Shown here piece after piece: positions 1-64,000 of a stretch of 64,000 bases of DNA. Each line of letters opens with the position of its first letter. The stretch's first letter is position 1. A program made the translations under genes and the position numbers. This stretch comes from Brachyspira hampsonii. GTDB lineage: Bacteria; Spirochaetota; Brachyspiria; Brachyspirales; Brachyspiraceae. The notes under the pieces were generated by a model. That model did not search any database. It was not told the origin of the DNA and saw only the letters and a list, made by a program, of their open reading frames with translations. The stretch spans positions 2,914,001-2,978,000 of the forward strand of contig NZ_CP019914.1 in assembly GCF_002214805.1 (NCBI RefSeq), read 5' to 3'.

Positions 1-574
1 CGATTTCTGCTGTCCAATCAAGATCATTTAAATCACTGTCAAGTGTAGGTATTCCTATGCTTGCATATCCGTTCATAGCAGGAATGATATTTGCTCTTTT
101 TCTTATCTGTACTGCATCATCTAAGTCTTTTATAATTTGCTTTACTAGATACTGAGGTGCTATAGTATATCCGCCGCCTTCGGCAACGCCTGCCTGAAGT
201 GTTTCTCTTATTTCTTTATCATTGCCTGATCTAAACCATCTGTCAACTTTAGCTCTTAATTCAGCTTCGTTATCATCAGCAGATGAATTGTCCAAATTAT
301 CAGCTAAATTTCTTTTATTCATAGAAGATTTAGTTTGAAGTGATAGAAGTTTATCATACCTTTCTATCTCTTTATTTCTGTTTTCTACAACCTGCATTAA
401 AGTATCTATATCATTATCCAATTTTGATATATCATCTTTTTTAATGTTTCTCTCTTCTATACTCATAGAAACATACGTTTCTCTTTTTTGCATAAGTTCA
501 TCAATAGTTATTAAAGCTAAAGCATTTTCATTTTTTAGTTTTTCTATTAAAGCTCTTAATTCTTCTGGTTTCAT
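1..574 (-). CDS. Phage major capsid protein, HK97 family (3' end beyond window)
   Basis: The leftward frame opens at the ATG at 574 (MKPEELRALIEKLKNE) and runs off the left edge, so only the N-terminal ~191 residues are visible. Residues 1-~90 are charged and helical, like the scaffolding delta domain of HK97-type capsid precursors. A Gly/Ala-rich stretch (GVAEGGGYTIAPQYL) then marks the start of the mature capsid fold, and IPTLDSD lies further on. It sits 20 bases downstream of the prohead protease, the usual order portal-protease-capsid. It would form the icosahedral shell after removal of the N-terminal domain. The family is clear; the C-terminal half cannot be judged. Confidence 0.88.
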   Translation of the reverse strand, partial: MKPEELRALIEKLKNENALALITIDELMQKRETYVSMSIEERNIKKDDISKLDNDIDTLMQVVENRNKEIERYDKLLSLQTKSSMNKRNLADNLDNSSADDNEAELRAKVDRWFRSGNDKEIRETLQAGVAEGGGYTIAPQYLVKQIIKDLDDAVQIRKRANIIPAMNGYASIGIPTLDSDLNDLDWTAEI

Positions 575-593
575 AATTTGATACTCCTTGTTG

Positions 594-1235
594 TTATTTA
601 TTTTTTATTTTTAGATATTGTATTTTTCGCTTATATTCATTAGTTCTATCTTCAAACCCGTCATTATCTACAGGTATAGGTTTATCAGGAGGTTTTGGAA
701 TATAGGCATCATTATTTTTATCTCTAACATTTGTTTCCGTATAAGCAGGAAATGTTACTAATGATATTTCATGCAAAGTAATTTCTTCTACTTCACGAAT
801 AGGCATTCCATATTCTTTTAATGTTTCTTTATTATCAAGCCAATTTTCTCTTACTACTTTGAAGCCGAAAGACATCTGCTTTATATCGCCTCTGTCCACG
901 CTTTCTTTCAAATCTCTTGCCCAAGTAGTATTTGGCAAAGAAACTTCAAAATATAAGCCCTTATCATCTTCTCTTAAAATTAATGTGCCAGAACTCTTTC
1001 TGCCTAGAACATATCTTGTATCATGTCCCCATAAACATACTTGATCATTTTCTAATAATGATTTAGTGAAAGCTCCTCTGTTTATACGCTCTCTAAATAA
1101 ATCTCCATAGAGAGGCTCACTTAAAGAATTATATACAATAGCATAGCCTCTTAATTTAAGAGGTTCACCTTCTGTGTCTGTACTTTTTTGAATCTTAATA
1201 TCTATACTTCTAATTTCATTATTACTTGCTGGCAT
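594..1235 (-). CDS. Phage prohead protease, HK97 family
   Basis: A 213-residue caudoviral prohead serine protease that should cleave the capsid delta domain and itself during maturation. Recognisable blocks are LRGYAIVYNSLSEPLYG, ERINRGAFTKSL, CLWGHDTRYVLGR (probable catalytic His) and IKQMSFGFKV (probable Ser). The start at 1235 (MPASNN) is preferred because GAAGAGG lies about 9 bases upstream. The same frame is open to 1268, but that start has no clear ribosome site. It overlaps the end of portal by 14 bases, implying translational coupling. The last ~40 residues are Pro/Asp/Lys-rich and probably disordered. Confidence 0.9.
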   Translation of the reverse strand: MPASNNEIRSIDIKIQKSTDTEGEPLKLRGYAIVYNSLSEPLYGDLFRERINRGAFTKSLLENDQVCLWGHDTRYVLGRKSSGTLILREDDKGLYFEVSLPNTTWARDLKESVDRGDIKQMSFGFKVVRENWLDNKETLKEYGMPIREVEEITLHEISLVTFPAYTETNVRDKNNDAYIPKPPDKPIPVDNDGFEDRTNEYKRKIQYLKIKNK

Positions 1236-2520
1236 CTTTATATTCCTCTTCTGATTTTTTATTTTCATTATTATTTATATTAAAGTCTTGATTGCTCTCA
1301 TTTTCTGAAGTTTCACCGAATAGGTGCCTTTCGGCATAAACTGTTTTTATTGGTCTTATTTGCTGACTGCAGAAATACTCATCTCCGTATTCATCTTCTA
1401 CTTCGTTAAGGTTTTCCAGTATCCGCCATTCATTTCTAGTAAGAACACCATTATTTAATTTTATTTGGTTAGCCTGCTGCCTTGTAAGAGTATCGCCTCT
1501 CAAAAGTCCGTCTAAATTAAACTCTATATTATATTTTTTTCTTTCTAAATTATTTAATAAATAGCCATTCAATGCTTTTTCTATACGAACGCACCACGGT
1601 CTTATTGTGTGCGTTACAAACTCTATACTTTGATGCTCTATATTATTATTTGTACTTCTGCTTAAATCTCCTATAAGATGAGGAGGTACACGGAACACTC
1701 GGCATATTTCTTCTACTGAAAATCTTCTGCTTTCTAAAAACTGAGCATCTGACAAGTTCATTGTTATAGGATCTATTTTCATTCCTTCTTCAAGGACAAC
1801 GATACCTTTTTCCCAAGCCTCTCTGAAACTTTCTTTTAAATTCCTTTTAGCATCTGCACTTAATTTATCTGGATGTGAAATTATTGGAACTTTTTTAACT
1901 CCATTAGAAAAGAAATCTAATGCGAAATTATCTTGATAAAGTCCTGTGGTTATTTGCTTACGCATCATAGCTATTGGACTATATCCTATCACTCCGTTCC
2001 ATCCAAGTCCTGCTATATGCATAACTTGAGACGGAGATAAAGTAATTATTTCTCCATCATCTGAATATTCAAACATTTTATTTCCGTTTGAATCTCTATA
2101 TATTTTAATCTTATTTGAATCTATTAGATAAAGTTCTGTTACTCTGTTGAAATTATCTCTTACTACTTCTACAAAGCCGTTGCCTTGCAGAAGTATTTGA
2201 GTGATTAGACTTTCTATAAATGATACTGATGTGCATTCTTCATTAGGAGCGTCATGCAATAATCTATATAAAGAATGATCTTTAGCTTTTATTTTATTAT
2301 TTCCATTTACTTTATATACAAAAAGCGGTAAAGTAGCTATTGTTTCAGCAATAACTCTCACGCATGCAAATACTGTAGAAAAAGTTAAAGCAGTATTTGG
2401 ATTGACTGCTGATAAAGTTTTATCATTTTGAATTGATAAAAAATTACTGCTATCAATATAGCTGAAATCAGGAAACAGCCATTTTTTTATATAATTCCTT
2501 ATATTTTTTATTACAGACAT
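1222..2520 (-). CDS. Phage portal protein, HK97/SPP1-like
   Basis: A 432-residue portal protein that forms the dodecameric DNA channel at one capsid vertex and docks terminase. Typical blocks are PNTALTFSTVFACVRVIAET, GNGFVEVVRDNFNRVTELYL, VMHIAGLGWNGVIGYSPI, and FRVPPHLIGDLSRSTNNNIE near the C-terminal third. The start at 2520 (MSVIKNIRNY) is chosen because the frame further upstream to 2613 encodes only a Lys/Ile/Tyr-rich stretch unlike portal proteins. No strong ribosome site is visible. It is transcribed leftwards into protease and capsid, but faces away from the terminase genes; in most HK97-like phages it lies directly downstream of terL. Confidence 0.9.
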   Translation of the reverse strand: MSVIKNIRNYIKKWLFPDFSYIDSSNFLSIQNDKTLSAVNPNTALTFSTVFACVRVIAETIATLPLFVYKVNGNNKIKAKDHSLYRLLHDAPNEECTSVSFIESLITQILLQGNGFVEVVRDNFNRVTELYLIDSNKIKIYRDSNGNKMFEYSDDGEIITLSPSQVMHIAGLGWNGVIGYSPIAMMRKQITTGLYQDNFALDFFSNGVKKVPIISHPDKLSADAKRNLKESFREAWEKGIVVLEEGMKIDPITMNLSDAQFLESRRFSVEEICRVFRVPPHLIGDLSRSTNNNIEHQSIEFVTHTIRPWCVRIEKALNGYLLNNLERKKYNIEFNLDGLLRGDTLTRQQANQIKLNNGVLTRNEWRILENLNEVEDEYGDEYFCSQQIRPIKTVYAERHLFGETSENESNQDFNINNNENKKSEEEYKDASK

Positions 2521-2541
2521 ATATATATAAAAAAAAATATA

Positions 2542-2580
2542 AGGAAATATAAGTTTTATTTTATATTTCCTATTTTTTTT
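2542..2580. terminator. AT-rich hairpin between divergent portal and terS
   Basis: A perfect 11-bp inverted repeat (2542-2552 with 2561-2571, 8-base loop) is followed on the + strand by A and eight T, and on the - strand by a long T tract after a few bases. It resembles a bidirectional intrinsic terminator but lies between two divergent genes. It may instead insulate or attenuate the leader of one of them. Confidence 0.45.
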
Positions 2581-2651
2581 AATGTATTTATAGTCATAAA
2601 TTATTATATTCATTACTATTTAATGAGCATTATTTTTTAATGGAGTCTATT

Positions 2652-3050
2652 ATGCAAAATAAAAATGATAAAAAAAGATATAAAATACAAGCTCCTCCTA
2701 ATTATTTTAATAAATATTCTATAAAAAAATGGAAAGAACTTGCACCTATCTTTTCCGAAAAAAATATGCTCGGACCTGCTGACATATCAGCTTTTGAGCT
2801 TTTATGTCTTCATTACGGCGATGCTATGAATCTTTATGAGGCTATGATTAATGAAGGAGGTTCTATAGCTGGTTATTTATCAGGTAAAAACTCTCAGACT
2901 ATGGGAGAATATTTAGCTTACCATAAAGCTATAACGGCATATCATAAAATGCTTACTGAGTTTGGTTTAACGCCTGCTTCCAAAAAGAAAGTATCATCTC
3001 CTGAAACTGTGGAGGAAGAAGATGTTTTATCAAAAATGCTTAATCAATAG
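2652..3050 (+). CDS. Phage terminase small subunit, P27 family
   Basis: 132 residues. Typical P27-family features are an N-terminal P-rich DNA-binding arm, then the helical block YSIKKWKELAPIFSEKNML, FELLCLHYGDAMNLYEAM, and the SGYLSGKNSQTMGEYLAYHK-like segment. It recognises phage DNA and hands it to the large subunit. The start at 2652 (MQNKNDKKRY) is preferred over the ATG at 2640 because GGAG lies 6 bases before it and nothing resembles a ribosome site before 2640. It is followed by terL after 85 bases. Confidence 0.85.
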   Translation: MQNKNDKKRYKIQAPPNYFNKYSIKKWKELAPIFSEKNMLGPADISAFELLCLHYGDAMNLYEAMINEGGSIAGYLSGKNSQTMGEYLAYHKAITAYHKMLTEFGLTPASKKKVSSPETVEEEDVLSKMLNQ

Positions 3051-3069
3051 ATTAATAAAAAGTTTTGAG

Positions 3070-3095
3070 CTTCTTTATTGTTTACAATAAAGAGG
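3070..3095 (+). other. Hairpin between terS and terL
   Basis: A 9-bp perfect stem (3072-3080 with 3085-3093) closes on a TTTA tetraloop and extends by a G-T and a C-G pair. No T-run follows, so it is not a standard terminator. It could be a processing or stability element or a site for DNA packaging proteins. Function is not shown by the sequence. Confidence 0.4.
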
Positions 3096-3135
3096 ATGAA
3101 CCGCTTGAAAAAATGATAAATGGTTAAATAATATA

Positions 3136-4908
3136 ATGTATACCTATGAAGAATATATCAATAAAGTTATAAATAAAGAATTACCAGTATGTCAAGCTGC
3201 TTTTTTATCTGTAAAAAGGCATTTGGACGATATTGAAAAATCAAAAAATAATGATTATCCTTTTTATTTTGATGAGAACGAAGCTAAACGTCCTATCATG
3301 TTCATACAATCTTTAGTACATACAAAAGGAGAATGGGCTAATCATAATATTATATTAGAGTCTTGGGAACAGTTTATAATAGCAAGTATATTCGGATGGA
3401 GAAGAAAAGAAAATAAACTCAGACGTTACAAAAAAGCATACGTTCAGGTAAGCCGAAAAAATGGAAAAACTACTTTTGCATCTGGAATTGGTAATTATTG
3501 TTTTTTCTGCGATAGTCCTGCAGAGGCTGGTGTCGAAATATATTATATAGCTACGAAAAAAGATCAAGCGAAAATTGCATGGAGTGAAAGCGAAAGGCAA
3601 ATAAGAAAAGCAAAAGCTCTTAATAAAGAAGCGATTACATATAAACAAACTTCTACGATTACAAAGAAAAAAGATACTGCCTCAAAATCCAAACCATTAG
3701 GACAGGACAGCAACACTGAAGACGGATTAAATCCGCATTTAGTGATAGTAGATGAATATCATGCACATCCTGATAATGAATTATTAAATGTTCTTGAATC
3801 TGGAATGGGAGCTAGAAGGCAGCCGCTTGTATTTATAATTACTACTGCTGGTTTTGATAAATCGGCAGTATGTTTTTCTGAATATGAATATGCAAAGCAA
3901 ATATTAAAAGGTTCATTAAATAATGATGAATATTTTACAATAATATATGAGCCTGACGACATCAATGATATTTGGGTATTTATGTCAGAATATAAAGAAA
4001 AATTGACAAAAAAAGAGGATATTTCAAAGCAGGAAGAATTAATAAATAAAATTATTTTTCAAGCTAATCCTAACATAAATATTTCTGTAAAAGACAGTTA
4101 CCTAAAATCTAGGCTTTTGGAAGGACTAGATAAGCCTATTCAGCGAACTGATATACTTACAAAAAACTTGAATGTTTGGACACAGGCAAGCGAGGTTTGG
4201 ATATCTTCTGACAGATGGATTAAATCTTATTTACATCAAAATATAAATATAAATGAATTAAAAGGCAGGAAAGCCTGCATAGGTTTGGATTTAGCAACTA
4301 CAAGAGATATAGCAGCTTATGTTTTATGTTTTGATTCTATTGATAATGGTCCGTATATACTTTTGCCTCGCTTCTTTATGCCTAAAGAAAATATAAGGCA
4401 GCGTTCTAAAGAGGACAGAGTACCTTATGAATTATGGGCTTCGCAAGGTTTAATTACTTTAACAAGCGGTGATATAATAGATTTTGATGTAATAGAATCT
4501 TCAATCTTAAATGATGCGAAAGATTTTGAAATTATAGAAATAGGCTATGACCCTTGGAAAGCTATTGAAATAGTCACTCATTTGAAAAAAGAAGGGTTAA
4601 AAATGACAGATATAAGACAATCTTTTGCAGTCGGCGGTTTATCTGAAGGAACTTCTTTATTTGAAAAAACTATAGATGAACGTAAACTTTTACATGGTAA
4701 TAATGCTGTTCTTAATTGGATGATAAGCTGCTGTGAAGTAAGAACAGACGGCAGGGATAATTATCTTCCTACTAAGCCTGATAGGCAAAGATCACGTAAA
4801 AGAATTGATGGTGTTGTAGCCTCCATTATGGCTCTTCATAGAGTGATTAAAAATCATTTTGAAGATACTAAAAGTATTTATGAAACTGAAGGCGTTTTTA
4901 TATTATAA
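3136..4908 (+). CDS. Phage terminase large subunit
   Basis: A 590-residue packaging ATPase and nuclease. The ATPase half shows Walker A SRKNGKT at residues 106-112 and Walker B LVIVDEYHAH at 202-211. The nuclease half begins around GLDLATTRDIAA at 383-394, with a first acidic metal ligand in LDLA. WDPWK-like GYDPWKA and DGVVASIMALHRV lie near the C-terminus, as in Terminase_1/HK97-type enzymes. Length is normal and the frame is intact. It is transcribed with terS, away from portal. Confidence 0.93.
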   Translation: MYTYEEYINKVINKELPVCQAAFLSVKRHLDDIEKSKNNDYPFYFDENEAKRPIMFIQSLVHTKGEWANHNIILESWEQFIIASIFGWRRKENKLRRYKKAYVQVSRKNGKTTFASGIGNYCFFCDSPAEAGVEIYYIATKKDQAKIAWSESERQIRKAKALNKEAITYKQTSTITKKKDTASKSKPLGQDSNTEDGLNPHLVIVDEYHAHPDNELLNVLESGMGARRQPLVFIITTAGFDKSAVCFSEYEYAKQILKGSLNNDEYFTIIYEPDDINDIWVFMSEYKEKLTKKEDISKQEELINKIIFQANPNINISVKDSYLKSRLLEGLDKPIQRTDILTKNLNVWTQASEVWISSDRWIKSYLHQNININELKGRKACIGLDLATTRDIAAYVLCFDSIDNGPYILLPRFFMPKENIRQRSKEDRVPYELWASQGLITLTSGDIIDFDVIESSILNDAKDFEIIEIGYDPWKAIEIVTHLKKEGLKMTDIRQSFAVGGLSEGTSLFEKTIDERKLLHGNNAVLNWMISCCEVRTDGRDNYLPTKPDRQRSRKRIDGVVASIMALHRVIKNHFEDTKSIYETEGVFIL

Positions 4909-5096
4909 TAATATCACTAATTTTATCAGTACCCCCTAATAAAAAAATTATCGCCATGCACAAAAGACTCCCCACTCGTTGCACCGAGTAAAAGCCTGTA
5001 GAGATTTTAACCACCCCCGCCAATCAAATATAAATCAGTTATAATTCATATTAAGAAAAAAATTAAAATAAACTATTATTTTTTGTAGAAAAAGTA
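4909..5096. other. Intergenic stretch after terL, locally C-rich
   Basis: No gene is seen. The stretch 4931-5025 has C-runs (at 4932, 4970 and 5011) and more GC than its surroundings. It contains a small hairpin, 5-bp arms 4974-4978 and 4985-4989 around TTGCAC. TTATCGCCATG at 4948-4958 resembles the right arm of the two Xer-like sites described below, without a matching left arm. A packaging (cos) site is conceivable but not supported by any recognised motif. Confidence 0.3.
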
Positions 5097-5124
5097 TTGA
5101 CAAAATCATCAAGTGTGGTATAAT
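5097..5124 (+). promoter_or_regulatory. Perfect consensus sigma-70-type promoter of the small toxin-like gene
   Basis: TTGACA at 5097-5102 and TATAAT at 5119-5124 are separated by 16 bases. Transcription would start near 5131, about 27 bases before the ATG at 5158, which is preceded by AAGGAGG. Confidence 0.85.
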
Positions 5125-5157
5125 ATAATTAATCCTAAAGAAATGAAGGAGGTAATT

Positions 5158-5244
5158 ATGGAAGTCTTAACTTTCATAGCTACAATTATTGATATCCTGA
5201 CACTTATCGTAATTGTGGTTAAGCTAATAAAAATTAAAAAATAA
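5158..5244 (+). CDS. 28-residue hydrophobic peptide, candidate type I toxin
   Basis: A small gene with the sequence MEVLTFIATI-IDILTLIVIV-VKLIKIKK: one membrane helix (about residues 4-21) and a basic tail. It has a perfect promoter (5097-5124) and a strong ribosome site (AAGGAGG at 5146-5152, 5-base spacing). Bases 5153-5166, covering the start codon, can pair with 5291-5304 downstream (13 of 14 Watson-Crick plus one G-U). A consensus promoter on the opposite strand (5307-5334) would make an antisense RNA into this gene. The size, topology and convergent arrangement match par/Fst-like and other type I toxins. That toxicity is real is inference. Confidence 0.7.
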   Translation: MEVLTFIATIIDILTLIVIVVKLIKIKK

Positions 5245-5300
5245 TTTTTATTAGTTACGAAAGGGAGCTAAGTTAGCCGACTTGGCTCCTGACTTCCATA
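5224..5300 (-). ncRNA. Candidate antisense antitoxin RNA
   Basis: RNA starting near 5300 from the leftward consensus promoter at 5307-5334. Its 5' end carries the same start-region sequence as the toxin message (a copy of TAA(T/C)TATGGAAGTC), followed by a hairpin (arms 5280-5289 and 5264-5273) and a weak CTTTC tail. It then overlaps a perfect 13-bp inverted repeat (5224-5236 with 5242-5254) lying over the last codons and stop of the peptide gene. It would be fully complementary to the toxin 3' region. The 3' end is not defined, since no long T-run follows either hairpin. Confidence 0.55.
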
Positions 5301-5304
5301 GTTA
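5264..5304 (+). promoter_or_regulatory. Hairpin plus fold-back element 3' of the toxin-like gene
   Basis: Arms 5264-5273 and 5280-5289 form a 10-bp stem with one G-T pair and a TAGCCG loop. Immediately after it, 5291-5304 is complementary to the toxin start region 5153-5166. In the full-length message this would hide the start codon, as long-range 5'-3' pairing does in several type I toxin mRNAs. Confidence 0.6.
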
Positions 5305-5306
5305 AT

Positions 5307-5334
5307 ATTATATACATTATGAAGGAGTTGTCAA
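5307..5334 (-). promoter_or_regulatory. Perfect consensus promoter, leftward, antisense to the toxin-like gene
   Basis: Read on the - strand, TTGACA (5334-5329) and TATAAT (5312-5307) are separated by 16 bases. It faces the promoter at 5097-5124. It overlaps the ribosome site of the next rightward gene (GAAGGAG at 5321-5327), so transcription in the two directions may interfere. Confidence 0.75.
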
Positions 5335-5335
5335 G

Positions 5336-5434
5336 ATGTTAACAACTGTAAATGCAATATTATCTGTAGTATCATTATCACTTAATATAGTAGTATTAGT
5401 TCTTTTATTAAAAAGAGGTCATAATAATGGATAA
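5336..5434 (+). CDS. 32-residue single-pass membrane peptide
   Basis: The sequence MLTTVNAILS-VVSLSLNIVV-LVLLLKRGHN-NG has one membrane helix (about residues 5-25) and a short positively charged tail. GAAGGAG lies 8 bases before the ATG. Its end overlaps the start of the RHH gene at 5427 by 8 bases, so the two are probably translated together. It has the same size and topology as the 28-residue peptide just upstream but is not obviously its copy. It may be a second toxin, a holin-like peptide or a membrane anchor for the RHH protein. The family is not recognised. Confidence 0.6.
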   Translation: MLTTVNAILSVVSLSLNIVVLVLLLKRGHNNG

Positions 5435-5648
5435 TAAAAAAAATAGCTGGGGTGGTGCTAGAGCAAATACAGGCGGAGCTCGTGAAGGTTCAGGCAGAAA
5501 AAGAATAACAGAAGATAGGCTTGACATTAAATTATATATGCGTGTTAGTGAAAAAGAACAGCTCCTAATAAAAGAAAAAGCAGAACAGAATAATGTCAGT
5601 GTATCTCAATATATTAGAGATGCTGTATTAAAAGAATTAAATATATAA
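5427..5648 (+). CDS. Ribbon-helix-helix protein (CopG/MobC-like)
   Basis: 73 residues. The N-terminal third is a Gly/Ala/Arg repeat (WGGARANTGGAREGSGRKR) of the kind seen before RHH domains in phage and plasmid proteins. Residues ~33-71 form the RHH unit: strand LDIKLYMRVS, helix EKEQLLIKEKAEQN, turn NVSVSQ, helix YIRDAVLKEL. It should bind DNA as a dimer. It overlaps the membrane peptide gene upstream, and its stop lies 14 bases before the Xer-like site at 5663. It may regulate the accessory block or act as a recombination accessory factor; no target is shown. Confidence 0.7.
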   Translation: MDNKKNSWGGARANTGGAREGSGRKRITEDRLDIKLYMRVSEKEQLLIKEKAEQNNVSVSQYIRDAVLKELNI

Positions 5649-5662
5649 TTTATTAATTATAG

Positions 5663-5691
5663 GTGTTGCGATAATAAAGGTTATCGTAGTC
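5663..5691. other. Xer/dif-like core site A, left of the ABC-3C genes
   Basis: The left arm TGTTGCGATAA (5664-5674), a 6-base centre TAAAGG and the right arm TTATCGTAGTC (5681-5691) have the architecture of Xer-type sites: 11-base arms ending ATAA and beginning TTAT around 6 bases. The left arm plus the preceding G is identical over 12 bases to site B at 8945-8956. An alternative reading is an imperfect stem-loop in RNA. Confidence 0.5.
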
Positions 5692-5739
5692 CTTATATAA
5701 ATAATTATATTAACTAGTTTAATTTTATAAAGATTAATT

Positions 5740-6711
5740 ATGATAATTGAAGAGAAAAAAGCTATATGTTTATTGCAATTTAGGCAAAGGTTATTATTTA
5801 GTAGTGGTCAAGAATTTGAGAATTTATTTACAACTTTAATGTATTTACTATATCCTAATGATTTTCAACAAGTAAAACCGCAAGGAAGGTATGGAGATGG
5901 TGGTAATGATGGATATATAAAAGGACAAGGTATATATTTTCAAGTATATTCTCCCGAAAAAATAGATCCAAAAAATACTAATAAAATAAAGAAAAAAATA
6001 GAGAAAGATTTAGAAAAATTAATAAATAATTGGGATAATTTAGAAAAAATTAAAGAATATAATTTTGTTTTTAATGATAATTTTGAAAATATAGATTTAA
6101 CTACAAATCAATTTTTTATAGAATTACAAAATAAATATCAAAATATTGATATTAATATAAAAACTTCACACTGGATTATTAACAAGTTTGCAGATTTATC
6201 ACTAGAAAAGCAGTTATATATACTAGAGCATATTCCATTAAATATTGAAGGTTTTGATTTTATAAAATTAGATCTATTTGGAAATGTAATAAAATACATA
6301 ATTAATAATATTCAAATACCAAATAATATACATAGTATATTAGAAGCACCAGATTTTGATGAAAAAATAAAAGTTAATGGATTAAAAGATTTTAAAATAT
6401 TACTACAAAATGCATATTTACAAACTAATATTTTGGATGATTTTTATAAATCAAATCCAGAAGATAAAATGATATTGCAAAAAAAAGTTATAAATTTATA
6501 TAAAGAAGAGCTATATAATTCTATAAATTATACTTCATTAGATAGTGTATTTTATAAAATATCATATAGAATGATTCCTAATATAGAGGAATATAATAAT
6601 TTAAGTAATATAAATAAAAAAAATATTATGGAGTCCATATATGTTATTTTAGCATATTTTTTTCAGGTATGTGATATTGGTAAAGCACCTGATAAATTTA
6701 ATAAAAACTAA
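5740..6711 (+). CDS. ABC-3C system effector: REase-like domain plus ABC-3C C-terminal domain
   Basis: 323 residues. Residues ~20-100 look like the restriction-endonuclease fold used by ABC-3C effectors: SSGQEFENLF with E25/E27, DFQQVKPQGRYGDGGNDGY with acidic D53 and D57, then YFQVYSPEK with a Q-x-Y in place of E-x-K. Residues ~195-320 (APDFDEKIKVNGLKDFKILL onward) are helical and fit the ABC-3C C-terminal domain that couples the effector to the ATPase. It is followed after 22 bases by the middle component and then the DUF2326 ATPase, all rightward. The predicted role is nucleic-acid cleavage on sensing invasion. Coding is more AT-rich than in host genes. Confidence 0.72.
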   Translation: MIIEEKKAICLLQFRQRLLFSSGQEFENLFTTLMYLLYPNDFQQVKPQGRYGDGGNDGYIKGQGIYFQVYSPEKIDPKNTNKIKKKIEKDLEKLINNWDNLEKIKEYNFVFNDNFENIDLTTNQFFIELQNKYQNIDINIKTSHWIINKFADLSLEKQLYILEHIPLNIEGFDFIKLDLFGNVIKYIINNIQIPNNIHSILEAPDFDEKIKVNGLKDFKILLQNAYLQTNILDDFYKSNPEDKMILQKKVINLYKEELYNSINYTSLDSVFYKISYRMIPNIEEYNNLSNINKKNIMESIYVILAYFFQVCDIGKAPDKFNKN

Positions 6712-6733
6712 AATTTTATTTATAGGAGTAATT

Positions 6734-6982
6734 ATGGCAATATTACCAAATAAACATTTAAAAATGTATGAAAGCTTGATATTTTTATCAGGTCTTATTC
6801 TAAAGATGTTATCTAATCCAACAAGTATCGAGAATATTTGGCAAAATGTTAATAAAATTAATAAAAATAAAAAATATAATACTATTTATTCCTTTGATAA
6901 AGTTATAAAAGCTGTAGATATGCTTTATATAATAGGATTAATTAATATAAATAAAGATGGGTTATTAGAAAAATGCGATTAA
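6734..6982 (+). CDS. ABC-3C system middle component (MC6-like)
   Basis: 82 residues starting MAILPNKHLKMYESLIFLSG. The order LPNKH, SLIFLSGLILKMLSNPTSIENIW, and a winged-helix-like end YSFDKVIKAVDMLYIIGLI matches the small middle component that links effector and ATPase in ABC-3C systems. The ATG at 6734 is chosen because TAGGAG lies 5 bases upstream. An in-frame ATG at 6671 inside the effector gene has none. Its stop overlaps the ATPase start by 10 bases, so the two proteins are probably made in fixed ratio. Confidence 0.7.
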   Translation: MAILPNKHLKMYESLIFLSGLILKMLSNPTSIENIWQNVNKINKNKKYNTIYSFDKVIKAVDMLYIIGLININKDGLLEKCD

Positions 6983-8736
6983 TAAAATTAACTTCAAATA
7001 AGAAACAATTTAAAGATGTTCATTTTAAAAATAAAGTAGGAATTAATATAATAAATGCCGTACGTTATAATGAATATAACAATGATATAGACGATTCTAA
7101 ATATACATACAATGGATTAGGAAAATCTCTAATAATAAATTTAATAGACTTTTGTCTTGGTTCAAAAAAAATAAAAGAATTTGAAAAGAAACTAAATGAC
7201 TGGTCATTTATATTATATTTTTCTATAAATGATATTGAACATAAAATAGAACGATATTGCAATAATCAAGATATAATATTATTTGATGGAAAAGAATATA
7301 AATATGATGAAATACACTCTATTTTATCTGATAAACTATTTAATGAAAAACTTCCTAAGAGCATTAGTTTTCGTTCAATTATATCACGATTTTTAAGAAC
7401 TCCTACAAAAGAAGGGTATTCAAATATATTTAAACCAAATACTACTAAAGAAACTGACTATTTATCATTGTTAAATACATCATACTTATTGGGTATAGAA
7501 ACTAGGTTTATAGAAGATAAATTTAATTTAAAGAAATTTAAAAAAGATGAAACTAACAAGCTAACTAATTTAGAAAAATATGAACATGATAATATAAAAG
7601 AATATATAGATAATATAGATAATTTAAATAAATCTAAGATAAAAATAGAAAAAAAAGATTTAGAAAATAAAATTACAGAATTAGAAAGTAAATTGGAAGA
7701 TTATGAAGTAGCAGAAAATTACAATAGTATACAGATAGATGCTGATAATTTCACTATAGAATTAAGAAAAATAGAAAATGAGATAACTATATGTACAAAC
7801 ATATTAAAACAAATAGAAAATTCTTTAAATATTAAACTTGATGTTTCTTTAAAAGAATTAGAAAATCTTTTTAATGAAGTGAAATTTATATTTCCAGACA
7901 AAGTAAAAAAACAAATAAAAGATGTAGAGATATTTCATAAAAAAATTATAAGTGAAAGAATAAATAGATTAGAAAATGAAAAAAACTCTTACAATAAAAA
8001 AATAAATGAACTATGTGAAAAAAGAAAATTAATAGCTATAAAACGAGATAGATGTATGAAATATCTTGGAACACATAAAGCTCTTGAAGAATATGAAGCA
8101 ATGCAAAAAAAATTGTTGGAGCTTATTAATATAAGAGATAATTTAGATAAATATTTGAATATTATTAATAAAAAAGAATCCATAAATGAGAGATATAAAG
8201 AAAAAAGTATTGAATTAGATAAAGAAACTAAACAATATATAGATGAAAATAAAATTTCAGATCATTTAACATCAGAATTTAGAAAACTATCTAGTAGATT
8301 TTATGAAGATAAAGCAGGTGGTATAATAGTAGAATTAAATAATGGAAATAATCAACTACGTTTTAATATAGATATAACCATTGATGATGATGCTTCTGCT
8401 GGTATATATCAAGTTAAACTATTTTGTTTTGATATATTGTTATCAATATTACGAAAGCATAATATTGATTTTATATTTCATGATTCACAATTATTTTCTG
8501 ATATGGATCCAAGGCAAAGATTAACAGCATTAAAGACAATTAATGACATAGCTGAAAAATATAATATACAATATATATGTAATTTTAATAATGATCTATT
8601 AAATTTTTCAAATAAAGATATAAGTAATGAAGAAAAACAAAAACTTATAACAGATAATATAATATTAGAATTAACAGATCAAGATGATTCTCATAAGTTA
8701 CTTGGAGAAAAAATATCAATAAATTTAGGAAAATAG
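6973..8736 (+). CDS. DUF2326 SMC-like ABC ATPase of an ABC-3C conflict system
   Basis: 587 residues. The N-terminal lobe starts MRLIKLTSNKKQFKDVHF and carries Walker A NGLGKS at residues 47-52, followed by LIDFCLG, a hallmark of DUF2326 proteins. Residues ~180-440 are a long Lys/Glu-rich coiled coil. The C-terminal lobe has DDDASAGIYQVKLFCFDILL (signature region) and IDFIFHDSQLFSDMDPRQR (Walker B/D-loop region). The family resembles RecN/SMC ATPases and likely senses a DNA or nucleoprotein state and licenses the effector encoded two genes upstream. The frame is intact. Confidence 0.82.
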   Translation: MRLIKLTSNKKQFKDVHFKNKVGINIINAVRYNEYNNDIDDSKYTYNGLGKSLIINLIDFCLGSKKIKEFEKKLNDWSFILYFSINDIEHKIERYCNNQDIILFDGKEYKYDEIHSILSDKLFNEKLPKSISFRSIISRFLRTPTKEGYSNIFKPNTTKETDYLSLLNTSYLLGIETRFIEDKFNLKKFKKDETNKLTNLEKYEHDNIKEYIDNIDNLNKSKIKIEKKDLENKITELESKLEDYEVAENYNSIQIDADNFTIELRKIENEITICTNILKQIENSLNIKLDVSLKELENLFNEVKFIFPDKVKKQIKDVEIFHKKIISERINRLENEKNSYNKKINELCEKRKLIAIKRDRCMKYLGTHKALEEYEAMQKKLLELINIRDNLDKYLNIINKKESINERYKEKSIELDKETKQYIDENKISDHLTSEFRKLSSRFYEDKAGGIIVELNNGNNQLRFNIDITIDDDASAGIYQVKLFCFDILLSILRKHNIDFIFHDSQLFSDMDPRQRLTALKTINDIAEKYNIQYICNFNNDLLNFSNKDISNEEKQKLITDNIILELTDQDDSHKLLGEKISINLGK

Positions 8737-8934
8737 TATATAATGAAGGTTAGTTTATGGAAAAACTTTAAAAAAGAAATAAATCAAATTATAAAAATTT
8801 TTTGAGAAATATATAATAAATATTTTTCTGATATAAAATATTTTGAAAAATTAAAAAATATAATATATAGAGTAAAATACTTTAACAAACATAATAATTC
8901 AAAATATAGTAAAGTATATTTAGTAATGAATTTC

Positions 8935-8984
8935 ATTAGATACAGTGTTGCGATAACACAAATTATCGCAACACTGTATCTAAT
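8935..8984. other. Perfect 22-bp palindrome with 6-base centre, Xer/dif-like site B
   Basis: The arms 8935-8956 and 8963-8984 are perfect inverted repeats around CACAAA. Core arms TGTTGCGATAA and TTATCGCAACA flank the 6-base centre exactly as in Xer-type sites, and the left arm is identical to that of site A. The right arm overlaps the stop codon of the leftward RHH gene (8980-9108). It sits where the rightward ABC-3C operon and the leftward integrase operon converge, so a bidirectional terminator is the main alternative, though no T-run follows. Confidence 0.55.
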
Positions 8985-9108
8985 TGATATAATCTAAAAT
9001 AAGTTTTTTAATATACTTACGTACGCTCATATTGTTTTCTTTAGCTAATCTTTTTAATAGCTTATATTCTTTATAATTAAATCTGCAAACTACTAATCTT
9101 TTTTTCAT
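8980..9108 (-). CDS. Small RHH protein coupled to the integrase (excisionase-like candidate)
   Basis: 42 residues starting MKKRLVVCRFNYKEYKLLKR. The strand RLVVCRFN, helix YKEYKLLKRLAKEN, turn NMSVRK and helix YIKKLILDYI form a minimal ribbon-helix-helix unit, similar in layout to the end of the protein at 5427-5648 (NVSVSQYIRDAVLKEL). The integrase stop and this start overlap as TAATG, so it is read by reinitiation. Being next to the integrase and to palindrome B, it is a candidate recombination-directionality factor or repressor. The gene is easily missed because of its size. Confidence 0.65.
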   Translation of the reverse strand: MKKRLVVCRFNYKEYKLLKRLAKENNMSVRKYIKKLILDYIN

Positions 9109-10058
9109 TATTCTACCTCCAAACTTTTTAAGTATATTCCTGTTATAGCTATACTGCTATGATTTAATGCCTGTCTAATGAGTTCTATGTCTTTGGTTTG
9201 TTTATATAGGGTAACAGCAAAATAATGCCTTATATCATGTATAGAGTAGGCAGCTTTTATTTTACCTTGTTCATATAAACGCTTTGAACTCCTATAAAAA
9301 ATATTTCTTATCACTTCAGAACTTTTATTTTTGAAAGGACAATTAAAAGAAAGATTATTCTGTTTTAATAATTTAATAACTTTGTCAGTAACTTTCCAGC
9401 TTATTTCTTTTCCTTTAGAATAAGAATAATATTTGTTGTTTCTGATTTCTAATTTAGGTAAAGCACCAACACGCACACCGCATTCCATTATAAAAATGAT
9501 GGCCACTTTTATAAGAGGATCTGCTATATCTTTAATTATTAATTCAATTTCTTTTTTAGTAGGTACTTCCAAACGTTTTTTATTTTTCACAGGCGGACGA
9601 GTTTTTGTTCCTCTAAAAGGATTTTTCATAAATGGATATCTTCTCTCTAAAAAAGAAAAGAAAGAGGAACAGGAAGAAACTAATGCACGTATACTTAAAT
9701 TAGAAAGTTCACTTGAATTGACTTCCGTTATAAAATCATCAGCTTCTCTTGCTTTAATAAATAAAATATTTTTGTTATTCATTTTGCAGTATTCCTCTAG
9801 TTTATTAAGTCCGTTTCTATATTGTCTTTTTGTGTGATTGCTTTTTGTTTTTGAACATTGCCTAAAAAAGTTTTCTTTTTCTGTTTCATAATCTATCTGT
9901 TTAATAAGCTGCTCTTCTTTCATATAGTCAAGTATATTTAAGTAGTTAGCTTGCTTAATTAGTCTACTGACCGCTGTTAGCGGAAGTTCCGCTTGTTTTT
10001 CTGTTATTATATTATTATTGTTTTGTGCTATTAATTTATTATTGCTTTTAGAAGCCAT
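9108..10058 (-). CDS. int: Phage tyrosine recombinase/integrase
   Basis: 316 residues. An N-terminal SAM-like core-binding domain (about residues 60-150: TKRQYRNGLNKLEEYCK, LSIRALVSSCSSFFSFLERR) precedes the catalytic domain. Catalytic residues are visible: R196 in ECGVRVGAL, a Lys in SKGKE (215-217), H274-x-x-R277 in HDIRHYF, H300 in LNHSS, and nucleophile Y309 in GIYLKS. It has no arm-type N-terminal domain of lambda type, and its size fits simple-site recombinases. It is the last large gene of the leftward early operon and is followed by the coupled RHH gene. It is the likely enzyme for prophage integration and perhaps for the Xer-like sites nearby. Confidence 0.92.
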   Translation of the reverse strand: MASKSNNKLIAQNNNNIITEKQAELPLTAVSRLIKQANYLNILDYMKEEQLIKQIDYETEKENFFRQCSKTKSNHTKRQYRNGLNKLEEYCKMNNKNILFIKAREADDFITEVNSSELSNLSIRALVSSCSSFFSFLERRYPFMKNPFRGTKTRPPVKNKKRLEVPTKKEIELIIKDIADPLIKVAIIFIMECGVRVGALPKLEIRNNKYYSYSKGKEISWKVTDKVIKLLKQNNLSFNCPFKNKSSEVIRNIFYRSSKRLYEQGKIKAAYSIHDIRHYFAVTLYKQTKDIELIRQALNHSSIAITGIYLKSLEVE

Positions 10059-10127
10059 ATTTATACCTTTTTATTAAATTAAAGACAAAAGCCTTCATTT
10101 AATAAAAAGAATATAAACTTTTATAAC

Positions 10128-10409
10128 TTATATAGTATATGTATAATTAATATTATCCTTTTCTTTTTCTCCTTTTATTAAATTAATAGATTCATTAAAA
10201 TCCATATTTAAAATTGATAAATAAACAGCATCAGATACACATCTCTTTTTATGAATATCAATAATCTGTTTTGGATTATTAAAATATTTATTATTAACAC
10301 AAACTTCCTTAACTCCTAAAGTTTCTAATTCTATTAATAAATCTAATAGAACATCTATATCTGATAAATCTCTATCAGTATTATATGAATTAATAATATT
10401 TTCTATCAT
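10128..10409 (-). CDS. Hypothetical phage protein
   Basis: 93 residues, acidic in the N-terminal half (SDIDVLLDLLIELETLGVKE) with DAVYLSILNMDFNESINLI near the end. No known family is recognised. The layout (short helix, then VxEVxVNNKYF, then a conserved-looking IRDA/SDAVYLS segment) resembles the next gene upstream (10420-10647), which has KGCNRVLISNNNF and YIRDAIKTAKL, so the two may be distant paralogues. It belongs to the leftward early operon. Confidence 0.6.
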   Translation of the reverse strand: MIENIINSYNTDRDLSDIDVLLDLLIELETLGVKEVCVNNKYFNNPKQIIDIHKKRCVSDAVYLSILNMDFNESINLIKGEKEKDNINYTYTI

Positions 10410-10419
10410 AAATATTTTC

Positions 10420-10647
10420 CTATATTTTTATTATTTCATCATTATCTTTATATAGTTTTGCTGTCTTTATAGCATCACGTATATAAACATCATCTATTAT
10501 CAAATTAATCTGTTCTGAATTATTTGTGTCCAATTCAATTTTTTTTATGTATTGATTTGAACTAAAATTATTATTTGATATTAATACTCTATTACATCCT
10601 TTATTTTTATATGATTGTAAAGTATCAATTAACTTAGTGATATTCAT
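10420..10647 (-). CDS. Hypothetical phage protein
   Basis: 75 residues; family not recognised. Its ATG overlaps the stop of the intact-length ssb frame (TAATG at 10649-10645), so it was evidently translated by coupling to ssb. With the SSB frameshift upstream, that coupling may be lost. It shows similarity of layout to the following gene (VLISNNNF against VCVNNKYF; YIRDAIKTAKLY against VSDAVYLSIL). Confidence 0.6.
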   Translation of the reverse strand: MNITKLIDTLQSYKNKGCNRVLISNNNFSSNQYIKKIELDTNNSEQINLIIDDVYIRDAIKTAKLYKDNDEIIKI

Positions 10648-11035
10648 TAAAACGGTACCTCCTCATCATATTCCTGATTATTGGTTTGTGATACATTATT
10701 ATCAGCTTCTTTTTTATCTGCAAGCATCTGCATTGACTGCATAATTATTCTCACTTTAGATTTAGTAGTGTTTGTATTTTATCCTGCCATCTTTCCTGCC
10801 TTAGTGTTCCGCATATTAAAACTTGCTTTCCTTTTATAAGATATTTATTTACTGTTTCTGCTAATTTTCCAAAAGCTACTATATCAAAATAATTTACTTC
10901 TGTAGTGTTTTTTGTAATTACATAATAATTGTTTGCTATAGAAAACTCAGCAATTTCCATTCCTCCTTGTGTATATTTTCGCTGCGGGTCAGCAGTTAGC
11001 CTTCCTATTAATGTCACAATGTTATGATCGCTCAT
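10647..11035 (-). pseudogene. ssb: Single-stranded DNA-binding protein gene with a one-base frameshift
   Basis: The N-terminal part (MSDHNIVTLIGRLTADPQRK, NYFDIVAFGKLAETVNKYLI, KGKQVLICGTLRQERWQD) is the SSB OB fold. After RQERWQDK at about 10783 the frame runs to a false stop (10751). Shifting by one base at an A-run (AAAA, where AAAAA would restore frame) gives KSKVRIIMQSMQML and an acidic tail ending YDEEVPF, the classic SSB protein-interaction tip, with the stop at 10647. The full gene would be about 129 residues. The intact version would coat phage ssDNA. A real mutation, a homopolymer sequencing error and transcriptional slippage are all possible. Confidence 0.85.
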
Positions 11036-11061
11036 TATATTTCACTCCATATTAATTAATG

Positions 11062-11559
11062 TTATTCATATTCTATATAATCCCTAATTAAAATATTACT
11101 GCATTTGCCATGGTTAATTCTTTTTATAGTATTAATTAAAAGCCTGTTTTCAAGTCCTTTATCAATTTTGAATGCACCGCTTTTTTTCTGTATTTTAAAA
11201 TTACCATTATCATAATACCATATTAATCCCCATCCGATAGGTAAGTCCTCTTTTTTTATTAATCCTTCAGGACATACATAATATCTATTTGTACCTATAG
11301 AAGATTTAAAAGTTTCTATACGCATTTTACTATCTAATTTATAAACTATCCTATGTGGTTTTAATAAATCCCTTCTAAAATCTTTTATATCTGTTTTTAT
11401 TTCATAAAGAGTTGTATTTGAATAGTTATCAAATATTAATACATCAGGATTTTCCTTCACTAATAAACATTTATATTCTATCAAAGCAATACTTTCCAAA
11501 AAATATTTAGCTGTAAGACAGCATAGATCCGAATGTGTTATTTTTTTTATTTTTTTCAT
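11062..11559 (-). CDS. MmcB-like PD-(D/E)xK nuclease-fold protein
   Basis: 165 residues. ENPDVLIFDNYSNTTLYEIKTDIKDFRRD carries the D...E-x-K pattern of the PD-(D/E)xK nuclease fold. NRYYVCPEGLIKKEDLPIGW is typical of a phage and bacterial group annotated as MmcB-like DNA repair proteins. The Cys pair near the N-terminus (DLCCLTAKYF) is a detail of this copy. It lies between the small membrane protein gene and ssb in the early operon, consistent with a role in phage DNA processing. The exact substrate is unknown. Confidence 0.6.
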   Translation of the reverse strand: MKKIKKITHSDLCCLTAKYFLESIALIEYKCLLVKENPDVLIFDNYSNTTLYEIKTDIKDFRRDLLKPHRIVYKLDSKMRIETFKSSIGTNRYYVCPEGLIKKEDLPIGWGLIWYYDNGNFKIQKKSGAFKIDKGLENRLLINTIKRINHGKCSNILIRDYIEYE

Positions 11560-11581
11560 TTTACTATACCTATTTCATTGC

Positions 11582-11752
11582 TTAAAAGTTTAGCTTTATT
11601 AATATATCACAAAGTAAAGCAGCAATATTTGATAAAAAGAAACAAAGTAAATAGAAAGCCTTAGCTATATCATTTTTTGATGTTATACTAATAAAAATAC
11701 ATATAACACTAAATATTCCAAAACTTATAGAACCTATTTGATAAACCATCAT
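11582..11752 (-). CDS. 56-residue membrane protein, previously easy to miss
   Basis: Starts MMVYQIGSISFGIFSVICIF and has two hydrophobic segments (about residues 5-22 and 33-52) separated by TSKNDIAKAF. The ATG overlaps the stop of the upstream gene as ATGA (11752-11749), so it is translationally coupled. The topology resembles holin-like or superinfection-exclusion peptides, but it sits among early genes and no family is recognised. Confidence 0.6.
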   Translation of the reverse strand: MMVYQIGSISFGIFSVICIFISITSKNDIAKAFYLLCFFLSNIAALLCDILIKLNF

Positions 11753-11979
11753 TTTATAACCTTATTCAATATATTTTCTATTGCCTGCATATAAAAACCT
11801 AAATTATGATGACACTCCAATCTCTCATTATTTATAGTTAAAAATAATTCATTTTTCCTTCTTACTTTTTTATAACTAACATTAATATTTTTGTATTTAT
11901 ATTTTAATATTCCTAGAATATCATTCATTCTTCTGAACTCATCATTTACATCATTATAATTAATAATCGCTTTAATCAT
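11749..11979 (-). CDS. Hypothetical phage protein
   Basis: 76 residues starting MIKAIINYNDVNDEFRRMND. It is basic in the middle (YKYKNINVSYKKVRRKNEL) with a hydrophobic C-terminal helix (MQAIENILNKVI). No family is recognised. It is packed 3 bases after the previous gene of the operon and overlaps the next by 4. Confidence 0.55.
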   Translation of the reverse strand: MIKAIINYNDVNDEFRRMNDILGILKYKYKNINVSYKKVRRKNELFLTINNERLECHHNLGFYMQAIENILNKVIK

Positions 11980-11982
11980 TTT

Positions 11983-12183
11983 TTATATCTCTATTATATC
12001 AAATAATGAGCTTAGAACATTATAATATTTATTATATTCATCTTCTGAATCACATTCTATTGTTGTAGGCAATCCGCTTTCTAAAGTAAATATCCTTATA
12101 CTCTTTTTATTTTCATCAAAATAAATACTTGATATACAGTTTATATTTATTAAATATTTTTTAATAAAAATACATTTCAGCAT
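11983..12183 (-). CDS. Hypothetical phage protein
   Basis: 66 residues starting MLKCIFIKKYLININCISSI. It is predicted to be mostly beta-strand with an acidic C-terminal half (CDSEDEYNKYYNVLSSLFDI). No family is recognised. It lies between the zinc-ribbon gene and the 76-residue gene with 3-base gaps on both sides, so it is part of the same message. Confidence 0.55.
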   Translation of the reverse strand: MLKCIFIKKYLININCISSIYFDENKKSIRIFTLESGLPTTIECDSEDEYNKYYNVLSSLFDIIEI

Positions 12184-12186
12184 AAA

Positions 12187-12381
12187 TTACTCCTCATATT
12201 CACAAACAATCGTTATTGGAATACCCATATACTTCGATAAACCTTCTAAGCATGATATACAAAGTTTACCTTCTTTTTCTTTCTCTTTTTCTATACCATC
12301 TTTATCCTTATATTTAATATTTATTTGTCCTTCCAATATCTCATCATCATTTATATTTTTTTGACATATATCACAAATCAT
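12187..12381 (-). CDS. Small zinc-ribbon-like protein
   Basis: 64 residues with paired cysteines: CDICQK at residues 3-6 and CISC at ~46-49, consistent with one zinc ribbon. The middle is highly charged (YKDKDGIEKEKEKEGK). Such proteins occur in phage early operons, often as DNA-binding or anti-defence factors. The exact role here is unknown. Confidence 0.6.
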   Translation of the reverse strand: MICDICQKNINDDEILEGQINIKYKDKDGIEKEKEKEGKLCISCLEGLSKYMGIPITIVCEYEE

Positions 12382-12411
12382 TTTAACACTCCGTTTTTTA
12401 TTATTTAAGGT

Positions 12412-13131
12412 TTATATATCTTTTATTAATTCCAACATTTTATTGCACTTTTTTTCTATCCGAAGTCTTTCACCGCATCTATTTAAAATATATCCGAGTG
12501 TATAAAACCTATCAAAAACTTCCATACTTAATGTATTGCAATGCTGTATTAAAGCAGAAGCTCCTATTAGGTTTAATTGTATAAATGACATATATACGCA
12601 CATCAAATCTAAATCATTAATATTCCATATTAATTTTTCTGCATAATTATAGCCTAATTCTTCTACTATCTGACATGAAGCTATAACAATTCCTCCGCTT
12701 CCTGCTGCTGGTTCATTGCAGTAAATAAAAGATTTACTTTCCAATAATGATTTATCAAAATTAATTTTATTCATACAGTATGATAATTCATAAGGTGTGA
12801 AAAATTGACCTTTGAAATCATTTTTTAATTCAAGTTCTTGAAATAAAACTCCTAATACATCCTGATATCTGTTACTCTGGTATTCATTTACTAATCCTAA
12901 TTTAAATGCGTTAAAAAACTCCATTTCATTTTCATCATAAGTAACAGCAATTTTTTTAAATTGTTCTATTCTTTTTTCCTTATCTTCCATATTAAGACTT
13001 ATTCCTATTGCAATATTTAATGCTGTCATAGCTATAAAATCATAAAATACTTTAGCTATTGTATGTTTATAAGAAACATTCTTTAATATGTTATACAGAT
13101 TTTTATATTTAGATGATTTTAATTTATTCAT
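12412..13131 (-). CDS. N-6 DNA methylase-like protein lacking the catalytic NPPY motif
   Basis: 239 residues. GQFFTPYELSYCM (108-120) and NEPAAGSGGIVIA (139-151, SAM-binding motif I) match HsdM-type adenine methylases, followed by INDLDLMCVYMSFIQLNLIGA (motif II region). The protein then ends after GYILNRCGERL. No NPPY/NPPF catalytic motif is present, and no large specificity or target domain. It is a short SAM-binding version seen in mobile elements. It may be a non-catalytic decoy or regulator, or act with a host partner. It overlaps the preceding small gene by 4 bases. Confidence 0.7.
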   Translation of the reverse strand: MNKLKSSKYKNLYNILKNVSYKHTIAKVFYDFIAMTALNIAIGISLNMEDKEKRIEQFKKIAVTYDENEMEFFNAFKLGLVNEYQSNRYQDVLGVLFQELELKNDFKGQFFTPYELSYCMNKINFDKSLLESKSFIYCNEPAAGSGGIVIASCQIVEELGYNYAEKLIWNINDLDLMCVYMSFIQLNLIGASALIQHCNTLSMEVFDRFYTLGYILNRCGERLRIEKKCNKMLELIKDI

Positions 13132-13358
13132 TTTTTATTTCCCTTATTCTTTTTTATATATTTATACAAAGTTTCTTTATTATCTTTTACTTTATATAAT
13201 ACATCCAAAACAACATCTTCAGGTTTTTTCTTAGTGTTTATAGCAGTTTGATATATAAGTGTTGCATATCCTATTAAAATATCTTCATAGCTGCCTTTGG
13301 TTTTTATCAGGGTTTGATTTTCTTTTGTATTATCAAATATTATAATAGTGTCTTTCAT
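13128..13358 (-). CDS. Hypothetical phage protein
   Basis: 76 residues starting MKDTIIIFDNTKENQTLIKT, with a mostly helical centre (YEDILIGYATLIYQTAINTK) and a Lys-rich tail (YKYIKKNKGNKK). No family is recognised. Its stop overlaps the methylase-like gene start by 4 bases. Confidence 0.55.
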   Translation of the reverse strand: MKDTIIIFDNTKENQTLIKTKGSYEDILIGYATLIYQTAINTKKKPEDVVLDVLYKVKDNKETLYKYIKKNKGNKK

Positions 13359-13367
13359 TTATAAACC

Positions 13368-14285
13368 TCAATAATCAAAAAGCATTTTATTGCCATCCGC
13401 ATCTACTTTATCACCGTCTGCATCAAAATCCCAATTATTTATATTATCAGTATCTACACTTAATGGATCTTCATCTATTTTATAATTAGACTGTTCTTCA
13501 TCTTCTGAGAAAGACATTATCTCATTGTTTTCTTTTAATGTTTCTTCAAAAGATTTATTTTCTCTTTTATCAATTTCTTTTTGTATATCTTCCTTATAAC
13601 TCTCTATCATTGTTATTTCTTTTAATTTTTCCAATTCTTCAAGAGTAAGTTCTGATAGTCTTCTGCCCTGTGTTATTTTATTTTCAAGTTCACGGCTATG
13701 ATTAAACTTTCTGCCTTGTAAAATATGTTTTGCAGTTTCTGAATATCCACATATAGAAGCTAATTCACTTTCCAATAAAGCTATTTCTTCTAATTCCTCA
13801 TTAGAAAGCTGCATCATATCTCTTCCATTTTTTATATTTTCTATTTTATTATTAAGTTCATGCTCTTTGATATTTTCTATTATAGTGTTTGATTTTTTTT
13901 CTTTTTTAGTATTGTTATTTTTGGCAATTTTATTTTTTGATTTAGTCATACTTAAATCAAAAACACCTCTTTTATTTAATTCGTTTTTTATATAATCTTT
14001 ATACCCTTGCTCTAACTCCTCACTATTATACAACTCAATTAATTTGTCATCACTAAATAAATTTAAATATACATCTTTACTAGGACCATCTATAGGATAT
14101 CTTGAATAATCTTTTTTATAAGCAGAGCAACAAATATTATCAATATTTTCTTTTTTACCATTGCTGCTATTTTTTAATATAAATCTCTGTATAGCATTCA
14201 TAATAGTGTTAGCTTCTGCTTTATCATCAGATGTAAAAGTTATACCAAAAACCCCGTTATTTTCTATAAAGTTTACTTCTCTCAT
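13368..14285 (-). CDS. Charged coiled-coil phage protein with acidic DxDxDG-like tail
   Basis: 305 residues; family not recognised. Residues 1-35 may be a small beta domain (VNFIENNGVFGITFTSDD). Residues ~75-110 contain a helical LFSDDKLIELYNSEELEQGY block. Residues ~150-250 are Glu/Lys-rich helices with a repeated pattern (QLSNEELEEIALLESELASI, then ELTLEELEKLKEITMIE). The C-terminus is very acidic, with WDFDADGDKVDADGNKMLFD, which resembles a calcium-loop repeat. It may be a recombination or replication scaffold. It sits mid-operon between small genes. Confidence 0.55.
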   Translation of the reverse strand: MREVNFIENNGVFGITFTSDDKAEANTIMNAIQRFILKNSSNGKKENIDNICCSAYKKDYSRYPIDGPSKDVYLNLFSDDKLIELYNSEELEQGYKDYIKNELNKRGVFDLSMTKSKNKIAKNNNTKKEKKSNTIIENIKEHELNNKIENIKNGRDMMQLSNEELEEIALLESELASICGYSETAKHILQGRKFNHSRELENKITQGRRLSELTLEELEKLKEITMIESYKEDIQKEIDKRENKSFEETLKENNEIMSFSEDEEQSNYKIDEDPLSVDTDNINNWDFDADGDKVDADGNKMLFDY

Positions 14286-14288
14286 TAT

Positions 14289-14516
14289 TCATTCCTTTTT
14301 TTCTAATTCTGTTTTTAATCTTACCGCATCTTTTATAATATCCACAAAACCATCAGCAGGTACATTTTCTTTATTGGTTACAAAGTATATAAACTCAGTC
14401 AACAAATAAATAATATCTTCGCTGCTAATATTTTTAGCATCAATAATAATACGTTCTTCTTTATTATCTCGTTCTATATGTATATATTGTTTTTGACTAT
14501 CTATTTTCATGATCAT
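14289..14516 (-). CDS. Hypothetical phage protein
   Basis: 75 residues starting MIMKIDSQKQYIHIERDNKE, with one helix (SSEDIIYLLTEFIYFVTNK) and a C-terminal IIKDAVRLKTELEKKE. The family is not recognised. It lies 5 bases after the HNH gene and 3 bases before the coiled-coil gene. Confidence 0.55.
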   Translation of the reverse strand: MIMKIDSQKQYIHIERDNKEERIIIDAKNISSEDIIYLLTEFIYFVTNKENVPADGFVDIIKDAVRLKTELEKKE

Positions 14517-14521
14517 ATCCG

Positions 14522-14791
14522 TTAATAATCTTTCTTTTTATTTCCAAAAGCTCCATCTTCTTTTGCTGTCTTTCTGCTATGACACCTTTTGCATAAAGCC
14601 TGCAGGTTGCTTTTATCATAGAACAGAGGATCATCTTCGCTTTCTATTCTTTTTATATGGTCCACATGTTCAGCAAAGTTATGGCATTCCTCAAAGTTTT
14701 TGCAAAGCGGATTTTCTTTCAAAAAACTTTCTCTAAAAGCACGCCATTTTTTGCTTTGATATCTTTTATATGCTTTTTCATCACTTCTCAT
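14522..14791 (-). CDS. HNH endonuclease
   Basis: 89 residues starting MRSDEKAYKRYQSKKW. The HNH core is plain: NPLCKNFEECHNFAEHVDHI (Cys pair and the first His block), then SNLQALCKRCHSRKTA. A start at 14791 is used; an in-frame GTG at 14800 is less likely. In HNH-containing cos phages such a nuclease often helps terminase, but here it sits among replication genes, so it could also be a homing-type or recombination nuclease. The family is certain, the role is not. Confidence 0.85.
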   Translation of the reverse strand: MRSDEKAYKRYQSKKWRAFRESFLKENPLCKNFEECHNFAEHVDHIKRIESEDDPLFYDKSNLQALCKRCHSRKTAKEDGAFGNKKKDY

Positions 14792-14826
14792 TATAAACAC
14801 TCTTTACTTTTGAACATCTTATTTAC

Positions 14827-14851
14827 AAGTTATCAACATTGTTGACAACTT
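14827..14851. promoter_or_regulatory. Dyad with DnaA-box-like sequence before the HNH gene
   Basis: AAGTT-A-TCAAC-ATT-GTTGA-C-AACTT is a near-perfect dyad in the 63-base gap between 14801 and 14863. TTATCAACA inside it differs from the DnaA box TTATCCACA at one base. It could be an operator for the leftward early genes or part of a phage origin; iterons are not seen around it. Confidence 0.35.
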
Positions 14852-14863
14852 ATAAACATAGAA

Positions 14864-15142
14864 TTATTCATTATTAGCTATCTCATCTTCTATATCAGTT
14901 AGCACTGATTCAAAATCTTCATAGCAGTACGGAGTCTTTCCATCTACACATATTTTAAATGCTCCATCTTCTAAATCTATATAGCAGTTACATAAATCAT
15001 TATTAATTTCTAATCTGTTTCTTTTAATCTCCATATCATCTTTTAATATAGGATATTGTTCAGCTATTTTATTTGATGCAGCTTCTAAAATAGCTATTTT
15101 TGTACAAACATAATGTTCACGCAATTTTTCTAAAAATATCAT
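14864..15142 (-). CDS. Hypothetical phage protein
   Basis: 92 residues starting MIFLEKLREHYVCTKIAILE. The first half is helical, the second acidic and strand-rich (CYIDLEDGAFKICVDGKTPY), with a C-terminal EDFESVLTDIEDEIANNE helix. No family is recognised. It is part of the leftward early operon, 11 bases after the next gene upstream. Confidence 0.55.
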   Translation of the reverse strand: MIFLEKLREHYVCTKIAILEAASNKIAEQYPILKDDMEIKRNRLEINNDLCNCYIDLEDGAFKICVDGKTPYCYEDFESVLTDIEDEIANNE

Positions 15143-15153
15143 TTTTTATCTCC

Positions 15154-15414
15154 TTATTTATAATTTGTAAAATCAATAACTAAATCTGTTTTTATATTAT
15201 TATTATTTTTATCTATGATTTTATCACGAAGTTCGGTATATGCTCTATCAATAGTATCTAAGCAATCTGAAGATAAAATAAAGAATTTGTATTTTTTATC
15301 ATCTTCAATAATTAAATTATATTTGTTTATTAATGATGCATTAATATCAGCTTTATATATGTGCATAGGTTTTTCAATAAAAAATAAACTATTATCAGTT
15401 ATTATAGTTAGCAT
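15154..15414 (-). CDS. Hypothetical phage protein
   Basis: 86 residues starting MLTIITDNSLFFIEKPMHIY, with SSDCLDTIDRAYTELRDKII as a central helix. It is mostly predicted alpha/beta and acidic. No family is recognised. It lies about 60 bases downstream of the helicase-loader gene. Confidence 0.55.
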   Translation of the reverse strand: MLTIITDNSLFFIEKPMHIYKADINASLINKYNLIIEDDKKYKFFILSSDCLDTIDRAYTELRDKIIDKNNNNIKTDLVIDFTNYK

Positions 15415-15473
15415 ACATATTTTCCTCTTTTAATAAAATCTTATAAAAATAGTCAAAATAATATTTTGACTAT

Positions 15474-16325
15474 TTAAGCAGTTATTAATTCTTTATACTT
15501 CTGCATTTCTATTTCTATAATTTTTAAGTTTAATAGTCTGCTTGTAAGTCTGCCTTTCATATATTCAGAATCAGTTTTTTTATTCAAACTCTTTAATAAA
15601 TCATCATAGCTTTTATTTGATGTCAGTATTACAGTTTTTTCTCCGCTTCTTATATTATCAAATATTTTATAGTATCCATCTATGGCATAATGAAAGCCTA
15701 CGCTGTCAATATCATCTATCATAATAATATCTGCATTTTTGGCATTATCTATTTTTTTATCAATAGTGGCTTTCATATCTTTATCTTTAGCATTTTGATT
15801 AAATAAGTTTTTATGCAAATCTTCAAAATGGCTAGCCTTCATATACATTACTTTGATGTTATTAATAACATATATCTGCCATAACATTTTTAGCATTGTA
15901 GTTTTACCTGTTCCGCTCTTCCCTCTGAAATATAATGACATTGTACTTCCTACATTCAAATATTTTTTTATAGAATTAATCAGATCAGTTTGATTAAATC
16001 TTTTTGCAAAAATATATAAAGTCATTTCATTATCTAATGTGCCGAATACTAAATTATATGTTTTTATAAGATTATCAATTCTTTCTATCTTTTCTGATAT
16101 TTTAGTTTTTTCATCGCTTACACAGTCGCACATAGTAGGCAGACTGTATCGTCTTCCTGAAAAACTTAAATCATCTGGAACTTTTAGAAATCCATACTCA
16201 TCGCATTTAGTACATTTTGGGTCTTTTCCGTCCCTTGCTATTTTTTTTAATTCTTCCAAATATTTTTTATAGCTTTGCAGACAATATCCGTTATCCGCAA
16301 TTTGCAATTTGTGAATACGCATCAT
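15474..16325 (-). CDS. DnaC/IstB-like helicase-loader ATPase
   Basis: 283 residues. An N-terminal Cys cluster (CTKCDEYG at 38-45, CDC at 66-68) is followed by the AAA+ core: Walker A GKSGTGKT at 135-142, Walker B IIMIDDID at 200-207, sensor region VILTSNKSYDDLL, and an arginine in GRLTSRLLNL. It would load the replicative helicase onto phage DNA together with the initiator encoded just upstream. The two genes overlap by 35 bases. Family members usually work with DnaB-type helicases; no phage DnaB is seen in the window, so it may recruit the host one. Confidence 0.85.
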   Translation of the reverse strand: MMRIHKLQIADNGYCLQSYKKYLEELKKIARDGKDPKCTKCDEYGFLKVPDDLSFSGRRYSLPTMCDCVSDEKTKISEKIERIDNLIKTYNLVFGTLDNEMTLYIFAKRFNQTDLINSIKKYLNVGSTMSLYFRGKSGTGKTTMLKMLWQIYVINNIKVMYMKASHFEDLHKNLFNQNAKDKDMKATIDKKIDNAKNADIIMIDDIDSVGFHYAIDGYYKIFDNIRSGEKTVILTSNKSYDDLLKSLNKKTDSEYMKGRLTSRLLNLKIIEIEMQKYKELITA

Positions 16326-17181
16326 CTAGGTTTCCTCCTTCTTCTATAATTTTTAATAAATAATTCAGTTTATCAATTCCGCTTGGTATTGTGTATTTTT
16401 TTGTTTCTTCGCTTTGAGTTTTATTTTCTTTGTTATCATTATTTTTTGTACTTTCATTTTTTTGGCATAAAGCCATTTTCAATAAATCCTGCAGTTTCAT
16501 AGCATATCTTTTTTCTACTGGTAATTTATAAAATGCATTTTTTGTAATTTCTAAAACATCATCAATATTGTTATTTACTCTGTTTTTAAAGATTTTTATT
16601 AAATGCATTTTATAAGGAGCTCTTGCCGAGTAGTCTAATTTTTCAAGCAATAATTCTTCATACAATTTTTTAAACTTTTCTAAAAACTCATTTTGAAGCT
16701 GAAGCTCTTTTATCTCTTTATCATCTGTTAAAAGTTTTGCAGGATATATTGGATTTTCGTCCACATCTTCATTAAACAAACTAGGCTCATCATATATCAC
16801 AGTAACAGGAGCTTCGAGATTCTGAAGTTTTTTATCTTCTTCTTTAAGCTCTTCAATTTTATTTTTCAAATTAGTAAAGTCATATACTAATCCTACTTTT
16901 ATACATCGTTTGTCTTTATATGTTCTTGCTATTTTTATTTTCAAATAGCCTTTTGCCTGCAGGCTTTTTCTTTGTCTTGTGCATCTTCTGCTGATATCTT
17001 TATCTCTAATTTCATTAAAATCTTTATTTACTAAATGAAATATCCAGCATATAAACTCAAACTCGCTTGTTGTTAATCCTAGTCTAGTTCTATATTCAAG
17101 CACTTCAAAAGGTGTTGTTAACAAATCTGCAGGATAATCTATTTTTCCGTAAAGTGCCGAAAACTTTTCTAACTCTGCCAT
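16291..17181 (-). CDS. Phage replication initiator, winged-helix protein
   Basis: 296 residues. Residues ~25-110 look like a winged-helix DNA-binding domain (LGLTTSEFEFICWIFHLVNK, ISRRCTRQRKSLQAKGYLKI). A coiled segment follows, and residues ~160-230 are helical (KKLYEELLLEKLDYSARAPY, DVLEITKNAFYKLPVEKRYA), similar in layout to DnaD-like or phage O-type initiators. It is immediately upstream of the DnaC-like loader, a standard phage replication pair. Its ATG overlaps the stop of a short upstream frame (TAATG), implying coupled translation. Confidence 0.7.
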   Translation of the reverse strand: MAELEKFSALYGKIDYPADLLTTPFEVLEYRTRLGLTTSEFEFICWIFHLVNKDFNEIRDKDISRRCTRQRKSLQAKGYLKIKIARTYKDKRCIKVGLVYDFTNLKNKIEELKEEDKKLQNLEAPVTVIYDEPSLFNEDVDENPIYPAKLLTDDKEIKELQLQNEFLEKFKKLYEELLLEKLDYSARAPYKMHLIKIFKNRVNNNIDDVLEITKNAFYKLPVEKRYAMKLQDLLKMALCQKNESTKNNDNKENKTQSEETKKYTIPSGIDKLNYLLKIIEEGGNLDDAYSQIANCG

Positions 17182-17231
17182 TATTCTATACCGCCTAATA
17201 TATTTTTATAAGTCAATTTTCGTACTAACAT
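17181..17231 (-). CDS. Short leader frame coupled to the replication initiator
   Basis: 16 codons (MLVRKLTYKNILGGIE) with a strong ribosome site (GGAGG, 7 bases before the ATG at 17231), ending in TAATG shared with the initiator start. It may be a leader that sets initiator translation. The same frame is open to 17411, which would give a 76-residue protein with a hydrophobic centre (FFALIIFITAEGGIFL), but no comparable ribosome site is seen at that far end. Either form is uncertain. Confidence 0.4.
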   Translation of the reverse strand: MLVRKLTYKNILGGIE

Positions 17232-17411
17232 TAAACTGCCTCCGTGATTGTATTTTTTTAAAAATATTCCTCCTTCTGCAGTGATAAAAATTATTAATGC
17301 AAAGAACTGCCCGAATGATTTAAATAAATTTATGCTGCATTTGTTTTTGATATTTTTTAGCAGGAATGCTAATTGATGAAATAAACTCTGTTCTTTATCT
17401 AAAAAAGTCAA

Positions 17412-17712
17412 GCATAACTTTTTAGTTGCAATTATTATCGAGATTTTTAAGGATTGTTGTTGTTTTAAATCTAGTATGTTTTTTAAGCATACTAGATTTT
17501 TTAATTTATCGATTTGTATTTTGAGAGAAGATTGTAAAACTCGTACCGCTTTCCATAGTCTTAGAAAATTCGTTAAAATTAAAAATTTTTAGTATAAACA
17601 CTTCAAACTATTTTATAGTATAATAAAGCTAAAGAAATTATATTAATAAAAATTATTTTCCTTTGCATACTCGGTTTGACACTTCATCAAAACCTTCTTC
17701 TATTGTAAGCCC
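17412..17712. other. Gene-free stretch at the probable right end of the prophage
   Basis: No gene is supported. It contains the hairpin at 17467-17502 and an AT-rich stretch with -10-like sequences on both strands around 17600-17640. The leftward early operon of the prophage probably begins here. No lysogeny repressor is encoded, and no att repeat could be identified by eye. Confidence 0.45.
17467..17502 (+). terminator. Intrinsic-terminator-like hairpin, rightward
   Basis: A perfect 12-bp stem (17467-17478 with 17488-17499, 9-base loop) is followed by T's on the + strand. No rightward gene ends here, so it implies an unrecognised rightward transcript or a shared operator-like dyad. Confidence 0.5.
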
Positions 17713-18270
17713 TCAATCTGTTTTGATTTTATACCATTCTCTTACATATTCGCATTGATATTCTTCATTAGGAGGAAGCCATTCTACAGGAGATTTATCG
17801 CCTTTTGAACGATTTGCACCTTTTGATACAGCAATCAAGTGATTTTCATTTTTCATATAATTATAATATTCATTTTTCTTTTCTTTGCTCCAATTACTAG
17901 CACCGCTTATATGAGCATTTTTTAAAGGCACTAAATGATCTATATCTAAATCTCTAGCATTAGTAAAATATTTTCCTGTGAACTTGTCATACCATTTTCC
18001 TGATATTACTCTATTATTTGATATTACAGGTTTTATTAATGATTCTCTGGCTAATACTTCATGCCTTGTATTAAGTCCGTCATTATCCTCATCAGCCCAA
18101 TCTCCCCAATCATCTCTGTTGTATCTTGTAACTGTTTCTTTTTCTGACTTTTCTGTTTTTGATATTTCTTTTTTATTGTATATATTATTATAATAATAGT
18201 ATCCTGCTGCTATTAATAAAATAAATAATATAAATAAAGGAGATGATTTTTTCTTTTTTCTTCTTGCCAT
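17713..18270 (-). CDS. Membrane-anchored HNH nuclease (DUF1524-like)
   Basis: 185 residues. MARRKKKKSSPLFILFILLI is a basic start followed by one membrane helix, so the rest should lie outside the cytoplasm. The nuclease core DLDIDHLVPLKNAHISGASN, then LIAVSKGANRSKGDKSPVEW and a C-terminal CEYVREWYKIK match extracellular HNH nucleases of the DUF1524/GmrSD C-terminal type. EDNDGLNTRHE before it may bind calcium. The role could be degradation of external DNA for nutrition or uptake. It lies just outside the phage replication genes, so it could belong to the host or be a phage cargo gene. Confidence 0.78.
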   Translation of the reverse strand: MARRKKKKSSPLFILFILLIAAGYYYYNNIYNKKEISKTEKSEKETVTRYNRDDWGDWADEDNDGLNTRHEVLARESLIKPVISNNRVISGKWYDKFTGKYFTNARDLDIDHLVPLKNAHISGASNWSKEKKNEYYNYMKNENHLIAVSKGANRSKGDKSPVEWLPPNEEYQCEYVREWYKIKTD

Positions 18271-18285
18271 AGTTGCTCCTATTAT

Positions 18286-18425
18286 TGCTAATAAAAATTG
18301 TTCGCTGAAAATATATAGTAAATGACGCCGTCCGCCTTTGGCGAATTTGCTATATGCTCATAATTTTTAGCTTTATCATATTTGTAATCTATTATTTTTA
18401 TTTCTGCTAATAAAAATTGTTAGCT
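18286..18425. repeat. Pair of 21-bp direct repeats
   Basis: 18286-18306 and 18405-18425 are identical at 20 of 21 positions (TGCTAATAAAAATTGTT then C/A, GCT), 119 bases apart. They bracket a short GC-richer hairpin-forming piece (CGCC-TTTG-GCG near 18330). They may be a remnant duplication or an attachment-like scar. Confidence 0.5.
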
Positions 18426-18470
18426 AGCTTTGTATTATTATATGATAAACTTAGCGATACTAACAATTTT
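18413..18470 (-). terminator. Inverted repeat downstream of the DUF62 gene
   Basis: Arms 18413-18423 and 18460-18470 are perfectly complementary (11 bp, 36-base loop). On the - strand the second arm ends in a run of T's. This fits a weak terminator for the leftward gene ending at 18493. Confidence 0.4.
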
Positions 18471-18492
18471 ATATTTAGCTTTTTTATAATTA

Positions 18493-19392
18493 TTATTTTT
18501 TTATTATTTCCATACTCCAATTAGGTCCGCTGTAAACTTTGTACTTATCAGAGAAATTTCCCATATTAACAGCAACAGAGAAATTAAGTTCTGAATTAAA
18601 ATATGCCATATTATCACCTTCAGCTGCATCTCCAAAAGTATTAACAAGCTTAACATCACCATTCCATATTAAATTTCCTTCATTGTATATAGAAACATTT
18701 AAAATATCTCCAACCTGTACTCCATTGTCAAGCATTAATTGACGAGGAAGTGAAGACCATACATTTCCATACTGAATATCTAGTATAGGTATATTAGCAA
18801 AGAATTTACCATTTTCAAATCTTGGTTTTTGATAATCTATTTTTGTTATATTAGTTCCTAATGACTTTCCAACTTGTTCAAAAGTTATTTGTTTTGAGGC
18901 TAATCTTGCTCCTGTATATACATAAACATCTCTGCCATGAAAAGTGTATGATTCCTGAGAGTTAGTAAGTCTGTTTACTGCCTCATCAATTTCTCTTACT
19001 TCTTCTATTCCTAAACTTTCAGCAACAAAAGTTAAAGAGCCGTTATCAGGTGTTACAAAATAATAGTTATTAGTAGTTTTCATAACAACTGATTTTCTTT
19101 CTGTACCAACTCCGGGGTCTACAACATTAACAAATACTGTACCTTCGGGCCAATATCTAGCAGTTTGATCTAATCTCAAAGCGGCTTCCCATATATTAAA
19201 TGCGGGTATTTCATGTGTAAGATCATAAACTTTTAAATCTTTATCTACAGTTAAAGCTACTCCATACATACTTGCAACAGCATTGTCCTTTCTTCCGAAA
19301 TCTGTTTGAAGTGCAAGCGGAGATTTACCAATTTGTCTTTCGCATGACATAAGCATGACAAATAATGATATTATTAATATATATTTTTTCAT
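18493..19392 (-). CDS. Lipoprotein of the SAM hydroxide-adenosyltransferase (DUF62) family
   Basis: 299 residues. MKKYILIISLFVMLMSCERQ is a lipoprotein signal with Cys17 as the lipidation site. The family fold follows: LALQTDFGRKDNAVASMYGV, VYDLTHEIPAFNIWEAALRL, VFVNVVDPGVGTERKSVVMK, FVTPDNGSLTFVAE and SYTFHGRDVYVYTGARLA. Members split S-adenosylmethionine with water or halide; most bacterial ones are SAM hydrolases. A surface-lipoprotein location would put it away from cytoplasmic SAM, which is odd. Gene start and ribosome site (GAGGAAATAAA) are clear. Confidence 0.85.
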   Translation of the reverse strand: MKKYILIISLFVMLMSCERQIGKSPLALQTDFGRKDNAVASMYGVALTVDKDLKVYDLTHEIPAFNIWEAALRLDQTARYWPEGTVFVNVVDPGVGTERKSVVMKTTNNYYFVTPDNGSLTFVAESLGIEEVREIDEAVNRLTNSQESYTFHGRDVYVYTGARLASKQITFEQVGKSLGTNITKIDYQKPRFENGKFFANIPILDIQYGNVWSSLPRQLMLDNGVQVGDILNVSIYNEGNLIWNGDVKLVNTFGDAAEGDNMAYFNSELNFSVAVNMGNFSDKYKVYSGPNWSMEIIKK

Positions 19393-19437
19393 TTTATTTC
19401 CTCTTTTAATTTAAATATATATGTTTTTTATTTTGTT

Positions 19438-19475
19438 AAAAAATTAAGGGCATAAGAATAAACTCATGCCCTTAA
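19438..19475 (-). terminator. Intrinsic terminator, leftward
   Basis: Arms 19444-19456 and 19463-19475 (TTAAGGGCATAAG with CTCATGCCCTTAA) form a GC-containing stem followed on the - strand by six T's. It ends the small basic gene at 19493 and probably the fba transcript. It also sits between that gene and the DUF62 gene. Confidence 0.85.
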
Positions 19476-19492
19476 AAATATTTATTTTTTAA

Positions 19493-19585
19493 TTATTTAG
19501 TTTTAGCATTTAGAGCATCTTTTTGTCTTCTTATTCTTCTTAAAGCTCTTTTGCGTTTAACTACTTTTCTATGCTGTTTACCCAC
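19493..19585 (-). CDS. 30-residue highly basic protein
   Basis: GTG-start frame (M/V)GKQHRKVVKRKRALRRIR followed by RQKDALNAKTK, more than half Lys/Arg. GGAG lies 5 bases before the GTG, and the terminator at 19438-19475 follows directly. The overlapping ATG frame stops after eight codons. Small proteins beginning GKQHRK with KRKR blocks occur in Bacteroidetes and spirochaetes and look ribosome-associated by composition, but the function is not established. It is downstream of fba on the same strand with a 33-base gap. Confidence 0.7.
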   Translation of the reverse strand: MGKQHRKVVKRKRALRRIRRQKDALNAKTK

Positions 19586-19618
19586 ATTATCTCCTTTAAT
19601 AATATTATTTTTTATTTA

Positions 19619-20581
19619 TTATATTTTTCCATTAGATCCTAATACATTATTGATTTTATGCATATAGAGTTTTTTCATTTCATCACGTGCAGGTCCTAAA
19701 TATTTTCTAGGATCGAATTCTTTAGGATTATCATGAAATACTTTTCTAATAGCAGCAGTCATAGCAAGTCTTGAGTCGCTGTCTATATTTATTTTACAAA
19801 CAGCACTTTTTGAAGCTTCTCTTAATTGCTCTTCTGGAATACCTATAGCATCATCTAATTTACCGCCGTATTCATTAATCATTTTTACATATTCCTGAGG
19901 CACGCTTGAAGAACCATGTAAAACTATAGGGAAACCAGGAATTTTTTTCTCAATTTCTTTAAGTATATCTAATCTTATTTCAGGATTTTGACCAGGTTTG
20001 AACTTATAAGCACCATGACTAGTACCTATAGAAATAGCAAGAGAATCAACTCCTGTTTTTTTAACGAAATCTTCTACTTCTTCAGGCTGAGTATAAGTAT
20101 GATGTTCAGCAGAAACATCATCTTCAACACCAGCAAGAACTCCTAATTCACCTTCTACAGTAACATCATATTTATGAGCATATTCAACAACACTTCTAGT
20201 AAGTTCAACATTTTTATTGTAATCATAATGGCTTCCGTCTATCATAACAGAAGAGAAACCATATTCTATACAGCTTTTACAAAGTTCTAAGCTGTCGCCA
20301 TGGTCTAGGTGCAAAACTATAGGTACATTAACGCCTAATTCTTTAGCATACTCAACAGCTCCTTGAGCCATATATCTTAAAAGAGTTTGATTAGCATATT
20401 TTCTTGCACCAGAAGATACTTGAATTATAACAGGACTTTTAGTTTCTACACAAGCTTGTACTATAGCTTGAAGTTGTTCCATATTATTAAAGTTAAAAGC
20501 TGGTATTGCATAACCCCCACTTATAGCTTTTTTAAAAAGTTCTCTGCTATTAACAAGTCCTAAATCTGAGAATTTAACCAT
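19619..20581 (-). CDS. fba: Class II fructose-1,6-bisphosphate aldolase
   Basis: 320 residues, the usual length of the class IIB type. It cleaves fructose-1,6-bisphosphate to dihydroxyacetone phosphate and glyceraldehyde-3-phosphate in glycolysis. Zinc-ligand and active-site blocks are VLHLDHGDSLELCK, SVMIDGSHYDYNKN, VEGELGVLAGVEDDV, SIGTSHGAYKF, FPIVLHGSSSVPQEY and KINIDSDSRLAMT. CTCCTTA just upstream on the + strand reads as a good ribosome site on the coding strand. It is probably co-transcribed with the small basic gene. Confidence 0.96.
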   Translation of the reverse strand: MVKFSDLGLVNSRELFKKAISGGYAIPAFNFNNMEQLQAIVQACVETKSPVIIQVSSGARKYANQTLLRYMAQGAVEYAKELGVNVPIVLHLDHGDSLELCKSCIEYGFSSVMIDGSHYDYNKNVELTRSVVEYAHKYDVTVEGELGVLAGVEDDVSAEHHTYTQPEEVEDFVKKTGVDSLAISIGTSHGAYKFKPGQNPEIRLDILKEIEKKIPGFPIVLHGSSSVPQEYVKMINEYGGKLDDAIGIPEEQLREASKSAVCKINIDSDSRLAMTAAIRKVFHDNPKEFDPRKYLGPARDEMKKLYMHKINNVLGSNGKI

Positions 20582-20601
20582 ATTTTTCTCCTTATTCTTT
20601 T

Positions 20602-20628
20602 TTAATTCTTAATTCTTAATTCTTAATT
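20602..20628. repeat. Heptamer tandem repeat in the fba leader
   Basis: TTAATTC is repeated three times plus six bases of a fourth copy, 20-45 bases upstream of the fba start. Copy number could vary by slippage and alter promoter or leader spacing. Confidence 0.6.
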
Positions 20629-20832
20629 AAAAGATATCAAAAATACTTTATTAATAATATAGTAAAAATAATATTTTTTCAATAAAAATACTTATTTTTT
20701 ATATGATTAGAATTTAAAAAATATTATTTAAAAATCAAATTAAATATTCAGAATTTAAAAATAAAATAAGAGCCTGTAAATATATTATTATTAATTTGAA
20801 TTATTTTTTTATTAATTGCTTTATATGATTTA

Positions 20833-20861
20833 TTGACTATTGTTTTTATATATGTTATAAT
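20833..20861 (+). promoter_or_regulatory. Promoter of the thrS operon
   Basis: TTGACT at 20833-20838, a 17-base spacer, and TATAAT at 20856-20861 with a TG-N extension at 20853-20855. The start of transcription would be about 55 bases before the thrS ATG; no T-box-like leader fits in that space. Confidence 0.8.
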
Positions 20862-20921
20862 GTTTCAAAATATTTGCATAAGTTTTTAGCAAATACAAGT
20901 ATCAATTCAAGAGGTGTTATA

Positions 20922-22853
20922 ATGTCAAAAATTAATTATTTGGGACAGTCTTATGATTTGTCCAATGGAGAGTCTTTACTAGACTTCCTTAAAAAAAATG
21001 CTAAAAAAGATTCCAAAGATGCAGTAGCTGCTAAATTTAATGGAACAGAAGTTGACCTTACATATACGCCTGAAATAGACGGCGATTTAGAATTGATACT
21101 TACAACCACCGATGAAGGTCTTGAAGTTTTAAGACACTCTACAAGCCACTTAATGGCTCAGGCTGTTAGAAGACTTTATCCTAATACTCAGGTTACTATA
21201 GGTCCTGCTATTAAAGATGGATTTTACTATGACTTTGATGCAGAAAAACCTTTTACAGAAGAAGACCTTCCGAAAATAGAAGATGAAATGAAAAAAATCA
21301 TCAAAGAAAATATACCTGTAGTAAGAAAAGTTATGAATAAAAATGAGGCTATAGAGTATTTCAAAAAAGCAAATGAGCCTTATAAAGTTGAAATTATAGA
21401 AGGTATAGATGCTGATACAGTATCTTTTTATGAACAGGGAGATTTTATAGATCTTTGCCGCGGTCCTCATGTTCCTTCTACAGGATATATAAAATCATAT
21501 AAACTTATGTCTGTAGCCGGAAGTTATTGGAGAGGGGATTCTAATAATAAAATGCTTTCTCGTATATACGGAACTGCATTTGAAAGTAAAGAAGCTTTAG
21601 ATAAATATCTCAAAAAACTCAAAGAAGCTAAAGAAAGAGATCATAGAAAATTAGGTAAAGAACTTAATTTATTTAGTTTTCATGAGGAAGGTCCCGGTTT
21701 TCCTTTCTGGCATCCTAGAGGAATGATCATTTATAAAGCAGTAGAATCATATATAAGAAATGAAAATGATAAACGCGGATATGTTGAGATAAAAACTCCT
21801 GCTATACTTAATGAAGAATTATGGCATAGAAGCGGACACTGGGATAATTATAAAGAAAATATGTATTTTACAGAGATTGATGAAACTAAATACGCTGTAA
21901 AACCTATGAACTGTCCGGGCGGTTTGATTGTTTATAATTCTAATATACATAGCTATAGAGATTTGCCTTTAAGAGTTGCTGAATTAGGTTTTGTTCATAG
22001 ACATGAGCTTTCAGGAGCTTTGCATGGACTTTTTAGAGTTAGAGCATTTACTCAAGATGATGCCCATATATTCTGTACTGAAGATCAGCTAGGCGATGAG
22101 ATTATTAATACTATTGAATATTATTTATCTGTATATAAAGACTTTGGTTTCGAGAACTTTGAAATATTTGTTTCTACTAGACCAACCAAATCAATCGGAA
22201 GCGATGAGATTTGGGAGCTTGCTACTAAGTCATTGATTAATGCTTTAGATAAATTAAAAATAAGCTATAAAATTAATGAAGGAGATGGGGCTTTCTATGG
22301 TCCTAAGATAGATTTTAATATTAAAGATGTTCTTGACAGAAACTGGCAATGCGGTACTTTACAGGTTGACTTCTCACTTCCTATGAGATTTGAAATAAGC
22401 TATGAAGGTAAAGACGGCAGAAAACATACTCCTGTAATGCTTCACAGAGCTATACTTGGATCAATGGAGCGTTTTATAGGTATATTAGTTGAGCATTATA
22501 ATGGTAAATTCCCATTGTGGCTTTCACCTTTACAAGTAGCTGTTGTTAATGTACTTGATGAAAAATCTCAGATTGACAGAGTTAATGAAGTGGCTAAAGC
22601 ATTAAAAGATGCAGGATTTAGAGTAGAAACAGATGAAGGAAATGAAAATTTAGGTACTAAGATTAAAAAATACCGCTTGCAAAGAACTCCGTATACAGTT
22701 ATAATAGGAGCAGAAGAAGTTTCTAATGGAAAGTTATCTATCAGAACTCGTTCTTCGCAAGAAATTAAAGATATGGATTTAAATGAGTTTATAGAGAAAC
22801 TCAAAAAAGAATCTAAGGAGAGAATGAATGATTCTATATTTACTACTAAATGA
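20922..22853 (+). CDS. thrS: Threonyl-tRNA synthetase
   Basis: 643 residues. It charges tRNA-Thr. Domains in order: N-terminal TGS domain (residues 1-60), the HxxxH editing-type domain (RHSTSHLMAQAVRRLYPNTQ, ... FIDLCRGPHVPSTG), the class II catalytic core (GMIIYKAVESYIRNENDKRG, VKPMNCPGGLIVY, RVRAFTQDDAHIF, GDGAFYGPKIDFNIKDVLDR, MLHRAILGSMERFIGILVEH) and the anticodon-binding domain (LSPLQVAVVNVLDE). The start at 20922 (MSKINYLGQS) has AAGAGGTG upstream; an in-frame ATG at 20874 lies near the transcription start and is less likely. It heads the classic thrS-infC-rpmI-rplT operon. Confidence 0.97.
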   Translation: MSKINYLGQSYDLSNGESLLDFLKKNAKKDSKDAVAAKFNGTEVDLTYTPEIDGDLELILTTTDEGLEVLRHSTSHLMAQAVRRLYPNTQVTIGPAIKDGFYYDFDAEKPFTEEDLPKIEDEMKKIIKENIPVVRKVMNKNEAIEYFKKANEPYKVEIIEGIDADTVSFYEQGDFIDLCRGPHVPSTGYIKSYKLMSVAGSYWRGDSNNKMLSRIYGTAFESKEALDKYLKKLKEAKERDHRKLGKELNLFSFHEEGPGFPFWHPRGMIIYKAVESYIRNENDKRGYVEIKTPAILNEELWHRSGHWDNYKENMYFTEIDETKYAVKPMNCPGGLIVYNSNIHSYRDLPLRVAELGFVHRHELSGALHGLFRVRAFTQDDAHIFCTEDQLGDEIINTIEYYLSVYKDFGFENFEIFVSTRPTKSIGSDEIWELATKSLINALDKLKISYKINEGDGAFYGPKIDFNIKDVLDRNWQCGTLQVDFSLPMRFEISYEGKDGRKHTPVMLHRAILGSMERFIGILVEHYNGKFPLWLSPLQVAVVNVLDEKSQIDRVNEVAKALKDAGFRVETDEGNENLGTKIKKYRLQRTPYTVIIGAEEVSNGKLSIRTRSSQEIKDMDLNEFIEKLKKESKERMNDSIFTTK

Positions 22854-22865
22854 GGTAGATAAATA

Positions 22866-23456
22866 ATGGCAACAGTAAAAAAAGAAGGAGAGAGAATTAA
22901 TCAATTTATTACTGCACCAGAAGTTAGAGTTGTGCATGATGAGAGGGGAAGTCTTGGTGTAATGAGTATTAAAGATGCTCTTGCATTAGCAAAAAGCGAA
23001 GGTTCAGATTTGGTGGAGATAGCTCCTACAGCAGAACCTCCTGTTTGTAAGATTATCAATTATGGTAAGTATAAATTTGATATTCAGAAAAAGAGTAAAG
23101 AAGCTAAGAAAAAGCAGAAATTAGTTCAGCTTAAAGAAATTAAGATGCGTCCTCAGATAAGCATACATGATTACAACTTTAAAATGAAGCATATTCGTGA
23201 ATTCTTAGATGAAGGTAATAAGGTAAAAATTACTATAATGTTTAGGGGTAGGGAAATGGCTCATACTGAATTCGGCTATGAACTTATCAATAAAATTATA
23301 CAGGATTTAGAAAATGAAGCTTCTACGGAAAAACCTGCTAAATTAGAAGGTAAGAATCTATCAGCAGTGCTTAATCCGGTAAAAGCAAAAAAAACTGCTT
23401 CTGATTCTGAAGGTTCTTCTGCCAAAAAAGAATCTTCTGGAAATACTGAAGAATAA
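22866..23456 (+). CDS. infC: Translation initiation factor IF-3
   Basis: 196 residues. The N domain has VRVVHDERGSLGVMSIKDAL, the linker YGKYKFDIQKKSKEAKKKQK, and the C domain QLKEIKMRPQISIHDYNFKM, FRGREMAHTEFGYEL. It prevents 50S joining and checks the start codon on the 30S subunit. A C-terminal extension of about 30 residues (KKTASDSEGSSAKKESSGNT) is low-complexity and longer than in E. coli. It follows thrS by 12 bases. The start is ATG here, unlike the AUU of E. coli infC. Confidence 0.97.
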   Translation: MATVKKEGERINQFITAPEVRVVHDERGSLGVMSIKDALALAKSEGSDLVEIAPTAEPPVCKIINYGKYKFDIQKKSKEAKKKQKLVQLKEIKMRPQISIHDYNFKMKHIREFLDEGNKVKITIMFRGREMAHTEFGYELINKIIQDLENEASTEKPAKLEGKNLSAVLNPVKAKKTASDSEGSSAKKESSGNTEE

Positions 23457-23493
23457 TAAATATATTTTTCAAAATATTATAATAGCCCACTAG

Positions 23494-23518
23494 CTATATG
23501 TACTTATCATACATATAG
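23494..23518 (+). promoter_or_regulatory. Hairpin in the infC-rpmI gap
   Basis: 9-bp perfect arms CTATATGTA/TACATATAG with a 7-base loop in the 102-base gap before rpmI. In several bacteria a leader in this region is bound by ribosomal protein L20 to repress rpmI-rplT. This hairpin could serve that role, but no L20 site consensus was recognised. Confidence 0.35.
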
Positions 23519-23558
23519 ATTGAGCATACAGTAAATATAATTAAAAGGATATTAGTTT

Positions 23559-23762
23559 ATGAAACAAAAATTAAAAACAAAAAGCGGTGCAAAAAAACGT
23601 TTTAGATTTTCTAAAACAGGTAAAGTTAAATTTGCTCATGCATTTGGTAGCCACAAATTCTTAAGCAAAAGACCTGACACTAAAAGAAAATATCGTAAAG
23701 CTAGAATAGCTGATGATACTAATATGTTAGAAATGCCAAGATTAATGCCTTACGGCAGATAA
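23559..23762 (+). CDS. rpmI: 50S ribosomal protein L35
   Basis: 67 residues, full length: [20 protein letters not shown] at the start and [14 protein letters not shown]-like [14 protein letters not shown] at the end. AAAGGATATTAGTTT provides the ribosome site. It is 14 bases upstream of rplT. Confidence 0.97.
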
Positions 23763-23776
23763 TAAAGGAGACTAAA

Positions 23777-24130
23777 ATGAGAGCAGTTAGCGGTGTAGTA
23801 AGAAAGAAAAAAGTTAAAAAAATATTAAAGATGGCTAAAGGTTACTATGGTTCTCATAGTAAGCAAATGAAACAAGCTAAAGAAGCTGTAATAAGAGGCT
23901 TAAAATACGCTTATCGTGATAGAAGACAGAAAAAAAGAATGATGAGACGCTTATGGACTTTAAGAATCAATGCAGCTTGCAGACCTTTAGGGATATCTTA
24001 CAGTAAGTTCATTAACGGACTTAAAAAAGCTAATGTTATAATTGACAGAAAAGCTTTATCTAATTTGGCTATTGATGATTATAAAGCATTCGAAGCTGTA
24101 GTTGAGGTAGCTAAAAAAGCACTTGCTTAA
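23777..24130 (+). CDS. rplT: 50S ribosomal protein L20
   Basis: 117 residues, full length. Typical blocks are [60 protein letters not shown] and [20 protein letters not shown]. It is an early-assembly protein of the 50S subunit and in many bacteria the feedback repressor of its own operon. It is the last gene of the thrS operon and is followed by a terminator at 24169. Confidence 0.97.
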
Positions 24131-24168
24131 AAATTAGACTTAAAAAATATTTACTTATGTATAAAATC

Positions 24169-24210
24169 ACCGTTGGTATTCTTAAGAATTCCGACGGTTT
24201 TTTTATTTTT
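24169..24210 (+). terminator. Intrinsic terminator of the thrS-rplT operon
   Basis: ACCGTTGG (24169-24176) pairs with CCGACGGT (24191-24198) with one T-G pair, followed by a T-rich tract. Confidence 0.85.
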
Positions 24211-24237
24211 TTATAAAAATATTAAAGTTAATTTCCA

Positions 24238-24334
24238 AGCGTCCGATAATATATTTAGTTGATTGGACTACCCCCCAATAACTATATTTGTAATAAGCCG
24301 CTTTGTTCATCCCACAAAAGCGGTTTATTTTTTT
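24238..24334 (+). ncRNA. Two-hairpin structured segment ending in a second terminator
   Basis: GTCCGAT (24241-24247) can pair with ATTGGAC (24262-24268, one G-T), a C-rich linker follows, and a 13-bp hairpin (24292-24304 with 24317-24329, one G-T) ends in TTTTTTT. It lies after the rplT terminator and before any gene. It could be a small RNA made by readthrough, or simply a second terminator. No promoter is clear. The remaining 24335-24576 holds only the gene fragment noted separately. Confidence 0.4.
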
Positions 24335-24408
24335 AACTATTTTTTATAATAAAGCTTTAATATTAAAAATATTATATATTAGTTAACCTTTTCCATAGAT
24401 ATGTTAAG

Positions 24409-24510
24409 TATTCAAGTTTCCCAAGCAAATTATTTTTTGAGCTTTTAGGTTATACATCTTTAGAACATCAAGAATTAATAAAAAATCAGTTCAATATGAA
24501 AAATATTTAA
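24409..24510 (+). pseudogene. Possible 3' remnant of a decayed gene
   Basis: An open frame without a start, reading YSSFPSKLFFELLGYTSLEH then QELIKNQFNMKNI and a stop at 24510. The pattern SK-x-FFE-x-LGYT followed by a helical end resembles the C-terminal part of small DUF6883-like proteins. Upstream frames are broken by stops. It is short, so chance is possible. Confidence 0.25.
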
Positions 24511-24576
24511 AAATTCTCTATTAAAAAAAATTATTTTTAATATATAATACTTATTCAAAATTTTAATTATTATTTT

Positions 24577-25485
24577 ATGGAGTCTTGCTTCATTATGAAA
24601 AAGTTTATACCAATTCTTCCTATATTATCCGGTATATTTTGGGGCGGCGGCGGAATATTTATCAGAAGACTTATGGAATTAAATATAAATAGTTTTACTG
24701 TAGTTTCTTCAAGAGTTATTTTAGCAAGCATAATATTTTTTATAAGCGTATTTTTATATGACAGATCTTTGGTAAAAATAAAATTAAAAGATTTATGGAT
24801 ATTTATTTCAGCCGGAATACTTGGAATATTAGGTCTTAATATTTGCTATAATGAGGCAGTAAAGCAATTATCATTATCTTTGTCCGCTATTCTTTTAAGT
24901 TTATCTCCTATATTTGTTTTAATATTTGCCAATATATTTTTTAAAGAGAAAATCACAGCAAAAAAAATTATTTGTATGATACTAGCATTATTAGGCTGTT
25001 TCTTTGCAAGCGGAATACTTGAAACTAATGAAACTATGCATTGGACATATTTTGGTATATTTATAGGTTTTTTAGGAGCTTTTTTCTACGGACTTTACAG
25101 CATATTCTCTAAACTTGCTATAATAAAAAATTATAATACATTGACAGTTACATTGTATGCCTTGATAAGCATAGCAGTAATATCACTTCCTTTTACTGAT
25201 TGGAAAGCTCTTTCAAATGTTGTAATAGAAAATGGTTCAGGAATGTTGATTTTTATGCTTTTTCATTCTCTTTGTACATCAGTATTTCCTTATGCATTTT
25301 TTACTATAGCTTTAGGTTATATGGATGCTGGAAAGGCTTCTATATTGGCATCAGGAGAGCCTATAGCGGCAATGTTTTTTGGAATATTCTTTTATCATGA
25401 AATTCCTACTGTACTTTCTGTTATAGGTGTATTATTAACATTGACTGCTTTGACTTTGCTTAGTTTACCTGAAAAAAATAAATAA
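24577..25485 (+). CDS. EamA/DMT-superfamily transporter
   Basis: 302 residues with ten hydrophobic helices arranged as two EamA repeats (e.g. SGIFWGGGGIFIRRLMELNI, VFPYAFFTIALGYMDAGKAS, ILASGEPIAAMFFGIFFYHE). Members export or import metabolites such as amino acids; the substrate cannot be told from sequence. Two starts are possible: 24577 (no ribosome site) and 24595 (MKKFIPILP, GGAG 12 bases upstream). It stands alone between the L20 region and a peptidase gene. Confidence 0.85.
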   Translation: MESCFIMKKFIPILPILSGIFWGGGGIFIRRLMELNINSFTVVSSRVILASIIFFISVFLYDRSLVKIKLKDLWIFISAGILGILGLNICYNEAVKQLSLSLSAILLSLSPIFVLIFANIFFKEKITAKKIICMILALLGCFFASGILETNETMHWTYFGIFIGFLGAFFYGLYSIFSKLAIIKNYNTLTVTLYALISIAVISLPFTDWKALSNVVIENGSGMLIFMLFHSLCTSVFPYAFFTIALGYMDAGKASILASGEPIAAMFFGIFFYHEIPTVLSVIGVLLTLTALTLLSLPEKNK

Positions 25486-25558
25486 TTTATATACAAATAA
25501 TATATTACAGTATATAATGCATTTTAATAATTTTTGAGTTTTTAAAGGAATTATTTTT

Positions 25559-26635
25559 ATGAATGCTAATAGATTAAACAGAGTTATTGATTCTATGAAA
25601 GAAAAAGATATTTATCAATTTGTTATAACAGATAGAATGTCAATATATTATCTTACAAATATTAATATACATTCGGGAGAAAGATTTTTAGGACTTTATA
25701 TTAATCAGGATAATGAAGTTCATCTTATTAATAATCAGCTTTTTCCATTAAATAATAATGATATAGATATTTTATACTATTCAGATACAGAAAGTGCTGT
25801 TAAAAAACTGTCTAAGTTTGTACATAAAGATAAAAATATCGGAATTGATAAAGCTATGACATCAAATTTCCTTCTTGAGATGATGGATCTTAATATTGCA
25901 GAAAGTTATTTAAATGCGTCAAGCTGTATAGACTATGTAAGAATGCAAAAGGATGAAGAAGAAATAAAAAAGATGATAAAGGCATCAGAGATTAATGATA
26001 AAAGTATGAATGATATTATTAATTTTATAAAAGCCGGCATGAAAGAGATTGATGTATTAGAGGAATTGAAACTTATATATAAAAGAAATGGAGTAGACGG
26101 AGGTTTTTCATTTACACCAATAATAGCTTTTGCAGAGAATGCTGCTAATCCTCATTATTCTACAGGCAATACTATGATAGGAGATAATGGATGTTTAGTT
26201 ATAGATATGGGCTGTATGCATGATGGGTATTGTTCGGATATGACTAGAACTATATTTTTTGGAGAGCCTGATGATGAGGCTAAAAAAATATATAATATAG
26301 TAAAAACTGCTAATGAAAGAGCTATTGATAAAGTAAAAGAAGGATTAAAATTTTCAGATATAGATAATGAGGCGCGTTCATATATAACAGAAAATGGATA
26401 TGGAGAATATTTTACCCATAGAACTGGGCATTGCATAGGTATGGATGTTCATGAATATGGAGATGTTAGTTCTGTTCATCATTCATTATTAAAAGAGGGT
26501 ATGATATTCTCAATAGAACCAGGTATTTATTGCTATGATAAGAAAGTTGGTGTAAGAATAGAGGATTTGATACTTGTAACTAAAGAGGGACATAAAAACT
26601 TGAATAGTTTCACAAAAGAAATGATAATAAAATAA
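25559..26635 (+). CDS. M24-family Xaa-Pro peptidase
   Basis: 358 residues. The N-terminal creatinase-like domain (1-~130) precedes the pita-bread metallopeptidase domain. All five metal ligands are seen: D216 (VIDMGCMH), D227 (CSDMTRT), H291 (RTGHCIGMDVHE), E320 (FSIEPGIY) and E335 (VRIEDLIL). It probably removes N-terminal residues before proline or cleaves Xaa-Pro dipeptides in the cytoplasm. AAAGGAATTATTTTT precedes the ATG. Confidence 0.92.
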   Translation: MNANRLNRVIDSMKEKDIYQFVITDRMSIYYLTNINIHSGERFLGLYINQDNEVHLINNQLFPLNNNDIDILYYSDTESAVKKLSKFVHKDKNIGIDKAMTSNFLLEMMDLNIAESYLNASSCIDYVRMQKDEEEIKKMIKASEINDKSMNDIINFIKAGMKEIDVLEELKLIYKRNGVDGGFSFTPIIAFAENAANPHYSTGNTMIGDNGCLVIDMGCMHDGYCSDMTRTIFFGEPDDEAKKIYNIVKTANERAIDKVKEGLKFSDIDNEARSYITENGYGEYFTHRTGHCIGMDVHEYGDVSSVHHSLLKEGMIFSIEPGIYCYDKKVGVRIEDLILVTKEGHKNLNSFTKEMIIK

Positions 26636-26803
26636 TAGAATCATATATTAAAAAATATTTAGTTAATGTAAAAAAATTATTCTATTTTATATAATTAACA
26701 TAATAAAATTCTTTATTTGACTTTAATTGAAATTTACATTATTATTAATATTCTACTATAATTATATTTTTGTTATAATAATTTTTATTAAAGGGATAGT
26801 AAA

Positions 26804-28000
26804 ATGGGAGATAAACAATACAGTATTGATGAATCTATAGAATTAATTACAAGAGGAATCAGCGAAGTTATAGGTTTGGAAGAAATAAAAGAAAAATTAA
26901 AAAGCGGCAAGCAATTAACAGTAAAAGCCGGATTTGATCCTACCGCACCTGATATACATTTAGGACATACTGTACTTTTGAGAAAAATGAGGCATTTTCA
27001 ATTATTGGGTCATAAAGTTATATTCTTAATAGGCGATTTTACTGGAAGAATAGGAGATCCTTCAGGTAAAACTAAAACAAGACCAAGACTTACTTTAGAA
27101 GATGTTTTAAGGAATGCTGAAACTTATAAGCAGCAGGTTTTTAAAATTTTGGATCCTGAAAAAACTATAGTTGAATTTAATTCTAAATGGCTTGAGAAAA
27201 TGAGTTTTGCAGATGTACTTGGACTTACTTCAAGATATACTGTAGCTCAGATGATAGAAAGAGATGATTTTTCTAAAAGGTACAAAAACGGACAGCCTAT
27301 TAGTATTATGGAATTTTTATATCCATTAGCACAAGGATATGATTCTGTTGCTTTGGAATGCGATGTTGAGCTTGGAGGAAATGATCAGAAATTTAATTTG
27401 CTTGTAGGAAGAACTTTAATGAAGGAGTATGGATTATCTCCTCAGGCTGTTATTACTGTTCCTTTATTAGAAGGTTTAGACGGTGTTGAAAAGATGAGTA
27501 AATCATTAGGAAATTATATAGGAATATATGACAGTCCTAAAGATATGTATGGTAAAGCTATGAGCATACCAGATAGTTTAATATCTAAGTATATGGAGCT
27601 TCTTACAGATATACCTATAGATGATATAAAGAATTATGTTAAAGCTATGGAGAATGGTGAAAATCCTAGAAATATAAAAGGTATATTAGCAAAAGAGATA
27701 GTAAAAATATATCATGGAGAGTCAGAAGCATTGAACGCTGAAGAAGAGTTTAAAAGAATATTCAGTTCTAAAGGACTTCCTGATGAAATAGAAGAAGTTG
27801 TTATTAATAAAGATGATAATATTTTAAATGTATTATCAATTTGCATGTCATCAGAAAGTAAATCTAATTTGAAAAGGCTTGTTTCTCAGGGAAGTGTTGC
27901 TTTGGATAATGAAAAGATAAATGATATAAATTTTTTGATTTCTAAAGAGGGGATTTTAAAAGTAGGCAAACGCAATTTCTTTAAAATTAAATTCTCTTAA
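26804..28000 (+). CDS. tyrS: Tyrosyl-tRNA synthetase
   Basis: 398 residues. The class I motifs are HLGH (52-55, in [14 protein letters not shown]) and KMSKS (230-234). The tyrosine-binding region [20 protein letters not shown] and [14 protein letters not shown] are present, and an S4-like RNA-binding domain ends the protein ([20 protein letters not shown]). An extended -10 (TG-T-TATAAT at 26771-26779) lies about 25 bases before the ATG, and AAAGGGATAG gives the ribosome site. Confidence 0.96.
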
Positions 28001-28028
28001 AGTTAGTAATTGAGTTTTAGAGGATAGA

Positions 28029-30968
28029 ATGCGAATCTTTGTCTTGTTATTATTTACATTAATATTTAATGTGTGTCTTTATGCTCAGGATACTAATGCA
28101 GATAATACTATTGCAACAAATAATAATACCATTTCTGCTAACAATAGAGGTGAAAGTGCAATAATGCAGATAAATAGATTCGATGCCAGAAGAAACCCTG
28201 TATCATTCATTAATTTAGTTAATTTTACTCCGTATTATGTATTACAGGAATATGCCAAAGTTAATAATATAGAAATTTACCCTTATGATACGGAAGCTAC
28301 TTTAAGGGCTAGAATAATAGAAAGACAAGTAAATATAAAACAAGAAGTTATTAGAGGCAATGAAGAAGTAAGAGAGATAGCAAGAACTACTATAAACAAA
28401 GGCGGCTCACAAGTAGAACTCGTAGGAGCTGATTTTGCTGAAAGATATGCAGTGGAAGAGGCAGGCGAGGAACTTATATCATTATATGGTAATGTTACTA
28501 TGAAAATGTATAATAATACATTAATAGCAGACAAAGTTGTTTATAGTTTAAAAACGGGTGAGGTTTTTGCTTCCGGAGACATAACTGTAGAGTCATCTGA
28601 TACTACTCTTAAAGGTGAATGGTTTATGCTGAATAGAGAAAATAAAAAAGGTATTCTATTCGGCGGCGGTACAAAATTTATGAGTTTTACTGTTGAAGGC
28701 CGTATCATAAAATTCAATGATCAGGATTTTTTTGCGGAGAACAGCAGTGTAAGTTTTTCCCGTCTTACGCCTGTAGCCCATGATTTTTTAGCCAGCAGAG
28801 TTTATCTTTGGGACAGTAAAAAAATGATGGTATTTAATAGTATTTATAGGGTAGGAAGACAGCCTGTGTTCTATTTTCCTCTATTTATTCAAAATAATTT
28901 TGGTACGGGTATCATATCTTCTTTCGGGGAATCTTTAAGAGAAGGTGTTTATATACAGAATTATAAAATATTTGATTTGTACGGAGTTAAGCATAAAGTA
29001 AGATTTGATGCTTATCAGAAATTAGGTTTTTTGATTGGCGATGAGATAAGATATACAAGTCAGTATCAGAATTTGGCTCTAGATGCCATGTTTGCTTTAG
29101 GAAGACAGTACTATTTATTTGACTCTTATATTACTTCAAGTATAGGTTATGGTACTAGGTATGTTAACTATTTTGCATCAGGAGAGTCAGGAAAGTTCGT
29201 ACCTAGATACAAATTTCAATATGATCATACAATTCAATTATACAGCAGTCAAAATATTAATAGTTATATTACAGGAAAACTTAATTTAAATAGCGATTTA
29301 TATTTTAGATCCGACTTTTACAATCAAAGAGGACAGTTTGATATACTTACATTCTTTACCTCTATTACAGGTAATTTGCAGGATATTGGAGATTCTTATC
29401 CTGAAAGCTATATTGAAAATTCTGTATATGTTAATAATAATATTTACGGAGTAAATTTGAAAGTTGGAGCAGAATGGGATTTAGAAGCTGTTAGAAATAT
29501 ATCAGTTGATGTTAATACTAATTTCGATTATTATATGCCTAAACCATATAAACTTATTCTTCCTTCTGTAGAGGCTAGTTATGGATCCGTATTTGGAGAT
29601 GAAACATCTTATTACTTCCCAAATCTTAATATTAACTATAATTTAAGAGCTAATTATAATCATACTATTAATTATAAAACATCAGAAGGTATTGCTTTTT
29701 ACAATAATCCTATGCTTGATTCACAATTAAATGATAAACTTTCTGAGAGGGATAATCTTAATTTATACGGAGATGTATCAAGGACTTTTACTAATGATTT
29801 TTTAAGGTTTGTGCCTAGTGTTAATATGGAATATTCATATCAAAATAGTATATCTCCTTCAGCTGAAGATTTGATTTATGATAAAGATAATACTTACATT
29901 GGTATAGGAACAGGAATGAATTTTTCTATGTTTTTACCTTACAGCATTCTGCCTTATAATTTTACTAAATATTTTGAACCTACTATAAGATGGGATACTA
30001 CTTACACTTTGGGATATAGATTTAAAGAAAAGTATGTTGATAATGATTATGGAAATTCACAATTGGGGGAATTTAATAATCATAATTTTACAACTAGATT
30101 TTCAATGGGAGGAACTGGATACAGTTTATTTTATTTACCTGATTTAAATCTTAATATGGAAACTTTCATAACAACAGGTTATGATTTTATACCTACATAC
30201 AATGCAGAAACTAAAACTTATCAAGTAGAACTTTCCACAAATAATATGCTTACAACTGAAGTAGGTGCTTCTGCAAGGCTTTTATATAATCAGTCTTATA
30301 TATCTTATGATGTAACAAGGAATTTATTAGGCACTAATTTAACAGCTAATAGAATAAATGCATATTTCCACTTTCCTATACCTTTAGGAAAAATTACAGA
30401 TTGGATTTTAATAAAAAATAATAGAAAGCCTTTTTTTGACGGTATAGTTAATGATTTTAATTTATATTTTGGATTTGCCTTTACTCATGATTTTATTAAT
30501 TATAGATATAATACAGCATCTTTCACATTCGGTATAGAACTTCAGGTTTTAGAGCAATGGAAATTCAGAATATCAACTACTAGTGCAAATGAAAATACCT
30601 ACAGATATATAAAATCTTATGCAGAAGAGGAAAATCAAACTTGGGTTAATCCTTTTTGGGATATTATAAATTCATTCAATTTTTCTGATTCTAAAAAAAG
30701 AACGGATAGTTTATTTAAATTAAAATCCATAGAGGCTAGTATTTGGCATGAATTAGATGGATGGCAGATTCAGGCTACTTTCGCTGTAAGACCTTCTACA
30801 CTTCCTTCTGATATTACTTCAGGTTCTGTAAAAGGTATTTATTGGAATAAAGAGTTTTGGATTGAATTTACTCTTACAGACTTTCCTAGTGTTGGGCTTC
30901 CTAGAAAAGAATATGACCTTAACAGTACAATTACTGATTTGCAAGATACTGCAGCTACTACGCAATAA
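28029..30968 (+). CDS. LptD/OstA-like outer-membrane assembly protein
   Basis: 979 residues. A cleavable signal (MRIFVLLLFTLIFNVCLYAQ) leads to a periplasmic beta-jellyroll OstA-like part (~residues 140-250: LYGNVTMKMYNNTLIADKVV, GEVFASGDITVESSDTTLKG, VEGRIIKFNDQDFFAENSSV). A long barrel region follows, rich in alternating Tyr/Asn strands and the block PVFYFPLFIQNNFGTG. This is the layout of LptD, which inserts lipopolysaccharide or lipooligosaccharide into the outer membrane. It starts 28 bases after tyrS and is followed by an exported ankyrin gene after 20 bases. Confidence 0.82.
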   Translation: MRIFVLLLFTLIFNVCLYAQDTNADNTIATNNNTISANNRGESAIMQINRFDARRNPVSFINLVNFTPYYVLQEYAKVNNIEIYPYDTEATLRARIIERQVNIKQEVIRGNEEVREIARTTINKGGSQVELVGADFAERYAVEEAGEELISLYGNVTMKMYNNTLIADKVVYSLKTGEVFASGDITVESSDTTLKGEWFMLNRENKKGILFGGGTKFMSFTVEGRIIKFNDQDFFAENSSVSFSRLTPVAHDFLASRVYLWDSKKMMVFNSIYRVGRQPVFYFPLFIQNNFGTGIISSFGESLREGVYIQNYKIFDLYGVKHKVRFDAYQKLGFLIGDEIRYTSQYQNLALDAMFALGRQYYLFDSYITSSIGYGTRYVNYFASGESGKFVPRYKFQYDHTIQLYSSQNINSYITGKLNLNSDLYFRSDFYNQRGQFDILTFFTSITGNLQDIGDSYPESYIENSVYVNNNIYGVNLKVGAEWDLEAVRNISVDVNTNFDYYMPKPYKLILPSVEASYGSVFGDETSYYFPNLNINYNLRANYNHTINYKTSEGIAFYNNPMLDSQLNDKLSERDNLNLYGDVSRTFTNDFLRFVPSVNMEYSYQNSISPSAEDLIYDKDNTYIGIGTGMNFSMFLPYSILPYNFTKYFEPTIRWDTTYTLGYRFKEKYVDNDYGNSQLGEFNNHNFTTRFSMGGTGYSLFYLPDLNLNMETFITTGYDFIPTYNAETKTYQVELSTNNMLTTEVGASARLLYNQSYISYDVTRNLLGTNLTANRINAYFHFPIPLGKITDWILIKNNRKPFFDGIVNDFNLYFGFAFTHDFINYRYNTASFTFGIELQVLEQWKFRISTTSANENTYRYIKSYAEEENQTWVNPFWDIINSFNFSDSKKRTDSLFKLKSIEASIWHELDGWQIQATFAVRPSTLPSDITSGSVKGIYWNKEFWIEFTLTDFPSVGLPRKEYDLNSTITDLQDTAATTQ

Positions 30969-30988
30969 TTATTATAATAGGGTTTTTT

Positions 30989-32371
30989 ATGAAAAAAATT
31001 GTAATTATTATATTTTATTTCAGCGTATTATTGTTTGCTGAAGATTTTACGGATATTGTAACTGATGAAATACCTGATTATGATTTAAATATCAGTTATG
31101 ATAGTTTATATGAAGCTATAGATAATTATGATACAGATTATATAAGAACAGCTATAAGCAATGGGAATATAAATATTGACTTAAAACTTACAGATGATTA
31201 TACAAATAATTTAGGAGGTGCTACTCTCTTACTTTATTCTATATATAAAAATGCAGGAGAAATAACTAAAATTTTAATAGATAATGGGGCTAATTTAAGA
31301 GCAAGGGATTTTAAGACTTGGAATAGTATTATGTATGCAGCAGCTTTTTCTGACTTGGATACTATATCATTACTTGCAGAGAAAGACAGTACATTGCTTG
31401 ACACTAAAACAGAATTTAATGTAACGCCTTTGCATATAGCTTGTGATTATAATAATCTTGATGCTTTGATGTATTTATGTACTAATTCTAATATAGATAT
31501 TAATGCTCAGGATATAGACGGCTGGACTGCTCTTTATCATGCGGCAAATTCTAAAAGTATTGAGGCTTATAATTTACTAATAATGCTTGGAGCAGATACT
31601 AATATCACAGATAATCATAATGTATCGCCTGAAACTGTACTTACTAGAAAAATTGAAGATGAACTTAATGAAGTAAGGGATATTGATATTGAATTATTTA
31701 AAGCTGTGGAAAAAGATGATTATAGAAAGATAAGAACTTTAATAAATAGAGGTGCTAATATTAATGCTAAAGACGGATACGGCTTAAGTGTTTTGCATTT
31801 AGCTATAAAGTATAATAGTTTTAGGGCTGTTGATGTGCTTTTAGCGAATAGAAATATTAATTTGGAATCTACACTTCCTGAAGGTTATTTTACGCATTTA
31901 GGAGATAACTCTTCAGATGCAGTTTATATAGGAAAGGCTACACCTCTTATTTATGCTATATTTAAAAGCGGCGGAGACAGCAGAATAGTAAATGCCCTTA
32001 TAAGAAAAGGTGCTGATGTAAATGCTTCAGATGAAGAAGGCTGGTCTACATTTTTATATGCAGCTGCTTTTGGAAATAGTTCTATGCTTAGAAATATTCT
32101 TTCAAAAAATAGAAATCTTATTAACAGTAAAACAAAAGATAATGTTACGCCTCTTCATATGGCTGTTGTTTATGATAATATAGACAATATAAAATATTTG
32201 GTTAGAAATTTGAAAGCGGATATTAATGCTCAAGATGATGACGGCTGGACTGCTTTATATTATGCAGCAGCGAACAATAAAAAAGAAGCTTATGACTTGC
32301 TTTTAAGATTGGGGGCTGACAAAAATATAGCCAATAATGAGGGATTAAAGCCTGCTGATGTTTTACGCTAA
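30989..32371 (+). CDS. Exported ankyrin-repeat protein
   Basis: 460 residues with an N-terminal signal (MKKIVIIIFYFSVLLFAEDF). The mature protein is two homologous halves (about residues 30-230 and 230-460), each a run of ankyrin repeats: for example NVTPLHIACDYNNLDALMYL and DGWTALYHAANSKSIEAYNL in the first, NVTPLHMAVVYDNIDNIKYL and DGWTALYYAAANNKKEAYDL in the second. This shows an internal duplication. Export suggests binding of partner proteins in the periplasm or at the surface. It probably shares a transcript with the LptD-like gene. Confidence 0.9.
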   Translation: MKKIVIIIFYFSVLLFAEDFTDIVTDEIPDYDLNISYDSLYEAIDNYDTDYIRTAISNGNINIDLKLTDDYTNNLGGATLLLYSIYKNAGEITKILIDNGANLRARDFKTWNSIMYAAAFSDLDTISLLAEKDSTLLDTKTEFNVTPLHIACDYNNLDALMYLCTNSNIDINAQDIDGWTALYHAANSKSIEAYNLLIMLGADTNITDNHNVSPETVLTRKIEDELNEVRDIDIELFKAVEKDDYRKIRTLINRGANINAKDGYGLSVLHLAIKYNSFRAVDVLLANRNINLESTLPEGYFTHLGDNSSDAVYIGKATPLIYAIFKSGGDSRIVNALIRKGADVNASDEEGWSTFLYAAAFGNSSMLRNILSKNRNLINSKTKDNVTPLHMAVVYDNIDNIKYLVRNLKADINAQDDDGWTALYYAAANNKKEAYDLLLRLGADKNIANNEGLKPADVLR

Positions 32372-32469
32372 ATTATCAATTTTGTTATATTGCATTAATT
32401 AATTATTATTATATAATTTTTAATATTATGTTTACTCATTAAAGTAAATATATTAGGAAATTTTTACTT

Positions 32470-35103
32470 ATGATTAAAAAAGGATTTTTATCTATTATAT
32501 TACTTTTTATTATTAGTTTTAATATATTTGCATTGACTTCAAAAGAGCAGGAATTTTTTGATGCCATAAAAGAAAATAAATATGAATCTCAATTAAAAAA
32601 TCTTTTAAGATATAAGATTGATTTAAATGCTACAAATGAAATGGGATTAACTCCGCTTTTGTATGCTATAGAATGCGGTAATGAAAGAGCTGTAAGAGTA
32701 TTGCTTGAGTACAGCGAAGTTAATATTGAGTATAAACTTCCAGACGATTTTGCAGATTATCCGTACATAAATAGATATGAAGGTGATAGCTTTAATATAG
32801 GAGGAGCTACTCCTTTAATGTTTGCTATATTTAAAGGAAATTCGAGAATAGTTAAACAGCTAATTGATAAAAATGCTAATGTTAAGGCTAAAGATAATGA
32901 AGGAACTTCTGTATTTTTATATGCATGCGGTTTTGGAGACGGAAATATTATAAGAATGCTTCTTGTAAAAGACAGAACTTTAGTAAACGATAAAACTCTT
33001 AATAGTAATCTTAACGGACTTCATTATGCTGCATCTCTCAATAATTTAGAGACTATTAATTTTTTAATTAAAAATGTTGATATGAATATTAATGACAGAG
33101 ATATAAACGGATGTACTGCTTTGTATTATGCTGCTTACCATGGAAAAAAAGAGGCATATAATCTTCTTATTAAACTTGGTGCCAATAAAGATATAGGAGA
33201 TAATTATGGAGTAAAGCCTGAATATATTTTATCTGGAGGAAGCTCTGCTGTTGATTTAGGTACTGATAACAATGAAGAAAATAATAATTCATTTACAAAT
33301 ACTTATGAAGAAAATATGTCTATTATTAGAACTATTCAGGAATCAGATACTAATGCTTTAAGAAATATAATGATGTATTCTAATTTTAATATGAACTCTG
33401 TAATTATAGCTTATGAAACTCCTCTTACTTATGCTATACATCTTGGTAAAGATGATATGGTTAATGAACTTTTAAAATATAGAATTGATAATACAAATAT
33501 TATTAATATAGAAACTAGTTTTATACCAAGAGATGATTTATATTTTAATGAAAGCAGGGCAGAGTTTACAGGTTATGTATATTTGTATAATGCAAGCCCT
33601 TTACAGTATGCTATATTCAAAGGTAATACTAATATAATAAACACTCTTTTAAAGCTTGGTGCCGATATAAACAGAAAAGACAGTTTAGGAAATAATGCTT
33701 TAATGTATGCAGCGAGTTATGGAAGTGCAGAAGTTATTGATACGCTTCTAAATTACAGCAGCAATTCTTACAGAGTTGTTGATATATATGGTGATACTCC
33801 TTTACATAATGCAGCATTATTAGGAAATACTAATACTTTGACGGCCCTTATGAATAGAACTCCTATAAATATAAATGTACAAAATATTGATGGTAATACT
33901 CCTTTGCATTTGGCTGTAAAAAATCATAATACTAATACATACAGATTTTTACTATTAAAAGGTGCTGATTATACTATAAAAAATTATGATGGAAAAACTG
34001 CTTCTGATTTACTTTATGGTGATGGTGTTGAAAGTATAGAAAGCATTATAAGTAATGATGCTAATTCATTTACTAATATCTATACGAATGATAAATTGAA
34101 TAAGATAAATACTAATAGTACAAACAATACAAATTTAATTAATACAAGTAATGATTATAATAATACTAATTATTATAATGATAATCAAAATAATAATATT
34201 GGCACAAACAGTAATTATGATGCAGAAACTTTACCTTATGATGATATAGAGTATACTAACAGCATTAATAATGAAAACACATTTAATAATGTTATGGCAG
34301 TTAATGCTAATACTTTTGCTGATGACTTAATATATGAATATAGCGATGAAGGAATTACTGATGATTATGTAGAGCCTGATGCAGATGATGATTATTCTCA
34401 TATATATGAAGCAAGCAAGCCTCTTTTTGATGCTATATATAATGGTAATATTGAGGAGATGCTTAAAGCTATTTCAAATGGCATAGATATAAATTCAAGA
34501 AATGAAGAAGGTTTTACTCCTTTACTTTATGCCATTAATTATGATAAATTAGAAGCTATTAAGGCACTTTTAAGTTATAGTAATATTATAGATATAGAAA
34601 TGCCTCTTAATAATTATACTAATATATATTCTGTAAAATGAAAGAATTTCAGCGGAGAAGTATTATTTAATGGCACAACTCCTTTACAGTATGCTGTATA
34701 TAAAGGCAATACTAATGCTGTAAATCTTCTTATAGAAAATGGGGCTGACACAAAGAAAAAAGATTATAACGGATACTGCAGTTTATTTTATGCTTCGGCA
34801 TTTTCTGATGCTAATATGATACACTTTTTACTCACAAAAGATCCTTCTCTTACAAGAGAAAAATCTTTAAGCGGAAGAACAGTTATGCATTTTTCTGCTT
34901 TGTATGGGAATGATGAAGCTATATCATATTATTTATCTAATACATTTTTAAGTATTAATGCCAAAGATAATGAGGGCAATACTCCTTTGCATTGTGCCTG
35001 TGAAAAGGGATACTCTTCTACTATTAACTTGCTTGTTCAAAGAGGGGCAAAAACTGACATGAGAAATAATGAAGGATTAACCCCTGCTGATATTGCTGGA
35101 TAG
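32470..35103 (+). pseudogene. Exported ankyrin-repeat protein interrupted by one in-frame TGA
   Basis: The frame from 32470 reads through 723 residues to TGA at 34639-34641, then continues in the same frame without any other stop to 35103 (877 codons in all). The part after the stop is plain ankyrin sequence (NGTTPLQYAVYKGNTNAVNL, NEGNTPLHCACEKGYSSTIN), and the stop falls in the middle of a repeat. The signal peptide MIKKGFLSIILLFIISFNIF is intact. A low-complexity Asn/Thr linker lies at ~545-590. It is a paralogue of the gene before it. A nonsense mutation or sequencing error is more likely than readthrough. Confidence 0.85.
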
Positions 35104-35226
35104 AATAATTTATTTATTTTATATTGGCGGATTTAAGATAAATATGATTATTATATATTTAAATACATAATTGTTTTGTAAATGCTGGAATATAAAAAAA
35201 TATTAATTTATGAAAATGGGGAACTA

Positions 35227-35541
35227 ATGAAAACAATTTATAAAAATATGATAAAATATTCTTATATTGGTATGTGTATTTTTTTCTTTTTAATTTTTGC
35301 TAAAAAAGAAGATATTACAGGTACTGTTAGAATGGTTGGAACTTCTATGTTTCCTGATATTGTTATAAGCACTGAAGAGCGAGATTATTATTTTGATAAA
35401 AAATTTTTTGATGAATATGCTAAGTATGTCGGACAAAATATTACTGTAACAGCTAAAGTAAAGAAAGATACTATATGGCTTGCTGACAGAAGTAAATCTT
35501 TTGATAGATATACTATTAAGTGGGTTGAAAAAAAGGAATAG
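35227..35541 (+). CDS. Membrane-anchored small protein, possible OB fold
   Basis: 104 residues starting MKTIYKNMIKYSYIGMCIFF, chosen because GGGGA lies just upstream; an in-frame ATG at 35182 has none. One membrane helix (about residues 10-25) is followed by a periplasmic domain (ITGTVRMVGTSMFPDIVIST, GQNITVTAKVKKDTIWLADR) with the strand pattern of an OB-like fold. No family is recognised. It follows the broken ankyrin gene. Confidence 0.65.
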   Translation: MKTIYKNMIKYSYIGMCIFFFLIFAKKEDITGTVRMVGTSMFPDIVISTEERDYYFDKKFFDEYAKYVGQNITVTAKVKKDTIWLADRSKSFDRYTIKWVEKKE

Positions 35542-35690
35542 TATTTTTATTAGTATATTTTTGTTAATTTAACAATAATTCTTATATCTTTTTCACAAAT
35601 AAACGTATAATTTGTATTATATATATTGATTTTTTTGATATTCACATATAATTATTTTATAAGTATATTTAAATTAATTATATTGTGAAA

Positions 35691-35734
35691 TTGAAATATT
35701 AAAAAAATTGTTATATACTATATAGTACTATATA
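35691..35734 (+). promoter_or_regulatory. Promoter with overlapping 16-bp palindromic operator
   Basis: TTGAAA (35691-35696), a 17-base spacer and TATACT (35714-35719) form a promoter. TATATAGTACTATATA at 35719-35734 is a perfect 16-bp palindrome lying over the expected transcription start. The position fits a repressor site controlling the OYE-family oxidoreductase at 35776. Confidence 0.6.
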
Positions 35735-35775
35735 AAGAATGTTTAATATTTAATTTTTTATAAAGGAGTTATTTT

Positions 35776-36810
35776 ATGAAACCAGAAAAAAGTAATCTTT
35801 TTACACCTTTAAAAATAGGTAATCTTGAAATAAAGAACCGTGTAGTAATGCCTCCGATGTGTATGTACAGTGCAGAAGACGGATACGTTAACGATTGGCA
35901 TATTCAGCATTATTCTACAAGGGCTATAGGCGGAACAGGACTTATTATTGTTGAAGCTACAGGAGTGTTTTCCACTGCGAGCTATATTACTGACAATGAT
36001 TTAGGCATTTGGGACGATAAATATATTGACGGTTTAAGCAAACTTGTTAAAGCTATTAAAGATAATGGAGCTACTGCTGCAATACAGATTAATCATGCTG
36101 GAAGAAAATGTGATTCTTTGAAAGTTGATAAAATATATGCTCCTAGTGCTATAGCATTTAGCGATCAATTTAAAACACCTGTTGAAATGACTAAAGATGA
36201 TATTAATGAAGTTGTTGATGCATTTGTTAAAGCATTCGTAAGAGCTAAAAAAGCTGGTTTTGATATGGTTGAAGTTCATGCTGCTCATGGTTATTTAGTT
36301 TCTACTTTCTTATCGCCATTATCAAATAAAAGAACTGATGAATACGGAAAAAACAGAGCTAAAATTTTAGAAGAGATTTTAAGAAAAGGAAAAGAAGCTG
36401 TAGGAAAAGATTATCCTATACAAATAAGAATATCTTCTTATGACTGGAAAGAAGGCGGAAACACAGTAAAAGATTTTGTTGATATGTTAAAACCATTAGA
36501 AGAACAAGGATTATTTGATTCTATCAATGTTAGTACAGGAGCTGTTACTGCTGACGGTAAAATCATACCTTATGAAGGCTATCAAATACCTTTCTGCAGA
36601 GAGTTAAAACAATATATGAAAGTTCCTTGCATAGGCGGAGGACTTTTAACAGATCCTAAAATGGCTAATATGATAGTAAGAAACGGTGCTGCTGATGCTG
36701 TATATATTGGAAGAGAGATTTTAAGAAATCCTTACTGGGCATTACAGGCTGCTAGAACTTTAGGTATTGATGTTCCATTCCCTAAACAATATGAAATGGC
36801 TAAAAGATAA
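35776..36810 (+). CDS. Old-yellow-enzyme family NAD(P)H:flavin oxidoreductase (YqjM-like)
   Basis: 344 residues, normal length. FMN-barrel blocks are LFTPLKIGNLEIKNRVVMPP, MCMYSAEDGYVNDWHIQHYS, AAIQINHAGRKC, VEVHAAHGYLVSTFLSPLSN, IRISSYDWKEGG and ADAVYIGREILRNPYWAL. It reduces activated C=C bonds of electrophiles, using flavin. Homologues are induced by oxidative or thiol stress. The palindromic operator upstream supports regulated expression. A terminator follows. Confidence 0.94.
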   Translation: MKPEKSNLFTPLKIGNLEIKNRVVMPPMCMYSAEDGYVNDWHIQHYSTRAIGGTGLIIVEATGVFSTASYITDNDLGIWDDKYIDGLSKLVKAIKDNGATAAIQINHAGRKCDSLKVDKIYAPSAIAFSDQFKTPVEMTKDDINEVVDAFVKAFVRAKKAGFDMVEVHAAHGYLVSTFLSPLSNKRTDEYGKNRAKILEEILRKGKEAVGKDYPIQIRISSYDWKEGGNTVKDFVDMLKPLEEQGLFDSINVSTGAVTADGKIIPYEGYQIPFCRELKQYMKVPCIGGGLLTDPKMANMIVRNGAADAVYIGREILRNPYWALQAARTLGIDVPFPKQYEMAKR

Positions 36811-36836
36811 AATAATATATAATTAAATATTTTTTG

Positions 36837-36882
36837 AGGCTTGATTATGCATATTGATTATGCATAATTTAAGCCTTTTTTA
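36837..36882 (+). terminator. Intrinsic terminator after the OYE gene
   Basis: AGGCTT and ATTATGCAT arms pair with ATGCATAAT and AAGCCT, with small bulges, and are followed by T6. Confidence 0.88.
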
Positions 36883-36932
36883 TTTTCATTTAGTTCTTGA
36901 TATATTTTTATTTAATAATAGAATTATAAATT

Positions 36933-37679
36933 ATGAAAACCGTATCCATTATCATATTTATAAGCATTTGCTGTAATATTATATATTCATTTACTCAAAA
37001 TGAAAATGATTTAATTATGGCTGCCGAAAAATCTGATATTATGTCAATTAGAAATATACTTAATAAAAAAGATGTTAATATTAATGTTCAAGACAGATAC
37101 GGTGTTACTCCTTTGATGTATGCTGTATTTAATAAAGATATTTATATATTAGAATTATTATTAAAGAACAATGCCAATCCTAATATGCAAAATGACAGCG
37201 GTAAAACTGCTTTAATATATGCAAGCACCAGTTGTGATTTTGATATTATACAGATGCTTATATGGTATAAGGCGGATGTTAATCTTAGAGATAATTATAA
37301 ATCTACAGCTTTGATGTATGCTTCAAGCAGAGATGCAAATATAATAAAATTACTTGCCGATTCGGGTGCTGATATTAATGCCCAGAACTTAGACGGAAAG
37401 ACTGCTTTGATATATAATATTTTAAATAAGGCTGATTCTGACATAGTGAAAACTTTTATTTCTTTAGGGGCTGATGTAAATATTCAGGATATTCATGGCT
37501 ACACTGCTTTAATGTATGCTGCTATATTGGATTATAGAAATTTAGTTGAAATATTAATAGAAAATGGGGCAGATGTAAATAAAAGAAATAATTATAATAA
37601 AACAGCTTTAACTATGTCAGAAGAAAATAAAAATTATAAAATGGCTGAAATTTTAATTAAATACGGTGCGGTAAGATAA
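36933..37679 (+). CDS. Exported ankyrin-repeat protein
   Basis: 248 residues with a signal peptide (MKTVSIIIFISICCNIIYSF) and about six ankyrin repeats that are closer to consensus than in its neighbours (YGVTPLMYAVFNKDIYILEL, GKTALIYASTSCDFDIIQML, GYTALMYAAILDYRNLVEIL). It ends two bases before the convergent ankyrin gene on the other strand. It likely mediates protein binding outside the cytoplasm. Confidence 0.9.
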   Translation: MKTVSIIIFISICCNIIYSFTQNENDLIMAAEKSDIMSIRNILNKKDVNINVQDRYGVTPLMYAVFNKDIYILELLLKNNANPNMQNDSGKTALIYASTSCDFDIIQMLIWYKADVNLRDNYKSTALMYASSRDANIIKLLADSGADINAQNLDGKTALIYNILNKADSDIVKTFISLGADVNIQDIHGYTALMYAAILDYRNLVEILIENGADVNKRNNYNKTALTMSEENKNYKMAEILIKYGAVR

Positions 37680-37681
37680 TA

Positions 37682-38962
37682 TTAATTTACTTCTTCTAAT
37701 CCTAATAATTTTTTTATTTCTTTATTATTCATTTTTTTTGCTAAATCTATCGCTTTACTGTCAGCAGCTGCATTATTTCTTATAAGTTTTCTGCACATTT
37801 CTAAATTATTATTTTCTACTGCTGTAGCTAATGGAGTGTATCCTCTGCTGTCTTTTATCTCAGCATCAGCACCGTTTAATAATAAATTATCGACTATAGA
37901 TATATTATTATTTTTTACCGCTATATGTATAGGAGCATATCCATTATAGATATTGTTTAATTCAGATTCGGCATTTATTAAAATATTAGATATTTCAGTA
38001 TCATTATTAATAACTGCTATATTTAATGCTAATTGATTTTTATCATTTAATATATTTATGTCGGCATTATATTTTATTAAAGTATTTATAACTTCTATAT
38101 ATTTACTTTTTGATTTATTGGCATTCATTACAGCTAAATGCAAAGCAGTATTTCCATTTTTATCTTTTATATTAGGATTGGCATTTTTAGATAAAAGCAA
38201 ATTAACACTTTCTAGAAGTTTATTAGAATTGTTTTCTATTACATAATGCAGAGATGTTTTGAAATTGGCATTTGTATTATCAATATTAGCCCCCAATTTT
38301 ATAAGTTCGCTTGCAGCCTCTATAGAACCATTTCCTACCGCATAATGAAGCATAGTATTTGTATCTTTAGTATCAACATCTATTCCTAAGTTTTTTACTA
38401 AATAGTTTATATTTTCTGCATTATTTCCTATGCTTGCTGATTTGATTAATGATACAACATCTTCGCTATTCACAAGAAGGTATATATTTTTATTGAGATA
38501 AAGTTCTAATATTTGAGGGTTAGCATATTCTGATGCTAGAAATTCACTTCTAGGTTTTTCTTTCATCTTAAAATTAATATTTGCTCCCGAATCTATTAAT
38601 AATTTTACGCTTTCAAAATTTTTATTTACAGCAGCAATGTCCATAGCTGAATAGTATGAACCGTCTATATATTGATTATTATTTGTTATTCTAGTATTAC
38701 TTTCCAAAAGAATATTTAAATCTGTATACGGAGAGTTTTTAAGTATATTTATTGAAGATGTCTGATTATTTTCTGCTGCTATATGTATAAGTGAGTATCC
38801 TCTTTCATCTTTAATATTCGGATTGACATTTTGTGATAATAGAGTTTGTATAGTTCTGATATCTCCTGTTTTTACCGCATTAATCATTTTATTTTCATTT
38901 TCTGTTAATGCATATAGAGTGATAATATTTATAAATAATGTTATTGTTATAAGTTTTTTCAT
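37682..38962 (-). CDS. Exported ankyrin-repeat protein
   Basis: 426 residues with a signal peptide (MKKLITITLFINIITLYALT) and roughly ten ankyrin repeats (RGYSLIHIAAENNQTSSINI, NTMLHYAVGNGSIEAASELI, NGNTALHLAVMNANKSKSKY, RGYTPLATAVENNNLEMCRK). It converges with the rightward ankyrin gene at 36933 with a two-base gap and no visible terminator between them, so the messages probably overlap at their 3' ends. Confidence 0.9.
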   Translation of the reverse strand: MKKLITITLFINIITLYALTENENKMINAVKTGDIRTIQTLLSQNVNPNIKDERGYSLIHIAAENNQTSSINILKNSPYTDLNILLESNTRITNNNQYIDGSYYSAMDIAAVNKNFESVKLLIDSGANINFKMKEKPRSEFLASEYANPQILELYLNKNIYLLVNSEDVVSLIKSASIGNNAENINYLVKNLGIDVDTKDTNTMLHYAVGNGSIEAASELIKLGANIDNTNANFKTSLHYVIENNSNKLLESVNLLLSKNANPNIKDKNGNTALHLAVMNANKSKSKYIEVINTLIKYNADINILNDKNQLALNIAVINNDTEISNILINAESELNNIYNGYAPIHIAVKNNNISIVDNLLLNGADAEIKDSRGYTPLATAVENNNLEMCRKLIRNNAAADSKAIDLAKKMNNKEIKKLLGLEEVN

Positions 38963-39133
38963 ATTATTTCCATTTTATCATTAAGTTAATATTATGTATA
39001 CTAATATAATCATCGTTTTTATATTTATTTTTATTATAACTTTTTTATTATTAAAATATTATATAAATAGAATAAAATATTGAAAAATAGACAAATATAA
39101 TATATACTTATGATAATATTTGGAGGTTTCTAA

Positions 39134-39706
39134 ATGGCTAGCATAGAAAGAGATAAAGCTATTGAACTATTTAAAAAATATAATAATGAGCATTCATTAT
39201 TTAAGCATGCATTATCAGTGGAAGCTGTTATGAGATATTTTGCAAGAAAAAACGCAGAAGATGAAGACGAATGGGGGATGGTAGGTTTTTTGCATGATAT
39301 GGATTATGAAAAATATCCTGATGAGCATTGTATCAAAGTTAGAGAAATACTTGAAGCAGAAGGACTTCCTGATAGTTTTATAAGAGCCATTCAAAGTCAT
39401 GGTTACGGACTATGTACAGATATTGAGCCTTTAAGCGATATGGAAAAAACTTTATATGCTGTTGATGAGCTTGCAGGTTTTATTACGGCATGTGCTTTAG
39501 TGAGACCTTCAAAGAGTTTAGATGATATGGAAGTAAAATCTGTTAAGAAGAAATTGAAAGATAAGGCATTTGCAGCTAAAGTTGACAGAACAGTTATAAA
39601 TAAAGGTGCTGAAATGTTGGGAATTAATATAGATGAACTTATAAAAGAAACTATAGAAGCTCTTATTCCTGTGCAGGAGAGTATAGGGCTTAATAAAATT
39701 TCCTAA
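39134..39706 (+). CDS. HD-domain phosphohydrolase-like protein
   Basis: 190 residues. The HD-superfamily ligands are seen: H25 in SLFKHALSVEAVM, H54-D55 in GFLHDMDYEKYP, and a later conserved AIQSHGYGLCTDIEPLSDME with YAVDELAGFITACALVRPSK. Family members hydrolyse nucleotides or phosphate esters; the substrate here is unknown. GGAGG lies before the ATG. It is followed at 25 bases by the nicotinamidase gene, so these probably form an operon with ogt. Confidence 0.88.
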   Translation: MASIERDKAIELFKKYNNEHSLFKHALSVEAVMRYFARKNAEDEDEWGMVGFLHDMDYEKYPDEHCIKVREILEAEGLPDSFIRAIQSHGYGLCTDIEPLSDMEKTLYAVDELAGFITACALVRPSKSLDDMEVKSVKKKLKDKAFAAKVDRTVINKGAEMLGINIDELIKETIEALIPVQESIGLNKIS

Positions 39707-39731
39707 ATATTAATGTTTACGGACTTGGGTT

Positions 39732-40373
39732 ATGAGTAAAATAAAGATACTTACAATAGTAGATATGCAAAATGATTATATGGAAGGCGGTCCTATGGCT
39801 GTTAAAGGTGCTGCTAAATTGGTGCCTGTCATAAATGATCTTATAAAGAATGGAGAGTATGATGCAATAATTGCAACTCAGGATTGGCATCCTTCCAATC
39901 ATATATCTTTTGCTTCAACTCATGAAAAAGAGCCTTTTTCTAAAATAAAAGTTATAGATCAGGATACAGGAGATGAAGAAGTCATTACTTTATGGCCTCG
40001 TCATTGCGTTGCCAGAACTTATGGTTCGGCTATAGTTGATGGTCTTAGAAAGAAAAAAGATTATATATATGTTCAAAAGGGAGTTGATCCGGACGATGAG
40101 GGTAACTCCGGTTTTTCTTATATGCATAAAGAGTTTATTGATGCTGCCAGAGAAAATAAAGAAACTTTGGTGCTTGATTTTGTTGGGGTTGCTCTTGACT
40201 ACTGTGTATTTTTTACGGCTAGAGATACTGCTGAATATGTGGCTTCTATAGATGCTGAATATTTGGTAAGCGTAAATGTACTTGGATATGCTTCTGCTGC
40301 AGTTAATCCTGAAGTTATTGAGGGATTATATGCTTCTTGTCCTCTCATTAATCTTAAAAAGGTTAAATTGTGA
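39732..40373 (+). CDS. pncA: Nicotinamidase
   Basis: 213 residues of the isochorismatase-like fold. The catalytic triad is D11 (IVDMQNDYMEGG), K116 (YVQKGVDPD) and C158 (GVALDYCVFFTARD). Metal ligands are D51, H53 and H57 in TQDWHPSNHISF. It converts nicotinamide to nicotinate in NAD salvage. Its stop overlaps the GTG start of the next gene. Confidence 0.93.
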   Translation: MSKIKILTIVDMQNDYMEGGPMAVKGAAKLVPVINDLIKNGEYDAIIATQDWHPSNHISFASTHEKEPFSKIKVIDQDTGDEEVITLWPRHCVARTYGSAIVDGLRKKKDYIYVQKGVDPDDEGNSGFSYMHKEFIDAARENKETLVLDFVGVALDYCVFFTARDTAEYVASIDAEYLVSVNVLGYASAAVNPEVIEGLYASCPLINLKKVKL

Positions 40374-40903
40374 AAATTATTAGGCTTGATAAAAAAACAA
40401 ATTTTAATAAAGCCTATATTTATAAAAGCCCTATTGGCGATATAATATTAATGACTGATGAAACTTCTCAATATATCACATCATTAGAGTTTAACTTAAA
40501 TAATATTAATATATCATCAAAACATGATGAACCGCCTTTAATAAAGAAAGCAAAAAAAGAATTAGATAATTACTTTTCAAATGATTTAAAAAAATTCTCT
40601 ATTCCTTTGGCTTTATATGGTACAGATTTCCAATATAATGTTTGGTTAGAAACTTTAAAGATACCTTTTGGCAATGTTGTATCATATTCCGAAATAGCAG
40701 CAAATATTTCCGATAAAAGAGGCAGCATATCGAGAGCAGTTGGAACAGCTGAAGGAAAAAATAAAATAGCTATTATTATACCTTGTCATAGAGTTGTAGG
40801 AGTAAATAAAAAATTAATAGGCTATGCGGGAGGCTTGGATAAAAAAGAATATTTACTAAGACATGAGGGTTTTAATATAGTTAATTCTAAGATTATAATA
40901 TAA
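40370..40903 (+). CDS. ogt: Methylated-DNA--protein-cysteine methyltransferase
   Basis: 177 residues. The active site IIPCHRVVG has C139, with FQYNVWLETLKIPFGNVVSY and SRAVGTAEGKN before it and GYAGGLDKKEYLLRHEG after it. It removes alkyl groups from O6 of guanine in a suicide reaction. The start is GTG at 40370, overlapping the pncA stop (GTGA), so it is translationally coupled to pncA. Confidence 0.93.
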   Translation: MKIIRLDKKTNFNKAYIYKSPIGDIILMTDETSQYITSLEFNLNNINISSKHDEPPLIKKAKKELDNYFSNDLKKFSIPLALYGTDFQYNVWLETLKIPFGNVVSYSEIAANISDKRGSISRAVGTAEGKNKIAIIIPCHRVVGVNKKLIGYAGGLDKKEYLLRHEGFNIVNSKIII

Positions 40904-40932
40904 TAATTAAGATTATAATAGGTTGATTTTAT

Positions 40933-41487
40933 ATGCTTAAAAAGACTTATAAAACAAATAGGCTTTTTCTATTACAGCCCAATATAAATATGGCTTCAGA
41001 GATAGTTGATTTTTACAGAAGAAATAAAGAGTTTTTTAAAGAGTTTGATCCTCAAAGACCTGAAGTATTTTATAAGATTAATACTCATAAAGATATTATA
41101 AAAAAAGAGCTTGAAGAAATCAGATTGGAAAGAATGCTTAAATTTTGGATATACAAAATAGAAGATAAAAAAAAGATTATAGGTATGATTAATTTCAGCA
41201 ATATTTATAAAGGTGTTTTTTTATCAACTACAGTGGGCTATAAATTAGATGAATTTGAACAAGGTAAAGGCTACATGACTGAAGCCCTTAAAGCAGCAAT
41301 AATAATAGTATTTAAAGAACTTAAACTTCATAGAGTAGAAGCGAATATAATGCCTCATAATAAACCTTCATTAGAATTGGCTAAAAGATTGGGATTTGAA
41401 TATGAGGGGCTTGCTAAGAAATATTTAAAGATTAATGGTAAGTGGGAAGATCATGTTCATATGACTATAATAAATGATGAAATATAA
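40933..41487 (+). CDS. GNAT acetyltransferase, RimJ/RimL-like
   Basis: 184 residues. The acetyl-CoA-binding region is YKLDEFEQGKGYMTEALKAA, then HRVEANIMPHNKPSLELAKR and LGFEYEGLAKKYLKINGKWE, as in ribosomal-protein N-acetyltransferases. The acceptor cannot be told. It lies 29 bases after ogt and is probably the last gene of that operon. Confidence 0.9.
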   Translation: MLKKTYKTNRLFLLQPNINMASEIVDFYRRNKEFFKEFDPQRPEVFYKINTHKDIIKKELEEIRLERMLKFWIYKIEDKKKIIGMINFSNIYKGVFLSTTVGYKLDEFEQGKGYMTEALKAAIIIVFKELKLHRVEANIMPHNKPSLELAKRLGFEYEGLAKKYLKINGKWEDHVHMTIINDEI

Positions 41488-41638
41488 AAAATCTTTTAAA
41501 TTTATGTAATTATGATTTTTATTTGTTATTTTGAATAAATTCGCATAAAAACATATAAAATTATATACTCAAAATCTTTACAAATTAAATATTATCTGTA
41601 TAATGCATGTAAATAAAATAATAATAAGAGGTATATAA

Positions 41639-41929
41639 ATGTCTGTAAAATGTGTTTGGTGCGGAAAAAATGTAGAAGAAATACAAGGTCAGGCTACTAT
41701 GGATACTTGTGATGAGTGCGAAGATTTTTTTGAAGAGCATATTGATGATATATCAGAATCTTTGAATGAGCTTCTTAAAAAAAATGAATCTTCATCATCT
41801 AAACCTACAGAAAAAAAGGCTTGGATTAGTTATTCGCTTATAACAGCAATTCATATGCTTAGCTCCAAACCATATATAGAATTTAAAGACTCTAAATATA
41901 AAGATTTAATTTCGGATGATAAAAAATGA
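41639..41929 (+). CDS. Small cytoplasmic zinc-finger-like protein
   Basis: 96 residues. CVWCGKN (residues 5-11) and CDECEDF (24-30) give two CxxC pairs for one zinc site. The rest is acidic and polar. No family beyond a zinc-ribbon shape is recognised. Its stop overlaps the start of the exported zinc-finger gene by four bases (ATGA). Confidence 0.65.
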   Translation: MSVKCVWCGKNVEEIQGQATMDTCDECEDFFEEHIDDISESLNELLKKNESSSSKPTEKKAWISYSLITAIHMLSSKPYIEFKDSKYKDLISDDKK

Positions 41930-42243
41930 GAACATTATACATAATAACTTTTATATTTTTTTGTTTTTCGGCAAGTTTAATGCCTAAAAGTCAGGAGAAT
42001 TTTTACTGTGAGTATTGCGGCAATAAATTTAGTTCAGTTAAATTATTGACTTCTCAAAATTGTATGCGGCACCCAGATGGTAATTATAAAGGCAAGCATA
42101 AACTTTATGAGGGCAGTGAAAAAGATGAATATACTTGTAAATACTGCGGCAATAAATATAAAACTATAAAACAGTTAACTTCTGCAAAATGTATGCGTCA
42201 TCCAAATGGTAATTATAAGGGATATCATTCTCCTGCTCTTTGA
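41926..42243 (+). CDS. Exported protein with two tandem zinc-finger-like repeats
   Basis: 105 residues. A signal peptide (MRTLYIITFIFFCFSASLMP) precedes two near-identical ~35-residue units: FYCEYCGNKFSSVKLLTSQN then CMRHPDGNYKGKH, and YTCKYCGNKYKTIKQLTSAK then CMRHPNGNYKGYH. Each has CxxC and later C-x-x-H plus a final His, suggesting one metal site per unit. Zinc fingers outside the cytoplasm are uncommon. No standard family name is known to the annotator. It is coupled to the gene before it. Confidence 0.7.
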   Translation: MRTLYIITFIFFCFSASLMPKSQENFYCEYCGNKFSSVKLLTSQNCMRHPDGNYKGKHKLYEGSEKDEYTCKYCGNKYKTIKQLTSAKCMRHPNGNYKGYHSPAL

Positions 42244-42273
42244 TAATTATAATACTAAAATTATGGGGGATTT

Positions 42274-42630
42274 ATGAATAATTATGATAATAATGAGAGA
42301 GAAGCTGAAATAGTTAATGATGGCTATAATGATAAAAAGAATTCTTTTAATTCTATAATTTCTTGGATTCCATTTATATTAGCTTTAATATATACGATTT
42401 CGCCTATTGATTTTATTCCGGATGTTATACCTGTTGCTGGTTGGGGAGAAGATGCTTTGTTTTTAATTGCATCGGCTTTGCATGGCATTCAAAATACTGT
42501 ATTAGATAAAAATACATCTATATATAAGATAGTTAAATATATAAAATGGGCTTCATTTATATTTACTATTATTTTTATACTGATATTGGTTCTTCTTATA
42601 GTATTAGTTTTTAAAGTTTCAGCTAATTAG
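42274..42630 (+). CDS. YkvA/DUF1232 membrane protein
   Basis: 118 residues. The DUF1232 core is SWIPFILALIYTISPIDFIP then DVIPVAGWGEDALFLIASAL, with a second hydrophobic segment at the C-terminus (FIFTIIFILILVLLIVLVFK). Function of the family is unknown. A GGGGG-rich ribosome site precedes the ATG. Confidence 0.85.
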   Translation: MNNYDNNEREAEIVNDGYNDKKNSFNSIISWIPFILALIYTISPIDFIPDVIPVAGWGEDALFLIASALHGIQNTVLDKNTSIYKIVKYIKWASFIFTIIFILILVLLIVLVFKVSAN

Positions 42631-42719
42631 TAATAATATATACTGTAATTTTCTATATTTAATTTAAAAATATAAATTCCGATTATTATATAGCTAGAAT
42701 ATATTTTAAAGATAGAAAG

Positions 42720-44096
42720 ATGGAAGAGATAAAAAAGTATTGGAATGAATTTTTAGATATTATAAGTGAAGATGATGAGTTCGCTGGTGTTGCTCTGCTT
42801 AAAGGCAGTATAATTGTATCTGATAATGAAAATAAAGCTGATATAGTGTGTTCTGGAGATTTTACGGCATCGCATATAAAAAAAGATTTTTTAGCAAGAA
42901 TAAAAGATTTTTTTGAAGATAGGCTAGGGCATAATATAGATATAGATGTCAAAGTAGATGCAGAACTTGTTAATAAGTATCTGCATGAAACTGAAGAATC
43001 TTCTGAAAATAAGGAAAATAATTCTAATAAAAATATATTAGAATCCTCAAAAAAAGAAAATTCTTATAGTAAAAGCAATTTAAACGATTATTTTAGGTTT
43101 GATAATTTCATACAGGGAAATAATAACAGATATGTATTTGAAGCCGCCAAATATGTATCATCTAATCCGGGTAAAGAATATAATCCTCTCTATATATATG
43201 GAAGTGTTGGTATAGGAAAGACTCATTTACTTCAGGCTATAGGTAATAGTTATATGCAGAATAATCCTAATGCTAAAGTTCTTTATATAGACGGAAGCGG
43301 TTTTAGAGATGAATATGTATCAGGACTTCAGAATAAAAAACCTGAAGTTTTTAAGAAAAGATATAAATCTTTGGATATGCTTTTGCTTGATGATTTACAG
43401 CTTCTTGAAAGTGCTCAGGAGACATCTAAAGAACTATTTGAAATATTTCAGGCTTTAGATAATTCATCAAAACAGATGGTATTTGTAAGTGATAAGCCTC
43501 CTAAAGAGTTAAGAAATATAGAAGCAAGATTAAAAAATAGATTTGAAAAGAGTCTTATTCTTTCAATAGAGCCTCCTCAATATGAAACTAGACTTGCCAT
43601 AATAGAAAGAAAATTATTTGATTTGCATACAAGTATAGATGAAGAAGTTATGAAATATATGGCAGAAAATATTACAACAGATGTTAGGAAGATTGAAGGA
43701 GCAATAAGGGCTTATTTATCAGTAAGAGATTTAATGAAAATAACTCCTAATATAGAGCAATGTGATAAATTGGATATATTTAAAGATTATTTTACCAATA
43801 AGCCTAAATTAAAGAATGCTACAATAAAAGAGATAAAAAAAATAGTTGCTGATTATTATGGCATAGAGATTTCATCTTTTGAAAGTAAAGACAGAACAAA
43901 ATTTATATCTAAAGCTAGGCATGTAGCCATATATTTAGCTTGCGAATATTCTAAAAAGTCTGTTACGGAAATAGGACTCGATTTTAATAGAGATCATGCC
44001 TCTGTAATACATGCCAGAGATAAAGTTAAAGATGAATTAAAAACAGGTTCGCATTTATATTCAGAAATTAATGATATAATAGCCGGAATATCATAA
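42720..44096 (+). CDS. dnaA: DnaA-family replication initiator
   Basis: 458 residues. Domain I is at 1-~85, with a Ser/Asn/Lys linker to ~120. The AAA+ domain carries Walker A GSVGIGKT at 161-168 (YIYGSVGIGKTHLLQAIGN), Walker B LLLDDL at 221-226, arginine region IEARLKNRFEKS, and VRKIEGAIRAY. Domain IV has ARHVAIYLACEYSKKSVTEI and the DnaA-box helix DHASVIHA at 425-432. It binds DnaA boxes and opens oriC. No dnaN, recF, gyrB or DnaA-box cluster is nearby, so whether this is the main DnaA or a paralogue is open. The start ATG at 42720 has AAAGATAGAAAG before it. Confidence 0.85.
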   Translation: MEEIKKYWNEFLDIISEDDEFAGVALLKGSIIVSDNENKADIVCSGDFTASHIKKDFLARIKDFFEDRLGHNIDIDVKVDAELVNKYLHETEESSENKENNSNKNILESSKKENSYSKSNLNDYFRFDNFIQGNNNRYVFEAAKYVSSNPGKEYNPLYIYGSVGIGKTHLLQAIGNSYMQNNPNAKVLYIDGSGFRDEYVSGLQNKKPEVFKKRYKSLDMLLLDDLQLLESAQETSKELFEIFQALDNSSKQMVFVSDKPPKELRNIEARLKNRFEKSLILSIEPPQYETRLAIIERKLFDLHTSIDEEVMKYMAENITTDVRKIEGAIRAYLSVRDLMKITPNIEQCDKLDIFKDYFTNKPKLKNATIKEIKKIVADYYGIEISSFESKDRTKFISKARHVAIYLACEYSKKSVTEIGLDFNRDHASVIHARDKVKDELKTGSHLYSEINDIIAGIS

Positions 44097-44124
44097 AATT
44101 CTTAAAATAAAATATAAAAAATGA

Positions 44125-44152
44125 TTGACTTTTATATGATTTTATATATAAT
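44125..44152 (+). promoter_or_regulatory. Promoter of the candidate small RNA downstream of dnaA
   Basis: TTGACT (44125-44130), a 16-base spacer and TATAAT (44147-44152) are near consensus, with no gene start within the next 400 bases. Confidence 0.7.
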
Positions 44153-44158
44153 TTAGGA

Positions 44159-44232
44159 GTATTGTTAAATTAATACAATTTTTCATAAACCTCCTTATCA
44201 CCCTGATGTCTTATACAGGGTGATACTTTTTT
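44159..44232 (+). ncRNA. Candidate ~75-nt small RNA with anti-Shine-Dalgarno sequence
   Basis: It is bounded by the promoter at 44125-44152 and a strong intrinsic terminator: perfect 10-bp arms TATCACCCTG (44196-44205) and CAGGGTGATA (44216-44225), then CTTTTTT. Between them lies ACCTCCTT (about 44189-44196), complementary to ribosome sites, which can pair with TAGGAG at the 5' end. The predicted 5' end near 44159 is inferred. No coding frame fits. Confidence 0.6.
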
Positions 44233-44515
44233 AACGGAAATTCAAACTTTTACTGTCTAATATTATCATAATACTCTTTTTATTATATTTATATGTCTAA
44301 AAATAATACATGATTGAATATTTTATATGTATAAAAATTGTACATTTAATATTATATATAGCTGTATTTAGTCATAATCAAAAATTATTTATCTGTTTTA
44401 ATATGTTTTTGTATTATATTGAGCATATTCTTATTAGTTTTTTTAGTATTTATATGTTTTAAATGTATTTTGTTAAGTTATTTTTTATGAAAGATATTAT
44501 TTAAATTTTATTTAT

Positions 44516-44532
44516 TGGCACATTTATTGCAT
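44516..44532 (+). promoter_or_regulatory. Sigma-54-type promoter match upstream of grpE
   Basis: TGGCAC (44516-44521), 5 bases, then TTGCAT (44527-44532) match the -24/-12 consensus. A TATAAT at 44532-44537 overlaps it, without a good -35. Either could drive grpE-dnaK. No CIRCE element (TTAGCACTC-N9-GAGTGCTAA) is seen. The rest of 44233-44515 holds nothing recognised. Confidence 0.4.
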
Positions 44533-44601
44533 ATAATAGTGGTATAAAGCTGAGAATATTAAAAAGTTATAAAATAATACTTTTAATAAAAAGGAGAATA
44601 A

Positions 44602-45207
44602 ATGGAAGAGGAAATAAAAGAAAACAGCGAAGATAAAAAAGAGGAAGAAAATGTAGAAGCAGAAGCGGCTGAAAATAATGAGCAATCGGAAGAAAATATT
44701 GAAAATAATACTGAGGATGAAATAACAGCATTGAAAAAAAGAATAGAGGAGTTGGAAAATGAATCTGCTGATATGAAAAATAAATATATGTATGCTATGG
44801 CAGAGGCGGAAAATATTAGAAAGAGAACGGCTAAAGAGAAAATTGACGGTATAAAAAGAGCGAATAAAGAACTTTTATTGTCTTTGTTAAATTTTATGGA
44901 TAATTTTGAGAGGGCATTAAAAGCAGGAGAGAAAGAAGAAAATATTCAGAATTCTGAGTATTATAAAGGAATAGCACTAATACATAAACAATTTATAGAC
45001 TTTATGCATGATAATGGGGTTTCTGAAATAGAGTCTTTAGGAGAAGAGTTTGATCCTAATGTACATGAGGCATTAACTATGATAGAAGTTCCGAATCTTG
45101 ATAAAGAAAAGGTTGTTGAAGTTTATGCTAAAGGTTATAAATTGAATGATGAACTTTTGAGAACAGCTAAAGTGGTGGTTGGAAAGCCGGCTACTGCTAA
45201 AGAATAA
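44602..45207 (+). CDS. grpE: GrpE nucleotide-exchange factor
   Basis: 201 residues. A long acidic, Glu/Asn-rich N-terminus (~1-45) is followed by the coiled-coil (EITALKKRIEELENESADMK, YMYAMAEAENIRKRTAKEKI) and the beta domain (GVSEIESLGEEFDPNVHEAL, VVEVYAKGYKLNDELLRTAK). It releases ADP from DnaK. It precedes dnaK with one small gene between. AAAGGAG gives a strong ribosome site. Confidence 0.95.
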   Translation: MEEEIKENSEDKKEEENVEAEAAENNEQSEENIENNTEDEITALKKRIEELENESADMKNKYMYAMAEAENIRKRTAKEKIDGIKRANKELLLSLLNFMDNFERALKAGEKEENIQNSEYYKGIALIHKQFIDFMHDNGVSEIESLGEEFDPNVHEALTMIEVPNLDKEKVVEVYAKGYKLNDELLRTAKVVVGKPATAKE

Positions 45208-45227
45208 ATAATTAATTAGGAGATTTT

Positions 45228-45437
45228 ATGGCACATATTCAACTTTTTAGAGCTTATTACGAGCCGAAAGCAGACAAAAAGGAGAGCATACAGCATATAA
45301 ACAGAGTTCTTCAGGATTTGACTGATGCGATTAACAATCATATCAGAGATAAAGAAGTAATTAATGTTGACCTTACTACTTCTCATTTGGGTAATGGTCA
45401 TACTGAGTATGTTGTTAGTGTTCTGACGAAAGACTGA
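45228..45437 (+). CDS. Small protein between grpE and dnaK
   Basis: 69 residues starting MAHIQLFRAYYEPKADKKES. It has a strand-helix-strand-strand pattern (VLQDLTDAINNHIRDKEVIN, VDLTTSHLGNGHTEYVVSVL). The layout is reminiscent of short dodecin- or Cse60-like proteins, but no family is assigned. It lies 20 bases after grpE with ribosome site TAGGAG and 72 bases before dnaK, so it is probably made under heat shock along with its neighbours. Confidence 0.7.
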   Translation: MAHIQLFRAYYEPKADKKESIQHINRVLQDLTDAINNHIRDKEVINVDLTTSHLGNGHTEYVVSVLTKD

Positions 45438-45509
45438 CAGCAGATAATTTAAGATATATTAATTTTAGTATTAAAAGATTTAGTAATATTTGAAAAGGAG
45501 AAATTTATT

Positions 45510-47426
45510 ATGAGTAAAATAATTGGAATAGATTTAGGAACAACAAATTCATGTGTATCAGTAATGGAAGGCGGGAAACCTGTAGTAATAACAAACAGCG
45601 AAGGAAACAGAACAACACCTTCTATAGTAGCATTCACAAATAAAGGCGAAGTATTAGTAGGTCAGCCTGCTAAAAACCAAATGGTAACTAATCCAGAAAA
45701 TACAATATTCTCTATTAAAAGATTTATGGGTAACACTTATGCAGAAGTAACAGAAGAGCGTTCAAGAATGCCTTATACAGTTATAGAAGACGGCGGAAAA
45801 GTAAAAATTAAAACTTTAGAAGGAAACTTCACCCCTCAGGAAATAAGTGCTAGAATACTTCAAAAGATGAAACAAACAGCAGAAGAATATTTGGGCGAAA
45901 CAGTAACTGATGCTATTATTACAGTACCAGCATACTTTAATGACAGTCAAAGACAATCTACTAAAGATGCAGGCCGTATTGCCGGACTTAATGTATTAAG
46001 AATAATAAATGAGCCTACTGCAGCTGCTTTAGCTTATGGTATAGAAAAAAAGAAAGATGAAAAAATAGCAGTTTATGACTTGGGCGGCGGTACTTTTGAT
46101 ATATCTATACTTGAATTGGCTGACGGAGTATTTGAAGTAAAAAGTACAAACGGTGATACTCACTTGGGCGGTGATGATTTTGACCAAGCGATAATTAATT
46201 GGCTTATAGATGAGTTCAAAAAAGATACAGGCGTTGACTTGAATAATGATAAAATGGCTTTACAGAGATTAAAAGAAGCTGCTGAAAAAGCTAAAAAAGA
46301 AGTTTCAAGTTCATTACAAACTGACATCAACTTGCCGTACTTGACAGCAGATGCATCAGGTCCTAAACACTTGAATGTATCTTTATCAAGAGCAAAATTT
46401 GAGGATTTAGTAAGAGATTTAGTAGAAAAAACTCGCATACCATGTGAAAAAGCATTGAAAGATGCAGGACTTTCTATTAGCGATATAGATGAAGTTATAC
46501 TTGTTGGAGGTTCTACAAGAGTACCTTTAGTACAGGAAACAGTTAAAAACATATTTGGAAAAGAACCAAATAAAAGCGTAAACCCAGATGAAGCAGTAGC
46601 AATGGGAGCAGCAGTACAAGGCGGTATCATAAAAGGTGATGTTAAAGATGTACTTCTTCTTGATGTTACTCCGCTTTCACTTGGTATTGAAACAGAAGGT
46701 TCAGTAATGACTGTTTTAATCAACAGAAACACTACTATACCTACAAACAAAAAACAAGTATTCTCTACAGCAGCAGATAATCAGTCATCTGTAACTATCA
46801 GAGTATTACAAGGTGAAAGAAAAATGGCTAATGACAACAGAGAGCTTGGAAGATTTGATTTGGTAGGAATACCTCCTGCACCAAGAGGAGTTCCTCAAAT
46901 AGAAGTTTCATTCGATATTGATGCTAACGGTATAGTACATGTTACAGCTAAAGATTTGGGTACAGGTAAAGAGCAGAAAATAACAATAGCTTCTTCAAGC
47001 GGACTTAGCGAAGATGAAATAAACAAAATGGTTCAAGATGCTGAAAAACATGCTGAAGAAGATAAAAAGAAAAAAGAAGAAGTTGAAGCTAAAAACAATG
47101 CTGACCATATGATTTATCAGACAGAAAAATTATTGAAAGAAAACGGCGATAAATTACAGGCTTCTGACAAATCAGAAATTGAGTCAAAAATGAGTGCTTT
47201 GAAATCAGCAGTAGAATCTAATAATACAGACAGTATTAAAAGAGCTACAGACGATTTACAAGCAGCATGGAGCAAAGCTTCAGAGGCACTTTATAAACAA
47301 GCAGGAGCACAGCAAGGTCAGGCAGATGCAGGACAGCAGGCACAGTCTGATAACAGCCAAGATTCAGGCAGAAAAGATGACGGTGTAGTTGATGCTGATT
47401 ATGAAGTTGTTGATGATAATAAATAA
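45510..47426 (+). CDS. dnaK: Chaperone DnaK (Hsp70)
   Basis: 638 residues, normal length. The nucleotide-binding domain has [38 protein letters not shown] and [20 protein letters not shown]. The substrate-binding domain has [40 protein letters not shown] and [20 protein letters not shown]. The tail is Gln/Ala/Gly-rich and ends in [11 protein letters not shown]. Ribosome site AAAGGAG. It works with GrpE upstream and DnaJ at 50634. Confidence 0.98.
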
Positions 47427-47446
47427 ATAATGAAATAAGAAGTTAA

Positions 47447-47490
47447 ATATGCAGTTAATAAAAAACAGTTCTTGTTAACTGCATATTATT
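47447..47490 (+). terminator. Intrinsic terminator of the grpE-dnaK operon
   Basis: Perfect 12-bp arms (47447-47458 and 47475-47486, ATATGCAGTTAA and its complement) are followed by TATTTTA. Confidence 0.75.
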
Positions 47491-47505
47491 TTAAGGATAT
47501 TATAT

Positions 47506-47787
47506 ATGAATATGGAAATGAATCCATTATTAAAAGCCGCTAAAATGGGTGATATAAAAGAATTAGAGTTACTTGTAAAAGTTGAAGATGTTAATCTAAA
47601 AGATAAAGACAATTATACAGCTTTAGCTTATGCTAGTGCAAATGGTCATTTAGAAGCTGTAAAATTTTTAGTAGAAAATGGAGCTGATGTAAATGATAAA
47701 TTAGCTATCAAAGTCGCTTCAGAAAATGGACAAAATGAAGTACTTGCTTATTTGATGAGTAAGCAAGATTTTCAAAATGAAATATGA
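47506..47787 (+). CDS. Small cytoplasmic ankyrin-repeat protein
   Basis: 93 residues without a signal peptide, about three ankyrin repeats (NPLLKAAKMGDIKELELLVK, NYTALAYASANGHLEAVKFL, and a final KVASENGQNEVLAYLM). It has a ribosome site (AAGGATATTATAT) and lies just after the dnaK terminator. Confidence 0.88.
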   Translation: MNMEMNPLLKAAKMGDIKELELLVKVEDVNLKDKDNYTALAYASANGHLEAVKFLVENGADVNDKLAIKVASENGQNEVLAYLMSKQDFQNEI

Positions 47788-47830
47788 TATGTGCTATATA
47801 AAGTAAAAGTTGAATATATAAAGTCTAATG

Positions 47831-47884
47831 GGCGATTGGAAGTTAATTTTTTGAAAGTGTTGATTTTCAATCGCCTATATTTTT
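47831..47884 (+). terminator. Terminator between the two small ankyrin genes
   Basis: GGCGATTG (47831-47838) pairs with CAATCGCC (47868-47875), followed by TATATTTTT. Confidence 0.6.
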
Positions 47885-47906
47885 AATGTTTATTAGGAAG
47901 TAATTG

Positions 47907-48416
47907 ATGAAAAGAAATACAGAATTAGTAAAAGCAGCCAGACTCGGAGATTTAGAGAAAGTAAAAAACATATTAGAAACAACAGAAGAGTTTGGACATA
48001 ATGAACTTAATATAGCGTTAGAATATGCTTTATTAAAAGGTCATAGAGATATAGTAAAAGAGCTTATTATAGCTGGTGCTTCTAGTACAGAAACTAAATT
48101 AAGATTAAATTATAATAATGTTTCATTTTATTATACAGGATTAATAAATTATATACAATGCATATATGAATTAATGCTAATTTATTATTCTTATATTGGA
48201 GATTTTGAAATGGCTGAGCTTTTAATAGACTCAGGAGCTAATCTTAATTATGGTAGTAAAACAGCTTTGATGAAGGCTTCAGAAAAAGGGGATTTAGAAA
48301 TAGTAAAACTTTTGATAGATTTAGGAGCTTATAGTTTAGATAGGGCTTTGATTGATGCTTCAAGAAATGGGCATTCAGAAGTAGCGGAATTTTTAAAATC
48401 AAAAGGGGCTAAATAA
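47907..48416 (+). CDS. Cytoplasmic ankyrin-repeat protein
   Basis: 169 residues from the ATG at 47907 (MKRNTELVKAARLGDLEKVK); AGGAAG lies just upstream. Ankyrin repeats are at both ends (ARLGDLEKVKNILETTEEFG; SKTALMKASEKGDLEIVKLL; RALIDASRNGHSEVAEFLKS), with a degenerate Tyr/Ile-rich middle (NYNNVSFYYTGLINYIQCIY). It is related to the gene at 47506. Confidence 0.88.
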   Translation: MKRNTELVKAARLGDLEKVKNILETTEEFGHNELNIALEYALLKGHRDIVKELIIAGASSTETKLRLNYNNVSFYYTGLINYIQCIYELMLIYYSYIGDFEMAELLIDSGANLNYGSKTALMKASEKGDLEIVKLLIDLGAYSLDRALIDASRNGHSEVAEFLKSKGAK

Positions 48417-48499
48417 TAAAATATATTTAAAATTTTTGTTCTTTGACAATTTACCATAATACTAGTATAATAAACATACAATTATTTTTAAAGGCTGGT

Positions 48500-49465
48500 A
48501 TGGAATATTCAGAGTATCTTGAAAAACTTAAAAAAGAAATTATCACTGTTGATAATATTAACAGAATAAATGACTGCTATATAAGGTATTTATTTTCAGA
48601 GAGAGGTAATGAGAGAATAATACTTAGTTTTATAAATTCTGTTATGAAAAATATGCATTTTAAAACTTTTGTAAAAGCTGAGATTCTTAATCCTTTTAAC
48701 TTGAGCAAATATTTAGAATCTAAAGAGTCTGTGATGGATATAAGGTGTACCACTGACAGCGGAGAAGTTGTTATTATAGAGATACAGTCTCAGGGCAATA
48801 TTGAGTTTATTTACAGAAGTTTATTTTATTGGGCTAATGGTTATGCTGTGATGTTAAATAAGGGCGATAATTATAATAATTTATGTCCTGTAATAAGCAT
48901 TAATATTTTGAACTTTAATTTGATGTATGATATAAATGATATTCATACTTGCTATGTTTTGAAAGAGATTAAACATAATAGAATACTTACTAATCATTGT
49001 CAGCTTCATTATATAGAGCTTCCTAAATTTAATTTTAATTCAAGTTATGATGAAGCAGAGAAGAAATTTTTATCTTGGTTAAAATTTTTTAAGGGGGATA
49101 AAATGGAAAATTTATTGAAAGAGGATACTATATTTGAAGAGGTAAAATTAAAATCCGAATCGTTTGTACATACTAATCCTTTAATAGATAGCTATAGAAG
49201 AAAAGAGGCTGATGAATATTTTAATAAAAGAATGCTTGATTATGAATTAGCAGAGGCTGAGAGAAAAGGTATATCAAAGGGTATTGAAAAAGGTATTGAA
49301 AAAGGTATTGAAAAAGGTATTGAAAAAGGTATTGAAAAAGGTATTGAAAAAGGTATTGAAAAAGAAAAATATGTTTTGGCTCAAAATATGAAGAATGAAA
49401 ATCTTGATATAAATTTAATAAGCAAAATAACAGGTTTAAGTACCGAAGAAATTTTGAAATTATGA
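48500..49465 (+). CDS. Rpn-family PD-(D/E)xK nuclease
   Basis: 321 residues from ATG 48500 (MEYSEYLEKLKKEI, with AAAGG upstream). The nuclease motif is VMDIRCTTDSGEVVIIEIQS (D...E-x-Q) followed by FIYRSLFYWANGYAVMLNKG, and YELAEAERKG near the C-terminus. These so-called recombination-promoting nuclease/putative transposase proteins are present in several copies in many genomes. The C-terminal part has seven in-frame GIEK repeats encoded by a perfect 12-bp tandem repeat, so length may vary between strains. Confidence 0.85.
   Translation: MEYSEYLEKLKKEIITVDNINRINDCYIRYLFSERGNERIILSFINSVMKNMHFKTFVKAEILNPFNLSKYLESKESVMDIRCTTDSGEVVIIEIQSQGNIEFIYRSLFYWANGYAVMLNKGDNYNNLCPVISINILNFNLMYDINDIHTCYVLKEIKHNRILTNHCQLHYIELPKFNFNSSYDEAEKKFLSWLKFFKGDKMENLLKEDTIFEEVKLKSESFVHTNPLIDSYRRKEADEYFNKRMLDYELAEAERKGISKGIEKGIEKGIEKGIEKGIEKGIEKGIEKEKYVLAQNMKNENLDINLISKITGLSTEEILKL
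49280..49363 (+). repeat. 12-bp coding tandem repeat, seven perfect copies
   Basis: GGTATTGAAAAA repeated seven times, encoding (Gly-Ile-Glu-Lys)x7. The unit is a multiple of three, so copy changes keep the frame and alter only the length of a charged helix. Confidence 0.95.
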
Positions 49466-49566
49466 TTTTATAATTAAATATGTTTTAATGATTATGTATT
49501 TATTAAAATATTTCTAAAAATATTTTTTTGTGTTATAATATTCGGCAATAAAAATAAGGCAGATAA

Positions 49567-50259
49567 GTGAAAAATAAAATTATAGCTTTTATTAAAAGAA
49601 AAAATGAATCCATTCATACAACCGAAACTATATATATAGCTTCTATACTTACTATGGTTGGCGGATTTGTGGATGCTTATACTTATGTTACCAGAGGAGG
49701 AGTTTTTGCTTATGCTCAGACTGGTAATATAATATTTTTTGCTATGGGTTTGGTGAGAAAACAATTTAATGATACTCTGCATTATTTTATGTCTATTATA
49801 ATTTTTATTATTGGTATTTTTTTTGCTTTATATATAAAGAAAATTTTGAATAAAAGGAAGATTATTGAATTTGAATATGTTATTATATTAATACATTCTA
49901 TTGTACTATTTATAGTGGGATTACTGCCTCAAACATTTTCAGACACGGTGATTGTAGGAAGTATATCATTTATGTCGGCAATATTTATGATAACATTTAA
50001 TAAGGTGGAAGGACTTTCTTATGTTACAAATATGTGTACAGGTAATTTAAGATCTGCTTCAGAGAATATATTTAAATTTTTGTTTAATAAAGATAATACA
50101 GGATTAAAAAAAGGATTGATATATATTACAATATTATGCTCTTTTGCTTTAGGAGCTTTTTTAGGAACTTTATTTACTAATATATTTGGAATCAGAGCTA
50201 TATGGATTTCTTCCGCTTTATTATTGGTAGTTGAAAGTTTGATGTTTTTTGAAAAATAA
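49567..50259 (+). CDS. DUF1275 (YoaK) membrane protein
   Basis: 230 residues with about six hydrophobic helices. The family signature is GGFVDAYTYVTRGGVFAYAQ then TGNIIFFAMGLV, and VEGLSYVTNMCTGNLRSASE. The function of the family is unknown. The start is GTG at 49567 with AAGGCAG upstream. Confidence 0.88.
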   Translation: MKNKIIAFIKRKNESIHTTETIYIASILTMVGGFVDAYTYVTRGGVFAYAQTGNIIFFAMGLVRKQFNDTLHYFMSIIIFIIGIFFALYIKKILNKRKIIEFEYVIILIHSIVLFIVGLLPQTFSDTVIVGSISFMSAIFMITFNKVEGLSYVTNMCTGNLRSASENIFKFLFNKDNTGLKKGLIYITILCSFALGAFLGTLFTNIFGIRAIWISSALLLVVESLMFFEK

Positions 50260-50299
50260 ATGTGTTTATAATTTTTTATATAATTAAAGGATATTTATT

Positions 50300-50590
50300 A
50301 TGGATAAAGATTATTATAAAATACTTGATGTTAATATATTTGCAAGTAATGAAAAAATAAAAAAATCTTATAGGGAATTGGCTATGAAATATCATCCGGA
50401 TAGAAATCCCGGTGATGAAGAGGCTAATCGAAGATTTGTAGATATAAATGAGGCCTATGAAATTTTATCTAATAAAGAGACCAGAATGCAGTATAATATT
50501 AAATATTTATCTTCCAATAAGTATATTATTGGAGGATTGGCTGCGGCAGGTATTGGATTAGGTTTAATACTAGGCAGAAGAAAAAACTGA
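50300..50590 (+). CDS. Short J-domain protein with C-terminal membrane segment
   Basis: 96 residues. The J domain (1-~68) contains the HPD motif ([20 protein letters not shown]). It is followed by a hydrophobic Gly/Ala segment ([17 protein letters not shown]) and a basic end. It may bring DnaK to the membrane. It lies 43 bases upstream of the full-length dnaJ and probably shares its transcript. Confidence 0.87.
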
Positions 50591-50633
50591 TTTTTAATAT
50601 TTAATGATAAATTTTATACAGAGGATATGATAA

Positions 50634-51764
50634 ATGGCAGATAAAAGAGACTATTACGAAGTATTAGGCGTAGCAAAAACAGCTACTAACGATGAAATAA
50701 AAAAAGCATATAGAAAATTAGCTATGCAGTATCACCCAGATAGGAATCCGGGAAATAAAGAGGCTGAAGATAAATTTAAAGAGGCTACGGAGGCTTATGA
50801 GATTTTATCTGATGAGAAAAAACGGGCTCAATATGATCAATTTGGTTTTCAGGGCGTTCATAGTGATTTTGCTGATGCTTACGGCAGAGGCGGTTTTGAT
50901 TTCTCATCAATGTTCGGAGGTTCAGGCGGATTCGGTGATTTAGATGATATATTCAGCTCATTTTTCGGAGGCGGATTTTCCGGAAGAGGGTCGAGATCCC
51001 AAAGACGAGGTAAAGATATAAGACATGATATTACTTTATCTTTGGAAGATGCCGTTTTTGGAAAGAAAATGGAAATCAAATTAGATAAAAACGATACTTG
51101 CGATGTTTGTCATGGTACAGGAGCTGAACCCGGAACAAAAACACAGACTTGTCCTACTTGCGGAGGAAGCGGAGAGGTTAGAATGGCTCAAGGCTTTTTC
51201 AGTGTAAGAAGAACATGCAGCAGATGTAATGGAAGCGGTTCTATAGTAACAACACCTTGTAAAAACTGCAAAGGAATCGGTACTGTTAAGAAAACTAAAA
51301 CTATTTCTGTTAATATTCCTAAAGGTATTGATGATAATACTCAGCTTAGAGTAAGCGGAGAAGGAGAGGCTGTAGGAGGAGGAATAGCAGGCGATTTATA
51401 CCTATATATACATGTAAGTCCGCATCCTTATTTTATAAGAGATGGTATAGATTTAATAACAGAAGTAGGCATCAATATTGCACAGGCGGCATTAGGTGCT
51501 GATATTTATATACAGACTTTGGATAAAAAGAAAGTGAAAATAAAAATTCCAGCAGGAACTAATAGCGGACAAATATTTAAATTGAAAGGAAGCGGTGCTA
51601 CTCATATAAACAGATCCGGTAGGGGGGATTTATTTGTTGTAGTGAATATAGATGTTTCATCTAAATTGTCTGCTGAGGAGAAAAGATTATTCAATGAACT
51701 TAAAAAGGTTATGCCTTCTAATGATGAACCTGCTTTAAGAAAACCTAATAAAACTAATTGGTGA
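50634..51764 (+). CDS. dnaJ: Chaperone DnaJ (Hsp40)
   Basis: 376 residues, full type I DnaJ. J domain with [20 protein letters not shown], a Gly/Phe-rich region ([20 protein letters not shown]), four CxxCxGxG zinc repeats ([42 protein letters not shown]) and the C-terminal substrate-binding region. It activates DnaK ATPase and delivers clients. Confidence 0.97.
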
Positions 51765-51781
51765 TGCTAAATTATAATTAT

Positions 51782-51806
51782 AAAGGGGGAATTATCCTCC
51801 TTTTTT
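51782..51806. terminator. Hairpin between convergent dnaJ and the glycosyltransferase gene
   Basis: AAAGGGGGA (51782-51790) pairs with the TCCTCCTTT-like arm (51795-51803, one G-T), with T-runs on both strands, so it can serve both genes. Confidence 0.65.
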
Positions 51807-52887
51807 AATTATGATTGAAATTATAGATTAATTCCAATATTTTATCTGTATTTTGAATTTCATCTATTGATGACATAAATAATTCATAAGATTTTTTATT
51901 TTCAGTCATTTTTTTTATTTTTGATATTATTGATATTGGATTTTGAGAATTGTATATTAATGCATTTTTATCATCAGAAGCTATTTCAGCAGATGAGCTT
52001 TTAGCATCTATTATAGGCAATGTTTTATAATGCCAAGCTGCTATTAACTGAGTATAGAAAGAATCTTTTATATTATGTATTATCATGCAGTTTGAAGTTT
52101 CTATCTCTTTTCCTATGTGGGTATTATCGTCTTCATCTATAAATTCAACATATTGCTCTATAGATAATTTATGAATATTTTCTTTTAATTCTTTATCATA
52201 TCCTATTATTTTTAATTTATATATATCATTACTTTCTTTCAGATACTGTGCATAAGCTGCTGTGCATTTGAAGATACTATTCTCTTTATTATAGAATATT
52301 ATTATTGATTTATCTTTTTTAGATTTTTTATCATTGTTAATAAATATATAAGGGGAGAAATAAGGCTGTATGATTTCTATGTTTTTTATATCTTTATGTA
52401 AGTATAATAATCTTTCCTTTGTTTTTTTACTTCCGCATATTATTATATCAATATTGTCAGTATGTTTATAATCCAATTTCATAAGTCTTTTATCTATTAA
52501 TTTTGTTTTACTGTCTTTTTGTTCATGAAAATATAAATGATTTTGGAAATTTAAAGTATACCATACTATTACAGGCAGTTTATTTATTCTTTTTTTTATT
52601 AAAATATTTTTAGCCATGGAAGCTGCTATATTCATAGGAAAATCTATAGCTATAATTGCATCAGAATTTTCAGCAATATTTGCTATATTCTTTGCTGACT
52701 TTTTTAAAAATAACAAAGATAAATGTTTTCTTGTAATATAAGCAGGAAAATTCTTCGGAAATGATTTTGAAAATACTGTTATTTTTATAGATGATTTGTA
52801 AAAATGCTCTATCATATTAAGCATAAATTGATTAGATTTATCTCTTATATTGCTAGCATTAGATATTAATACAATAATTTCTTTCAT
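51805..52887 (-). CDS. Glycosyltransferase (GT4-like fold)
   Basis: 360 residues. The N-terminal Rossmann lobe has MKEIIVLISNASNIRDKSNQ and ANIAENSDAIIAIDFPMNIA. The second lobe shows SIIIFYNKENSIFKCTAAYA, the catalytic-like EIETSNCMIIHNIKDSFYTQ and DAKSSSAEIASDDKNALIYN, the last of which resembles the donor-binding segment of GT4 enzymes. It may act in surface glycan or lipooligosaccharide synthesis; the sugar donor is unknown. It overlaps the terminator region of dnaJ at its 3' end. Confidence 0.7.
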   Translation of the reverse strand: MKEIIVLISNASNIRDKSNQFMLNMIEHFYKSSIKITVFSKSFPKNFPAYITRKHLSLLFLKKSAKNIANIAENSDAIIAIDFPMNIAASMAKNILIKKRINKLPVIVWYTLNFQNHLYFHEQKDSKTKLIDKRLMKLDYKHTDNIDIIICGSKKTKERLLYLHKDIKNIEIIQPYFSPYIFINNDKKSKKDKSIIIFYNKENSIFKCTAAYAQYLKESNDIYKLKIIGYDKELKENIHKLSIEQYVEFIDEDDNTHIGKEIETSNCMIIHNIKDSFYTQLIAAWHYKTLPIIDAKSSSAEIASDDKNALIYNSQNPISIISKIKKMTENKKSYELFMSSIDEIQNTDKILELIYNFNHN

Positions 52888-52957
52888 TTTTTATCCGTCA
52901 TAATTAAAATATACCAAATTCCATTCCGATATTTGAAATGATAAATAAGGACTTGTT

Positions 52958-55711
52958 ATGAAAATAAATAAAATTTTATTTATAATTTTTACTATATATA
53001 TTTCGGCATATTCCAGAGATATTTTACAATATCATACTGTAATGAGTGATAGAAATGCAAACATCACTTTAGAAAGTATAACTGTGAATACTAATAAAAA
53101 TACTTTAGATGCTAATACTCAATATACTTTAAATAAAGAATTAGAAAAAGCTAGAAAATTTGTACAAGACGGTAATTTTTTTGAGGCAATTAATTTATGT
53201 AATTCTTTAGAAAATAATTATAAAGATTATTATGAAATATATTATCTTAGAGGTCTTTCATATTATAGAAGGGCTGATCTTTATTATGCTTCTTTAGATT
53301 TTAAAAAACTATTATCTCTATATATAGAAGAGAAAGATTATAATACAGTTTATGGGGTAATATTTGAATTTTTTAATACTATTAACGAATACGAAGAAAC
53401 TTTAAGATTATGTATTACTGCCTATAAAGTAACGAATAATCCTCATTGGCTTTTTTTAGCCGGTAATTCTGCTTTAAAAAATGGAGATGTTAAGAGTGCT
53501 GATTATTATTTCAATGCTTGTTTAAAACAAAATAATTCTTATGCTAATGAAGGATTTGGAGATATAAGTTATTTAAATAATCAGTATGATAATGCTATAA
53601 ATAATTACAGAAATGTAAGATATTCTAATAATGAAGAGCAAATTAGAATTCAGACAAAAATAAGCAATGCTGCGGTGAAAAAAGAGATATATTTATGGGA
53701 TAAAAGTTTTTCATCTCAAAATTATACAAATGCCATAAACATACTAAATAATATATCTTCATATTCTTCTGATTATCCGGAAATAACGGTTGCTTTGGCT
53801 AAAACATATTTTGCTTTGAAAAACTATAATAATGCTAAAAGTATATTATTAAAATTTATTTCATCTGTAAGAGATTTTGATGAAGCTTATGCTATATTAG
53901 CTCAAATATATTTATATGAAAATAATGAAACTGAGGCTATAAAAATATTAGAAAGAGGATTAGAATACACATATAATAAACCTAGATTATATGAGACATT
54001 TGCATCTATGCTTTATGATTTAGGCTATAGTTATTATCCGGATAAAATAATATCTCAAATCATAAATTTGTATAATATTTCTGATGAAAATAAAATAAAT
54101 TATAGTAAAAGTTTGATAAGACAAAAAAAATATGATGAGGCTTACAAATTATTAAAATCTGTATCTTCTTATAAAGATATTGTGAACGGTTTATTAAATA
54201 ATATAGAATACAATAAAATATTAGATAAGACTGAACAATTAAAGCAGCAAAAATATTATGTTGATATAATGCAGCTTCTTTCTAAATATAAATTTGATGG
54301 AAATGAAGAACAGATTAGAATAGGCTATATTGCTGAGGCATATTATAATTTAGGTTCTATAGATGAGGCTATAAATATATTAAAAGAAAGTTTTAATGCA
54401 AATACAATAAGTGTTAATAATGTTCTTTTGCTTAGAAAGATGTTAGGCATTAGGGCTTCAAATAATGATACATCAGTTTATCAAAAGGAGAGAGATGCTA
54501 TAGATATAAGAGCCACTGAATATTGGGAGGAGGAATTAAAATTACATTTGAATTTGGTTACTGACAGAATATTTGAATTTCTTAGATTTAATCAATTTGA
54601 CGAGGCTCTAGCTTATATAGCCGATTTGAGAAATAAAAATTATGATGTTGCTTATATAAAGCAGATTGAGTCATCTGTTTATGGACTTTATGCGGCATAT
54701 TTGTATGATAATAAGAGATATGAAGAAGCATCTAAAACTGTCGCTTTGGCTGTAAGAAGAAATAGAAGCAATTATGATGCAATTGCTGTTCAAAATGAGA
54801 TGTATATAGATTCTTATTTAAGTTCTATTGGATATTATAATAATATAAGTGCTTATGTAAGTTTATCTTCTATAATGAAAGAAGTTTTGAGAATTTCGCC
54901 TGCTTATATAGATAATAGAATAAGACTTGCTGAAGCATATATATACGAATACAATATAGAAGGATTTAACATCGTTAATAGAATCACTGAATATATTAAT
55001 GTTAATGGCGGAAAAGACTTATTATTGGGCAGAGTATATAATAGAGCTTATTTATATGAATACTCTCTTTTATGTTATGACAGGGCATCTAAATATATTG
55101 ATTTTAATCCTATATATGCGGCAGAAAGTGCTGTTAATATAGATAATTATAATCCTTCTTCTGAGGATCTTCAAAAGTTAATAAATGCAAATGTTAATAA
55201 TCCTGATAAACTGTATGCTGCTTCAAAGATTTATACAAAAATTGGAAATTATAGTGAAGCTTTAAATATAATTAATAATGCTTTATCATTTGATAGTAAG
55301 AATATTGATTATATTTATCAAAGAGCATATATAAATGAACTTATGGGCAGTACTAAATCAGCATTATCAGATTATGAAGCAATTATCAAGATGAAAAAGA
55401 ATTATGCTGCTGCTAATTATAGAGCTGCTTTAGTTTATCTTAGCAATTTAAAAAATGATATGGATGCTGAAACTTATGCTTTAAACTATTTAGCATTAGT
55501 TCCTGATGATTACAGCGGATATAAACTTTTAGCTGATATTTATAAATTTAGAGCAGAAAAATATATAGACAGAAATACAAAAACTTTACTCAAAGAGGCT
55601 TTGAATAATTATCAAACTGCTTTAAGTAAAGCGGTATGGGGGAGAGATTTAGAAGCTAGAAATATAATATTAAAAGAAATTGATTATGTTCAAAATAAAA
55701 TCATAGAGTAA
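52958..55711 (+). CDS. Exported TPR-repeat protein
   Basis: 917 residues. A signal-like N-terminus (MKINKILFIIFTIYISAYSR) is followed by tetratricopeptide repeats over nearly the whole length (KFVQDGNFFEAINLCNSLEN, VTVALAKTYFALKNYNNAKS, AILAQIYLYENNETEAIKIL, AASKIYTKIGNYSEALNIIN, and others). TPR proteins assemble complexes; many exported ones of this size in spirochaetes act at the cell envelope. No enzymatic domain is seen. Confidence 0.85.
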   Translation: MKINKILFIIFTIYISAYSRDILQYHTVMSDRNANITLESITVNTNKNTLDANTQYTLNKELEKARKFVQDGNFFEAINLCNSLENNYKDYYEIYYLRGLSYYRRADLYYASLDFKKLLSLYIEEKDYNTVYGVIFEFFNTINEYEETLRLCITAYKVTNNPHWLFLAGNSALKNGDVKSADYYFNACLKQNNSYANEGFGDISYLNNQYDNAINNYRNVRYSNNEEQIRIQTKISNAAVKKEIYLWDKSFSSQNYTNAINILNNISSYSSDYPEITVALAKTYFALKNYNNAKSILLKFISSVRDFDEAYAILAQIYLYENNETEAIKILERGLEYTYNKPRLYETFASMLYDLGYSYYPDKIISQIINLYNISDENKINYSKSLIRQKKYDEAYKLLKSVSSYKDIVNGLLNNIEYNKILDKTEQLKQQKYYVDIMQLLSKYKFDGNEEQIRIGYIAEAYYNLGSIDEAINILKESFNANTISVNNVLLLRKMLGIRASNNDTSVYQKERDAIDIRATEYWEEELKLHLNLVTDRIFEFLRFNQFDEALAYIADLRNKNYDVAYIKQIESSVYGLYAAYLYDNKRYEEASKTVALAVRRNRSNYDAIAVQNEMYIDSYLSSIGYYNNISAYVSLSSIMKEVLRISPAYIDNRIRLAEAYIYEYNIEGFNIVNRITEYINVNGGKDLLLGRVYNRAYLYEYSLLCYDRASKYIDFNPIYAAESAVNIDNYNPSSEDLQKLINANVNNPDKLYAASKIYTKIGNYSEALNIINNALSFDSKNIDYIYQRAYINELMGSTKSALSDYEAIIKMKKNYAAANYRAALVYLSNLKNDMDAETYALNYLALVPDDYSGYKLLADIYKFRAEKYIDRNTKTLLKEALNNYQTALSKAVWGRDLEARNIILKEIDYVQNKIIE

Positions 55712-55733
55712 ATTTATTATAATAAAAACTAAC

Positions 55734-55777
55734 AAAGCATAAAGTGCATATTTAAATCCCGCCCTTTATGCTTTTTT
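55734..55777 (+). terminator. Intrinsic terminator after the TPR gene
   Basis: AAAGCATAAAG (55734-55744) pairs with CTTTATGCTTT (55764-55774) and is followed by T's. Confidence 0.8.
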
Positions 55778-55835
55778 ATTTTTTATTCAATATAAAAGTG
55801 TTTATTAATTTTTTTACTTAGTTTGTAAAAGCATT

Positions 55836-55989
55836 CCCGCCCAAATTTTTATTGTATTTTTATTTTTTACACCGCACGTTAAACGGTTCTTTATTAATAA
55901 TTTAAATTACAATTATTTATTATATTAAATTTATAATTTTTTTCACCGTGCGGTAATTGCCGCAATAAATTTTTAAAAAATTGGGCGGG
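55836..55989. repeat. Nested inverted-repeat element in a 380-base gene-free gap
   Basis: Outer arms start CCCGCCCAA... (55836-55854) and end ...TTGGGCGGG (55963-55989), pairing over about 19 positions with an 8-base insertion in the right arm. Inside them ACCGCACG (55871-55878) pairs perfectly with CGTGCGGT (55947-55954). These GC-rich arms stand out in very AT-rich DNA. No coding frame fits. It looks like an extragenic palindromic or MITE-like element or a structured RNA. Confidence 0.6.
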
Positions 55990-56094
55990 CAATTAAAATA
56001 ACAGTTAGAAGTTAAAAAGCAATATAAAGCAGAAATGACATAAAATAATAGAAAGTCTATAGGGTGGGAATAGTAGTGTGAATATTTTTCATAA

Positions 56095-56904
56095 TTAAAG
56101 TAAATTAAGCCTTTTTTCTATTGCTATTCCGTAAACTCTATCATCATTATCTTTTATAGCAGCTTCAACACAATTATATATAAACTTTGTTGACTTTTTT
56201 AGAGCACTTTCTATACTATCGCCTTTTAATATATATCCTAATAATGAAGCTCCGAAAGCATCTCCTGTACCTGGTATCATTATATTTATTTTTGGATAAT
56301 AGCTAGTTATTATATTATTATCTTTATAGCATAGACTTCCTATATCATCATCTTTTGAAACACTTGTAACGATTACTGTTTTTGGTCCAATTTCAGAGAG
56401 TTCTCTAGCCATATCTTTAACTTCTTCTTCATTATATTTTATAGAAGGATCTTTTCCTAATAATATAGCCAATTCTGTAATATTAGGAGTTGCTATATTA
56501 GCATATTTTATTAATTCTTTCATAGCATTTACATGCTCATAAGACATAGAAGGGTAGAGTTTACCATTATCACCAAGTATAGGATCTATGAGAACAGTTC
56601 CAATATTAAAACTCTTTATTATATCTACAACAATATCCGGCTGTTTACCAGAGGCTATCCATCCTACATAAAAAGCATCAAAATTAGGTTTTCTTATTTT
56701 TAATTCTTCTACAATTTTTTCTAATTGTTCAGTTAAATCAAAAGCACAGAAAGATTCAAAAGCGGTATGATTTGAAAGCATAACACTGACAAGAGGGGAA
56801 ACTTTTATACCAAAGTGAGATAATACCGGTATATTAACTGTTAAAGATGCCTTACCATAAGAGCATAAATCATTTAGAAGCAGTACATTAAAGTTATTAT
56901 TCAT
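56095..56904 (-). CDS. Pyridoxal/pyridoxamine kinase-like PfkB-family protein
   Basis: 269 residues. The PdxK/PdxY-type layout is visible: NVLLLNDLCSYGKASLTVNI at the start, VLIDPILGDNGKLYPSMSYE, TPNITELAILLGKDPSIKYN, and the ATP/phosphate site IMIPGTGDAFGASLLGYIL. It should phosphorylate a B6 vitamer at the 5' position. It follows the 74-residue gene by five bases on the same strand. Confidence 0.85.
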   Translation of the reverse strand: MNNNFNVLLLNDLCSYGKASLTVNIPVLSHFGIKVSPLVSVMLSNHTAFESFCAFDLTEQLEKIVEELKIRKPNFDAFYVGWIASGKQPDIVVDIIKSFNIGTVLIDPILGDNGKLYPSMSYEHVNAMKELIKYANIATPNITELAILLGKDPSIKYNEEEVKDMARELSEIGPKTVIVTSVSKDDDIGSLCYKDNNIITSYYPKINIMIPGTGDAFGASLLGYILKGDSIESALKKSTKFIYNCVEAAIKDNDDRVYGIAIEKRLNLL

Positions 56905-56909
56905 AAATT

Positions 56910-57134
56910 TTATTTAAATATAATAAGTGCTTTACTATCGGCAAGAACTTTATATCCTGATATTTGTGCAAAGTATGCAAATTGTTCAAGAGTTATATCA
57001 TATCTGTCTTCTATCTCTTCTTTAGTAACTTTCATTTTTTTACCGCCGGATAAAAAAGAATTAAGTTCAAATCCGCTAGTTCCAAATTTTCTTTCAACTT
57101 CTTTTTGAAATGGATTTTTTTTACCTCTTCTCAT
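56910..57134 (-). CDS. Small hypothetical protein upstream of the kinase gene
   Basis: 74 residues, basic at the start (MRRGKKNPFQKEVERKFGTS) with KKMKVTKEEIEDRYDITLEQ, a possible helix-turn-helix or small helical domain. No family is recognised. It is the first gene of a two-gene leftward operon. Confidence 0.65.
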   Translation of the reverse strand: MRRGKKNPFQKEVERKFGTSGFELNSFLSGGKKMKVTKEEIEDRYDITLEQFAYFAQISGYKVLADSKALIIFK

Positions 57135-57352
57135 TTATTGCTCCAAATGATATATTTTGATATATTATCATATAATAGTTTTTTTTTCAAATAAATTTTA
57201 CTAAAAAAACTCATTCATAAAATAACTATAAATTATTTTTTAAATTTATATTAAAGTATATTATTTAATTAAATTATATTTTATTAACTATTTGATTTGC
57301 TATAGATATCTTTATAAATATGTAATACTGTAATTTTTTATTATTTTTAGTA

Positions 57353-57393
57353 TAAAAAATCCTATCCATAAATAATATGAATAGGATTTTAAT
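57353..57393 (-). terminator. Intrinsic terminator of the leftward lipoprotein genes
   Basis: Arms 57356-57369 and 57377-57390 pair nearly perfectly (AAAATCCTAT with ATAGGATTTT) and are followed on the - strand by T's. The gap 57135-57352 holds nothing else recognised. Confidence 0.75.
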
Positions 57394-57413
57394 TTTTATA
57401 TTGAAGAATTATT

Positions 57414-58406
57414 TTACTGCTTAGCCAATTCTACAGTGCTTCCATCTGGTTTAGTATATATAGCTGTTGTTTTATCATCATTGAATGTGATTTTATGATC
57501 TATTTTTTCTATTGCAGCATCATTTGAAAATAAAATCTCTGATATGGTTAAATTATTATTATTCATTATTTCAGAATGATAGTTGCCTTCTTTCATAGTG
57601 CTGATTGTAGCAATATTTTCTTCTACTTGCAAAACTATATCACCTGATGAATATGTTCCTAAATAAGGAGTAAATAGATCTGATTTAATTAATTCATAAG
57701 AATATTCTTTTCCATATATAAAATCTATTTTATATATTATTTTATCTTTTTCTAATTCATAAGACATTATAACCTTTTCATTATTATTGTCATAATGTTC
57801 TGATTTTAAGACATTATCTTGTAATGTGAAAGTCATTCCTACATTTGTCATCCCTTTATATCCGTATATATTACCTTCTTTGTCTATTAAAATAGTATAA
57901 TTTTTAGTTTTGATTTGACCATTAGTATCGAAAGTTGGTATATAGTAATTACCAGTGTATGCTCCCAATTCTTTAATTTTATTTATTACTATGTAGTCTT
58001 CATCAGGAATATTAAAATCTTCTTTATCAAAAATATTTTTTCCGCTGAATTTTATATGATCATCAAAAAGATTAACTTCAAGTATTGAATATATTTGATT
58101 ATATGTATTACTTAACTGAGTGTTTCCATTAATATCCATTAACAATGAATTTTTTGATAAAGACAAATTAGTTATTGGATTTTTATCTTCTCCTATGTAT
58201 ATATTTCCATTTTCTATTCTAAATACTACATGAGTGTAGCTTCCATTTGTAAATTCATGTTCATGATAATATCTGCCGTCATATCCTTTTAGAAAGTTTG
58301 ATATTTCTACAGTATCTGTTTTTATTTCTTTGTTATTATTACCTGAACATCCGATAATAAATATAATCATTACTAATGATATAATTAATAAAAATTTTTT
58401 AATCAT
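57414..58406 (-). CDS. Lipoprotein, tandem paralogue
   Basis: 330 residues. A lipoprotein signal (MIKKFLLIISLVMIIFIIGC, Cys20) is followed by a beta-rich body and a C-terminal motif FNDDKTTAIYTKPDGSTVEL. The next upstream gene ends FNDDKSKAVYTKPDGTTVEL and shares NFLKGYDGRYYxxxE-like and YLGTYSSGDI/YSGIYKSADS segments, so the two are tandem duplicates that have diverged. The function is unknown; surface exposure is possible. Confidence 0.75.
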   Translation of the reverse strand: MIKKFLLIISLVMIIFIIGCSGNNNKEIKTDTVEISNFLKGYDGRYYHEHEFTNGSYTHVVFRIENGNIYIGEDKNPITNLSLSKNSLLMDINGNTQLSNTYNQIYSILEVNLFDDHIKFSGKNIFDKEDFNIPDEDYIVINKIKELGAYTGNYYIPTFDTNGQIKTKNYTILIDKEGNIYGYKGMTNVGMTFTLQDNVLKSEHYDNNNEKVIMSYELEKDKIIYKIDFIYGKEYSYELIKSDLFTPYLGTYSSGDIVLQVEENIATISTMKEGNYHSEIMNNNNLTISEILFSNDAAIEKIDHKITFNDDKTTAIYTKPDGSTVELAKQ

Positions 58407-58501
58407 TTTTACTTCCTTTGTAAATTAAAATGTTATTATTTGAATAATATGTTAATATCGTAAAAAAATCAATATTATTATTTATTTTTATGAAATAATT
58501 T

Positions 58502-59569
58502 TTAGTATCTATTTAATTCAACAGTTGTACCATCTGGTTTTGTATATACTGCTTTACTTTTATCATCATTAAATACAAATTTATGCACTTTTGTACCTGT
58601 TTTTGAAGAATACTGATATATAGTTAAAGTATTTCCAATGATAACAGGTGTATAGCTATATGTTACAGTATTTAATTGAGCATCAGTAGTTGTTATTGTT
58701 AAAGTTATGCTGCTGTCTGCTGATTTATATATACCGCTATATGGGCTAAATAGATTATATTTTATCAAAGCCTCATACTGTAATTGATTATTAATCCAAG
58801 TATTACCAAATATTAATTTATAATCTTGATTTTTGTCTTTATCATAAAAATGAAGTTCTTGTCTGCTTGAAGTGCCTCCTGTTTGTTTATATGTTATTAT
58901 TAATACACTATTACTTAATTCTACTTTTGAATAGTTGATTTTAAAATTATCATCCATATACACTTGTCCGGCTGTATCTATAAGTATATAATATTTTTTT
59001 GTGTCATCATAATCATAATAGTAGTAGTTTCCAGAATAAGTTATCAATTCTGACATAGGTTCTCCAATTAATGTACTATATCCGCTTGTTTTTTGATAAG
59101 CTTCTTTATGAAATATAGCATTGGCAAAAAGATAAATATTTCCGTCGCTTCCGAAATTAAAAGTATACATTTCATCATTCATTTCATATCCTAAATTAAC
59201 ACCAGATCCGCTTTTTTTACCTTCTATGTATATTTGAAGTTTATTTCCCAATAAAGTTTTCATTGTTGCTTCAACTTTTGTACCATATCCATTATATATT
59301 GAATCGCTGTCTATTATATATCTAAGCCCAAGACTGTTATCATCATATCTGGAATAATAAGCCCCATTATGATTTTTAATAAATTCAGATATTTGTCCCT
59401 GATCTGTTATTATAATTTCTGATGATTGGGAATTAGGTTTTGCAGTAGGATCTATAAAACTTCCGTCTCCAATATCAACTTCATTTTCAGGATTAGGGTT
59501 TGTTATTGTTGCTGAACAATTTAATATTAATAGAGATATAAATATTGTTAATAAAATTTTTTTATTCAT
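58502..59569 (-). CDS. Lipoprotein, tandem paralogue
   Basis: 355 residues, lipoprotein signal MNKKILLTIFISLLILNCSA with Cys18. It is beta-rich, with FIKNHNGAYYSRYDDNSLGL, ITYSGNYYYYDYDDTKKYYI and the C-terminal KPDGTTVELNRY shared with the downstream paralogue. A 95-base gap separates the two genes. The function is unknown. Confidence 0.75.
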   Translation of the reverse strand: MNKKILLTIFISLLILNCSATITNPNPENEVDIGDGSFIDPTAKPNSQSSEIIITDQGQISEFIKNHNGAYYSRYDDNSLGLRYIIDSDSIYNGYGTKVEATMKTLLGNKLQIYIEGKKSGSGVNLGYEMNDEMYTFNFGSDGNIYLFANAIFHKEAYQKTSGYSTLIGEPMSELITYSGNYYYYDYDDTKKYYILIDTAGQVYMDDNFKINYSKVELSNSVLIITYKQTGGTSSRQELHFYDKDKNQDYKLIFGNTWINNQLQYEALIKYNLFSPYSGIYKSADSSITLTITTTDAQLNTVTYSYTPVIIGNTLTIYQYSSKTGTKVHKFVFNDDKSKAVYTKPDGTTVELNRY

Positions 59570-59852
59570 AATTTTCTCCTAACAAAAATTATTGAAAATA
59601 TAAAATAAGTTTATATAATATTTAAATATTATTTTTACGAATCTGTTAAGAACATAAATATTATTGATGTATGGCAATATTATCATAAATAAAATTTACC
59701 TTACTATAATTTATAGTATAATGATATAATAGGTATATTAAAAGTCAATAATGAATATCTATTTTTTATAAATTATAATAGGTATATTAGTTAATTTAAC
59801 TATTTTTATAATGTAAAAATATTAAAAAAAATAAATATTTTTTTACAATATA
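59570..59852. other. AT-rich intergenic stretch
   Basis: Nothing is recognised between the lipoprotein start and the riboswitch promoter, apart from repeats of short AT motifs such as AATAGGTATATTA (near 59729 and 59777). The leftward promoter of the lipoprotein genes presumably lies here. Confidence 0.4.
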
Positions 59853-59881
59853 TTGACATTATTTTTTTATTATGCTATAAT
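59853..59881 (+). promoter_or_regulatory. Perfect consensus promoter of the riboswitch-ATPase transcript
   Basis: TTGACA (59853-59858), 17-base spacer, TATAAT (59876-59881) with a TG-C extension just before the -10. Transcription would start near 59888, about 12 bases before the aptamer. Confidence 0.9.
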
Positions 59882-59899
59882 ACTTATAACATAATCAAA

Positions 59900-60000
59900 T
59901 ACTCATGAGGGAGTAATTGGCGTATTTTACGCGGCAAAGCCAACATCGCAGCTCTTAATTAGTAGAGTTTGGTTAGCCTTAATTAATGAGACTCAAGTAT
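59900..60000 (+). promoter_or_regulatory. Probable yybP-ykoY (manganese) riboswitch aptamer
   Basis: TGAGGGAGTAA at the 5' side and ATGAGACTC at the 3' side match the two conserved internal-loop strands of the yybP-ykoY class, closed by a P1 of TACT-(CA)-TGAG with CTCA-AGTA. Between them lie a short hairpin (GCGTA-TTT-TACGC), GGCAAAGCCAAC, and a further hairpin (CTCT...AGAG). The 3' strand of P1 is shared with the terminator stem at 59990, a standard expression platform. The downstream P-type ATPase is a known target type. A covariance-model test was not possible here. Confidence 0.75.
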
Positions 60001-60068
60001 AAATAAATCTTTAAAGATTAGTATAATTTTCTATTCTTTGATGATTTATTTATACATGAGTCTTTTTT
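59990..60068 (+). terminator. Riboswitch expression-platform terminator
   Basis: 20-base arms 59990-60009 and 60043-60062 pair with about one mismatch and are followed by T7. The 5' arm overlaps aptamer P1, so ligand binding should prevent this hairpin and turn the gene on. Confidence 0.85.
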
Positions 60069-60114
60069 TATGCATTTTTTAATAATTAGAAAATAATTAA
60101 ATGAGAGGTAGTTT

Positions 60115-62751
60115 ATGAACGGTTTTTTAGGAAGAAAAGATGATATTCTTAAAACGCTTAATGTTGATCCTAAAATTGGATTAAATGAAGAGGGAAGAAA
60201 GGCTAGTTTTGAAAAATATGGTGCTAATAGTTTTACTAAAGAAAAAGGTGCTAGTTTGATTCAGAAAATATTAGAATCATTGAAAGAACCTATGATACTT
60301 ATGCTTATATTTGCAGGTATTATAGCAATAGCTGTAAATACAGTTGCATATTTTAATGGAGGACATGCTGACTTTTTAGAATGCTTAGGTATATTTTTGG
60401 CTATAAGTTTGTCTATAACAATTACAATAGTTATGGAAGGTAAAAGTGCTAAGGCATTTGAAGCATTAAATAGTATTAATGAAGATATTAGAGTAAAAGT
60501 TATAAGAGACGGAAATATAGAAATAATTAATCAAAAAGATTTGCTTGTTGGAGATATTGCATTTATAGAAACAGGAAATAAACTTCCAGCTGACGGCAGA
60601 TTATTAGAAAGCGTATCATTAAATATAGATGAATCAGCTTTAACAGGAGAAAGCGAGCCTGTAGAAAAAGATGCTGATGCAATACTTACAGATGAAAAAA
60701 CTCCAGTGGCTGAGAGAATAAATATGGCTTATTCAGGTTCATTTGTTACCACAGGCAATGGTAAAATGATAATTACATCTGTAGGCGATGCAACAGAGTT
60801 TGGTAAAATAGCTAGAGAGCTTTCTAAAACTAAAAAGACTTCTACACCTTTACAAGAAAAACTTGCTCAGTTGGGAAAGAGAATAGCGACATTTGGTATA
60901 ACAGCTGCTGCTATAGTATTTATAATTCAGGTTGTCAATTTCATAAGAACAGGTAATGCTAATTTTACTACTATATCAGAGGCATTCATTACAAGTATAG
61001 TATTAATTGTAGCTTCTGTTCCTGAAGGACTTCCTACAATAGTTGCTGTTTCACTTTCTATAAATATCATAAAAATGGCTAGGCAGAATGCTTTAGTAAA
61101 AAAGATGGTAGCTTGTGAAACTATAGGAAGTGTTAATGTTATTTGTTCTGACAAGACAGGTACTCTTACAGAAAATAAAATGACTTTAAATAAATTATTT
61201 GCTAATGGTGAATATATAGATCCGGAAAATATAAAAAATGAAAAGATTATAAAAAACTTTGCTATTAACTCTACAGCAGATGTTGATTATAAAGATAATC
61301 AGGCTAAGTTTTTAGGCAATCCTACAGAATGTGCATTACTAGTGGCTGCAAGTAAGTCCGGATTTAATTATAAAGAGATAAGAGAGAAATCAAAAATAAT
61401 ATATGAATATCCTTTCTCATCAGAAACTAAAAATATGACTACTGTTGCAAAAATAGATAATGAAACTATTGTATTTACAAAAGGAAGTCCTGAGAAAATA
61501 ATGTCTATGTGCAGTATTAGTGATGATGAGAAAAAAGGTATTGAAGATGCAATAGAAAAATTCCAAAATGAAGCTAAAAGAGTAATAGCATTTGCTCACA
61601 AAATAGCAGATGATAATGTTGAAAATAATAGAGAAAAACTAGAAAGCAATATGATATATGACGGATTTGTAGCAATATCCGACCCTGTTAGAAAAGAGGT
61701 TTATGATGCTGTTGAGCAGTGCAGAAGTGCTGGAATAAATATAAAAATGCTTACAGGCGATAACATAGTAACAGCAACTGCTATAGCTAGAGAGTTAAAA
61801 ATACTTAATGAAAACAGCATTGTTCTTGAGGCAAAAGATATTGATGCTATGGACGACAGCACATTAAAACAAAATTTAAGCAAGATATCTGTTATAGCAA
61901 GAAGCACACCTACAGTAAAAATGCGTGTAGTTAATGCTATAAAAGAGATGGGGAATGTGGTTGCTGTTACAGGAGATGGTATCAATGATGCTCCTGCTAT
62001 AAAAAATGCTGATGTAGGAGTTGCTATGGGTATAACAGGTACTGAAGTATCAAAAGAGGCCAGCGATATAGTTCTTCTTGATGATTCATTTGCTACTATA
62101 GTAAAAGCAGTTCAATGGGGACGCGGAATCTATGATAATTTTCAGAGATTTATACAGTTTCAGCTTACAGTTAATTTAGCTTCTGTAGTAGTTGTTCTGA
62201 TTTCTACATTAACAGGTTTAAAATCTCCATTTTCTGCTATACAGTTGTTATGGATAAATATTATTATGGATGGACCTCCTGCTATAGCTTTGGGACTTGA
62301 GCCTATAAGAGATAATTTGATGAAAAGAATGCCTACAAAAAGAAATGCAAGCATTGTAACTAAAAAGATGATATTTAAAATAGTATTTTCAGCTGCTGTT
62401 ATGATAGTATTATTTATGCTTCAAAGCAAATTAAATATACTTAATGTTACAGAGGCAGAACAGTCTACAGTATTATTTGCTATGTTTGTAATGTTCCAAA
62501 TATTTAATTCTTTCAATAGCAGAGAGTTGGGATTTGACAGTGTATTCAAATATTTCCTTAATAATAAATTAATGCTTTTAAGTATGGGTATTACTTTTAT
62601 ATTACAGATATTAGCAACTCAGTATGCTGGCGGATTCTTTAATACTGTGCCTTTAAGTGTAAATACTTGGCTAAAAACTATAGGAATTGCCCTTATTGTT
62701 GTTTTAGCTGCGGAGATTTTTAAAATATTTACCAGAATGGTGAAGAGATAA
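60115..62751 (+). CDS. P2A-type cation-transporting ATPase (probable Mn2+/Ca2+ exporter)
   Basis: 878 residues. TGES at 177-180, PEGLP at 303-307 (M4), DKTGTLT at 346-352 with phosphorylated Asp346, TGDNIVTA, GDGINDAP at about 621-628, and M6 residues N715 and D719 (WINIIMDGPPAIALG), equivalent to SERCA metal ligands. It belongs with PMR1/SERCA-type pumps, which move Ca2+ and often Mn2+ out of the cytoplasm. The upstream yybP-ykoY-like riboswitch argues for manganese export under excess Mn2+. GAGAGGTAG gives the ribosome site. Confidence 0.93.
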   Translation: MNGFLGRKDDILKTLNVDPKIGLNEEGRKASFEKYGANSFTKEKGASLIQKILESLKEPMILMLIFAGIIAIAVNTVAYFNGGHADFLECLGIFLAISLSITITIVMEGKSAKAFEALNSINEDIRVKVIRDGNIEIINQKDLLVGDIAFIETGNKLPADGRLLESVSLNIDESALTGESEPVEKDADAILTDEKTPVAERINMAYSGSFVTTGNGKMIITSVGDATEFGKIARELSKTKKTSTPLQEKLAQLGKRIATFGITAAAIVFIIQVVNFIRTGNANFTTISEAFITSIVLIVASVPEGLPTIVAVSLSINIIKMARQNALVKKMVACETIGSVNVICSDKTGTLTENKMTLNKLFANGEYIDPENIKNEKIIKNFAINSTADVDYKDNQAKFLGNPTECALLVAASKSGFNYKEIREKSKIIYEYPFSSETKNMTTVAKIDNETIVFTKGSPEKIMSMCSISDDEKKGIEDAIEKFQNEAKRVIAFAHKIADDNVENNREKLESNMIYDGFVAISDPVRKEVYDAVEQCRSAGINIKMLTGDNIVTATAIARELKILNENSIVLEAKDIDAMDDSTLKQNLSKISVIARSTPTVKMRVVNAIKEMGNVVAVTGDGINDAPAIKNADVGVAMGITGTEVSKEASDIVLLDDSFATIVKAVQWGRGIYDNFQRFIQFQLTVNLASVVVVLISTLTGLKSPFSAIQLLWINIIMDGPPAIALGLEPIRDNLMKRMPTKRNASIVTKKMIFKIVFSAAVMIVLFMLQSKLNILNVTEAEQSTVLFAMFVMFQIFNSFNSRELGFDSVFKYFLNNKLMLLSMGITFILQILATQYAGGFFNTVPLSVNTWLKTIGIALIVVLAAEIFKIFTRMVKR

Positions 62752-62768
62752 ATTTTTTAGATTAAAAA

Positions 62769-62804
62769 TTGGAATTATTTTTTAAAATAATGTATAATAA
62801 TTCC
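62769..62804 (+). promoter_or_regulatory. Promoter with inverted repeat before the last gene
   Basis: TTGGAA (62769-62774) and TATAAT (62793-62798), 18-base spacing. GGAATTATT (62771-62779) and AATAATTCC (62796-62804) form a 9-bp inverted repeat that spans the promoter, a possible operator. Confidence 0.45.
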
Positions 62805-62849
62805 GAATTTATATATAGTGTAAATTTAAAATATAGAGTAGATATAAAA

Positions 62850-64000
62850 ATGAATAACATTCCTATTATAGTATTTATATGTGTATTCGTTACACTTTTG
62901 CTTATAGTTAAAAAGTTTTTGTTTAAGAAACCATCAGATAAAATATCTGATATTGATAAGGTAAATAAATTTCTTAGTGAAGGAAGAAGTGATATTGCTT
63001 TATTAAAACTTAAAGAAATTTTAGCTAAAGATAAACCCGGTACAAAAAGAGCTGAAATACATTCTATGATAGGGGACTGCTATGCCAACATGGAAGAGTA
63101 TTCTTTTGCAATAGTAGAATACAGACATGCTATAGATGAGGGATATAAGAATCCTGAAACTATTTTAGCATTATCCAGAGCTTTAAATAAAATTGGTAAA
63201 AAGGAAGAAGCATTAGCTCAATATCTTACATTATTTAGAATAGATGATTATAAACTTGTGGTTGCTCTAGAAATAGGTGTAATATATTATGATAATAGGC
63301 AATATGAAACTGCAATAAAGTATTTTGATGAAGCATTAGATATACAGCCTAATAATTCAGAAGCCTTAAAATATAAAGCTTTTTGTTTTGTTAATATAGG
63401 CAATTTCAATGATGCTATATCTGGTATGAATAATATATATAAGAAATTCCCAGATGATCCTTTATTGAATTATAATTTAGGAAGAGCTTATAGAGGAAGA
63501 GAAGATTATAAAACTGCTATAAGGTATTATTCCAATTCTTATAAAGATAAAGAATATGCTGTTAAATCATTATATGAGATGGGACTTTGTTATATTAAAT
63601 TAGAAAATATTGAGTCTGCTATAAAAACATTAGAAAAAGCTATAAGTTATGACAGTTATGATAAAGAATTAAATTTGGCCATACTTTATACACTTTCTGA
63701 ATGTTATGATATAGTAGGAAATATTAATAAATCTATGGAGATATTAGAAAGCGTAATTGTAATAGATCCTAATTATAAAGATGCTAATGAAAAGCTTAAC
63801 AATTATAAGGATTCAAGATATAGTGAAAATATTAAAAAATTCTTTAAATTGGAAGGAGATGAATTTTTTGATACTGCTTTAAAAGTTGTAGCAAGCATAG
63901 GGCTTATTCCGTATTCTTCTAAGGTAACTGACAAAAAATATTTTATAGTTTTTGCTAAAGAGAGTAATAGTCCTCATTCTCCTAAGAAGATAGTTTATTT
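62850..64000 (+). CDS. Membrane-anchored TPR protein (3' end beyond window)
   Basis: The ATG at 62850 opens a frame that runs off the right edge (383 residues seen). An N-terminal membrane helix (MNNIPIIVFICVFVTLLLIV) is followed by TPR repeats (IHSMIGDCYANMEEYSFAIV, ALEIGVIYYDNRQYETAIKY, NYNLGRAYRGREDYKTAIRY, and others). A different domain starts at ~340 (FKLEGDEFFDTALKVVASIG), which cannot be identified from the part visible. Confidence 0.85.
   Translation, partial: MNNIPIIVFICVFVTLLLIVKKFLFKKPSDKISDIDKVNKFLSEGRSDIALLKLKEILAKDKPGTKRAEIHSMIGDCYANMEEYSFAIVEYRHAIDEGYKNPETILALSRALNKIGKKEEALAQYLTLFRIDDYKLVVALEIGVIYYDNRQYETAIKYFDEALDIQPNNSEALKYKAFCFVNIGNFNDAISGMNNIYKKFPDDPLLNYNLGRAYRGREDYKTAIRYYSNSYKDKEYAVKSLYEMGLCYIKLENIESAIKTLEKAISYDSYDKELNLAILYTLSECYDIVGNINKSMEILESVIVIDPNYKDANEKLNNYKDSRYSENIKKFFKLEGDEFFDTALKVVASIGLIPYSSKVTDKKYFIVFAKESNSPHSPKKIVY

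Follow-up and report, generated by a model that had tools for sequence, protein, structure and literature searches.

The window analysed here is a stretch of 64,000 nucleotides that covers positions 2,914,001–2,978,000 of a single-contig Brachyspira genome of 3,189,639 bases. Between two convergent genes it holds a group of GC-rich inverted repeats, and the question is what these repeats are and what keeps them in place. An earlier note on this DNA had described two nested pairs without a coding frame and had proposed a REP/BIME or MITE-like family, or a structured RNA. Both pairs are present (Table 1) and the list of open reading frames (≥60 aa) is empty at the site, so a coding role was dropped. 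The nested arrangement is real as well, but the unit had been drawn too small and its outermost pair of motifs was missed: the 154 bp at 55836–55989 are the core of a three-module unit of 311 bp at 55758–56068.

Table 1. The array and its flanking genes (positions in the window).
Feature	Position	Strand	Description
Module A	55758–55842		Motif 1 CCCGCCC 55758–55764, spacer, motif 2 CCCGCCC 55836–55842; centre distance 78 bp
Module B	55873–55952		Motif 3 CGCACG 55873–55878, 68-nt spacer, motif 4 CGTGCG 55947–55952; centre distance 74 bp
Module A', reverse complement of A	55983–56068		Motif 5 GGGCGGG 55983–55989, spacer, motif 6 GGGTGGG 56062–56068; centre distance 79 bp
Whole array by family profile	55742–56070	+	One A-B-A' unit, canonical orientation; 158.9 bits
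TPR protein gene, 917 aa	52958–55711	+	Stops just ahead of the array
Phos_pyr_kin-family kinase gene, 269 aa	56095–56904	-	Convergent neighbour of the array

GGGCGGG occurs three times in the window where 0.21 would be expected, and CACCGTGCGGT (up to two mismatches) three times where 0.39 would be expected; neither count was reached in any of 100 shuffles. One of the three CACCGTGCGGT matches lies outside the element, at 37662. Phage and plasmid collections searched with the repeat gave no match and an origin from either was therefore dropped. Relatives of the TPR gene were found at 13 loci, 12 of them in Brachyspira (65–93% identity) and one in an uncultured Spirochaetia (37%). At one locus (L192, in genome G005) the TPR gene carries one in-frame TAA.

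Module Layout and Spacing

Among the sampled loci of the window's genome, the commonest distances between motif centres follow the series CCCRCCC-77.5-CCCRCCC-36.5-CGCACG-74-CGTGCG-36.5-GGGYGGG-77.5-GGGYGGG. In the sampled loci the spacings mostly keep within 2 bp, and the inner pair spans 79–81 bp in 103 of 109 copies. This pattern indicates a unit of three modules of ~115 bp, namely A, B and A' (A reversed). Where units stand in tandem they are mostly 343–351 bp apart, with 39–44 or 47–49 bp from the last GGGYGGG to the next CCCRCCC, which gives arrays of the order A-B-A'-A-B-A' with a period of ~345 bp. The motifs are 6–7 bp long and their palindromic partners lie from ~39 to 305 bp apart. 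The unit has a polarity, as the middle base is mostly G in the C-rich motifs and T in the G-rich motifs; mixed polarities of B occur in 6 of the 90 arrays that contain this module.

A family profile found 103 arrays in the sampled loci of the same genome. Their starts and ends are grouped at the three module borders, and starts precede the first motif of a module, almost never its second. Short gaps between modules, which make up 27–31% of the period, hold 83 of the 103 starts and 79 of the ends, counts for which the zones were chosen after viewing the data and which may be affected by the tendency of local alignments to end at a motif. The spacing is not rigid, since the length of the long spacers differs between orthologues in 20 of 48 cases (19 of these by 1–2 bp) and helical phase is thus not absolute.

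A Family Restricted to Brachyspira

A dispersed intergenic family had been predicted, and a search of the genome for further copies bore this out. With a 281-bp query at least 87 matches at E ≤ 10 were obtained when 40 of 265 candidates were scored. The module B pattern CGCACG N50-80 CGTGCG occurs 118 times and its backwards version not once. A single copy lacking conservation, the outcome that would have spoken against a family, did not occur. Module B is found in 24 of 26 Brachyspira genomes with 2–147 copies each, and the controls gave none in all 26. Module A, searched as CCCRCCC-CCCRCCC, is found in 23 of 26; a reversed control is uninformative for this pattern as it reads identically backwards. 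Genomes G001 and G003 have neither module and G019 has two copies of B and no A, from which it follows that the genus can live without the family. When 392 Spirochaetota genomes were searched with tight spacing, 23 of the 26 Brachyspira genomes were positive with 22–137 copies. Outside the genus 81 of 366 genomes had 1–6 matches, in a search whose reversed control gave up to 17 in one genome, and none occurred in three genomes that belong to the same taxonomic family but to other genera. These searches show that the family is Brachyspira-specific.

Genome G009 has its own subfamily of B modules, at most 90% alike at distant sites, alongside old copies, one of which is 94% identical to the copy at 1218540 in the window's genome. 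Two arrays in G000 (L007 and L005, at ~1.409 and ~1.635 Mb) look near-identical and probably lie in duplicated segments. Four Brachyspira genome papers (PMC3532143, PMC2897892, PMC2650404, PMC3163572) do not mention the family where they deal with repeats, and it is undescribed in the literature searched, which comprised titles and abstracts and had most subscription journals outside its coverage.

Position on the Chromosome and Relative to Genes

The window contains dnaA (42816–44081, genome position 2,956,816; TIGR00362, 396 bits) and is therefore probably origin-proximal, if dnaA marks the origin as we infer. In the same genome all 100 module B copies among the matches listed lie in the half opposite dnaA (at least 100 of 118 overall), and 20-kb samples spread over the chromosome contained arrays in 7 of 20 cases, all between 0.68 and 2.04 Mb. 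For G009 and G010 the origin was set by the TPR gene and the chromosome size was rounded. On this basis 37 of 38 copies lie in the far half in G009. In G010 this holds for 22 of the 37 listed copies and for at most 33 of 48 overall, as the 11 copies outside those listed are all beyond 2.31 Mb. Thus, in two of the three genomes checked the arrays are biased to the terminus half. Confinement to the terminus as for matS would be a stronger property: the bias is strong in the window's genome and G009 and at most weaker in G010, and some copies lie near dnaA. Since the listed copies are in the far half, the array of the window is one of few on the origin side, and at ~12 kb from dnaA it does not fit a strict role at the terminus.

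The arrays prefer the space between convergent genes. Among 90 arrays, 35 had convergent, 42 co-directional and 13 divergent neighbours, where 10.7, 68.0 and 11.3 would be expected from gene pairs called by the same ORF rule (70 aa) across a 464-kb sequence sample. The bias is significant at 70 aa (p 5e-15) and likewise at 100 aa (34, 43 and 12 of 89 arrays; p 7e-12). Overlap with a called ORF of ≥70 aa occurs in 5 of the 90 arrays. Two readings of array polarity were rejected. Firstly, polarity along the chromosome as a mark linked to replication gave a best split with a Fisher p of 0.007, which was matched by 27 of 500 label shuffles. Secondly, the 39 oriented arrays between co-directional genes were split evenly, 19 with and 20 against the genes.

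Conservation of the Motifs

In 21 orthologous array pairs, 14 of 1336 motif bases (middle bases left out) were changed, compared with 439 of 2075 G/C bases in the spacers. Motif G/C bases differed at 30 of 1309 positions and those of the flanks at 214 of 1311, while whole spacers and flanks drift alike (8.7% and 8.3%). The middle base of the 7-mers is a hotspot, with 34 of 126 differing. These pairs were kept from 40 syntenic ones after those with a length difference >25 bp, identity <72% or double use had been dropped, and as each species served as reference in turn, one change may count twice. The inner motifs account for 1 change in 570 bases and the 7-mers for 13 in 766; the former share is inflated because exact inner motifs were the main basis on which loci had been chosen, and the latter is unaffected.

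An alignment of nine genomes at the window's site, retrieved via the adjoining gene and so free of selection on the inner motifs, gave a similar picture. CGCACG and CGTGCG are invariant in all nine, and 32 of 37 motif G/C columns are invariant as opposed to 9 of 41 spacer G/C columns; two of the five variable motif columns are middle bases. The motifs are thus shown to be maintained by natural selection.

Sequence Recognition or RNA Structure

Selected palindromic motifs could act through base pairing, and one alternative is that the arrays work in transcripts, with the nested hairpins serving as bidirectional terminators or as stabilisers of 3' ends. The arrays sit at the 3' ends of genes and single copies fold well: at 55836–55993 both strands fold better as RNA than shuffles (z ~ -3.4). 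An alignment of 65 copies folds at -57.9 kcal/mol compared with -3.3 for column shuffles and recovers all three nested stems, but from near-invariant columns. The canonical strand folds better than the other (-57.9 versus -49.0 kcal/mol), and unmatched middle bases are mostly G-U on it. This G-U bias was rejected as proof of RNA since the three stems share motifs and represent one asymmetry, and the pair classes match independence. A 27-nt inverted repeat (89% complementary, 13-nt gap) with T-rich sequence also lies at 55721–55787, 3' of the TPR gene, and motif 1 falls within it. The repeat resembles an intrinsic terminator, although it is absent from the output of a strict terminator scan, which lists one site, 55949–55964, and not the nested stems.

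The substitutions point away from pairing. Motifs that have no palindromic partner are about as conserved (8 of 354 bases changed) as partnered ones (5 of 412). Where motif 2 or 5 is mutated, 25 of 27 pairs are not fully paired, and among these pairs there are two double changes, one of which (CCT/AGG) may be compensated at one base. The middle bases at the A'-A junction read T-G in 46 of the 60 cases that could be oriented, a further 14 being unoriented, and the six outer pairs act as independent columns, with pair classes equal to the expectation for such columns. The top 40 covarying column pairs by mutual information among the 65 full copies do not follow the nested stems either. Motif 2, 5 or both are missing in 122 of 193 B modules, and nothing in the window reached the gathering score of an Rfam 15 family, the best match at the site having E 0.77. 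The structured RNA that had been suggested for this locus thus draws no support from compensatory change, in motifs that vary little, and we regard an action in transcripts as rather unlikely. Since unpartnered motifs are nearly equally conserved and compensation is rare, recognition of sequence is likelier than hairpin pairing. Judged by these substitution patterns, the motif sequences themselves appear to be read, most simply as duplex DNA.

Array History and the Mobile-Element Alternative

The site after the TPR gene was covered in 26 genomes. An array is present in nine (eight scored by script and G005 by its own locus), which form one clade in the TPR-protein tree (support 100/100), and none was seen in the other 17. 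In 11 of these the gap between the TPR and kinase genes was measured: nine have ~8–34 bp, one has 111 bp, and G014 has 470 bp, made up of other sequence. The gap was not obtained in the remaining six, including G009 with only 157 bp of sequence. At locus L077, past position 4278, the same intergenic site is occupied by another sequence, in which GACAAACTTAAAAATTTTTAGTATATA occurs as two direct copies. The simplest reading is that the array of the window arose by one insertion of ~350–370 bp and was then kept.

Compared with B. hampsonii, 41 of 42 testable arrays of the window's genome and 49 of 49 testable arrays of B. hampsonii have a filled counterpart in the other species; selection of the stretches inflates this share. 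Sixteen arrays differ by >100 bp between matched flanks. In six of them the difference amounts to one period or two (+337, -350, -694, +351, +334, and -343 or -687), and in three to roughly one, two or four modules (+107, +221, -461). A further site is empty in B. hampsonii (-629); the other six either are ambiguous or owe the difference to sequence beyond the array.

The family could also be a non-autonomous mobile element, a MITE or fold-back element whose motifs would be recognised in trans by a transposase. It has spread to >100 sites, a clean gain is seen at the window's site on the branch to the nine genomes, and one site is filled with 569 bp here and empty in B. hampsonii. In G009 subfamilies are partly lineage-specific: of 16 modules compared, out of 38 listed, nine resembled some other module of G009 more closely than they did the best of 15 copies drawn at random from the window's genome. 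However, the motifs are still conserved at the site common to nine genomes, and the arrays end at several module borders and have no single pair of ends. The one empty site has no clear target-site duplication, its flanks being diverged and AT-rich. Within the Y1 family, the only one searched, no transposase was detected: PF01797 (Y1/RAYT) had no hit at E 0.001 in 26 of 26 Brachyspira genomes and was found in 5 of 14 control genomes. With Y1 undetected, an IS200/IS605 or REP origin was dropped. MITEs are dispersed, non-coding and palindromic, as is the Brachyspira family, which differs from them in the missing end pair, the lack of a clear duplication at the site examined and motifs selected in place. 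Of the MITE-like proposal, therefore, dispersal stands; the expected duplication was not seen at one empty site and old copies are under selection. We consider a mobile element unlikely as an explanation.

Still less can be said for G-quadruplexes, which are very improbable here: the paired GGGYGGG of A/A' would supply four G3 runs with pyrimidine loops, and these runs are conserved with a middle base that varies mostly between C and T, but the 70-nt loop is unfavourable for such a structure and module B, which has no G3 runs, is equally conserved.

Comparison with Known Systems and a Proposed Function

The BOX elements of Streptococcus pneumoniae are modular intergenic repeats with a variable number of modules, and the arrays resemble them in these traits, by description only. 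With REPs and BIMEs of enterobacteria and pseudomonads the family shares many extragenic palindromic copies, regular spacing and alternating orientation. DNA gyrase, IHF and Pol I are bound by both of these elements (PMC2817692). Membership in this group, as had been suggested, does not hold up. REPs measure 20–40 bp (PMC3733652), with a single imperfect palindrome of that size per unit; the Brachyspira unit has modules of ~115 bp, two distinct motif types and a 345-bp period, and its genomes no detected RAYT/Y1 transposase. In E. coli, the 13-bp matS occurs in 23 copies over the 800 kb of the Ter macrodomain (PMC3330122). The arrays likewise repeat short motifs across the terminus side of the chromosome but, unlike matS, they consist of phased motifs in >100 copies, some near dnaA.

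We give roughly even odds to the reading that the phased arrays consist of putative binding sites for protein and serve to organise DNA, in a manner reminiscent of BIMEs or matS. The near-frozen motifs, their even spacing and the bias to the terminus side suggest a DNA-binding system that is undescribed in the papers searched. One or two candidate sequence-specific DNA-binding proteins would assemble on the phased sites and could wrap, bridge or mark the DNA, and arrays bound in this way may serve to organise the chromosome or to relieve supercoils where genes converge. Arrays often gain or lose one or two 345-bp periods, presumably by homologous recombination, and new sites may occasionally be seeded. 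A more specific version is possible but doubtful: a dedicated chromosome-organising system of Brachyspira, in which a putative protein recognises both motif types within phased three-module arrays that lie between convergent genes, are concentrated on the terminus side and have been acquired or lost wholesale across the genus.

High-copy repeats in bacteria are usually taken for RNA hairpins or for what parasitic elements have left behind. In this family, near-frozen motifs amid drifting spacers, with no Y1 transposase detected, make a host function directly testable. Brachyspira are gut spirochaetes, pig and poultry pathogens among them, and since the family is absent or nearly so in G001, G003 and G019, a search by presence and absence for the cognate protein is possible within the genus.

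Follow-up and report, generated by a model that had tools for sequence, protein, structure and literature searches.

The window analysed here is a stretch of 64,000 nucleotides from the closed, 3.19-Mb genome of Brachyspira hampsonii. On its plus strand, a promoter, an RNA aptamer and an intrinsic terminator precede the gene of a P2-type cation-transporting ATPase (Table 1). Two adjacent genes on the minus strand (57414–58406 and 58502–59569) encode putative lipoproteins that are 30% identical to each other and have no Pfam match.

Table 1. Features of the riboswitch leader and its gene, in window coordinates.
Feature	Position	Strand	Details and basis
Sigma-70 type promoter	59853–59881	+	TTGACA 59853–59858, 17-bp spacer, TATAAT 59876–59881, extended -10; 12/12 consensus matches
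yybP-ykoY Mn2+ riboswitch aptamer, P4-less (three-way junction) form	59896–60005	+	R2 match, MFE fold, pairing in 24 species
P1 5' strand, AUACU(CA)UGAG	59899–59909	+	Pairs with 59992–60000; alignment pairing, RNAalifold, MFE fold
L1 5' strand, GGAGUA, sarcin-ricin-like loop	59910–59915	+	Invariant in 24 Brachyspira species and 61 relatives; role of the loop from PMC6754395
P1.2 5' strand, AUU	59916–59918	+	Pairs with 59985–59987; register uncertain, RNAalifold offers a shifted one
P2 hairpin, GCGUA-UUU-UACGC	59920–59932	+	Compensatory GC/AU and UA/CG changes
P3.1 5' strand, GGC-AA-AGCCA	59933–59942	+	Pairs with 59970–59978; Brachyspira and R2 alignments
L3 metal-sensing loop, ACAUCGC	59943–59949	+	Third base A59945; R2 alignment and the L3 sequences in PMC6754395
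P3.2 hairpin, AGCUC...GAGUU	59950–59969	+	Compensatory changes at two pairs
Junction linker UUAAUU, in the position of helix P4	59979–59984	+	Invariant in 24 species; P4-less relatives have similar linkers
L1 3' strand, GAGA	59988–59991	+	Invariant in 24 Brachyspira species and 61 relatives
P1 3' strand (switch strand), CUCAAGUAU	59992–60000	+	Also part of the terminator 5' arm
Intrinsic terminator	59990–60069	+	Stem 59990–60062, T7 60063–60069; -33.6 kcal/mol, z -8.9
P2-type cation-transporting ATPase, PMCA-type by NCBIfam; predicted Mn2+ (and/or Ca2+) exporter	60115–62751	+	ORF of 878 aa; NCBIfam, Pfam, PDB relatives

A preliminary description of this DNA had proposed a consensus promoter, the paired strands of a yybP-ykoY aptamer, and a terminator whose 5' arm takes up helix P1, all in front of a PMR1/SERCA-like pump. 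The three leader elements are borne out. The promoter agrees with the consensus throughout, and the related leaders have a promoter of this type in the corresponding position. The two strands characteristic of the class read GGAGTA (59910–59915) and ATGAGA (59986–59991), and the minimum-free-energy fold of 59896–60003 is the expected aptamer structure. The 5' arm of the terminator (59990–60011) contains the complete 3' strand of P1, and therefore P1 and the terminator are mutually exclusive, as is required of an aptamer strand that doubles as part of the expression platform. The terminator is conserved, with compensatory changes at 9 of its pairs among 24 species. A simple terminator scan returned none here, its rules (loop of 3–8, short G-C-rich stem) being unsuited to a long AT-rich stem; a simple aptamer pattern likewise gave no match, as the gap allowed in the pattern was too short. 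Matches to miRNA families at 59988–60064 were dismissed as spurious, for they correspond, on both strands, to the AT-rich and near-palindromic terminator.

We compared the leader across 26 Brachyspira genomes, that of the window included. It occurs as one copy per species in 24 species, each time directly upstream of the same pump; wherever the start of the pump is intact (24 genomes), the leader is present. Of the other two genomes, one (G010; 2.0 Mb, 99% complete) has neither pump nor leader, and one (G006) has a fragment of the pump only, at the start of a contig. The alignment of the 24 species supports one common structure, consisting of P1 with L1 (GGAGUA/GAGA), P1.2, P2 and the P3.1-L3-P3.2 leg. 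Standard pairs fill 98.2% of the pair cells, with compensatory changes at 4 pairs; when the partners were slid against each other as a control, only 25–41% were paired. RNAalifold, run unaided, returned nearly the same fold. The elements by which the class is known from crystal structures are mostly in place: both strands of L1, without variation, and an L3 that retains the sensing adenosine between P3.1 flanks agreeing with the GUCA/UGGC of the class (GYCA-ACA(A)UCGC ... UGGY). The four-way junction with P4 is missing. In the alignment, the P4 hairpin is absent from 24 of 24 species, the invariant UUAAUU running from P3.1 directly to P1.2, which makes the junction three-way and not four-way as in the crystal structures (PMC6754395).

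The preliminary description had suggested scoring 59895–60005 with the Rfam yybP-ykoY model. Within the window RF00080 had no match up to E=10, and it gave no credible match across the 26 Brachyspira genomes. Hence one half of what had been named there as counting against the proposal, the lack of a covariance-model match, did occur with this model. The calibration of RF00080 is of note. With a cut-off of 45, the validated mntP switch of E. coli falls just short at 44.9 bits, from which we conclude that the cut-off is tight; at that cut-off the model found none of the 11 P4-less loci tested and 3 of the 5 longer forms. Since the mntP control was just missed, and the P4-less set was missed as well, the negative result is not proof of absence. 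It reflects insensitivity of the model, not absence of a riboswitch. The Brachyspira element falls short of a gathering cut-off that is a detection threshold and not a biological feature.

Two further covariance models were built. R1, derived from the Brachyspira leaders only, finds eight distant spirochaete leaders, which also are devoid of P4 and whose L3 is the canonical ACAUACU or nearly so. Read from their translations, the genes that follow these leaders encode MntP in six cases and GDT1/UPF0016 in two. RF00080 reaches six of the eight below its threshold (best 30 bits, E=1.4e-4). R1 gave no match to E. coli mntP, and for this reason it was replaced in the membership test by R2. A pattern scan of genomes, with L3 fixed as ACAUACU and short junctions favored, yielded at least 117 leaders. 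Judged by length with a simple rule, about 75 of those listed have a short junction without P4, mainly in Clostridia, and among these listed matches 66 of the 75 precede MntP. Because the scan fixed L3 and favored short junctions, these counts show that leaders without P4 are common, but give no measure of their share in the class. Two of the 75, one from an erythrobacter (L118) and one from a sphingomonad (L128), were probably misclassified and were left out of R2. P4 varies within the yybP-ykoY class. We did not treat it as defining, because it is absent also from most of the at least 117 pattern-matched leaders, which precede mntP. A literature search for a three-way-junction form of yybP-ykoY returned no paper that, judged by its title, was evidently on such a form.

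The 61 P4-less leaders that went into R2 include none from Brachyspira, and the structure of R2 shows compensatory change at 11 pairs (120 cells) among these 61 relatives. R2 matches the window at exactly 59896–60005, with 56.5 bits and E=3.3e-13, nearly the same stretch as the one named in the preliminary description. Its matches to three RF00080-positive loci and to E. coli mntP (E=3.4e-5) link the P4-less leaders with the Rfam family; a model of sequence plus structure thereby establishes homology of the Brachyspira element to that family. One might still argue that the locus holds no riboswitch at all, and that an inverted repeat rich in A and T, in which the motifs arose by chance, serves simply as an attenuator or as the terminator of the upstream region. 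The silence of RF00080 and the long near-palindromic terminator, which draws spurious miRNA matches, would fit such an account. It is refuted by the R2 match, unless R2 were a generic AT-rich model; R2 returns a single convincing match per genome in 24 of the 26 Brachyspira genomes and no other convincing match in the 26. Conservation and compensatory change in 24 species, and the restriction of the element to the pump gene, also speak against this account, and we accord it next to no probability. The element at 59896–60005 is a yybP-ykoY (Mn2+) riboswitch aptamer of P4-less form, the class membership that had first been proposed from its two strands now being upheld by independent models, covariation, gene context and genus-wide co-occurrence with the pump.

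Three observations on related leaders are recorded here. A clostridial-type P4-less leader (L156, 5107–5212) lies directly upstream of a Na+/Ca2+ exchanger family protein (PF01699), and a spirochaete P4-less leader (L192, 1501–1603) directly before an open reading frame (1629–2768) that by resemblance belongs to the same exchanger family. This suggests that Na+/Ca2+ exchangers found after P4-less Mn2+ riboswitches are further candidate Mn2+ exporters. The L3 of L192 is ACAGACU in place of ACAUACU, so that L3 varies outside the sensing adenosine. Downstream of a leader with a longer junction (L159), at a distance of about 880 bases, is a P-type ATPase 33% identical to the pump of the window.

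The solved structures show Mn2+ contacted by phosphates of the backbone and by the N7 of one invariant adenosine of L3. This adenosine is the third base of the loop, which reads ACAUACU in X. oryzae and UCAAUUC in L. lactis (PMC6754395). A59945 aligns with it (A41 in L. lactis, A48 in X. oryzae). The Brachyspira loop reads ACAUCGC or ACAAUCGC and keeps the sensing adenosine; outside of it the loop differs from that of most relatives, yet no more than the L. lactis loop does. An aptamer that lacks P4 and has an altered L3 might have shifted from Mn2+ to another divalent ion, such as Cd2+ or Co2+. The constancy of ACA(A)UCGC in all 24 species, where the relatives mostly have ACAUACU (in the set of at least 117 leaders, L3 was fixed by the pattern), would agree with such a shift. 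However, the Mn2+ contacts are made by the backbone and by the N7 of the retained adenosine, the L. lactis loop is just as divergent and senses Mn2+, and the P4-less relatives control Mn2+ exporters. A changed metal preference is not indicated, and we regard the shift as improbable. The same low expectation attaches to a broader version, by which the genus-specific features of the aptamer (no P4, L3 of ACA(A)UCGC, a split P3.1) would change its selectivity or affinity for metals in keeping with a pump of the PMCA type; if true, one member of the class would be adapted to another divalent ion.

The gene downstream does encode a P-type cation ATPase, as had been anticipated, with the catalytic motifs DKTGTLT, TGES and TGDGIND. 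The PMR1/SERCA label requires a change, because among the NCBIfam Ca2+-pump equivalogs only that of the PMCA type is above its cut-off (TIGR01517; 696.8 bits, cut-off 507), PMR1 and SERCA being below theirs. P-type ATPases under Mn2+ riboswitches have been described in L. lactis and in C. difficile (CD2503), and protection against Mn2+ has been reported for the L. lactis enzyme (PMC11477304). None of the 26 Brachyspira genomes has MntP or GDT1, and TerC is missing from that of the window. On the strength of the riboswitch upstream and the lack of these three exporters, export of Mn2+ is predicted, and by analogy with the L. lactis and C. difficile ATPases the pump likely performs it. One CDF efflux protein, encoded elsewhere in the window's genome, could also export Mn2+. 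The family assignment leaves room for another account, in which the riboswitch senses Mn2+ but the main cargo is Ca2+, or Ca2+ together with Mn2+, induction then mainly protecting the calcium balance or serving both ions. In keeping with it, the score exceeds the cut-off of an equivalog for PMCA-type Ca2+ ATPases, and in an alignment the motifs of M4 (PEGLP), M5 (TVNLAS), M6 (NIIMD) and M8 (FQIFN) match those of the plant Ca2+ pump ACA8. Yet leaders related to this one govern dedicated exporters of Mn2+, both MntP and GDT1 are lacking in Brachyspira, and the pumps found behind riboswitches of this class in L. lactis and C. difficile are P-type ATPases too, with protection against Mn2+ reported for the former. 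We consider this account unlikely, though transport of Ca2+ is conceivable, and retain Mn2+ export as the predicted function.

For the L. lactis switch it is established that Mn2+ stabilizes P1.1 and prevents termination, P1.1 and the terminator being the alternatives (PMC11087558). The arrangement in Brachyspira is that of the L. lactis switch, on account of which an ON response to Mn2+ is predicted. Without Mn2+, the 3' strand of P1 would pair with the downstream sequence to form the terminator, and transcription would end before the pump gene. Binding of Mn2+ between L1 and L3 would bring the legs to dock, the docked aptamer would retain the 3' strand within P1, and the terminator could not form. 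Readthrough would then allow the pump to be made and Mn2+ to be exported. The membership of the aptamer, its structure, the strand shared by P1 and the terminator, and the genus-wide linkage to the pump are directly supported by the data, while we infer that Mn2+ is the ligand as well as the cargo, and in which direction the switch responds. As a whole, the locus very probably holds a yybP-ykoY riboswitch without P4 that responds to Mn2+ by switching on transcription of a P2-type cation ATPase. Counted against this explanation are the missing Rfam match, the absence of P4, an L3 of ACA(A)UCGC and not the usual ACAUACU, the proximity of the pump to characterized Ca2+ pumps, and the CDF protein.

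The assignment provides a regulator and a likely substrate for a pump that automatic annotation would label a calcium ATPase. In Brachyspira, which does without the usual exporters MntP and GDT1, the pump becomes a candidate for manganese export. At its cut-off, RF00080 in its present version passes over a P4-less form that is common before mntP in Clostridia and in some Treponema-like spirochaetes, and for that reason the yybP-ykoY class is probably under-counted.

The Brachyspira leader adds a member to an established riboswitch class, and its form, without P4, is overlooked by the reference model. A close parallel is the yybP-ykoY riboswitch upstream of yoaB in L. lactis, with which it shares the L1 and L3 cores and their invariant adenosine (PMC6754395), a P1 strand held in common with an intrinsic terminator (PMC11087558), and a P-type ATPase downstream (PMC11477304). 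The L. lactis RNA has a four-way junction with P4 and an L3 of UCAAUUC, whereas that of Brachyspira has a three-way junction with the UUAAUU linker and an L3 of ACAUCGC. The P4-less leaders of Clostridia and Treponema-like spirochaetes before mntP have the same UGAG-GGAGUA...GAGA-CUCA core, P2, the P3.1/L3/P3.2 leg and a UUAA-rich junction devoid of P4. Unlike the Brachyspira leader, they control MntP, GDT1 or occasionally a Na+/Ca2+ exchanger, their P1.2 is usually GCA/UGC, and their L3 is ACAUACU. The E. coli mntP riboswitch belongs to the same aptamer class and is found by R2, but it has P4 and controls MntP, in a manner described as translational and Rho-linked (PMC11647493). The pump itself resembles the PMCA-type Ca2+ ATPases and Listeria LMCA1 in domain architecture and metal-site motifs. 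Those enzymes have been studied as Ca2+ pumps, whereas the regulatory context in Brachyspira predicts Mn2+.
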